A stretch of DNA of 32,405 nt, taken from a candidate division WWE3 bacterium. GTDB lineage: Bacteria > Patescibacteriota > WWE3 > UBA101185 > UBA10185. Below are positions 1 to 32,405 of the stretch, piece after piece (position 1 is the first letter of the stretch; each line of letters starts with the position of its first letter). The stretch covers positions 219,971 through 252,375 of the forward strand of contig JAAZNV010000006.1 of assembly GCA_012798115.1 (NCBI GenBank), read 5' to 3'. Under the pieces are notes generated by a model. It was not told the DNA's origin, did no database searches, and was given only the letters and a program-made list of their open reading frames with translations. A program made the translations under genes and the position numbers.

Positions 1-191
1 ATCACATCATTCTTTAGATTGGTGATGGTGGCTGTTTGAACTACATTTGTGTCGCCTGCTTCTTGGATGTTGTATTCAATGTCATAATCAATTAAAAACT
101 GACTTTCTTGGTCTGCGTGAGCTAATTTTATGCTTCTGGTTGTTAAGAGTATAAACAGTACAGCTACCAACTTTAGTTTAGATAGTTTCAT
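1..191 (-). CDS. N-terminus of a secreted protein (partial)
   Basis: An ATG (complement 191-189) opens a frame that stays open to the window edge, giving about 63 residues. The first 25 or so form a classical signal peptide: a Lys-rich start, the hydrophobic stretch LVAVLFILLTT, then a cleavage-like AHA followed by DQ. The mature part begins with alternating polar and hydrophobic residues (FLIDYDIEYNIQEAG, then VVQTATITNL), which looks like a beta-sandwich start. Some large secreted or transglutaminase-type membrane proteins of CPR bacteria begin in a similar way, but I cannot assign a family from this fragment. It is divergent from uvrC, with only 23 nt between the two start codons, so their promoters overlap. 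Confidence 0.72.
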   Translation of the reverse strand, partial: MKLSKLKLVAVLFILLTTRSIKLAHADQESQFLIDYDIEYNIQEAGDTNVVQTATITNLKNDV

Positions 192-202
192 CTCTCAAAT
201 GC

Positions 203-208
203 TACAAT
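203..208 (+). promoter_or_regulatory. Extended -10 box of uvrC, leaderless-type
   Basis: TGCTACAAT (201-208 with its TG) is an extended -10 element. Only 6 nt separate it from the GTG start of uvrC, so transcription would begin at or next to the start codon. No Shine-Dalgarno can be placed. The reverse strand of the same stretch offers TATTGT as a possible -10 for the divergent secreted protein. Confidence 0.55.
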
Positions 209-214
209 AGGTTT

Positions 215-1579
215 GTGAATTTCACAAATCTTAAAGAAAAAGCTAGTACCTTGCCTCAAGCCCCTGGCTCCTACGTTTTTAAGGATGAAAAAGGGAAAAT
301 AATATATGTAGGGAAAGCAAAAAACTTAAGATCCAGAGTGGGATCTTATTTTAACGTTAAGCTAGATGTTAGCTCAAAAACAGCAGCTCTTGTCAGGCAG
401 ATTAACGACATTGAATTTATAGAAGTAGATTCTGAATTTGAAGCCTTAATACTGGAGGCAGAATTAATTAAAAAATACAAACCTAAGTACAACATTATTT
501 TAAAAGATGACAAATCCTATATTTATATTGTGATTAGAGATGAAAAAGTTCTTATTTCGGGAAAATTGGTTTGTCTTCCAAAGGTAATTACCGCAAGAAA
601 AACAGAAATAAAAGATAAAGATATATTTTTTGGACCTTATCCAAGCTCTAGTGTAACTAAAAATATTTTAGGGACAATTAGGAAAGTATTTAAGTATAGA
701 GATTGTTCTCCCTCCAAGTTTTCAAGATATGAAAAACTCGAATCTCCGTGTTTATTTGGGCATATAAACCTGTGCTCTAAACCTTGTGTCTTAAGGAGTA
801 ATGAAGATATAAAAGAATATAAAAGTTCAATAAAGAATATTAAGAAGGTACTATCTGGAGAAGCTGTAAAAATGATGTTTAAGATGAAAAAGGAAATGAA
901 AAAATATTCAAAAGTTATGGAGTACGAGAAAGCAGCCTTGTATAGAGATCTTCTTTCTAAATTTTCATACGTGCAAAATACTTTTAGAGATGCAGCAGAG
1001 TATATTGACAATCCGTATCTTGTTGAAGATATAAATAAGAAATCAATGGAAGAAGTTGCAGGAATAGTTCCTGTATTAAATGATATTCCAAAAAGGATAG
1101 AATGTTTTGACATATCAAATATATCTGGTAAAGAAGCTGTTGGGTCTATGGTTGTATCTACTAATGGGAAAATTGATAAGAAAGAATACAAGAGGTTTAA
1201 GATTAAGTTTAAAGAAAAATCTGATGACTTTGGGATGATGTACGAAGTTTTATTTAGAAGGTTAAGTAGAGAAATAACAAACAAAAAATCAAATAAATCT
1301 CAATCTTGGGGAGTACCTAGTCTTATTGTTGTTGATGGCGGAAAACCTCAAGTTTCTGCTGCACATCAAGTGATGCAAGATCTTCAACTTAGTGTTCCAG
1401 TTGTTGGTCTTGCCAAAAGATATGAAACTTTAGTTTTTAAGCAAGGAAATGACTTTGATGAAAAGGTAATAGATAAATCTAACTTGGGTATGAAGCTCTT
1501 AATAAATTTAAGGAACGAATCTCATAGATTTGCTCAGAAGTATCACCATTTGTTGAGACAAAAGTCTCTTAGGGTATAA
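215..1579 (+). CDS. uvrC: UvrC excinuclease subunit lacking the helix-hairpin-helix tail
   Basis: This is the dual-incision nuclease of UvrABC nucleotide excision repair. The order of parts is: a GIY-YIG nuclease (residues 13-95, with GSYVF, IIYVGKAKNLRSR and the EAELIKKYKPKYN helix); four cysteines at 164, 179, 187 and 191, matching the reported UvrC Fe-S site; a UVR helix pair that binds UvrB (215-250); and an RNase H-like nuclease with D299 (FDIS), D374 (VVDGG) and H437 (ESHRF). It stops at residue 454, directly after the RNase H fold. The family is usually about 600 residues and ends with a tandem HhH DNA-binding domain, which is absent here. The GTG start is chosen because it gives the complete GIY-YIG domain and lies 6 nt after a -10 box. 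The TAA stop lies inside the -10 box of the next gene. Confidence 0.93.
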   Translation: MNFTNLKEKASTLPQAPGSYVFKDEKGKIIYVGKAKNLRSRVGSYFNVKLDVSSKTAALVRQINDIEFIEVDSEFEALILEAELIKKYKPKYNIILKDDKSYIYIVIRDEKVLISGKLVCLPKVITARKTEIKDKDIFFGPYPSSSVTKNILGTIRKVFKYRDCSPSKFSRYEKLESPCLFGHINLCSKPCVLRSNEDIKEYKSSIKNIKKVLSGEAVKMMFKMKKEMKKYSKVMEYEKAALYRDLLSKFSYVQNTFRDAAEYIDNPYLVEDINKKSMEEVAGIVPVLNDIPKRIECFDISNISGKEAVGSMVVSTNGKIDKKEYKRFKIKFKEKSDDFGMMYEVLFRRLSREITNKKSNKSQSWGVPSLIVVDGGKPQVSAAHQVMQDLQLSVPVVGLAKRYETLVFKQGNDFDEKVIDKSNLGMKLLINLRNESHRFAQKYHHLLRQKSLRV

Positions 1580-1580
1580 T
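1575..1580 (+). promoter_or_regulatory. TATAAT box embedded in the uvrC stop codon
   Basis: A perfect TATAAT contains the uvrC stop (TAA at 1577-1579) and ends 6 nt before the ATG at 1587. That spacing predicts a leaderless mRNA for the start of the division cluster. Confidence 0.65.
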
Positions 1581-1586
1581 TTAATC

Positions 1587-1997
1587 ATGAAAAAGATCTT
1601 AAGGACTGTACTATTTGTTTTTATGTCTTTATATCTCGTGCAGTTTTTGATAAAGCCCTTTGGTTATGGGGATGAGTACACAAAAACAACAATTCTTGTA
1701 GTTTTAGCTTTAACCTTGCTTTATTTATTCTTAAAACCGTTAATATCAGTAGTTTCTCTTCCTACCAAAGGTTTGTCTTATGTTTTTATTGTTTTTATTA
1801 CAACAGTAATTGTTTTTTATGTTTTAACCACAATTCTTGATGGTTTTACTATTAATGCATCTACACTTCCTGGTTTGACGATTTTTGGGTATGTGTTACC
1901 ATCTAAAAACTTAGATGGCGTATGGACCATGGTCTTTTCTAGTTTAATGATAAGTATTTTGTATTTATTTTTAGAAAGTCTTTGTAGTAAAAAATGA
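1587..1997 (+). CDS. YvlD/phage holin-family (4-TM) membrane protein
   Basis: The 136-residue protein is almost entirely hydrophobic, with about four membrane spans near residues 7-25, 37-58, 65-88 and 112-132. The arrangement LALTLLYLFLKPLISVVSLP followed by a long aliphatic span and a short extracellular loop matches the YvlD-like 'phage holin, superfamily IV' family, which is common in bacterial genomes unrelated to prophages. Its function is not established; the holin name is historical. It opens the plus-strand division cluster behind a leaderless-type promoter. It shares the ATGA overlap with secG, so the two are probably translationally coupled. Confidence 0.8.
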   Translation: MKKILRTVLFVFMSLYLVQFLIKPFGYGDEYTKTTILVVLALTLLYLFLKPLISVVSLPTKGLSYVFIVFITTVIVFYVLTTILDGFTINASTLPGLTIFGYVLPSKNLDGVWTMVFSSLMISILYLFLESLCSKK

Positions 1998-2218
1998 ACT
2001 TATTGTCTGTATTAAAAACAATACAAATAATAATATGTATATTGATCATTGTTTTAGTACTTGTTCAATCTAAAACTGCAGGTTTATCCTCAAGTCTTAA
2101 AAGTTCCTTTAGTATGTATAGGTCCTTACGAGGAGTTGAAAAAGTAATTTTTGTTGTTACTGTGGTATTAGGAGTTCTTTTAGTAGTTAATTCCCTATCC
2201 ATAGTAATTTTATCCTAA
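1994..2218 (+). CDS. secG: SecG, protein-export channel subunit
   Basis: The 74-residue protein has two membrane helices (residues 5-24 and 50-72) around a polar loop rich in Ser and Gly (SKTAGLSSSLKSSFSMYRS). This is the normal size and topology of SecG, the accessory subunit of the SecYEG translocon. The start overlaps the preceding stop by 4 nt (ATGA) and no separate promoter is evident. Placement next to murA and the division genes is unusual, but it is consistent with one housekeeping transcript for envelope biogenesis. Confidence 0.85.
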   Translation: MNLLSVLKTIQIIICILIIVLVLVQSKTAGLSSSLKSSFSMYRSLRGVEKVIFVVTVVLGVLLVVNSLSIVILS

Positions 2219-2219
2219 T

Positions 2220-3545
2220 ATGCCTGGGATTATTGTTGAAGGTGGAACTCCTTTAATGGGTTCTGTTCTTGTTTCAGGATCTAAGAATTCTGCTTTGAAG
2301 CTTATTCCAGCTGCAATGTTTTCAAATGAAGACATCATTTTGAGCAATGTTCCAAGGATAAAGACGATATTTGATGATTTAGAGGTGATAACAAGTATTG
2401 GTGGAAAGGCTGACTGGGTTGGACCTAACACATTGATTCTTAATGGTTCTACCATAAACACTTGTGAAGTACCCCTAGAGATTGGAAGCAAGTATAGGAC
2501 CACAATGCTTCTTGCTGGACCTTTGCTTTTTAGGTTTGGTAAGGCTTTTATCCCAAAATATAGGTCTGCTACCTTTGTTCATGGGTCTGTAAATAGATTT
2601 TTAGACACATGGAAAGCTTTAGGGTTTAAGATTGAAGAAGATGAGGAGTATTACAAGATATTTAGTGAAAACCCAAACAGTGCTAGCATTGTGTTTAGAA
2701 CCTCTAGCCATATGGCTACTGATAATGCGATCTTATCTTCTGTTTTTATTCAAGGAGAAACTGTAATAACTAATGCTTCTGAGGAATGTGAAATAGATGA
2801 TCTTGTTGAGATGTTAAATCAGATGGGAGCAAGTGTAGAAAGAATTGAACCAAGGAAGATAAGAATAAACGGAGTAAGTATATTTAAAGGGACTAAGTTT
2901 GAGGTTTGTTCTGATAAATCTGAAATTGCAACTTTAGCGTCTGCAGCCATAGTTACTAAAGGTAATATTTCTATAAAAGGTGTAAGAAAAGATGCCATGG
3001 TTCAGTTTGTTAATTTCTTGGATAAGATTGGGATGAAGTTTGAATTTTCTGGAGATGAGCTTAGGGTTTGGAGACATGATGAAGATATTAAACCATTGAA
3101 ACTTGAGATATCTGCTACTCCTGGGTTTGTTCCTGACTGGCAGTCTCTTGCTACATTAATACTTACTCAAGCATCTGGGGAAAGTACGATTCATGACACG
3201 GTTTATACTGATAGATTTGGTTATGTAGTTGACTTAAATAGGATGGGAGCAAAGATAGAAGTGTTGAAACCAAGTGAGGAAGGAATTATTCCTGTCATTA
3301 GTGATGACTCTTATGATTATGATAAGTTGGGGGAACCTAGCACATTGGCTAAAATTAAAGGACCCACTAAACTAAAGAGTGAAAGATTGAATATAGATAA
3401 TTTTAAATATGGCGCCGTACTTGTTTTAGCTGCTTTGTGTGCAGAAGGAAAAAGCGAGATAATAGGGGTAGAAAATATTGAAAATTTTTTTGAAGGTTTT
3501 GTAAATAAACTTAAATCACTAGGAGCAAAAATATGGGAACAGTAG
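2220..3545 (+). CDS. murA: MurA-like enolpyruvyl transferase with altered active site
   Basis: The length (441 residues) and fold are those of MurA, which transfers enolpyruvate from PEP to UDP-GlcNAc. The start (EGGTPLMGSVLVSGSKN with K22/N23), the TPGFVPDWQ segment with the Asp equivalent to E. coli D305, TDRFGYV, and the LVLAALCAEG segment all align. The catalytic loop does not. An ungapped alignment from R93 (E. coli R91) places Ala117 at the position of Cys115 and Gly122 at the position of Arg120, and no Cys or Asp occurs anywhere in residues 108-126. Arg397 is replaced by Lys396. Known fosfomycin-resistant MurA enzymes carry Asp in place of Cys; this one has neither. It may use different chemistry, bind a different substrate, or be a paralogue of a true MurA elsewhere. 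It starts 1 nt after secG stops and overlaps mraY by 13 nt. Confidence 0.82.
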   Translation: MPGIIVEGGTPLMGSVLVSGSKNSALKLIPAAMFSNEDIILSNVPRIKTIFDDLEVITSIGGKADWVGPNTLILNGSTINTCEVPLEIGSKYRTTMLLAGPLLFRFGKAFIPKYRSATFVHGSVNRFLDTWKALGFKIEEDEEYYKIFSENPNSASIVFRTSSHMATDNAILSSVFIQGETVITNASEECEIDDLVEMLNQMGASVERIEPRKIRINGVSIFKGTKFEVCSDKSEIATLASAAIVTKGNISIKGVRKDAMVQFVNFLDKIGMKFEFSGDELRVWRHDEDIKPLKLEISATPGFVPDWQSLATLILTQASGESTIHDTVYTDRFGYVVDLNRMGAKIEVLKPSEEGIIPVISDDSYDYDKLGEPSTLAKIKGPTKLKSERLNIDNFKYGAVLVLAALCAEGKSEIIGVENIENFFEGFVNKLKSLGAKIWEQ

Positions 3546-4633
3546 AGCTATTAATAGATTTTATGTTGCTATTTTTGGCGTGTTTAGTATCGCTTGCTTT
3601 GTACCCTTTATGGATTAATTTTGTTTATCGCTTCCAAATGGGAGAAAGTGTAAGACAAGACGGACCAATAACTCATAGAAAGAAAGAAGGAACACCAACT
3701 ATGGGGGGTCTTGTCTTTATTTTTTCTGTAGCTGTAGTCAGCTTACTCTTTAACAGATCAAGAACTCAAACATTGTTTCCTCTTTTTGTAGCTAGCATGG
3801 CAGGGCTTCTGGGTATGTTGGAAGACTTTACTAAAGTTTATAGAAGATCAGGTCTTCCAGGGTTTTTTGAGTATCATTTTGGTAAGATTTTTAAGAATAA
3901 AAATGGGGTGAGAACAAGGCTGGGAATTTTTTCAAAAATTTGGGACTCCTTTAAATCTATAGCTGGTTCTGTTGGAAGCTCCGACGATAGTGGTATTTTA
4001 ACTTATCAGAAATTTATTGTTCAAGGTTTAATTGCAGGTTTTGTATCATACTGGACGTATGCAAAGTTAGGGTGGGATTATATTTGGCTACCTCTTGTTG
4101 GTGATGTGCATATTGGTTTGTTTTACCCCATATTTATATTCTTCCTTTTCATAGGTATATTAAATGCAGTGGCTTTTACTGATGGCCTTGACGGCTTGGC
4201 AGGCGGCTTGTCTCTTATTTCATTGATTTCTTTTTGGGTTTTATCCAGAATAATTGGTTATAATGCTTTAGCTGGATTTTGTGCTACTTTTGTTGGAGCC
4301 TTAATTCCTTTTTTATACTTTAATATATTCCCTGCAAGAATATTTATGGGAAATGTAGGATCTTACGTACTTGGAGCAACTATGGCAATTCTTGCTGTTG
4401 TGATGCACAGGGAGTTTGCATTTCTTTTTATGGGTATTGTTTTCTTTATTGATGGTATTTCCAGTCCTTTACAACAACTTGTTTATAAGTATACAAGAAA
4501 AAGATTATTTAGGATGGCTCCTCTACATCATCACTTTGAACTTTTAGGATGGCATGAGAGTAAGATAACGCTTAGATTTATACTCTTTGGGGTATTCTTT
4601 GCATTTGTTGGTATATTTGTTGCTCTTCTTTAA
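3533..4633 (+). CDS. mraY: MraY-like phospho-sugar transferase with substituted catalytic aspartates
   Basis: This is a polytopic membrane protein of 366 residues in the MraY family, which makes lipid I from UDP-MurNAc-pentapeptide and undecaprenyl phosphate. Family motifs present are HRKKEGTPTMGG (48-59), TDGLDGLA (216-223) and MAPLHHHFELLGW (328-340), the last typical of MraY rather than WecA. Key residues differ. The essential DD pair is Glu97-Asp98, the NAVNL motif is NAVAF (Ala214), and the MGD motif is MGN (Asn274). In E. coli numbering these correspond to D115, the Asn of NAVNL, and D267. The cytoplasmic region after ED (about residues 103-160) is also longer than usual. The start follows a TAGGAG site inside murA. 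Either it uses modified catalysis or it has a different role; it is not visibly truncated. Confidence 0.82.
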   Translation: MGTVELLIDFMLLFLACLVSLALYPLWINFVYRFQMGESVRQDGPITHRKKEGTPTMGGLVFIFSVAVVSLLFNRSRTQTLFPLFVASMAGLLGMLEDFTKVYRRSGLPGFFEYHFGKIFKNKNGVRTRLGIFSKIWDSFKSIAGSVGSSDDSGILTYQKFIVQGLIAGFVSYWTYAKLGWDYIWLPLVGDVHIGLFYPIFIFFLFIGILNAVAFTDGLDGLAGGLSLISLISFWVLSRIIGYNALAGFCATFVGALIPFLYFNIFPARIFMGNVGSYVLGATMAILAVVMHREFAFLFMGIVFFIDGISSPLQQLVYKYTRKRLFRMAPLHHHFELLGWHESKITLRFILFGVFFAFVGIFVALL

Positions 4634-4663
4634 GAACTAAGTTTAAGAATTAAGACCTAGAAG

Positions 4664-5830
4664 ATGAAAAGAAGTTTTATTCAACTAAAAAAGCCTAAAG
4701 GAAAAGATAACTCCTTTATTTTTACAATACTTGCCTTTTTAGGATTTGGGCTTTTTATGATCGCTGACTCTACGGTTATTACCTCAAATACTTTGTATGG
4801 AGAACCTTATAGGTTTGTTTTGCTCCAATTAGGTTGGATCATATTAGGTCTTGTGTGTTTTTTTGTTTTTTATAATTTTGATTACAAAAAACTTTCTCGC
4901 ACTTCATACTTTCTTTTTCTTTTTAATGTTATAGCTTTAATTATTTTAGCGATAGTTGGTTTGTTTCCTTGTTCTATTAATCTTCCTTTTTCTCCATGTG
5001 TAAATGGAGCAAATAGATGGTTATATTTAAATCCTCCTCCTCTTCCTGCAATACCATTTCTTGGAGTAATAGGTTTTCAACCTGGAGAGTTAGCTAAACT
5101 TACAATTATTCTTTATTTATCTGTTCAACTTAGTAAAAATATAAAAGAAGGAGGAGAGCTTTTTTGGGTTTATATGGTTACAGCAAGTCTTTTAGCTGGC
5201 CTTATACTTCTTGAACCAAATATGTCTACTGCTGTTATGGTTTTTGCACTTGGTACAATAGTATATTTTGTGTCAGGTGCTCCAATCAAACCAGTAATCA
5301 TAACTGTACCTATCATTATTGCCCTTTCTGTTATGGTGATTTTAGTGTCCCCTTATAGGAGATCAAGATTAATGGCTATGTTTTCTGGAAGTGATGACCA
5401 AACGTCTAGTTATCATGTGAAACAAGCACTCATGGCCTTAGGATCTGGTGGTGTAATGGGAGTGGGCTTTGGACAGTCAAAACAAAAATATCAGTATCTT
5501 CCAGAAGTTGCTTCAGATTCTATATTTGCAATAATTGGGGAAGAATTTGGTTTTGTTGGAACGATTCTTGTAACCATTGCATACCTTTATCTTGTCTATA
5601 AAGGATTTGAAATTGCTAAAAATGCTCCGGATCTTTTAGGGAAGTTAATTGCATCAGGAATTAGTTCTTGGTTAGGAATTCAGTTTTTTATAAACGTAGC
5701 AGCTATGACCAAAATAATTCCATTAACGGGAGTTCCTATTCCTCTTATATCTTATGGTGGTTCTTCTATGATCTTTAGTTTGATGGGACTTGGCATTTTA
5801 GCTAATATAAGTAAAGAGTCTAGTCAATAG
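4664..5830 (+). CDS. ftsW: FtsW, septal peptidoglycan glycosyltransferase (SEDS)
   Basis: A 388-residue SEDS-family protein with about ten membrane spans. FtsW works with a class B PBP to polymerise septal peptidoglycan from lipid II. Conserved elements are NGANRWL (114-120), QPGELAK (139-145), the YRRSRL segment, GVGFGQSKQKYQYLPE, the catalytic Asp285 (SDSIFAIIGEE) and TGVPIPLISYGGSS near the end. Unlike the preceding MurA and MraY homologues, nothing essential looks lost. EPNMSTA stands where many relatives have PDxGT, a tolerated variation. It lies 30 nt after mraY with no clear Shine-Dalgarno. No Mur ligase gene intervenes, although murD usually sits at this spot. Confidence 0.92.
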   Translation: MKRSFIQLKKPKGKDNSFIFTILAFLGFGLFMIADSTVITSNTLYGEPYRFVLLQLGWIILGLVCFFVFYNFDYKKLSRTSYFLFLFNVIALIILAIVGLFPCSINLPFSPCVNGANRWLYLNPPPLPAIPFLGVIGFQPGELAKLTIILYLSVQLSKNIKEGGELFWVYMVTASLLAGLILLEPNMSTAVMVFALGTIVYFVSGAPIKPVIITVPIIIALSVMVILVSPYRRSRLMAMFSGSDDQTSSYHVKQALMALGSGGVMGVGFGQSKQKYQYLPEVASDSIFAIIGEEFGFVGTILVTIAYLYLVYKGFEIAKNAPDLLGKLIASGISSWLGIQFFINVAAMTKIIPLTGVPIPLISYGGSSMIFSLMGLGILANISKESSQ

Positions 5831-5840
5831 TTAAGTTAAT

Positions 5841-5847
5841 AAGGAGG
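5841..5847 (+). promoter_or_regulatory. Strong Shine-Dalgarno of murG
   Basis: AAGGAGG lies 5 nt before the murG ATG. It is the best ribosome binding site in the window and shows that the anti-Shine-Dalgarno system is used inside operons, in contrast to the leaderless first genes. Confidence 0.8.
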
Positions 5848-5852
5848 TTTAA

Positions 5853-6968
5853 ATGAAAGTAGTGGTGATAGGCGGGCATCATAGTTCTGCTCTCCCTGTG
5901 ATTAAAAAGTTAAAAGAAAAAGATCCTAACGTAGAAATATTTTGGATAGGCCATAAGTATTCTATGAAAGGAGACACTAATCCGACTCTTGAGTATAGAG
6001 AAATAATTAGTTTGAGAATTCCATTTTTTGATTTAAAAGCTGGGAAACTGTATAAAACTTATGACATTGGAAGGATTTTGAAGATCCCTTTTGGTGTTAT
6101 TCAAGCTTTTTATTTCTTGTTAAAGATAAAGCCAGATGTAATATTGTCTTTTGGAGGGTATATTGCAGCTCCTGTTGTGTTATCAGGATTTATTCTTGGA
6201 ATACCTTCTCTTACTCATGAGCAAACTGTGGTTTCTGGGTATGCTAATAAGTTTATATCCTTGCTTGTTAAAAAAGTGATGATATCCTGGAGAGATTCTG
6301 CAAAGTATTTCCCTAGAAAAAAAGTAGTTTATACAGGTATTCCTCTTAGAAGTAGTATTTTTGAGATTAAGTCAAACTCTTTTAGTGTAAGTAACAACCT
6401 TCCTACTATTTATGTGTCTGCTGGGAAAACGGGTTCTCATATAATAAATAATCTAATAAATAACTCTTTAGGGGATCTTCTTGAGTTTTGTAATATCATT
6501 CATCAGACGGGAGATAACTCTGTAAACAATGACTACAATCAGCTAAAACTTAAATATGAAAGCATAAGAAGCAATGTAAAAGGCAAGTATTTCTTGAGAA
6601 AGTTTGTATTTGAAGATGAAATTGGGGAAGCTTTTAATAAATCAAGTCTTGTTGTATCAAGATCAGGGGCACATACGGTATCTGAGATATTAGCACTAAA
6701 AAAACCTTGTATATTAATACCTATCCCTTGGGTTTCTCATAACGAACAGAATAAAAATGCAGAAATGGTAAAGAATTATGGTTTGGCAGTTATATTAAAC
6801 CAAGGTACTTTAGATGCAAAAACTTTAATAAATACTATTCAAAATTCTTTAAGTGATATTAATAGCTTTAGGTTAAATGATAATAAGGTCTTGGATTTTC
6901 TGAGAGAAGATCCTGCAGAAAAAATTGCTAATGAAGTCATTAAATACTCCAAAAACAAAAGGAAATAG
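5853..6968 (+). CDS. murG: MurG-like N-acetylglucosaminyltransferase (lipid II step)
   Basis: A GT28-family GT-B glycosyltransferase of 371 residues. MurG adds GlcNAc to lipid I on the inner face of the membrane. Recognisable segments are FGGYIAAPVVLSG (100-112), HEQTVVSGYANK (122-133), HQTG (217-220), SRSGAHTVSEIL (269-280), and the donor-side run KKPCILIPIPWVSHNEQNKNAE. The N-terminal GGTGGH loop reads GGHHSSAL (7-14), and the usual GGSQGA loop reads SAGKTGSH (189-196), so both glycine-rich loops are rewritten while the C-terminal donor site is intact. This is probably still a GT28 enzyme, but acceptor recognition may differ, in line with its odd MurA and MraY neighbours. It starts 22 nt after ftsW behind a strong ribosome binding site. 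Confidence 0.85.
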   Translation: MKVVVIGGHHSSALPVIKKLKEKDPNVEIFWIGHKYSMKGDTNPTLEYREIISLRIPFFDLKAGKLYKTYDIGRILKIPFGVIQAFYFLLKIKPDVILSFGGYIAAPVVLSGFILGIPSLTHEQTVVSGYANKFISLLVKKVMISWRDSAKYFPRKKVVYTGIPLRSSIFEIKSNSFSVSNNLPTIYVSAGKTGSHIINNLINNSLGDLLEFCNIIHQTGDNSVNNDYNQLKLKYESIRSNVKGKYFLRKFVFEDEIGEAFNKSSLVVSRSGAHTVSEILALKKPCILIPIPWVSHNEQNKNAEMVKNYGLAVILNQGTLDAKTLINTIQNSLSDINSFRLNDNKVLDFLREDPAEKIANEVIKYSKNKRK

Positions 6969-7800
6969 ATCTGTTAAAAGATATCCTTTTCAGGTTTCTC
7001 CTAATGCTCAAGTAAGTGGAAGTGATTTGGTTTTAAAAAGAATAAACAAAAGAAGGAAAACCTTTAAGAACCCCAAGGCTGTACTTAGAAGCCACCATGG
7101 CATGGCTAAAAAAATCTTTGTGTCTTGTTTGCTTGTTGGAGTTTTTGTATTTATTATGTCTAAGTTTAATATCTTAGAATATTTTAAAGTTAATTCTATT
7201 AAAGTGTTAGGGTCATCCAAGTTTGTAAATGAAAAAGACATCAAAACCTTGGTTGAAAAAAATTCCTTAGGGCGTTCAATATTTGCTATAAACACTGAAA
7301 ATTTAAAAGATACATTAAAAAAGAACTTCTTAGGAGCTAAAAACATTGAAGTAGAAAAAGATTATCCAAACACACTTAAAGTTGTTGTTGAAGAAAGAAC
7401 TCCCATTGCAATTCTTTATAACGATAAAGGTATTTTTTACCTTATTGATTCAGATGGTTATGTTCTTGGAATAGTTGATAAAAATTACTTGGAGCTTCCA
7501 AAGATTAGATATGAAGATGATATATCTGTAGGGAACTTTTTAGATAAAGATATCATTCCTGTTAGTGTTGATATACTAAAGTTTGCAGAAAAAGAAGAAC
7601 TAAATGTTAGTAGTATGAGCTTCTACCCAAAATACACAAAAATATACGTAGGGAGTACTGAAGTATATATTGGATACGATAAAAGTAGAGAAAAATCCAT
7701 CGAAACTGTTGGAGCCTTAATAAAAAAGCTTAGTGTTGAAGGAAAAGTAGCGAAAAAGATTGATTTACGTTACGACAAAGTAATAGTATTATATGATTAG
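6931..7800 (+). CDS. ftsQ: FtsQ/DivIB division protein with POTRA domain
   Basis: A bitopic protein of 289 residues. It has a basic cytoplasmic tail of about 60 residues, one membrane span near 62-82 (KKIFVSCLLVGVFVFIMS), then a POTRA domain (FKVNSIKVLGSSKFVNEKDI onward) and the FtsQ beta domain (YPNTLKVVVEERTPIAILYN, then FYLIDSDGYVLG). FtsQ links early and late divisome proteins. The ATG at 6931 is preferred over an in-frame TTG at 6925. The gene therefore begins inside the last 38 nt of murG, implying coupled translation. The position between murG and ftsA is the classical one. Confidence 0.88.
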   Translation: MKSLNTPKTKGNRSVKRYPFQVSPNAQVSGSDLVLKRINKRRKTFKNPKAVLRSHHGMAKKIFVSCLLVGVFVFIMSKFNILEYFKVNSIKVLGSSKFVNEKDIKTLVEKNSLGRSIFAINTENLKDTLKKNFLGAKNIEVEKDYPNTLKVVVEERTPIAILYNDKGIFYLIDSDGYVLGIVDKNYLELPKIRYEDDISVGNFLDKDIIPVSVDILKFAEKEELNVSSMSFYPKYTKIYVGSTEVYIGYDKSREKSIETVGALIKKLSVEGKVAKKIDLRYDKVIVLYD

Positions 7801-7811
7801 ATTTTAAGCTT

Positions 7812-9068
7812 ATGCCCAAGGAAAAAATTATTACTGGAATTGACATAGGATCTACTAAGATAAGCACTACAGTTGCTTCTGTGTCTGAGAGTAAAATATC
7901 TGTAATTGGAGTTTCAGGAAATGTTCCTTCAAAAGGGATTAGTAGAGGAAATGTTGTAGATATAGATAGCGCTGTAGAAGCCATATCTCAAAGCATAGAA
8001 AAAGCTGAAAGAATGGCTGGGGTTTCTATTTCCAATGCTTTTGTGACTATAAATGGAAGTCATATGGAAACCTTGAATTCCCATGGCGTTGTTGCTGTAT
8101 CCCCAAATGAAACATCAGAAATAACTAGAAGTGATGTTGCAAGAGTCATAGAAGCAGCTCAAGCAATTTCCCTTCCTTCAACAAGAGAAATTATTCATGT
8201 TATTCCGAGAGATTTTGTAGTTGATTCTCAAGAAGGTATAAAAGATCCAGTTGGTATGTCTGGTGTAAGGCTTGAGGTTGAAACTAATGTCATTCATGGT
8301 TCAGCTACAGCAATGAGAAGCATTACAAAGTGTGTTAATCAAGTTGGAGTTGACGTTAATGAACTTGTTTATAGTGCCTTAGCTTCCTCAGAAGCTGTGC
8401 TTAACGATACTGAAAAGGAACTTGGAGTTTTGCTTGTTGATATAGGTGGAGGGACAACTTCTGTAATAGCATTTCTAGACGGCAGCCCTATTCATTCTGT
8501 TGTTTTGCCAATTGGAGGAAGGCTCGTTACTCAAGATTTAACAATAGGTTTAAGATCTAGGTTTGAAGATGCAGAAAAGATAAAGATTAGATTAAGTAAT
8601 GAAGCAATGCTTTCCAAGTCTGGAGTAGGAGATGTTGCAGAAGAAGATTTTGATGTATCTGAGTTTAACTTAGATATTGAAAGAATCCCTAGAAGTATGC
8701 TTTATAAAATAATGAATGCTAGGCTTGAGGAGATATTTAGGCTTGTAGCGCTTGAGGTAACAAAAGCTGGTCTAAGTGGAAAGCTTCCTGCAGGTATAGT
8801 TATCACAGGGGGAGCTGCTTTAACTGCTGGAGTGGAAAGAAGTGCTAAAGTTAATTTAAAAATGCCTGTTAGGATAGGAACACCAAAAGGTGTTACTGGT
8901 CTTATTGATGAGATAAAAGGACCTGATGCTTCCGCTGGGGTAGGGTCTATTCTTTACGGTGTCAAACTTTATAGAGGTAGTAATCTATTGTCATTAGATG
9001 ATAAAAACGGTACTATTAAAAAAAGCATGTCTAAGATATTTGAAAAGTTCAAGTCTTTTCTACCTTAG
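7812..9068 (+). CDS. ftsA: FtsA, actin-like membrane tether for FtsZ
   Basis: A 418-residue actin-fold ATPase. It has the phosphate-1 loop GIDIGSTKIS (9-18), the SHS2-type 1C domain following it, the phosphate-2 loop VDIGGGTTSV, and the adenosine motif ITGGAALTAGV. It ends with a short amphipathic helix (SMSKIFEKFKSFLP), which is the membrane-targeting sequence of FtsA. It starts 11 nt after ftsQ. Nothing is missing, so the core divisome scaffold appears functional. Confidence 0.95.
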   Translation: MPKEKIITGIDIGSTKISTTVASVSESKISVIGVSGNVPSKGISRGNVVDIDSAVEAISQSIEKAERMAGVSISNAFVTINGSHMETLNSHGVVAVSPNETSEITRSDVARVIEAAQAISLPSTREIIHVIPRDFVVDSQEGIKDPVGMSGVRLEVETNVIHGSATAMRSITKCVNQVGVDVNELVYSALASSEAVLNDTEKELGVLLVDIGGGTTSVIAFLDGSPIHSVVLPIGGRLVTQDLTIGLRSRFEDAEKIKIRLSNEAMLSKSGVGDVAEEDFDVSEFNLDIERIPRSMLYKIMNARLEEIFRLVALEVTKAGLSGKLPAGIVITGGAALTAGVERSAKVNLKMPVRIGTPKGVTGLIDEIKGPDASAGVGSILYGVKLYRGSNLLSLDDKNGTIKKSMSKIFEKFKSFLP

Positions 9069-9120
9069 TAGTTGTCTAATGTTTTGACATATTTATTTAA
9101 TCTGCCCAAAGAAAAACTAA

Positions 9121-10257
9121 ATGCAAGTAAAACCTGAAGTAGAAAACTTTGCAAAAATAAAGGTTTTAGGTATAGGTGGTGCTGGAGGAAATGTCTTAAA
9201 TTCTATGATTGAATCCGGCCAGATTACTGGAGTTGAATTTATTGCTATAAATACTGATGCTCAAGATTTATCTAAAAACAAAGCAGTAGTAAAAATTCCA
9301 ATTGGGCAAGAAATTACACATGGTCTTGGATCTGGTGCCAATCCAGATATTGGAAGACATGCAGCTGAAGAATCAAGTGAGGAAATAAAAAAACACTTAG
9401 AAGGTGCAGATATGATATTTATTACTGCAGGAATGGGTGGAGGCACTGGCACAGGAGCTTCCCCAGTTATTGCAAGATTAGCAAAGGATCTTGGGGCGCT
9501 AACAATAGGTGTAGTAACAAAACCTTTTCCATTTGAAGGAGCAATGAGAATGAGAAATGCTGAAAATGGCATTACTGAACTTAGAGAAGAAGTTGATGCA
9601 CTAATTACTATTCCAAATCAAAGATTACTGGAAGTTGCAGATGAAAACATGTCAATTTTGGAAGCATTTAAGCTTTCTGATAGTGTTTTAAATCAAGGGG
9701 TTCAAGGAATATCAGATTTGATTGTAATGCCAGGTCTTATAAATGTTGACTTTGCAGATGTTAAAACGATTATGAAAGATGCTGGAACAGCTCTTATGGG
9801 CATTGGAATTGGGACTGGAGAAAATAGAGCAGAAGTTGCAGCAAAAGCTGCTATTTCTTCTCCTCTTCTTGAACAATCTGTTGAGGATGCTAAGGGAATA
9901 CTATTTAACGTTATTGGTGGTCATGACTTAACTATGAAAGAAGTAGATAAGGCTGCAAATATTATTAGAGATATTGCAAATGATGAAGCAAATATTATCT
10001 TCGGAACAACTATAGATGAGAGACTTGCAGGACAAGTTAAGATTACTGTGATTGCAACAGGCTTTGATATTAAACATGATGATTTAGGGTATGGTTTTGC
10101 AGAACCTAGATTTATTCCGAGAAAAGATGCTACAGCTCCTAATTCCATACAAAAATCTATTGATTTACCAACGAAAGATACATTTAAGCCAGAAGACTTT
10201 GACACTAGTGACCCAGATAGTAAGTATGATATTCCAGCCTTCTTAAGGGGAAAATAA
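9121..10257 (+). CDS. ftsZ: FtsZ, tubulin-like division GTPase
   Basis: A full-length FtsZ of 378 residues that forms the Z ring. GIGGAGGN (17-24) and the tubulin signature GGGTGTG (106-112) bind GTP. The T7 synergy loop NVDFAD (208-213) completes the active site of the neighbouring subunit. A disordered linker of roughly 45 residues leads to the conserved C-terminal peptide [10 protein letters not shown], which docks on FtsA. A 52-nt gap separates it from ftsA and a hairpin terminator follows immediately, so ftsZ ends the cluster. Confidence 0.97.
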
Positions 10258-10290
10258 AAAGGATTACCTGTAAAAGTTAATCCTTTTTTT
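10256..10290 (+). terminator. Bidirectional rho-independent terminator after ftsZ
   Basis: An 11-bp perfect stem (AAAAAGGATTA at 10256-10266 pairing with TAATCCTTTTT at 10278-10288) with an 11-nt loop is followed by T residues. The A-run on the left arm makes it equally usable for the convergent gene at 10297-10644. Confidence 0.85.
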
Positions 10291-10296
10291 GTCTTT

Positions 10297-10644
10297 TTAT
10301 TTTTGTTCCAATAACCCTTCCACTTCTCTTTCATCAACATTACTACCTGTAGGGAAAATAATGGCAGTTCCTATATAAGGTATTGAAAAATGTATTGTTC
10401 CCTCAAAATAATAAGGGGTTGACCATCTCATGTCTGTGGGGATAAGGCAGTTGCCATTCTTCTCTAGTAGCTTCCATCCGTCCTTTGTTAACTTTGCAGT
10501 CCACTTTGTTTTTATTTCTATATTGTTGATGCCTTTTTGAATACTTGCTATTGGTCCTCTAAACACAAACTCTCCTTCTTGGATCTCTAAATCTCGACCA
10601 ACCAAAACCATTTTTAGCACTTCATCCCAGGTTAACGTTTTCAT
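10297..10644 (-). CDS. Conserved-looking small protein of unknown function
   Basis: The 115-residue soluble protein has no signal peptide or membrane span. I do not recognise a family. It begins TLTWDEVLKMVLVGRDLEI, is rich in Trp, Ile and Lys, and its middle alternates beta-like and turn segments (FVFRGPIASI, then NIEIKTKWTAKL), suggesting a compact mostly-beta fold. The gene has its own classical promoter and a good Shine-Dalgarno, unlike the leaderless housekeeping genes. It converges on ftsZ and is divergent from nrdJ. Coding status is supported by the promoter, ribosome binding site and shared terminator rather than by homology. Confidence 0.7.
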   Translation of the reverse strand: MKTLTWDEVLKMVLVGRDLEIQEGEFVFRGPIASIQKGINNIEIKTKWTAKLTKDGWKLLEKNGNCLIPTDMRWSTPYYFEGTIHFSIPYIGTAIIFPTGSNVDEREVEGLLEQK

Positions 10645-10652
10645 TTATTTTG

Positions 10653-10695
10653 CTCTCCTTTTCACTATTATAGGATATATTTGTTTGATACGCAA
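10653..10695 (-). promoter_or_regulatory. Promoter and Shine-Dalgarno of the 10297-10644 gene
   Basis: Reading the minus strand: TTGCGT (-35, 10695-10690), a 17-nt spacer, TATAAT (-10, 10672-10667), and AAGGAGAG (10660-10653) placed 8 nt before the ATG. The mRNA would have a leader of roughly 15 nt. Confidence 0.7.
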
Positions 10696-10969
10696 ACTGT
10701 TTAGTTTATAAAACTTTGTATGAAGTCATTGCTTTCTTCTCAAAGTTTAGGCATCTATGGGTAAATTTAATGCATATTCCAATCTTGATAGCTTGGTTTT
10801 AGTGTAAATTTCTGATTTCATATAGCAACAGGCAGTGATGAATAATTCTTTTCATCATTAAGTTTCAGTTAAGGAAAATATAGGAGAAGTGCCACTACGT
10901 ATAAATTTCATTCTTAGTGTGCTGTTAGTTTTTTGGTTCAAGAGCTGACACCACATTAAAGAAATATTT
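10696..10969 (+). promoter_or_regulatory. Long nrdJ leader with hairpin and B12-box-like motif
   Basis: This is the main part of the only gene-free gap over 300 nt (10645-10969). I see no coding frame of useful length. It contains a 7-bp hairpin (TGATGAA 10836-10842 with TTCATCA 10851-10857). It also contains ATATAGGAGAAGTGCC (10878-10893), which matches 11 of 16 positions of the 3' B12-box consensus as I recall it, followed by ACTACG. The upstream core typical of cobalamin riboswitches (a CCCGCxACTG segment) is absent. A weak promoter TTGGTT-17-TTAAAG ends 8 nt before the nrdJ ATG. Regulation by B12 is only a hypothesis. Confidence 0.3.
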
Positions 10970-13513
10970 ATGAGTTCTTACTTATACTTTAATGATGGTA
11001 TTAATTTAGAAAAAAATAAAAGTATTGAGTTTGCAGAAAACTCAAGGAAAATCCTAGAAAAAAGGTTCTTGAAGAGAGATGACAAAGGAGAAATCGCAGA
11101 AACCCCAGAAGGTATGTTTGACAGACTCTCTGAGGTTATTGCTGAACCAGATAAACTCTACAGGAGTGTAGAATTCTCTAAAATTGAATTTTATAATTTA
11201 CTATCTTCAAGGAAATTTTTTCCTAATGCTCCTACATTCACTGGGGCAGGAACAGCTCTGGGACAGCTAGCAGCTTGCTTTGTTCTTCCTGTGTCAGATG
11301 ATTTAGGAAGGTATTCAGATAGCATTTTTTCTACTTTAAGAGATGCAGCTTTGATCCAACAGTCTGGTGGTGGAAATGGCTTTTCTTTTTCAAGATTAAG
11401 AGCAAAAGGAACAAGAATATCAACAAGTAAGGGTGTTTCATCTGGTCCTATTGGATTTATGAAGGTTTATGATGCTGCTTTTGGGGAGATTGCACAAGGT
11501 GGTGTGAGAAGAGGTGCTAACATGGGGGTTTTAAGAGTGGATCATCCTGATGTTAGGGATTTTATTAAGTGTAAGACACAAGAAGGAACCATTTCTAACT
11601 TTAATATATCTGTTGCAGCTACCGATGAGTTTATGAGAGCTGTAGAAAATGATATGACTTACAACATTGTTGATCCTAAGACAAAACAAGTCGTAGAGAC
11701 ACCAAGGGCAAGAGAAATATTTGATCTCATGGTTGAGCAGGCATATAAGAATGGTGAACCTGGAATACTTTTTATTGATGCTGCAAACAGGCAAAATCCT
11801 GTACCTCATATGTATACATTAGAAGCAACTAATCCTTGTGGTGAACAGTGGCTTGGTCCTTATGAAAGCTGTTGTTTGGGTTCCATTAATTTAGCTCTTC
11901 ATGTAAGTAAAGAAGGAAAAGTAGATTGGGAAGAACTTCAAAAAACAACAATACTAGGAACTCGTTTACTGGATAATATAGTTACTGCAAATAAGTATAT
12001 TCCTCAAGTTCCTCAGCTTAAAGAAGCTGCTTTGGGTTGCAGAAGAATTGGTCTTGGAATAATGGGTTTAGCAGATTTGATGTATAGTCTTGGGATAAGA
12101 TATGGAAGCGAGGAGGCTCAAGAATTTTCTGCTCAAGTGATGGAGTTTATTAAGTTTCACTCTATGAAAGCCTCCATTGAGCTTGCTAGGGAAAGAGGCC
12201 CATTCTTGAAGATAAGAGGAAGTATATTTGATCCTGAAAACATTACATGGAAAGTTCCATCTCCTTTAAGACCGTACTCAAGGAGTTGGAACAGGCCTAT
12301 CTTGCATTGGCAAGAAATACAAGATGGGATAAGAATGTTTGGTATAAGAAATGCTGCAATAAATACAATTGCTCCAACAGGAACAGTTTCTCTTGTAGCT
12401 GGGGTGGAAGGTTATGGTTGTGAACCAGTGTTTGCTCTTGCTTACTATATGAATGTTTATCAAGCAGCTGGTCAAGATAAACAAATGACCTTAACATATG
12501 TAAGTCCTTCTTTTCAGAAGGCTTTAGACTCGTTAAGTATGGATGAAGGTACGAAGAAGAGGGTAATTGAGGAGGTTTTGCACGAGGGCTCGTGTCAAGG
12601 CATAGAAGAACTGCCAGAACACATTAAAAATACTTTTGTTGTAGCATCTGATGTAACTCCTGAGGAACATGTTTTAATGCAAGCTTCACTTCAAGCGTTT
12701 ATAGATAATTCTATTTCAAAGACATGTAACTTTCCTCAAGATGCAACAAGAGAAGATGTTGCTAAAGTTTATATGATGGGGTGGAAATTAGGTTGTAAAG
12801 GTTTAACAGTTTATGTAACTGGAAGCAGACAAGAAGTTGCTTTAGAGACAAAAAGCACAAAAGAATCAAAATCACAGGTAAGTTCCTCTACTCAACAGGA
12901 GTCTTCGATGGAGAATAAACTAGCAAAAGAACATGAATCTCTGTTAGATAGTAAAGTGTTAGATGAAGATGTAAATGATAGTTTGTTGAAAAGAGCATAT
13001 AGATTGGAAGGAGCTACTTATAAGGTTAAAACTCCTCAAGGAAAAGCTTTTATTACAATAAATAAGACACCTGAAGGAAAACCATTTGAAGTATTTATCA
13101 ATGTCGGAAAAGCAGGAACAGATGTGTCAGCTTTATCAGAAGGCTTAGGAAGACTTGTCTCAGGACTGTTAAGATATCCGGACTCAAGGGATGATACGGT
13201 AAAGGAGATCATTACTCAACTAAGCGGCATAGGAGGTTCAAGATCTGTTGGGTTTGGAAAGAATAAGGTGTACTCAATTCCGGATGCAGTTGCTAAGGTT
13301 TTAGCTGAGGAGTTTGGTTACAATATTCCTCATACAAATGGAAATGGCTCTGCATCGGATAAAATGTCTTCTCTTGAAGAAGCTGATATGTCTAAATATA
13401 TAAAGGAATCTGGATTATCTAGCGTTGATGTTTGTCCCGAATGTGGAAATTACTCGTTTGTAAAAGAAGAAGGATGTGCTAAGTGCTATGAGTGTGGTTA
13501 CTCAGTTTGTTAG
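10970..13513 (+). CDS. nrdJ: Adenosylcobalamin-dependent (class II) ribonucleotide reductase
   Basis: An 847-residue class II RNR, which reduces ribonucleotides to deoxyribonucleotides with a B12-derived radical. The barrel is recognisable from QQSGGGNGFSFSRLR and QGGVRRGANMG. The active-site finger ATNPCGEQ gives the thiyl Cys290 and Glu292. The redox cysteines appear to be Cys103 (LAACFVLPV) and Cys301/302 (SCCLGSINLA). A low-complexity Ser/Lys/Glu linker (about 630-670) joins a TSCPD domain (LEGATYKVKTPQGKAF, then ALSEGLGRLVSGLL). The C-terminus is a four-cysteine zinc ribbon (CPECG, then CAKCYECGYSVC) thought to shuttle electrons to the active site. The next gene makes its cofactor. The ATG choice is set by the N-terminal alignment; no Shine-Dalgarno is seen. 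Confidence 0.95.
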   Translation: MSSYLYFNDGINLEKNKSIEFAENSRKILEKRFLKRDDKGEIAETPEGMFDRLSEVIAEPDKLYRSVEFSKIEFYNLLSSRKFFPNAPTFTGAGTALGQLAACFVLPVSDDLGRYSDSIFSTLRDAALIQQSGGGNGFSFSRLRAKGTRISTSKGVSSGPIGFMKVYDAAFGEIAQGGVRRGANMGVLRVDHPDVRDFIKCKTQEGTISNFNISVAATDEFMRAVENDMTYNIVDPKTKQVVETPRAREIFDLMVEQAYKNGEPGILFIDAANRQNPVPHMYTLEATNPCGEQWLGPYESCCLGSINLALHVSKEGKVDWEELQKTTILGTRLLDNIVTANKYIPQVPQLKEAALGCRRIGLGIMGLADLMYSLGIRYGSEEAQEFSAQVMEFIKFHSMKASIELARERGPFLKIRGSIFDPENITWKVPSPLRPYSRSWNRPILHWQEIQDGIRMFGIRNAAINTIAPTGTVSLVAGVEGYGCEPVFALAYYMNVYQAAGQDKQMTLTYVSPSFQKALDSLSMDEGTKKRVIEEVLHEGSCQGIEELPEHIKNTFVVASDVTPEEHVLMQASLQAFIDNSISKTCNFPQDATREDVAKVYMMGWKLGCKGLTVYVTGSRQEVALETKSTKESKSQVSSSTQQESSMENKLAKEHESLLDSKVLDEDVNDSLLKRAYRLEGATYKVKTPQGKAFITINKTPEGKPFEVFINVGKAGTDVSALSEGLGRLVSGLLRYPDSRDDTVKEIITQLSGIGGSRSVGFGKNKVYSIPDAVAKVLAEEFGYNIPHTNGNGSASDKMSSLEEADMSKYIKESGLSSVDVCPECGNYSFVKEEGCAKCYECGYSVC

Positions 13514-13541
13514 TTGACCTGCAAACAGGCTGTAGTATATT
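13514..13541 (+). promoter_or_regulatory. Possible promoter of the adenosyltransferase gene
   Basis: TTGACC (13514-13519), a 16-nt spacer and TATATT (13536-13541) directly follow the nrdJ stop. A second TATAAT lies at 13542-13547. The leader would be about 17 nt. Confidence 0.45.
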
Positions 13542-13564
13542 TATAATGTTTCTGCCCTTAAGGT

Positions 13565-14113
13565 ATGTTTAAAGTGTATACAAAACAGGGCGACAATGGT
13601 TTTACCCTCTTGCCAAAGATAAGTAAAAAAATATCTAAATCAGATTTAGTATTTGAAGTATTGGGTACATTTGATGAACTTGGAGTTTGCTTAGGATTTC
13701 TTCATACAGCTAGATTAAATGATGTTAAGAAAGTTTCGATTGAAGTTCAAAAAGATCTTTTAAGCTTAGGTTCTTTGATTATTTCCCAAGGAAAGATATC
13801 TGATGCAACAAGAAAAAACTGGGAGAAAAGAGTAAAGGAATTAGAAGAAGTTATTGACTACTTTCAAGCAAAAACAGACTCTATACAAAGCTTTATTCTT
13901 CCTGGAGGATGTAGAGAAAGTGCTTTTTTACACTTAAGTAGAGTTACATGTAGGAGATTGGAAAGACTTGTTGTTAGATATATTAAAAAGAAAAAGGATA
14001 TGGTTTTTGTTGTTAAGTACCTAAATAGATTATCAGATCTTCTTTTTGTTATGGCTAGGTATGTGAACAAAAAACTTGGATTTAAGGATTTAATTTGGGA
14101 GAATAAAGCATAG
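13565..14113 (+). CDS. PduO-type ATP:cob(I)alamin adenosyltransferase
   Basis: A 182-residue four-helix-bundle enzyme that transfers the adenosyl group of ATP to cob(I)alamin. The N-terminus FKVYTKQGDNGFT matches the PduO nucleotide-binding signature (YTxxGDxG), followed by LGTFDELGVCLGF. The C-terminal half carries FILPGGCRESAFLHLSRVTCRRLER and VKYLNRLSDLLFVMARYVN, the most conserved stretches of the family. It sits 51 nt behind nrdJ, the enzyme that needs adenosylcobalamin, so the pair forms a small cofactor-plus-user unit. No B12 synthesis genes are in the window; the cell probably salvages corrinoids. Confidence 0.93.
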   Translation: MFKVYTKQGDNGFTLLPKISKKISKSDLVFEVLGTFDELGVCLGFLHTARLNDVKKVSIEVQKDLLSLGSLIISQGKISDATRKNWEKRVKELEEVIDYFQAKTDSIQSFILPGGCRESAFLHLSRVTCRRLERLVVRYIKKKKDMVFVVKYLNRLSDLLFVMARYVNKKLGFKDLIWENKA

Positions 14114-14253
14114 TGAAAAAGTATTACTTTTTAATTACCTTGTTAGCAATTATGTTTGTGTTTCTTATTGCTGTATTAATTGTTGCAGCTAAAAGATCTG
14201 ATGACTATTTTAATTTACTTGGATCTTTAAACAACATAGTTATTAAGATATAA
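14113..14253 (+). CDS. Small single-span membrane peptide (46 aa)
   Basis: A GTG start overlaps the adenosyltransferase stop by one base (TAGTG), a typical reinitiation junction. The 46-residue product has a positively charged start (KKYY), a strong hydrophobic span of about 22 residues (FLITLLAIMFVFLIAVLIV), then a short polar tail (AAKRSDDYFNLLGSLNN). I do not recognise it. The stop lies 55 nt before ileS, and the ileS promoter lies between them. Support comes from frame, coupling and clean topology only. Confidence 0.5.
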   Translation: MKKYYFLITLLAIMFVFLIAVLIVAAKRSDDYFNLLGSLNNIVIKI

Positions 14254-14293
14254 GTTACTAAATAGATAGTATTAATCTCCTGGTAAAATCAGA

Positions 14294-14299
14294 TATAAT
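14294..14299 (+). promoter_or_regulatory. -10 box of ileS, leaderless-type
   Basis: A perfect TATAAT ends 9 nt before the ileS ATG. No Shine-Dalgarno fits between, so the transcript would start within about 3 nt of the start codon. Confidence 0.6.
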
Positions 14300-14308
14300 G
14301 AACTTACT

Positions 14309-17173
14309 ATGGCCTTTGTTGTTCCAGATAAAAGATCTGTTCCTGAACTTGAAGAGGATACTCTAAAGTTTTGGAAAGAAAATAAAATATTTGAAAAATC
14401 TGTAGAGAAAAACCCTACAAGTGATTTGTATGTATTTTATGATGGGCCTCCTTTTATATCTGGTTTTCCGCATTATGGTCATATATTAGGTTCTGTTGCA
14501 AAGGATATTGTTCCTAGGTACTGGACGATGAAAGGTAAGAGAGTTGAAAGATTATGGGGATGGGATGCTCAAGGATTAACGGTTGAAAATAGAGTTCAAG
14601 AAACCTTAGGTATAAAAAATAGGAGGGATATTGAGTTTTATGGTTTAGATAAGTTTACCAAAGCTTGTTATGACTATACATCGAAAATATCGGCAGAATG
14701 GGAATGGTATGTAGATAGAATTGGCAGATGGGTAGATTTTAAGAATGCTTATAGAACAACAGATCAAACATACATGGAAAGTGTTATTTGGGCTTTTAAA
14801 CAACTTTACGATAAGGGATATATTTATGAAGGAACACGAACTTCTTTGTATTGTCCTAAATGTGGGACTCCTGTTTCTGATTTTGAAATTGCCATGGATA
14901 ACTCATATAGAGATTTGGAAGATCCTTCTGTTATGGTTAAGTTTCCAATTGTTACAAAAGGTAAATTTAAGGGTATAAACATTTTAGCTTGGACAACTAC
15001 CCCATGGACCCTTCCTTCTAACAGAGCCCTTGTTATTGATGAAAAAGAACAATATGCAATTATTGAGTGTAATAGTGAGAAATATGTTGTTGCTAAACTT
15101 AGATTGGGTTTTGTGTTTAAGGATAAAAAATACAGTGTAGTGGAAGAACTTGATGGCAAGGGTTTAATTGGTTTGGAATATGAACCCCCATATAGGATAT
15201 TTGCTTCAAAGGAAGGAGAATTTAAGGTTTATTCATATGAAGGTATGGTGACTATGGAGGAAGGTACTGGTATTGTACATAGCGCTCCTGGATTTGGGGA
15301 GGTTGATACGGAAATGGGTAAACATTACGGATTAACCTTAATGATGACCTTAAATGATGAAGGAGAATTTTTACCTGGTACTGAAAGCAAAAACCCATAT
15401 GAGGGAATGTTTTATCTTAAGTCCAATGATTTGATCCTTGAAGACTTAGAGAAAAGAAATATTTTGTTTAGAAATGAAAAAGCCATTCATAGGGTTCCAT
15501 ATCATGATAGGTGTAACACTCTTCTAGTTCAGAAAGCTCAAAGTTCTTGGTTTATTAATATTCAAGGTGTCAAGGATAAATTAGTTGAAGCAAATAAGTC
15601 TATAAACTGGGTTCCTGAATATATTAAACATGGAATATTTGAAAAGACTATGGAGCAAGCTCCAGATTGGTGTATTTCTAGAAACAGATTCTGGGCAACT
15701 CCTATGCCTGTTTGGGAATCTTTAGACGGGGATAGGATTGTTGTTTCTTCAATAAAAGAAATAGAAGAGTTATCAGGTCAAAAAGTTATTGATCTTCATA
15801 GACCTTACATAGATAGTATTGTTCTTAAGAAAGATGGAAAAGAGTATAAGAGAAGGTTAGAAGTTTTGGACTCTTGGATGGAAGCTGGTTCTATGCCTTT
15901 TGCTCAAATTCATTACCCTTTTGAAAACGAAGAAAAGTTTGAGAAGAACTTTCCTGGTGATTACATTGTTGAGTACAAAGGACAAATAAGAGCATGGTTT
16001 CAGAGAATGCATATTATGTCTACACTTTTGTTTGGCTCACGTTGCTTCAATAACTGTATTGTTACCGGGGTAATGGCTGGGTCAGATGGTAGGAAGATGA
16101 GTAAGACATATAAAAATTATACTGACCCTAAAGATGTAATAACAAACTATGGTGGGGACGCTTTAAGACTTTATTTGATGGATTCACCTTTAATGTCAGG
16201 AGAAAATACTAACTTTAATGAAGCAGAATTAAAGATTAAGTTAAGGAATGTTCTTAATCCTTTATGGAATTCAGTTAAGTACTTTTTGATTTATGCAAAT
16301 TTTTATAACTGGGATTATAAAAAATCTATAAAGTCAAGAGATATTTTAGATAAATGGATTGTGGCTAGGCTTCATCAAGTAATAAAAGATTTTGATTTAG
16401 GTTTACAAGCTTATAATATTACTCCTGCAGTTAGGTCAATAGAAGATTTTGTAGATGATTTGTCTAGGTGGTATATAAGAAGGTCTAGAGATAGGATAAC
16501 GGAAGGAGATAACGAAGCGCTATCTACCTTATATTATGTTTTAGTAACCTTTGCCAAAGCTTCTGCTCCAGCAGTTCCTTTCGTTTGTGAGAATATTTAC
16601 AGAAGTTTAGTAACTTCTGTAGATAATTCTGCATTAGAGTCAGTTCACTTATGTGATTATCCTGCGTATGATGAGGAAGTGATTGCAAATTCAAAAGCCA
16701 TCCTTGACAATATGAATAAAGCAAGAAAAATAACTTCTTCTGCTTTGTCTATTAGAGTCTCTAATTCTATCCCAGTGAGGCAGGTTTTAGATAACTTAGA
16801 AGTATCCTCAAGTCTTCTTATACCAAATGAATATTTTTATCTTGTGCTTGACGAAGTGAATGTTAAGAGTATGAATTTTATGGATTCTCTTGATGAGAAT
16901 GAAGGCTGGGTGAAAGATGACTCTGGTTTAGTAAGTCTTAATACTAAACTTACCCCAGAACTTATGAAAGAAGGATTGTTAAGAGAGTTTATTAGAAAAG
17001 TACAAGATTTAAGGAAGGAGTTAGGTTTATCAGTTTCTGATGAGATAGTTGTTACTTATAAAAAAGATAAAGATATGGATGAAGTTGTAAGTAGTTTCTC
17101 TGATGAGATCAAGAAAAAAATAGGTGCATTAAGCATTAAACCTGGAGAAGAACTAAAAATAGAGAAAATATAG
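14309..17173 (+). CDS. ileS: Isoleucyl-tRNA synthetase, type 2 (eukaryote-like)
   Basis: A class I synthetase of 954 residues. The HIGH motif is HYGH within GFPHYGHILGSVAKDIVPRYW, and the KMSKS motif is KMSKT followed by YKNYTDP. Both contexts match the type 2 IleRS group (eukaryotic and some bacterial enzymes, often mupirocin tolerant) rather than the common bacterial type 1. The CP1 editing domain contains WTTTPWTLPSNRAL and GTGIVHSAPGFGEVD. The usual WDxHGLPIE motif reads WDAQGLTVE, changing His to Gln and Pro to Thr near the active site. The anticodon-binding helical domain and a C-terminal extension are complete. It is transcribed from its own promoter. Confidence 0.95.
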   Translation: MAFVVPDKRSVPELEEDTLKFWKENKIFEKSVEKNPTSDLYVFYDGPPFISGFPHYGHILGSVAKDIVPRYWTMKGKRVERLWGWDAQGLTVENRVQETLGIKNRRDIEFYGLDKFTKACYDYTSKISAEWEWYVDRIGRWVDFKNAYRTTDQTYMESVIWAFKQLYDKGYIYEGTRTSLYCPKCGTPVSDFEIAMDNSYRDLEDPSVMVKFPIVTKGKFKGINILAWTTTPWTLPSNRALVIDEKEQYAIIECNSEKYVVAKLRLGFVFKDKKYSVVEELDGKGLIGLEYEPPYRIFASKEGEFKVYSYEGMVTMEEGTGIVHSAPGFGEVDTEMGKHYGLTLMMTLNDEGEFLPGTESKNPYEGMFYLKSNDLILEDLEKRNILFRNEKAIHRVPYHDRCNTLLVQKAQSSWFINIQGVKDKLVEANKSINWVPEYIKHGIFEKTMEQAPDWCISRNRFWATPMPVWESLDGDRIVVSSIKEIEELSGQKVIDLHRPYIDSIVLKKDGKEYKRRLEVLDSWMEAGSMPFAQIHYPFENEEKFEKNFPGDYIVEYKGQIRAWFQRMHIMSTLLFGSRCFNNCIVTGVMAGSDGRKMSKTYKNYTDPKDVITNYGGDALRLYLMDSPLMSGENTNFNEAELKIKLRNVLNPLWNSVKYFLIYANFYNWDYKKSIKSRDILDKWIVARLHQVIKDFDLGLQAYNITPAVRSIEDFVDDLSRWYIRRSRDRITEGDNEALSTLYYVLVTFAKASAPAVPFVCENIYRSLVTSVDNSALESVHLCDYPAYDEEVIANSKAILDNMNKARKITSSALSIRVSNSIPVRQVLDNLEVSSSLLIPNEYFYLVLDEVNVKSMNFMDSLDENEGWVKDDSGLVSLNTKLTPELMKEGLLREFIRKVQDLRKELGLSVSDEIVVTYKKDKDMDEVVSSFSDEIKKKIGALSIKPGEELKIEKI

Positions 17174-17196
17174 GGTACTCTGTATCAAGTTATTCA

Positions 17197-17205
17197 TGTT
17201 ATATT
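17197..17205 (+). promoter_or_regulatory. Extended -10 box, leaderless-type
   Basis: TGTTATATT is an extended -10 whose last base lies 6 nt before the ATG at 17212. No Shine-Dalgarno is present. Confidence 0.6.
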
Positions 17206-17211
17206 TAACCT

Positions 17212-18582
17212 ATGCAGGATTTAATTGTTTCTTTGAATAAAAATGTTGTAAGGATATCTACTGTAGATAAGGATACCGTGTTGAGAACCACTCTTGTTGA
17301 TGTGCCAAAAGAAGCAGCAAATGATACAAGAATACTGGATTCTGCGTCTTTTTCTAAGGTTTTAAGTGGCCTTTTACCTCAAATTACTACTATTACAAAG
17401 AATAAAATGAGCTTGAATTTTGTGGTTGAACCACAAGATGTTTATTTGAGGTTTGTTACAGTATCCAAGAAAGATGTAGATTTGGATGAACAAATAATTA
17501 GTGAATTGAAGGAAAAAGCTAAAGATATTCCCCTCGATGATATATATCTTTCGTATGTTAAGATAGCACCTTTTGTTTATCAATTTGTTGGTATAAAAAA
17601 AGGTATTCTTGATAAGTATCTTGAAGTATCCAACCATTTGGGGATTGGCTTAAAGAGTGTTATTCCATGGGTTTTAGCTCTTCCTAAGTATGAGAAAGTT
17701 TGTGATCCTGCAATTTTTATATCTAAAGTTGGTAACAGGCAAATAATATCATTATCGGAATTAAATGGTATTTTCTTTTCAGATGTTTACGAAAGTGAAA
17801 AGACGGAAAAAGAATTACAAGATTTAGTTAAAGAATTGTCCTTCTATAAAAGATCCAGCCCGATTAAGCATGTTTTTACTATGAATTGTGATTATTTGTC
17901 GTTGGGAAGCTATAGTGTTATGGAAGTAGAATACCCTGTGTTTAAGGACAATCTAGAGGTATCACCAGGATATGAACAAAATGTAATAGTTAACTATTTA
18001 TTAGACACGGATGAAGATTTAGTTAATAGCCAATTAAATCTTCTTAATCTTCTACCTCTTCCTGTAGTAGAAAGCAAAAGTGTTCCTGCAATTGCAACAG
18101 GAGCTGTTTTTGCTTCATTGATCTTGCTAGGGGGGTTGTTTGGTGGTTACCTTTATTTAAGGAATAAAAATCAGGCTAATACCAGCCAAATAGCTCAAAC
18201 CACTCAACAAGAACAGTCTCAAAACACCCAGGTGTTAAGTGAATCTACTCAAAGTACTGAGCAAAACCAAGATAGTGTTAAGCCTAAAAAGGAAGATTTA
18301 AAGATTATGGTAGAAAATGGAGCAGGAATATCTGGCCTTGCTTCTAGAACAAAGGATTTCTTAGTTGGATTGGGGTATAACGTTACTGGATACGGCACTT
18401 CTTCCATAAGCACAGAAGCCACTATTCTTGAATATAAGAAGGGCAAGTTTGGTACTTATAATGATATAGTTATAGCTGATATTAAGGAAAAACTACCTAA
18501 TATTGAGGTAAAACAAACCCTTCCTGATGATAAAGAGTATGATCTTCTTATAACTGTAGGATCAAGCTCTAAGATACAGTAA
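17212..18582 (+). CDS. PilM-like membrane protein with C-terminal LytR_C domain
   Basis: A 456-residue bitopic protein. Residues 1-285 resemble the actin-like PilM fold in pattern (alternating strands, FVVEPQDVYLRFVTVSKKD, then the dyad-like GIGLKSVIPWVLAL). I see no clear phosphate loops, so ATP binding is doubtful. A single membrane span lies at about 292-316 (AIATGAVFASLILLGGLFGGYLYL). A Gln/Ser/Thr-rich linker follows (318-358). Residues 362-451 match the LytR_C domain (KIMVENGAGISGLASRTKDFLVGLGY), a wall- or envelope-associated module often fused to LytR-CpsA-Psr proteins. The domain order suggests cytoplasmic scaffolding coupled to an extracellular wall-binding head. Function is unknown. 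It lies between ileS and rplU behind its own leaderless-type promoter. Confidence 0.75.
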   Translation: MQDLIVSLNKNVVRISTVDKDTVLRTTLVDVPKEAANDTRILDSASFSKVLSGLLPQITTITKNKMSLNFVVEPQDVYLRFVTVSKKDVDLDEQIISELKEKAKDIPLDDIYLSYVKIAPFVYQFVGIKKGILDKYLEVSNHLGIGLKSVIPWVLALPKYEKVCDPAIFISKVGNRQIISLSELNGIFFSDVYESEKTEKELQDLVKELSFYKRSSPIKHVFTMNCDYLSLGSYSVMEVEYPVFKDNLEVSPGYEQNVIVNYLLDTDEDLVNSQLNLLNLLPLPVVESKSVPAIATGAVFASLILLGGLFGGYLYLRNKNQANTSQIAQTTQQEQSQNTQVLSESTQSTEQNQDSVKPKKEDLKIMVENGAGISGLASRTKDFLVGLGYNVTGYGTSSISTEATILEYKKGKFGTYNDIVIADIKEKLPNIEVKQTLPDDKEYDLLITVGSSSKIQ

Positions 18583-18633
18583 TACTACAGCCTTGAATAG
18601 GCCGTTGTTTTAGTGTAATATCCTAATGTTTAT

Positions 18634-19047
18634 ATGCAAAAATATGTTGTAGTAAAATTAGGTGGAAAGCAGTATTTAGTCCAAGAGGGCGATACTATAA
18701 AGTTGGAAAGACAACCAAAACCCTTAAAATTAGATGTATTGCTGTACTCTGAAGATGGTGTCATTGAAGTTGGAGAATCTGAGCTTAAATCTGTGAGCGT
18801 TAAAGCTTCTATTGTTGAGGAGAAACTTGACAAAAAGGTAAGAGTTGCAAGGTTTAAGAAAAAATCAAGATATGAAAGAGTAAGAGGTCATAGACAACCT
18901 ATTAGCATTGTTAGAATAGATAAAATAAGTCGTAGCGTTGCAAAAGGCTCTATAGACAACACTGAAAAGAAAGTTAAAAGAAGTGCTCCTAAAAAGGTAA
19001 TCACAACTGCAAGAAAGGTTTCTAAAAGTTCAAAGGAGAAAAAGTAA
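18634..19047 (+). CDS. rplU: 50S ribosomal protein bL21
   Basis: A 137-residue bL21 beginning [19 protein letters not shown], with the [21 protein letters not shown]-terminal core. It carries a basic tail of about 35 residues (Lys/Ser-rich) beyond the usual ~103-residue length. bL21 binds 23S rRNA. The stop overlaps the rpmA start by one base (TAATG), the standard rplU-rpmA pair. TAATAT at 18616-18621, 12 nt before the ATG, may be its -10. Confidence 0.95.
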
Positions 19048-19355
19048 TGGCACATAAAAAAGGTGGAGGTTCCAAAGCTACACAAAAAGGTAATGTTTCA
19101 GGAAAAAGGCTTGGAGTTAAAGTTTATGGAGGTTGTGTTGTTAAGCCAGGTCAGATAATCATTAGGCAAAGGGGTAGAGAAGTTATCCCTGGGAAAAATG
19201 TAGAAATGGGAAAAGATTTTACCTTGTTTTCTACTGTAGATGGTGTGGTTGAGTTTGTATGGGTAACTAAAAGTAGGAAGAAAGTAAATGTAGTGAAGAC
19301 CAAATTGAAAGCTGAGAAAGAAAAGAGTATAGAAAAGAAAAAGGCTTCCAAATAA
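19047..19355 (+). CDS. rpmA: 50S ribosomal protein bL27
   Basis: A 102-residue bL27. The N-terminus [11 protein letters not shown] directly follows the initiator Met, so there is no cleavable Firmicutes-style prepeptide. [23 protein letters not shown] and the [16 protein letters not shown] strand pair are family hallmarks. A Lys-rich tail extends past the normal end, as in the adjacent bL21. An AAGGAG site just upstream, within the rplU end, drives translation. It converges on lepB with only 15 nt between the stops. Confidence 0.95.
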
Positions 19356-19370
19356 CTTCTAAACTAAATT

Positions 19371-19925
19371 TCAAAACAACCCATCGCCAATTAATCTTAT
19401 TCTGCTTATTGGGTAATATACTACTACTCCCCTTCCCACAATTAATTCTTTTTTGACATATCCCCATTCTCTTGAGTCTGTGCTCTTTGGTCTATTGTCT
19501 CCCATCATTACATATGAATCTTTCGGTATTTCATATTCTATGCCTTCTTCTAAAAAACTTTGCCCTTCTGTTTCTACATTACTTAAGTAAGGTTCCTTTA
19601 ACTCTACATTATCTATAAATACCTTTCCGTTTTGGATTTTAATTGTTTCCCCAGGGAGGCCAATTAGTCTTTTTATTAAAAGTCTTCCTTTTTCTGAAGG
19701 GTGTTCAAATATTAATACTTCTCCCCTTTTTACTCCTTTCATTTTAATGGATAGTTTTTCTGCAATGATTTGTTCCTTGTCATGGAATGTTGGGTACATA
19801 GAATCTCCTGTCACTTCAAGTAGTTGTCCTACAAAGAAGTATATTATTAAAAATACAGCTGTACATATTATCAATATCTCAAAAAAGTCAAACAATATTT
19901 TAAACGTAGATTTAAATAGCTTCAT
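19371..19925 (-). CDS. lepB: Signal peptidase I
   Basis: A 184-residue S26 peptidase that removes signal peptides from secreted proteins. An N-terminal membrane anchor (about 12-33) precedes the catalytic Ser42 in GDSMYPT. The general base is Lys85 in LIKRLIGLPGE. The late box GDNRPKSTDSREWG (about 143-156) is intact. It would process exported proteins such as the one at 1-191. The TAAAAT box at 19937-19942 (minus strand) lies 11 nt before the ATG. Confidence 0.94.
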   Translation of the reverse strand: MKLFKSTFKILFDFFEILIICTAVFLIIYFFVGQLLEVTGDSMYPTFHDKEQIIAEKLSIKMKGVKRGEVLIFEHPSEKGRLLIKRLIGLPGETIKIQNGKVFIDNVELKEPYLSNVETEGQSFLEEGIEYEIPKDSYVMMGDNRPKSTDSREWGYVKKELIVGRGVVVYYPISRIRLIGDGLF

Positions 19926-19978
19926 TATTAAATGGTATTTTACATGTTAAAAAATCACAAGTGTAGTGAAAAGTGTAG

Positions 19979-19984
19979 TAAAAT
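19979..19984 (+). promoter_or_regulatory. -10 box of tRNA-Val
   Basis: TAAAAT lies 12 nt before the mature 5' end of the tRNA. It is preceded by two near-identical copies of GTGTAGTgAAA/GTGTAGTaAAA at 19961-19983, which may be a duplicated upstream element. Confidence 0.4.
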
Positions 19985-19996
19985 ATGCTTACATGC

Positions 19997-20072
19997 GGGT
20001 CCATAGCTCAGTTGGTAGAGCGTTGCATTCACATTGCAAAGGCCTCTGGTTCGATCCCAGGTGGACCCACCA
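19997..20072 (+). tRNA. tRNA-Val (anticodon CAC)
   Basis: A full cloverleaf. The acceptor GGGTCCA (19997-20003) pairs with TGGACCC (20062-20068). There is a D-arm AGCTCAGTTGGTAGAGC, an anticodon stem TTGCA/TGCAA around the loop TTCACAT (anticodon CAC, reading GUG), and a T-arm with GGTTCGATCC. The 3' CCA is encoded. It stands alone, convergent with the GH18-like gene 12 nt away. Confidence 0.96.
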
Positions 20073-20084
20073 CGCAAAGTTTAC

Positions 20085-21311
20085 TTACTTGATGAACTCT
20101 GTGTACAAAAGATTCCAAAGCTCAGAATATCCTCCATCATATCCTAGTGCCCATATTCCAACTCCTCCAAGATTCTCATTGTTAATGAGATCATATTTAT
20201 ACTTTAAGGATTCTGCATTTTCAAAGTAAGCAGTTCTTAATTGTCCTGTTTCTGGGCTTATATATGTAAAGTATGGAGCCTTTCCTTCATCATCCCATTT
20301 CAGTTCTGATTCCACTTCAATAATTGTTTCCATAACACTTTCATATGATTGAGATTGAGAGAACCCATTTTCATCTGATCCTGGAACTCTCACTGCATAT
20401 TTGTCTGTGCTTTCTACTAACCAGTTATAGCCGTAGTAAGGAACGCCTAAAATAATTTTATTTGGTGGAACTTTAGCTAAAAAATCTTTAACTGTTTTGG
20501 TAACATTATTTTCTCCGTTTCCTTCCATGGGAGAAACCGGACCAATTGTTTCTGATTCTGGTCTATGATAATCATAAGCCATAATGAATATCCCATCAGC
20601 GTATCTGCCAAGGTTGTCAAGATCTGAACTTACTCTTGATTGAGTGGCTGAATCTCCAAATGCAGAAACAACTAAGAAAGAATCTCCATAAGTCTTATCT
20701 AACTCTTCGTTTAGGAATTTAGTAAATTCTGCAAACTTTTCTGATATTCCATCTTTTGTTCCTTCTGCATGCTCAAAGTTTAAGTTAACATCTTTTATTC
20801 CCTTATCATCAAGTTCTTTTTTTAAATTAACCAGGAGGTTATCCCAACACTCTCTACAGTTCAAAAAAGCATCATTTGTTTCATCAATGTGAGAAATAAC
20901 TGTTAAAGATACTCTAACTCCTTCTTGGTTGCATTTGTTTATTAAGCTCTTTAACTCCTTACTGCTCTTCCAACTTCTAAGTCCAGGTTCATAAATAGCA
21001 GATCCATCTTCTCCTGTTGTAGTTTCTGTAAATGTTCCGTCCTTTTCTAAGTACAAGCCAAAATATGCAATATGAGTAAGTTTATCTAGTTGCAAATACT
21101 TAATGTTTTCAATACTCCACCAAGGGAGATATCCATATATTATTTTTCTAGGCTTATCATGTTTTTTTAAGAATAGTGAAAAAACACTTGAGTTTGATGC
21201 AAACGGTGATATCACTCCACCATTGTTGGTGTTTTTCATTGATAGAATAGCACAGAACAAAAATACTCCAAGTGCAAATATAGCTAATGATATTTTTAAT
21301 TCCTTTTTCAC
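20085..21311 (-). CDS. Membrane-anchored GH18-family protein, catalytic motif altered
   Basis: A 408-residue protein with an N-terminal signal anchor (about 7-25) and a GH18 TIM barrel resembling the YaaH/YdhD-type enzymes. Barrel strands are visible as IIYGYLPWW, LTHIAYFGLY, VRVSLTVIS, VNLNFEH, DGIFIMAYDYH, IILGVPYYGYNW and GGVGIWALGYDGG. The catalytic Glu (E180) is kept. In the DxxDxDxE motif the Asp two residues before it is Asn178, position -4 is Asn176 and position -7 is Lys173. The -2 Asp is needed for substrate-assisted catalysis in characterised GH18 enzymes, so this may be a glycan-binding or weak hydrolase. The start is GTG, 9 nt after a TAAAAT box. It is divergent from the GH-A gene. 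Confidence 0.85.
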   Translation of the reverse strand: MKKELKISLAIFALGVFLFCAILSMKNTNNGGVISPFASNSSVFSLFLKKHDKPRKIIYGYLPWWSIENIKYLQLDKLTHIAYFGLYLEKDGTFTETTTGEDGSAIYEPGLRSWKSSKELKSLINKCNQEGVRVSLTVISHIDETNDAFLNCRECWDNLLVNLKKELDDKGIKDVNLNFEHAEGTKDGISEKFAEFTKFLNEELDKTYGDSFLVVSAFGDSATQSRVSSDLDNLGRYADGIFIMAYDYHRPESETIGPVSPMEGNGENNVTKTVKDFLAKVPPNKIILGVPYYGYNWLVESTDKYAVRVPGSDENGFSQSQSYESVMETIIEVESELKWDDEGKAPYFTYISPETGQLRTAYFENAESLKYKYDLINNENLGGVGIWALGYDGGYSELWNLLYTEFIK

Positions 21312-21320
21312 TAGAAATTA

Positions 21321-21326
21321 ATTTTA
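21321..21326 (-). promoter_or_regulatory. -10 box of the GH18-like gene, leaderless-type
   Basis: On the minus strand, TAAAAT preceded by TG lies 9 nt before the GTG start at 21311. No Shine-Dalgarno is visible. Confidence 0.5.
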
Positions 21327-21359
21327 CATGATAAATGAAGATAGTCCTACTCTTAAAGG

Positions 21360-21368
21360 TGATAAAAT
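21360..21368 (+). promoter_or_regulatory. Extended -10 box of the GH-A gene
   Basis: TGATAAAAT is an extended -10 that lies inside the longer open frame beginning at 21328 and ends 10 nt before the in-frame ATG at 21379. This decides in favour of the downstream start. Confidence 0.5.
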
Positions 21369-21378
21369 TAAAATAATC

Positions 21379-22611
21379 ATGAAGCCTTTTATACATCACG
21401 TGTATCAATACAATAAAAATGTTCCTCTTAAAAGAAAGCTAATTACTCTTTTATTGGTTTTGTTAGGAATAACTCTTGTTGCTCTAGGATTTTATGCTTT
21501 GAATAAACAAGTTTTAAAGTCTCAATCTAAAGATGTAACCTTAGATTTTGATTTTAATTTGGAAGACACAAATGAAGCTTCTTGTTCTATTAGTTCTAAT
21601 ATTGAGTATGTGTACTACTCTGGAAGTAATCCTTTATGGAAAGAGAACAATAAATTTGGTTTATATATTTATGCTGAAGACAAGGACTTTTTTGAAATAG
21701 CACAAAATCTTGTAAACTCTAATGGTGGTGATTGGGGTTATGTTCTTATTCCTTACAGTGTCAAAGATTACGACACGGGTAAATGGGGAAGAGTTTTCGA
21801 TCAACTTATTAGTAAACATTTAATTCCAGTTATTCAGTTGTGGGATGTTGATATTAACAATTATAAAAAAGAAACAAGAAAAGCTGCAGAATTTTTGAAT
21901 AAGTTCATTTGGCCTGTTAAATATAGATATATTAGTGTTTACAACGAGCCTAATGATGATAAATTCTGGTTTGAAAGTGCAAATCCTGAACAATACGCAA
22001 AGGTTCTTGATTACACCATAGAAGTATTTAAAGGAGCAAATTCTGATTTTTATATCATGAACGGTGCCTTAAACGTTAGTCTTTCCTCAAATTCTCATGG
22101 AGTAGAAGCCTTTGATTTTATGAGAAGAATGGAGAAGGAAGTTCCAGGAATTTTTGAAAAGCTTGATGCTTGGGCATCTCATCCTTATCCTCAGCCAAAC
22201 TTTTCTGGTGGTCCTAACGATACTGGAAGATGGAGTATACGAGCTTATGAGGATGAACTTAAGTATTTACAAGATAATCTTGGGGTTAAAAAGGAACTTC
22301 CCGTTTTTATCACGGAGACAGGTTGGGCTCATGCAGAAGGAGCAAATTATAATGGTTCTTATCTTCCTGTAGCTACAATATCTGAGTACTTTAAAACTGC
22401 ATTTAATGAAGTTTGGTTGAAAGATGCAAGAGTTAGAGCTGTAATGCCTTTTACTATTAAATATGATGCACCTTTTGATCATTTTTCATGGGTAAATGAA
22501 GATAAAGTTCCTTACCTTCATTATGATGTAATTAAAAAGATGAAAAAAGTGGAAGGCAAGCCACCTTCTTTAGTCACAGGTAGTGTGAACCTTCAAAATT
22601 GTAATAATTAA
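21379..22611 (+). CDS. Membrane-anchored clan GH-A glycoside hydrolase
   Basis: A 410-residue protein with an N-terminal signal anchor (about 18-42, KLITLLLVLLGITLVALGFYAL) and an extracytoplasmic TIM barrel. SVYNEPND gives the acid/base Glu190 after strand 4, and VFITETGW gives the nucleophile Glu313 after strand 7; these two Glu contexts define clan GH-A (GH5/GH39/GH53-like). WASHPYPQP is a typical strand-6 motif. The exact family and substrate cannot be told by eye. The ATG at 21379 is chosen over one at 21328 because an extended -10 box lies just before it. The stop codon abuts the frame of the flippase. It is probably a surface-glycan trimming or remodelling enzyme. Confidence 0.85.
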   Translation: MKPFIHHVYQYNKNVPLKRKLITLLLVLLGITLVALGFYALNKQVLKSQSKDVTLDFDFNLEDTNEASCSISSNIEYVYYSGSNPLWKENNKFGLYIYAEDKDFFEIAQNLVNSNGGDWGYVLIPYSVKDYDTGKWGRVFDQLISKHLIPVIQLWDVDINNYKKETRKAAEFLNKFIWPVKYRYISVYNEPNDDKFWFESANPEQYAKVLDYTIEVFKGANSDFYIMNGALNVSLSSNSHGVEAFDFMRRMEKEVPGIFEKLDAWASHPYPQPNFSGGPNDTGRWSIRAYEDELKYLQDNLGVKKELPVFITETGWAHAEGANYNGSYLPVATISEYFKTAFNEVWLKDARVRAVMPFTIKYDAPFDHFSWVNEDKVPYLHYDVIKKMKKVEGKPPSLVTGSVNLQNCNN

Positions 22612-22652
22612 GTGTTTTTTAAAGCCATCTTTAGTTTTGGTTGTTTATCCTC

Positions 22653-22658
22653 TAAAAT
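22653..22658 (+). promoter_or_regulatory. -10 box of the flippase gene, leaderless-type
   Basis: TAAAAT ends 7 nt before the ATG at 22666. It supports that start over the upstream in-frame GTG at 22612, which would add 18 poorly conserved-looking residues. Confidence 0.5.
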
Positions 22659-22665
22659 ATCCTTA

Positions 22666-23946
22666 ATGTTTAAATCGGAAACAGCAACAAAAATAGCTAG
22701 CAACACAATTTATCAAATAATCGGAAAGGTTGTTAGTATGTCCATAACCATGTTGGCCGTGATGATAATTACACGAACCTACGGTAAAGAAGGCTATGGG
22801 GCTTTTTCTTTAATGCAAACGTTTCCTGCGTTATTTTTTGTGATTGTTGATTTTGGAATAAATGCTATTGCAGCTAGAGAATTATCTAAGGATTGGTCAA
22901 AGGCTAACAAATACTTAGGTAATATTGTTCTCATAAGATTACTATTCTCTTTTCTTTTGGTTTTACTAATTAGTATTTCTTTATCGTTTTTTCCTTACTC
23001 TGCAGATTTAAAGCTGGGGATAAGGTTAAGCTTGCTCTTACTCTGTACCCAATCTTTATTCACAACAGCAAATATCTTCTTTCAGGTAAAATTAAAGTAT
23101 AGTTACTCAACGATCTCTTATACACTGGGCTATTTCGTAATACTTGCTTTGGTTTTAATCCTTTCCTACTTTAAGGTAGATATTAAGTGGGTTAATTTTT
23201 CATATGTTATTGGTGGTATAGTGACATTTTTAATGTGCTTGAAGTTCATTAAAAAGCTGGGATTGGAACTAAGCTTTAGTGTTGATAAGGACTTATGGAA
23301 ATACCTCATATTATCTTCGTTACCATTGGGCATAATGTTTTGTTTTAGCCAAATTAGTTTTAAACAAGACTCTTTAATGATATCTGTAATGAAACTTCCT
23401 ACATCTTATGGGCTAAACAACACAGAAAGTGTAGCTATTTATGCATTGGCATATAAAGTATTTGAAGTGCTCTTAGTTATTCCTACATTTTTTATGAATT
23501 CTGCTTACCCTGTTCTTGTTAGACATATGATGGAAGGAAAAGAAAAGCTTAAACATACATTTTCTAATGTTATTCTCTTTCTCTTTTGCTCAGGGGCTCT
23601 AATTGGTTTATTAGGAGTAGTAGCTTCCCCAATAGCTATAAGGATTATTGGAGGAGAAGGGTTTAATCAATCTGTTTTAGCATTAAGAATATTATCTTCT
23701 GGGTTGGTAGTGTTTTATCTTACTCAGCCCATATCTTGGTTGATAGTTACTCTTGGTTATCAATCAAGACTTCCTTTCATATACTTTTTGAGTGCTGTAT
23801 TTAATGTTGTTGCAAACATTTTATTTATTCCAAAATATTCATTTTATGCTTCTGCTGTTATAACAATTCTCACAGAAATAGTTATCTTGATTCTTTTAGT
23901 GTTTACTGCCAAAAAATCTTGGAAAGATAAATATGTTAAATCTTAG
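22666..23946 (+). CDS. Wzx-like polysaccharide flippase (MOP superfamily)
   Basis: A polytopic protein of 426 residues with 12 or more hydrophobic spans. The opening ATKIASNTIYQIIGKVVSMS and LGKEGYG-like TYGKEGYGAFSLMQTF are typical of O-antigen/teichoic acid exporters that flip undecaprenyl-linked oligosaccharides across the membrane. The DFGINAIAARELSKD segment is another family hallmark. It overlaps the next gene by 14 nt, implying one operon with the Wzy/WaaL-like protein. An upstream GTG at 22612 is possible but less likely. Confidence 0.88.
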   Translation: MFKSETATKIASNTIYQIIGKVVSMSITMLAVMIITRTYGKEGYGAFSLMQTFPALFFVIVDFGINAIAARELSKDWSKANKYLGNIVLIRLLFSFLLVLLISISLSFFPYSADLKLGIRLSLLLLCTQSLFTTANIFFQVKLKYSYSTISYTLGYFVILALVLILSYFKVDIKWVNFSYVIGGIVTFLMCLKFIKKLGLELSFSVDKDLWKYLILSSLPLGIMFCFSQISFKQDSLMISVMKLPTSYGLNNTESVAIYALAYKVFEVLLVIPTFFMNSAYPVLVRHMMEGKEKLKHTFSNVILFLFCSGALIGLLGVVASPIAIRIIGGEGFNQSVLALRILSSGLVVFYLTQPISWLIVTLGYQSRLPFIYFLSAVFNVVANILFIPKYSFYASAVITILTEIVILILLVFTAKKSWKDKYVKS

Positions 23947-25105
23947 TTTTTATCTTACAGTCTTTCTTTTAAGCCTTGGGCAGCTTACTTCTGTTTACAA
24001 AAGCGGAGAATCTAATGTTTATTTATTTGATGTTAGCATGTTAGTATTTTCCTTCTTTGGTTTAATTTATTTTCTTTTAGTTAAAAAGTCATTTAAACTC
24101 CCAAAATTCTCTCTTTTATTTCTACTTTTTACTCTAGTTGCTTTTTGTTCTCTTATTTTTTCATATCAAAATTTTTCTTTTGAAGAAGTAATTACTAGTT
24201 CCTCTTACTTGGTTAGATGGGCAGCATACCTCCTTGGATCAATTGTTGTGTTTAATATGATTGATAAGGGTTTAATAACAAGAGACAAAGTATTGAATAC
24301 ATTTGTTCTTTCTGGAGTACTTTTGTCGATTTTAGGACTTGTTCAGCTTCTTGTTCTTCCGGACTTTAATGTTCTGGATTTGTCTTTAGGTTGGGATCCT
24401 CATAAAAATAGACTTGCTTCAACTTTTTTTGATCCTAACTTTACTGGAGCTTACCTTGTAATTTGCTTAATCATTCTTTTTGATAAACTTTCTTTTAAGA
24501 GAAATGTAGAAAAAAGAGAATTGTTTATGCTTTTAATTATGTTAATTGCATTGTTTTTAACGTTTTCCAGGAGTGCTTGGGGGATGTCTGCAATAGCCAT
24601 ACTAATTTATGGATTTTTTAGGTCTAAAAATCTTTTGATAGTATCTCTTGTTTTGTTCTTCTTAGCTTACTTTGCAGTCCCTAGAATTCAAACTAGGCTT
24701 TCTGGTATTACTGATCCTGCAGATTCTGCAAGTTTAAGACTATTGTCTTGGAAAAACACCATTGAAATCATTAAAGATAATATATTTCTTGGAGTTGGGT
24801 TTAATACATTTAGATATGTACAAAAAGATTATGGTTTTTTAACTCCAGAAACCTTAAACATACATTCAGGATCTGGTTCTGATTCCAGCCTTCTTCTTAT
24901 TTGGGCAACAACTGGAGTTATTGGTCTTTTTGTCTTTTTAATGTCCATGATATTTCCAGCTTATGAAAGTATTGTGAAGAAAAATTCTAGTAAATTAATA
25001 ATCTTATCTGTAGTCTTTGGATTATTGCTGGAGTCCTTATTTATTAACTCTTTGTTTTATCCGCAAATTATGTTTATCTACTTAAGCCTTTTATTTATCC
25101 TTTAA
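23933..25105 (+). CDS. O-antigen ligase/polymerase-like membrane protein (Wzy_C)
   Basis: A 390-residue protein with about ten to twelve membrane spans. It contains the Wzy_C core: GRLASTFFDPN-like NRLASTFFDPNFTGAYL, LTFSRSAWGMSAIAILIYG, SLRLLSWKNTIEIIKDNIFLGVGFNTF, and a long periplasmic loop ending in HSGSGSDSSLLLIWATTG. Members either polymerise repeat units or ligate glycans to an acceptor. Here the acceptor is unknown; a CPR cell would not be expected to have lipid A, so attachment to another lipid or to an S-layer-type protein is possible. It overlaps the flippase at its start and the convergent Ig-like gene by 11 nt at its end. Confidence 0.85.
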   Translation: MLNLSFYLTVFLLSLGQLTSVYKSGESNVYLFDVSMLVFSFFGLIYFLLVKKSFKLPKFSLLFLLFTLVAFCSLIFSYQNFSFEEVITSSSYLVRWAAYLLGSIVVFNMIDKGLITRDKVLNTFVLSGVLLSILGLVQLLVLPDFNVLDLSLGWDPHKNRLASTFFDPNFTGAYLVICLIILFDKLSFKRNVEKRELFMLLIMLIALFLTFSRSAWGMSAIAILIYGFFRSKNLLIVSLVLFFLAYFAVPRIQTRLSGITDPADSASLRLLSWKNTIEIIKDNIFLGVGFNTFRYVQKDYGFLTPETLNIHSGSGSDSSLLLIWATTGVIGLFVFLMSMIFPAYESIVKKNSSKLIILSVVFGLLLESLFINSLFYPQIMFIYLSLLFIL

Positions 25106-25826
25106 CATATTTAACAGTTATTTCTTTCTCAGTTTTATTTCCTGCCGTATCAATAACAACGATCTTTATCTTAACTGTTCCTTCGTCTGTTCCAAGCCAA
25201 AAATCAAATGATAAGTCTGGTTTTTGAACTGCAGTTTTTCCATTGATAGTAATTGTTGCTTTTTCATTTACTTTTCCAGTTATTTCTATTCTTTTATTAA
25301 GGTTTTTAACAGTATCCCCATCATCAGGCGAATTAATATCTATTTTTGGTGATTCTTTATCATAATTAATTATTAAATATTCTGATGTATCACTTTCGTT
25401 TCCTTTACTGTCTATTGCTTTAGCAAAAAGCATGTTCTTTCCTGAAGTTAGTTTAATATCTACGAAGTTAAATACACCATCTGACCCTGTTACAGTTGAA
25501 CTTTTTTCAGGGCCATTCACATATATTTTGATTGTTGTTCCAGAAAGAGCTTTTCCAGATAAGCTTATTGTTTCAGTGTTTACAGCTTCTGGAGCATTAG
25601 TGAATACAGGTGCTGTTGGTTTAGCTGTTGGTTTATAAGCTTCTTCATTTCTATGTTTGGAAAAAAATCCAAAAAAAGAACCTACCTGAGGAGCAAATAC
25701 AAATATACCAAGTAAGAAGCAAACAGTAATGGCTACGATCCATGTTAATGTGGTCTTTAGTCTACGCTTGAGAGCAGCTTCAGTCATTTTTTCAGGTGGC
25801 ATTATGGTTATTTTACTTGGCTTCAC
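25095..25826 (-). CDS. Membrane-anchored protein with two Ig-like domains
   Basis: A 243-residue protein. A basic cytoplasmic stretch of about 27 residues is followed by one membrane span (about 28-50, LTWIVAITVCFLLGIFVFAP), a Thr/Pro linker (YKPTAKPTAPVF), and two bacterial Ig-like or glucodextranase-B-like beta domains (about 80-155 and 160-243). Each domain has the repeating pattern IxLxGKAxxGTTIKIYVNG ... DGxFxF ... AxDxxGNxS. Such modules stick out of the cell and bind glycans or proteins. Start: GTG, preceded 6 nt upstream by an extended -10 box. It lies downstream of galU on the same strand. Confidence 0.8.
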   Translation of the reverse strand: MKPSKITIMPPEKMTEAALKRRLKTTLTWIVAITVCFLLGIFVFAPQVGSFFGFFSKHRNEEAYKPTAKPTAPVFTNAPEAVNTETISLSGKALSGTTIKIYVNGPEKSSTVTGSDGVFNFVDIKLTSGKNMLFAKAIDSKGNESDTSEYLIINYDKESPKIDINSPDDGDTVKNLNKRIEITGKVNEKATITINGKTAVQKPDLSFDFWLGTDEGTVKIKIVVIDTAGNKTEKEITVKYVKG

Positions 25827-25832
25827 AAGAAA

Positions 25833-25841
25833 ATAATAACA
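25833..25841 (-). promoter_or_regulatory. Extended -10 box of the Ig-like gene, leaderless-type
   Basis: On the minus strand this reads TGTTATTAT and ends 6 nt before the GTG start. Confidence 0.55.
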
Positions 25842-25876
25842 TATAAAAAGATTTGTAGAAAATTAATCTGTATAAA

Positions 25877-26761
25877 CTACTTAAATTCTTCTTTAATAAA
25901 CTCAAGTAGATCTTTCTTTATTTCTGGTCTTTTGACAGCAAATTTTAAGGTTGTTTTTATAAATCTTAATGGGTCCCCTGTTGTTAGCCATTCTCCTTTA
26001 ACTGGTTGAGCAATTACTTTTTTTCCTTCATGTGCCATTTTGTTTAGTACATCTGCTACCCAAAGTTCATTTCCTTTTCCTAAGGTAGTGTGCTTAGCCT
26101 CTTCTATAACGTCATATGAGAATACAAATCTTCCAAATTGAGCCATTTGAGAAGGAGCTTCTTCTACAGATGGTTTTTCTATTAAGTTGTCAATTTCGTA
26201 CTTGTAGCTTGCGTTCTTTTTGTATGAAACAACCCCATATAAGTTTACTTCTTCTCTTGGTACTTTTTGAACTGCTAATACTGCTTTTGCTTTTTGTTTT
26301 ATAAAAACATCTATCATTTGTTTTGTAGCCGGAACTTTACATAATGTTAAGTCATCTCCAAACATATACACAAAGCTTTCACCCTTGTTAATAAACTCTT
26401 CTGCTGCAAGCATAGGTGATGCATTTCCATAAGGAAGCTCTGCATTTTGTGTTTTAAGGGTTACCTTACACATTTTAGTTATACTCTTAAGAGTATTTGC
26501 TAATTCTTTCTTTCCTGATTTTTGAAGTTTTTTTATTAATTCCTTTTCTTCTTTAAAGTATTCATTAAAAGTGCTAAATCCAGGTCTTGTTATTATTATT
26601 ACTTCCTTTATTCCAGATAAAGCTAGCTCTTCCACAAGATAATGAATGATGGGCTTATCTATTATTGGGAGCATTTCCTTAGGAATACTTTTTGTTGCCG
26701 GCAAAAATCTTGTACCTAAGCCACCTGCTGTTATTACTGCTTTTGTTATTTTTTTGGACAT
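25877..26761 (-). CDS. galU: UTP-glucose-1-phosphate uridylyltransferase
   Basis: A 294-residue nucleotidyltransferase that makes UDP-glucose from UTP and glucose-1-phosphate. The signature VITAGGLGTRFLPATKSIPKEM (with GGLGTRF and the metal/UTP-binding residues) opens the protein. The second signature is FGDDL (the equivalent of GDD in GalU). LPYGNASPMLAAEEF and the EKPSVEEAPS stretch are also typical. UDP-glucose would feed the glycan assembly proteins encoded next door. The gene has its own extended -10 box 9 nt before the ATG. Confidence 0.95.
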   Translation of the reverse strand: MSKKITKAVITAGGLGTRFLPATKSIPKEMLPIIDKPIIHYLVEELALSGIKEVIIITRPGFSTFNEYFKEEKELIKKLQKSGKKELANTLKSITKMCKVTLKTQNAELPYGNASPMLAAEEFINKGESFVYMFGDDLTLCKVPATKQMIDVFIKQKAKAVLAVQKVPREEVNLYGVVSYKKNASYKYEIDNLIEKPSVEEAPSQMAQFGRFVFSYDVIEEAKHTTLGKGNELWVADVLNKMAHEGKKVIAQPVKGEWLTTGDPLRFIKTTLKFAVKRPEIKKDLLEFIKEEFK

Positions 26762-26770
26762 GGTATAAGC

Positions 26771-26779
26771 ATTTTACCA
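26771..26779 (-). promoter_or_regulatory. Extended -10 box of galU, leaderless-type
   Basis: On the minus strand this reads TGGTAAAAT and ends 9 nt before the ATG at 26761. No Shine-Dalgarno is present. Confidence 0.55.
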
Positions 26780-26900
26780 TTAAAAATTTCCTTTGTTTTT
26801 AAACATAAGGATTTGCTTTAACTAGTTTCAAATTTATTTTAGTTATTTAGCTTCACAATTAATTTTATGTGTGTTAAATGTGTATATGATGAAAAGCAAG

Positions 26901-26931
26901 AAACCCTCACTTTAGAAATAAGTAAGGGTTT
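26901..26931 (-). terminator. Hairpin terminator of the 26940-27410 gene
   Basis: AAACCCTCACTT (26901-26912) and AAGTAAGGGTTT (26920-26931) form a 12-bp stem with a 7-nt loop. The single mismatch on the plus strand becomes a G-U pair in minus-strand RNA, so it fits the minus-strand gene that stops 9 nt upstream. The T-run after it is interrupted. Confidence 0.6.
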
Positions 26932-26939
26932 ACATTGGG

Positions 26940-27410
26940 TTAGTTGGCATTGCTATCTGACATGAAAACAAAGCTGGTGTAGTTGTTCCAACTGTCTTCA
27001 GGTTCGCCACTGCCTGCATAGAGTCTGAGTTCCCCGTTATCGCATCTTTCAACGATGAGTAAATTTAAATCCCCATCCGAGCTTTTGTAGGGGTTAATGC
27101 CAAAAACTAAAGTTCTCCCAACTTTTAAGGCTCTTAGATTATCTCCCTGCAAATAACTTAATGCTGCGCTTACTGGGCACTCGCATAAACCTTGTTTGAA
27201 AGCAGACTCATAAATATCTCTCCGTTTGGCGCTTGATTTATACCCTAAATCCTTAACGGAGATGGTTACAAGAGTAACTTCTTGCGGAACATTAACCTTT
27301 TGTATCATGTCTTTAGCTCTAAGAGAAGCTACTATACCTGACTTTCTTAGAGAGTAAAGAAGTGAACCTGTACTACAAGCTTTTATCTTAACTCTTGTGG
27401 TCTCACTCAC
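26940..27410 (-). CDS. Soluble protein of unknown function
   Basis: A 156-residue protein without a signal peptide or membrane span. I recognise no family. The N-terminal half is basic (TTRVKIKACSTGSLLYSLRKSG). A pair of cysteines, CECP near residue 77, lies between helices. The second half is beta-like with a C-terminal acidic stretch (GSGEPEDSWNNY). Start: GTG at 27410, preceded 8 nt upstream by an AAGGTGA Shine-Dalgarno. It is divergent from the P-loop kinase gene across a 174-192-nt intergenic region and is followed by its own hairpin. The codon and leader style match the other accessory genes in this section. Confidence 0.65.
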   Translation of the reverse strand: MSETTRVKIKACSTGSLLYSLRKSGIVASLRAKDMIQKVNVPQEVTLVTISVKDLGYKSSAKRRDIYESAFKQGLCECPVSAALSYLQGDNLRALKVGRTLVFGINPYKSSDGDLNLLIVERCDNGELRLYAGSGEPEDSWNNYTSFVFMSDSNAN

Positions 27411-27544
27411 ATTATCACCTTCCCTTTCTTTTATGAACGTTTACTGGGAGTGTATATAAACTAAATGACAAAGTCAATCATCAAAGATTTACATATTATG
27501 TGATTAATTAGCTACAGTAAGTGTCTTATCCTTATCCTATAAGC

Positions 27545-27573
27545 TTGAATAATTATATTATGGTGTGTATACT
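27545..27573 (+). promoter_or_regulatory. Promoter of the P-loop kinase gene
   Basis: TTGAAT (27545-27550), a 17-nt spacer, and TATACT (27568-27573): a near-canonical vegetative promoter. It would give a leader of about 24 nt to the ATG at 27603, containing a GAGAGG ribosome binding site at 27592-27597. Confidence 0.65.
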
Positions 27574-27602
27574 ACTTCACAAGAATGGGAAGAGAGGAAA
27601 AG

Positions 27603-28259
27603 ATGCTTAGAAAGCTATTAGGTTTTCTAAAGACGTATTTGCACTTGTATACACCTGATAATACTAATCGGCTTGATAAGGTTATTAGTGATTTAGTAGG
27701 TTGTCAACCCCAGATCTATAAAAAGATATTTGTTATGACTGTAGGTTATTCAAAGTCTGGGAAAACCACGTTGATAAAGCATAATAAGACACTAAGCTCC
27801 TTATTTAGGCTGTCAACAACCGACATTCATGATCGATTAAACGCTGAGTTTTCCTTCCTAAGAGATGATAACACTGTAAATGGCAGGGCATACTGGGAAA
27901 GACAATATCTTACTAGGATAGTAAGGAAGAAGGTTCTTAGGAAAGTTTTTGCTCAAGGTATAGGAGTAATAAACGACTCGGCAAACCTTAGTAGGTATGA
28001 AAGGAAGGAACGATTAAGTATAGCTAAAAAGAATGGTTATAAAACCATAATTGTATGGGTTGTCTGCGATGAGAAGGAATTAATTAAGAAACTTGAGGAG
28101 GCCGATGATCTGCTAGCAGAAAGTGGAAAAGAAAAGACTTGGCTGAGGTTGTATCAAGAAGTTCAAAAGAAAAGGTTTAATCCACCATTATGTGTTGAAG
28201 CAGATGAGGTAGTAAAGTTTGAGTCAGCAAAAGACGATCCAGAAGCTATACTGCAGTGA
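27603..28259 (+). CDS. P-loop kinase resembling polynucleotide kinase/zeta-toxin folds
   Basis: A 218-residue ATP-binding protein. The Walker A loop is GYSKSGKT (48-55) after a hydrophobic strand. STTDIHDRLNAEF follows, where T4 PNK-like and zeta-type kinases carry the acidic catalytic residue. VINDSANLSRYERKERL (123-139) matches the D-x-(T/A)-N plus arginine lid of that group, followed by GYKTIIVWVVCDEKELIKKL. The substrate (RNA/DNA 5' end, a UDP-sugar or a small molecule) cannot be deduced. No antitoxin-like gene adjoins it; the divergent neighbour is unrelated by eye. The ATG at 27603 is preferred for its Shine-Dalgarno; an ATG at 27585 adds 6 residues. Confidence 0.75.
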   Translation: MLRKLLGFLKTYLHLYTPDNTNRLDKVISDLVGCQPQIYKKIFVMTVGYSKSGKTTLIKHNKTLSSLFRLSTTDIHDRLNAEFSFLRDDNTVNGRAYWERQYLTRIVRKKVLRKVFAQGIGVINDSANLSRYERKERLSIAKKNGYKTIIVWVVCDEKELIKKLEEADDLLAESGKEKTWLRLYQEVQKKRFNPPLCVEADEVVKFESAKDDPEAILQ

Positions 28260-28327
28260 CATGACTTGTAACAGCAGTATACTGTGAGGTAGTATTTATT
28301 AGTAGGTCAGAAGTAGAGTGAATAAAG

Positions 28328-28367
28328 AGTAGACAGGTTACACTAGAATGTACTGTCTACTTTTTTT
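28328..28367 (+). terminator. Strong rho-independent terminator
   Basis: AGTAGACAG (28328-28336) pairs with CTGTCTACT (28353-28361), with an inner TACA/TGTA extension, followed by seven T residues. It ends the P-loop kinase transcript about 70 nt after the stop. Confidence 0.85.
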
Positions 28368-28425
28368 GTTCTTGAAATAGTCTTTTGAACCTCCTCGTTG
28401 TAGAATAAACTTCAGAAGTAGGCAG

Positions 28426-28500
28426 GCCAGAGTAGCTCAATGGTAGAGCAAGTGTATCGTAAACACTAGGTTGAGGGTTCGATTCCCCCCTCTGGCTCCA
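28426..28500 (+). tRNA. tRNA-Thr (anticodon CGT)
   Basis: The acceptor GCCAGAG (28426-28432) pairs with CTCTGGC (28490-28496). The D-arm is AGCTCAATGGTAGAGC. The anticodon stem AGTGT/ACACT surrounds the loop ATCGTAA (anticodon CGT, reading ACG). The T-loop is GGTTCGATTCC. The discriminator base is T and the CCA is encoded. TTTGAA/TAAACT upstream may be a promoter. No duplicated 3' end is seen nearby, so there is no sign of an integrated element. Confidence 0.95.
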
Positions 28501-28548
28501 AGAATGACAGGAGTAGTCTAAAGTTACTAAGAAGCTACATAAATTAAT

Positions 28549-28958
28549 ATGAGTAGAATTGAAGCTTCACAGAAAATCTTTATTAGTAAATCCAAAATTA
28601 AAGGTGCTGGAAAAGGCGTATTTGCTAAAGATGAAATAATTCAAGGTGATATTATTGAAAGGTGTCCTGTAATTGAAGTTTCGTTAAAAGATCCTGCTAA
28701 TAATGATGAAGGGAAATTGGTTGACTATTTCTTTTACTTTGGAGAAGGCTTAGCTATTGCCTTAGGTTTTGGTTCTCTTTATAATCACTCATACAACCCC
28801 AATGCAACCTATAAAATAAATTTGAGTAACAAAACAATAGATTTCATTGCTATTAAAATATTAACTCAAGAGAAGAAATAACTGTTAATTATAATTATGG
28901 CAATCTAGCTGATAAATCTACGCCTACAGTTCGGGGTGTGCCAGATTTTAAAGAATAA
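28549..28958 (+). pseudogene. SET-domain protein gene with a single-base frameshift
   Basis: The first frame (28549-28881) encodes 110 residues starting MSRIEASQKIFISKSKIKGAGKGVFA, the classical N-terminal SET motif, then LYNHSYNPNATYKI (the NHS substrate motif). It then ends in a short out-of-family tail. In the -1 frame, from about 28861, the sequence continues INSREEITVNYNYGN, the expected C-terminal SET motif (GEEITxNY), up to a TAA at 28956-28958. One missing base near AAAATA (28855-28860), for example AAAGAT read as AAAAT, would restore a SET protein of about 136 residues. Intact, it would be a small lysine methyltransferase-like protein. It is either a real pseudogene or a sequencing/assembly error in an A-run. 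Confidence 0.75.
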
Positions 28959-29105
28959 TCCATATACGTTCTCAATTTAATGTTTAGGTGTACTTCGAGA
29001 GCATTGGGTCGTATTTGCTTATACATAAATAAGGTAAACACTTTAACAGTCTGTGGTAAATATTTGAAATATTTATATCCAGGGGTATTATTACAGCTAA
29101 CAAAA

Positions 29106-30893
29106 ATGACTAATACAGAGAAAGATTATTTAAATGATCTTAAAACTAGAGACTCTAAGATATTGTCTGCATTTAAGTTTGCTTTTAATAAACATAAAGG
29201 TCAGGTTAGAAAGTCTGGCGAGCCATATATTGAACATTGTATAGGAGTATATAAAATACTTGAAAGTTGGGGTGTAGAAAACCAAGAGTTGTTAATTGCA
29301 GCACTTCTACACGATGTGGTAGAGGATACTGATACAGAAACTACACAAATATCAAAAAAGTTTGGTAGAGATGTTGCTTTACTAGTTGAATCGGTTACTC
29401 AGCTTAAGATAGGTGAGGAGAAGGATAAAGATATAAATACTCTCAAGAAGATTATTAATGGGCTTTATATTGATCCACGTGTATCTTTATTAAAACTTGC
29501 AGACAGATATCACAATCTTTGTACATTACAATATATGCCAACTGAAAAGAGGGAAAGAAAGGCTAAAGAAAGCGTTGAAGTGTATGCAGAGTTGGCAGAA
29601 TCGTTAGGGTTATGGATAGTAAAAAATGAAATAGAGAACTTATCTTTTAAATATCTAAACTTTGATAAGTTTTCAAAAATTAAAACTGCTGTGGATCATG
29701 ATGCAAGGATTATGGAAGTAGAAATCTCTAAAACCATCAAGCAACTAAATAAAATATTGTCTGATTATGGGGTAAATTGTAGAATTGAAACCCGACAAAG
29801 TGGTTATTATCATGTTTATCAAAAACTTAAGTTTTATTCAATTAAAGGTGTATCTTTCAATGAAGATTATAGGAAGATAAACGATATAATAAGTTATAGG
29901 GTGATTGTTTCGTCCTTGGATGATTGCTATAAAGCTTTGTGTGCAATACATAAGTACTATGGTAACTTAGTTGATTATGATAGGTTCGATGAATTTATAG
30001 GCACAAATAAGCGAATTAATGGGTATGAGGCAATACAGACAACGATAAACACAGAGCATGGAGCCATAGAGATTGCAGTAGCCACCGAAGATATGGAGAA
30101 TTTCAACAATTGGGGTTATGTGTTCTGCCTTAAAAATGATATAAAGTCGCCTATATTTAATCTTAAATTAGTGTTTACACCTAATGGTGATCTTGTGTTT
30201 CTTCAGGAAAAGGCTAGGGCTATTGATTTTTCTTATAGTATAAATAGAAAATTAGGTGATAACGCCCTTAAGGCTTTAGTAAATAATTCCACTGTTGACC
30301 TTGACTATGTTGTACATAATACCGATACAGTGAAAATAATTACTGGAGTTAGGTCCTTAGAGGATGATAATTATCTTTTATCCGTTTGTTTACCGGGTAC
30401 TAAAAGATTAATTCAAAACAAGATAATTGAAGAAGAGAAATTAGAGTCTATAAAGCAAGGAAAAGAAATTCTTGAAGATCATTTGGCACCTAGAGGAATT
30501 ATAGATTTAACTGATATTGAAGGTAGCACTAAAGATATGGTCTTTGCACTTGGGTGTGAAAATATAGATGAGATATATTATAGAATTTCAAAGGGCTACT
30601 TAAATGTTGATAAGTTGGATAGTTTATTAAATGAATATGGCATAACTAAGAACAAACTTAACTGGTGTACGTTAAGGATTCAAGGGAATGATTCTCCTGG
30701 AATACTTAATGTTATTACAGAGTATATTTCAAGAAATAAAGGAAATATTGTTAGGATTGCGTATACAAAAGGTAATGGCGGGGAAGAAATTTATCTTAGA
30801 GTAGTTTTTGAGAATTTAGACTTAGATGGATCACTGAAATTAAAAACTATTCTTCAAAAAAAATTTAAGTTGAGAAAAGTCGAGATAGTCTGA
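29106..30893 (+). CDS. RelA/SpoT homologue, hydrolase-competent with degenerate synthetase
   Basis: A long RSH protein of 595 residues controlling (p)ppGpp. The HD hydrolase is intact: R35, H44 (PYIEH), H69-D70 (LLHDVVED), D133 (LADRYHN). The synthetase region (about 225-330) keeps D260 (NDIISYRVIV) and E322. However, the ATP-binding basic motif is replaced by GYYHVYQK, the SLHTT His is Gln311, and EIQIRT reads EIAVAT. Synthesis is therefore doubtful. A TGS domain (about 352-413, VFTPNGDLVFL, then DFSYSINRKLG) and a C-terminal ACT domain (about 525-595) follow. The ATG at 29106 starts where RSH proteins normally begin. An in-frame ATG at 28980 would add 42 Cys/Leu-rich residues that look non-homologous. 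Confidence 0.88.
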   Translation: MTNTEKDYLNDLKTRDSKILSAFKFAFNKHKGQVRKSGEPYIEHCIGVYKILESWGVENQELLIAALLHDVVEDTDTETTQISKKFGRDVALLVESVTQLKIGEEKDKDINTLKKIINGLYIDPRVSLLKLADRYHNLCTLQYMPTEKRERKAKESVEVYAELAESLGLWIVKNEIENLSFKYLNFDKFSKIKTAVDHDARIMEVEISKTIKQLNKILSDYGVNCRIETRQSGYYHVYQKLKFYSIKGVSFNEDYRKINDIISYRVIVSSLDDCYKALCAIHKYYGNLVDYDRFDEFIGTNKRINGYEAIQTTINTEHGAIEIAVATEDMENFNNWGYVFCLKNDIKSPIFNLKLVFTPNGDLVFLQEKARAIDFSYSINRKLGDNALKALVNNSTVDLDYVVHNTDTVKIITGVRSLEDDNYLLSVCLPGTKRLIQNKIIEEEKLESIKQGKEILEDHLAPRGIIDLTDIEGSTKDMVFALGCENIDEIYYRISKGYLNVDKLDSLLNEYGITKNKLNWCTLRIQGNDSPGILNVITEYISRNKGNIVRIAYTKGNGGEEIYLRVVFENLDLDGSLKLKTILQKKFKLRKVEIV

Positions 30894-30924
30894 TACATCT
30901 TAGGGGACGTTTGTTCAGAAACCA

Positions 30925-32247
30925 ATGTTCCCTCTCTTTATGTTTAAACTGTCTGAAATAAATGTTAGAAGAGATAAGTTTACTTTACCAAATGGGATGG
31001 TTGTTACATCTTTTTATAGACCTTGCACCCCAATTTATCTGGAAATGTCCTTTATTGCGGGTTCAAGATATGACCCTGTTGGGAAGGAAGGTCTAGCCCA
31101 TTTTCTAGAGCATTTGCTTGTTTCTGGAACTAAAAGATTTCCGTCTAAGGACTTATTGTCTGGTTTTATTGAAGATTTAGGTGGATCTATCAGTGCAAGA
31201 ACAGGGATAGACACAATAAGTATACGGCTATCTTTGGGGGATGAAGATGATTTAAGGACTGGAATATATCTTCTTTCAGAAATACTATTTAATTCTCTAT
31301 TTGATAAAGGTACTATTGAGATAGAGCGAAGTGTGATACAACGGGAACTCGAGATGAAAAGGTCAAGTCCAGGTAGAATGTTGCATGATATAAACAGAGA
31401 GTTAGTATTCCAAGGAACAAGTATTAGTCGGCCTATCTTAGGAACTACTGAGACGATAAAAAGTATCAATAAAGATGATATTTCAAATTATTTTAGTGAT
31501 TCAGTATGTGGTAGTAATGGTAGTATTACAGTGTCTGGGGGTGTAGATGCACAAGAACTGGAGCATCTGCTTAAAAATAAATTATTGCTTCCTCGCGGTG
31601 AAAGAAGAGAAATTGGTAGTAATTTGCCCATATCAAGGAATAGGATTCGTGATTGTATGTACTTTGATAATAACAGTTTAGAGGTTATGCTTAGCTTTAG
31701 AACGGTAGGTATCTTGCACAATGATGCAATATCACTAAGTATCTTGTCAGGTATCCTTGGGGGTGGAAGATCTGGTTCGTTGAAAAAAAAGCTGAGGTAT
31801 GAATTGGGGATTGCATATTCAGTAAATGTGCTTAGTTTTGCAGGAGTGGACAATGGTTTCTTTAGTATGTCGTGTCCAATATCCAAGGAAAACCTGCAGC
31901 AAACATTAGATGTTATATGTGAAGAGTTGAAAAGGATAATCGATAAAGGTCCAACCGATGATGAGTTACGTCTGACTAAGAATAGGATTATTAAATCAAT
32001 GAAGATACACATGCAAACGTCTCAGAACTGGGTAGAATTACACGATTACAGAGATCTCTTTTGCCCTGATCTAAATTGGACAGTAGAAACCTTGTTAGAA
32101 GATATTGAAGTAGTAACTGCGGAAGAAATAAAAAAAGTGGCAAGAAGGTATTTTGCAACAGATGCATGGTATCTTGCTATGGTTGGTCCTGTTAATAATG
32201 AATTAACAAGGCAAGTAAATGTTAATCTAGTAAATTCAAATGACTAA
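30925..32247 (+). CDS. M16-family zinc metallopeptidase (processing peptidase-like)
   Basis: A 440-residue inverzincin. The zinc site is HFLEH (GLAHFLEHLLVSGT, about 59-72) with the downstream third ligand in the IEIERSVIQREL helix. The second half carries the LGIAYSVN segment typical of the Arg/Tyr pair region and GGGRSGSLKKKLR. One-chain M16B enzymes of this length work as dimers with a second subunit, often encoded adjacent; here the downstream region is cut off. No signal peptide, so it is probably cytoplasmic. The start may be 30925 or 30940 (an ATG five codons later). It lies 31 nt after the RSH gene and may share its transcript. Confidence 0.9.
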   Translation: MFPLFMFKLSEINVRRDKFTLPNGMVVTSFYRPCTPIYLEMSFIAGSRYDPVGKEGLAHFLEHLLVSGTKRFPSKDLLSGFIEDLGGSISARTGIDTISIRLSLGDEDDLRTGIYLLSEILFNSLFDKGTIEIERSVIQRELEMKRSSPGRMLHDINRELVFQGTSISRPILGTTETIKSINKDDISNYFSDSVCGSNGSITVSGGVDAQELEHLLKNKLLLPRGERREIGSNLPISRNRIRDCMYFDNNSLEVMLSFRTVGILHNDAISLSILSGILGGGRSGSLKKKLRYELGIAYSVNVLSFAGVDNGFFSMSCPISKENLQQTLDVICEELKRIIDKGPTDDELRLTKNRIIKSMKIHMQTSQNWVELHDYRDLFCPDLNWTVETLLEDIEVVTAEEIKKVARRYFATDAWYLAMVGPVNNELTRQVNVNLVNSND

Positions 32248-32260
32248 AAACTTGTTTTCA

Positions 32261-32277
32261 TGCTCTTGTTAAGAGCA
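32261..32277. terminator. Small hairpin after the M16 gene
   Basis: TGCTCTT-GTT-AAGAGCA is a perfect 7-bp stem with a 3-nt loop, 13 nt after the stop. No T-run follows on either strand, so a terminator role is uncertain. Confidence 0.3.
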
Positions 32278-32364
32278 ACTTAATCTAAAACAATTATGAT
32301 TGTAGATAGGGTTTTTCTTCTGAGGTTGAAGTTTAAAAGCCATCAGAGGATACTGAGATAGTAA

Positions 32365-32405
32365 ATGAGTAAGAAAAATATTTTTTATAAACATCCTCGG
32401 CTTTA
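32365..32405 (+). CDS. Possible start of a further gene (partial)
   Basis: An ATG opens a frame that remains open to the window end (first residues MSKKNIFYKHPRL). The basic start is gene-like, but only 13 codons are visible and no Shine-Dalgarno or -10 box stands at the usual distance. Treat as tentative. Confidence 0.25.
   Translation, partial: MSKKNIFYKHPRL

Follow-up and report, generated by a model that had tools for sequence, protein, structure and literature searches.

The dcw cluster of a WWE3 bacterium encodes a MurA in which active-site conservation has broken down, in a family of genomes that has lost the precursor branch of peptidoglycan synthesis; these two losses are what is unusual here. 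The same MurA retains its UDP-GlcNAc pocket, its fold and its place in the operon under purifying selection, and its residues suggest a retained pseudoenzyme that has probably lost enolpyruvyl transfer. We lean towards a reading in which these bacteria build peptidoglycan from peptide-bearing muramyl precursors that would be imported, with MurA kept as a pseudoenzyme.

In most descriptions of the Candidate Phyla Radiation, peptidoglycan synthesis is said to be present or close to complete. We found no description of the truncated WWE3 pathway in the papers searched, and earlier mention is possible in the WWE3 papers of mBio 2013 and Nat Commun 2015.

The dcw cluster and its MurA

The window, the whole stretch of 32,405 nucleotides in whose positions features are given here, comes from a WWE3/Katanobacteria MAG of 760,854 bases in 14 contigs (completeness 95.3%), three small contigs of which (about 7 kb together) read as N. 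It was examined as one of 27 genomes of the WWE3 family, 21 of them at least 90% complete, which were set against 30 relatives outside the family. RAAC2_WWE3_1 is a closed WWE3 genome (878,109 b), and G012 and G013 are single-contig genomes.

All dcw ORFs lie on the + strand. Family models place MurA (2220..3545), MraY (3533..4633), FtsW (4664..5830; PF01098, 294.8 bits), MurG (5853..6968) and FtsQ (6925..7800; POTRA_1, 2.5e-11) in a tightly packed run, with FtsA at 7812..9068 (TIGR01174, 372.9 bits) and FtsZ at 9121..10257 (TIGR00065, 420.7 bits). The coordinates and the matches to FtsW, FtsQ, FtsA and FtsZ bear out the tight packing and the normal divisome described in the initial annotation. 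A gene for a holin-like membrane protein with four TM segments lies at 1587..1997 on the + strand (PF04020, 1.4e-7), and the arrangement uvrC, holin-like gene, murA is kept in most WWE3. The order mraY-ftsW-murG-ftsQ-ftsA-ftsZ is that of the canonical E. coli cluster, and MurJ, PBPs, DacA, UppP and UppS are likewise shared with E. coli; WWE3 differs in having murA inside the dcw cluster, with the catalytic Cys gone.

The MurA homologue (441 aa, single copy in the genome) passes the NF006873 cut-off (347.6 bits against 297) and falls below that of TIGR01072 (345.4 against 392.7). Its AlphaFold model (pLDDT 86, pTM 0.82) has MurA as best PDB match (TM 0.88-0.93), with lowest confidence at residues 116-122. 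Alignment with the E. coli enzyme gives Cys115 to Ala (Ala117 in the window protein), Arg120 to Gly, His125 to Phe and Arg397 to Asn, such that the combination of a PGG[C/D]xIGxRP loop, bearing Cys or Asp at 115, with Arg120 and Arg397 is absent; Lys22, Asn23, Arg91, Asp305 and Arg331 (E. coli numbering) are retained. Alignments, entropy and model confidence together delimit a degenerate catalytic loop at about residues 113-122 (2556..2585, + strand).

The decay extends through the family. Cys115 is lost in 23 of 24 WWE3 dcw-type MurAs, and Arg397 is retained in only one of the 24; the sole protein with Cys115, that of G016, branches near the family base with a support of only 30-36. Loop positions 113-120 fall in the 91st-100th percentile of entropy for the protein. 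Lys/Arg22, Asn23, Arg91, Asp305, Arg331 and Asp369 are mostly retained (Asp305 in 88%, Asn23 and Arg91 in 79% each). The dN of MurA is about that of MraY and FtsW and omega is about 0.1 or less where estimable, values that amount to a low dN and rough bounds on omega because synonymous sites are close to saturated; the dN/dS check proposed earlier thus points to purifying selection.

The retained residues and the selection on them would also fit an enzyme that acts on a UDP-sugar in a new reaction, much as NikO, which shares the overall fold of the EPSP-synthase superfamily with WWE3 MurA, is catalytic and acts on UMP. Unlike NikO, WWE3 MurA has dropped its catalytic loop and nothing conserved has taken its place: by entropy, neither PEP contact (Arg120, Arg397) is conserved, no new conserved loop motif appears among WWE3 dcw MurAs, and the most divergent members are without Lys22 and Asn23 too. 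We consider a new reaction improbable and a pseudoenzyme the better description.

Clade variants of MraY and MurG

MraY (366 aa; TIGR00445, 214.8 bits against a cut-off of 192) is single copy and is accompanied in the genome by a separate WecA-like protein. Against E. coli its DD motif reads ED (Glu97-Asp98, 3821..3826, + strand), NxVN reads NAVA and FMGD reads FMGN (Asn274 for canonical Asp267, 4352..4354, + strand), so the three catalytic Asp of DD and FMGD are not all present; the HHH of HHHFE is intact. ED is invariant in the WWE3 family, and FMGN is found in all WWE3 sequences covering the site except one. Both also occur outside the family in G027, G028 and G035, which possess MurB, 4-5 Mur ligase domains and Ddl, and they are therefore not evidence of inactivity. 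The AlphaFold model of MraY (pLDDT 40) was unusable for the metal site.

MurG (371 aa, + strand, single copy in the genome) has MurG as its best family, where at 176.8 bits it falls short of the TIGR01133 equivalog cut-off of 250; PF04101 and PF03033 score above their cut-offs. It does not carry the GGTGGH, HEQN and GGSxGA set: the N-terminal glycine loop GGTGGH is shortened to IGGHH (5868..5882, + strand), HEQN reads HEQT and the E. coli GGSQGA reads AGKTGS, while the Glu and Gln-Asn motifs are kept. These variants are invariant or almost so in WWE3 and class-wide, and in relatives they co-occur with canonical Mur gene sets; the shortened loop is common to nearly all class members (including G027-G030, G035, G036 and G043).

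One of the two readings offered in the initial annotation took the three deviating enzymes as a module making a modified lipid-linked sugar. Alignment with E. coli confirms that the substitutions in all three are real, and in relatives those of MraY and MurG are conserved; being fixed in the clade, they differ from MurA, the only one of the three in which conservation breaks down and whose loop is highly variable. Since the MraY and MurG variants also accompany canonical Mur sets, the three changes do not form a single package, a joint adaptation was rejected, and the case for a modified sugar is weakened. The MraY and MurG changes are clade variants of enzymes that probably work.

The missing precursor branch

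Neither MurB nor Ddl had a match anywhere in the 760,854 bases of the window genome, which carries a single weak, non-canonical Mur-ligase domain in place of a de novo set (MurB, MurC-F, Ddl). The absence of murB-F and ddl first noticed in the cluster, which is itself contiguous and lacks murC, murD, murB and ddl in their usual places, thus holds for the genome. There is also no second MurA or MraY, which refutes the earlier suggestion that a canonical set, with these three as its coordinated paralogues, lies elsewhere in the genome. Compared with E. coli, the window genome is without murB, murC, murD, murE, murF, ddl and the genes of amino-sugar and D-amino-acid supply; homologues of GlmS, GlmU, MurI and Alr were not found in it, so that UDP-GlcNAc too must have an outside source or be made by enzymes that escape recognition.

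The loss is family-wide. MurB occurs in 3/27 family genomes against 19/30 outside relatives (Fisher p 9e-5), and three or more Mur-ligase domains were counted in 0/27 and 14/30 respectively (Fisher p 2e-5). MurC, MurD and MurE are missing from all 27, and canonical Ddl from most. Front-half remnants comprise a canonical type II MurA in seven genomes, MurB in three, MurF-like proteins in five and Ddl-like ATP-grasp proteins in several. Most relatives have a single Mur-ligase domain, which was considered as one of MurC-F and turned out to be MurT. That of the window genome is a MurF-N-like protein (C2:100668-102005) found also in G017 and G026, and was rejected as a wall ligase, since at 3/27 it is no general replacement.

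A MAG of 14 contigs at 95.3% completeness, with some contigs reading as N, could in principle hide such genes, and an assembly artefact would then explain the absences. We regard this as very improbable. In the closed RAAC2_WWE3_1, MurB, MurC, MurF and Ddl queries from E. coli or Patescibacteria gave no match, and MurE and MurD queries matched MurT only; the single-contig G012 and G013 are missing almost the same genes, G012 having retained a MurF-like ligase. Of the 21 family genomes with completeness of 90% or more, 19 lack MurB, and in the window the gaps fall inside a contiguous cluster. On the closed relative and the 21 high-quality genomes, MAG incompleteness was rejected as the cause.

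It is harder to dismiss, though still unlikely, that the cells do build stem peptide and muramyl sugar de novo, with enzymes that are unrelated to the known ones or have diverged beyond recognition; other ATP-grasp ligases and tRNA-dependent transferases of the Fem type are examples. Ddl-like ATP-grasp proteins are present in several family members, the MurF-like protein of the window genome could contribute, and in vitro MurT is able to substitute for MurE (PMC3266927). Against this, neither the window genome nor RAAC2 has a Ddl-family match, the MurF-like protein is rare, and the failure to find GlmS, GlmU, MurI and Alr indicates that the supply side has gone altogether, not that its enzymes were replaced.

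Retained late steps and the source of precursors

The window genome encodes a class A PBP, FtsI, two DacA, UppP and UppS, and the SxxK/SxN/KTG motifs of its PBP/DacA proteins are intact. PBP transpeptidases occur in 27/27 family genomes and MurJ in 25/27. MurT is present in 20/27 (NCBIfam, 1.3e-45), with a conserved GatD adjoining it in 19; the pair has the MurT_C domain and the GatD CGxYQ and HGP motifs, and is absent from the window's own genus. The adjacency recalls the Gram-positive murT-gatD system of lipid II amidation (PMC3266927), from which WWE3 differs in having no MurD to add the D-Glu. The substrate of MurT-GatD is lipid-linked precursors, not UDP-MurNAc-pentapeptide (PMC3266927), so a D-Glu-bearing stem must exist, an argument drawn from relatives because the window's genus is without the pair.

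These enzymes bear on whether the cluster makes a peptide-free lipid-linked glycan instead, in which MraY would transfer GlcNAc-1-phosphate and MurG a second sugar. The altered metal-site residues of MraY and a MurA probably unable to make the muramyl ether would suit such a product. D,D-transpeptidases in every family member, the D,D-carboxypeptidases of the window genome and MurT-GatD all need peptide stems, however; relatives that possess MurB, several Mur ligases and Ddl carry these MraY and MurG variants too, and a WecA-like protein exists separately. We consider a peptide-free glycan improbable.

Under the import reading, a host or prey bacterium would be the source of the peptide-bearing muramyl precursor, most simply UDP-MurNAc-pentapeptide, which would enter at MraY to give lipid I and pass through MurG to lipid II, both enzymes being presumably competent despite their clade-specific motifs. 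MurJ would flip the product, FtsW and the class A PBP polymerise it, FtsI and PBP transpeptidases cross-link it and DacA trim it, with UppP and UppS handling the carrier; in most relatives MurT-GatD would amidate the D-Glu of lipid-linked stem peptides. MurA may still bind UDP-GlcNAc and have a sensing or scaffolding role for the MraY-MurG module.

We know of no demonstrated import of UDP-MurNAc-pentapeptide. The nearest parallel is the MurNAc auxotrophy of Tannerella forsythia, which like WWE3 has no MurA/MurB route and obtains muramyl compounds from other bacteria, taking up muropeptides through AmpG and activating the sugar by AmgK and MurU (PMC7670621). WWE3 differs in lacking MurC-F and Ddl as well, so that the peptide must come ready-made, and in that AmpG was not found. 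No precursor importer was identified, phmmer found no AmpG or Mpl homologues, some family members keep the front-half pieces listed above, GlmS, GlmU, MurI and Alr are likewise not found, and the window's genus is without MurT-GatD; all of this counts against import. More tentatively, the whole WWE3 division may take ready-made UDP-MurNAc-pentapeptide or an equivalent and finish it through MraY, MurG, MurJ and PBPs, with the dead MurA as a sensor of precursor or UDP-GlcNAc, linking division to supply.

A protein can be assigned to MurA by family models and yet lack the catalytic residues, and the paired Asp-to-Glu and Asp-to-Asn changes of MraY are a naturally occurring variation in the metal site of a drug target. 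WWE3 would be predicted to be insensitive to fosfomycin at MurA and may be sensitive to inhibitors of MraY or lipid II and to beta-lactams. Throughout the lineage, its closed genome included, every step from MraY on has been kept and almost none before, and the catalytic site of its MurA has decayed under otherwise purifying selection; whether WWE3 wall precursors are host-derived is now a directly testable question.

The division and cell-wall cluster and the content of its genome

The plus strand of the window carries a tightly packed division and cell-wall (dcw) cluster in the order murA-mraY-ftsW-murG-ftsQ-ftsA-ftsZ, with uvrC and then a holin-like membrane gene upstream of murA. The source genome, with 760,854 bases and 95% completeness, is that of a WWE3/Katanobacteria bacterium, and the named relatives recovered with the window MurA are WWE3 records: the closed genome RAAC2_WWE3_1 (G023; CP006914.1, 878,109 bases) and the genomes G004, G009, G014, G017, G025 and G026. 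The operon order is common to all genomes of the window's WWE3 family (f1, 27 genomes) in which the locus is covered. The holin-like protein (window 1587-1997) has four transmembrane segments, and its gene is conserved at this place, after uvrC and before murA, in most genomes of WWE3. UvrC (window 215-1579) is short at 454 aa, the f1 copies, complete and partial, spanning 404-510 aa; that of the window has Pfam matches to GIY-YIG, UVR and RNase H domains and none to a helix-hairpin-helix domain. Window 10970-14113, by sequence reading only, has a ribonucleotide reductase-like ORF with a corrinoid adenosyltransferase-like ORF immediately after it, a pair that suggests a B12-dependent enzyme.

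The initial annotation had noted that the cluster lacks murB to murF and ddl, and had proposed looking elsewhere in the genome for these and for second copies of murA and mraY. The lack holds genome-wide: the genome encodes a single MurA, a single MraY alongside one WecA-like protein, and one weak Mur-ligase domain, and a whole-genome search with Escherichia coli proteins found no MurB, MurC, MurD, MurE, MurF or Ddl, nor any GlmS, GlmM, GlmU, MurI or Alr, within the sensitivity of HMM and phmmer searches of incomplete MAGs. E. coli queries did find RsmH, FtsI, a class A PBP, MurJ, UppP, UppS, FtsW, FtsA, FtsZ and two DacA proteins. The motifs of the PBPs and carboxypeptidases are intact and their domains were confirmed.

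Extent of the truncation among relatives

The same truncation, in which the steps from MraY onward are kept with almost none of the precursor-making front half, runs through the family. MurB was found in 3 of the 27 f1 genomes versus 19 of 30 relatives outside f1, and at least three Mur ligase domains in none of the 27 versus 14 of the 30. Transpeptidases are present in every f1 genome and MurJ in 25. In 20 f1 genomes the lone ligase domain belongs to MurT, adjoined in 19 by a conserved GatD; the window's own genus is without MurT-GatD. A MurF-like ligase occurs in five f1 genomes, and front-half genes persist in part in some f1 relatives. Closed RAAC2_WWE3_1 shows this pattern of gene loss too, with queries from Patescibacteria donors bearing several Mur ligases included.

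In G013 (L136:5046-8205) and RAAC2_WWE3_1 (L213:2811-5938) murT-gatD is followed by a gene for an O-antigen-ligase-like membrane protein. The window's genome encodes a MurF-N-like Mur ligase protein on its contig C2 (100668-102005, minus strand; L002:886-2229), adjoined by an alpha/beta hydrolase gene. This protein has 71-76% identity to counterparts in only two other WWE3 genomes, G017 and G026, which are of different genera, and the three are closer to each other than their MurAs are; judged from these identities, it looks horizontally spread. Partial pathway loss reaches beyond WWE3, as seen in G038 and G032 from other families of the class: neither genome has MurB or Ddl, and each encodes a single Mur ligase. 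G038 retains a canonical MurA and, inside its dcw cluster, a MurF-like ligase.

Peptidoglycan genes in CPR bacteria have been described as frequent, retained or complete (PMC13293708, PMC7143001, PMC7137472, PMC8080830). Our literature search, in which early WWE3 work was partly covered, found no paper describing the WWE3 truncation.

Altered residues in MraY, MurG and MurA

The substitutions first reported in MurA, MraY and MurG were confirmed when the proteins were aligned with sequences from E. coli and the PDB. In the proposed comparison with relatives, the MraY and MurG motifs proved to be shared, but the MurA loop is variable and follows a separate pattern. In MraY of the window the changes are Asp-to-Glu (DD to ED, 3821-3826) and Asp-to-Asn (FMGD to FMGN, 4352-4354). 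ED and FMGN occur in all f1 sequences covering the sites, except G010 with FMGD, and also in three relatives outside f1 (G027, G028 and G035) that encode MurB and Ddl along with 4-5 Mur ligase domains. The MurG motifs GGHH, HEQT and GGKxG are shared by almost every member of the class, among them genomes that encode MurB, Mur ligases and Ddl. By these alignments, the MraY and MurG changes are inherited variants, uninformative on the missing genes. Both MraY Asp changes co-occur in WWE3 and in several relatives with Mur ligases, and may constitute a compensated exchange at the metal site of a drug target.

For MurA (E. coli numbering), Cys115, Arg120, His125 and Arg397 are kept in the closely examined relatives outside f1 (G028, G034, G038 and G050). 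Only one of 24 f1 dcw MurAs (G016) keeps Cys115, which across the family is replaced by Ala, Ser, Thr, Glu, Arg, Gly, Pro, Lys or Asn, or is deleted. Within f1, variability reaches the 91st-100th percentile at loop positions 113-120 and at Arg397; Asp305, Asn23, Arg91 and Asp369 are mostly kept. The AlphaFold model of the window MurA is confident except at the loop and one short insert, and matches solved MurA with TM 0.88-0.93. In the dN/dS comparison that had been proposed, f1 MurA evolves at a rate close to that of MraY and FtsW, loop decay notwithstanding; dS is near saturation. The dcw MurA is most plausibly a pseudoenzyme. In seven f1 genomes it is accompanied by a canonical MurA, which appears to be a remnant of a once more complete pathway.

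Possible supply of the retained steps

The retained enzymes would require UDP-MurNAc-pentapeptide and UDP-GlcNAc, and nothing earlier in the pathway. The amidation substrates of MurT-GatD are lipid I and lipid II, not UDP-MurNAc-pentapeptide (PMC3266927), so a D-Glu-bearing lipid-linked stem must exist in most f1 genomes despite the lack of MurD. The D,D-transpeptidases and carboxypeptidases would require stems of the D-Ala-D-Ala type, though few or no genomes have Ddl and MurF. No importer for a muramyl precursor was identified. Tannerella forsythia, which is without MurA and MurB, salvages MurNAc (PMC7670621), whereas WWE3 goes further, its peptide ligases being gone too. The simplest reading is that WWE3 bacteria would import a muramyl precursor, already bearing its peptide, from another bacterium.
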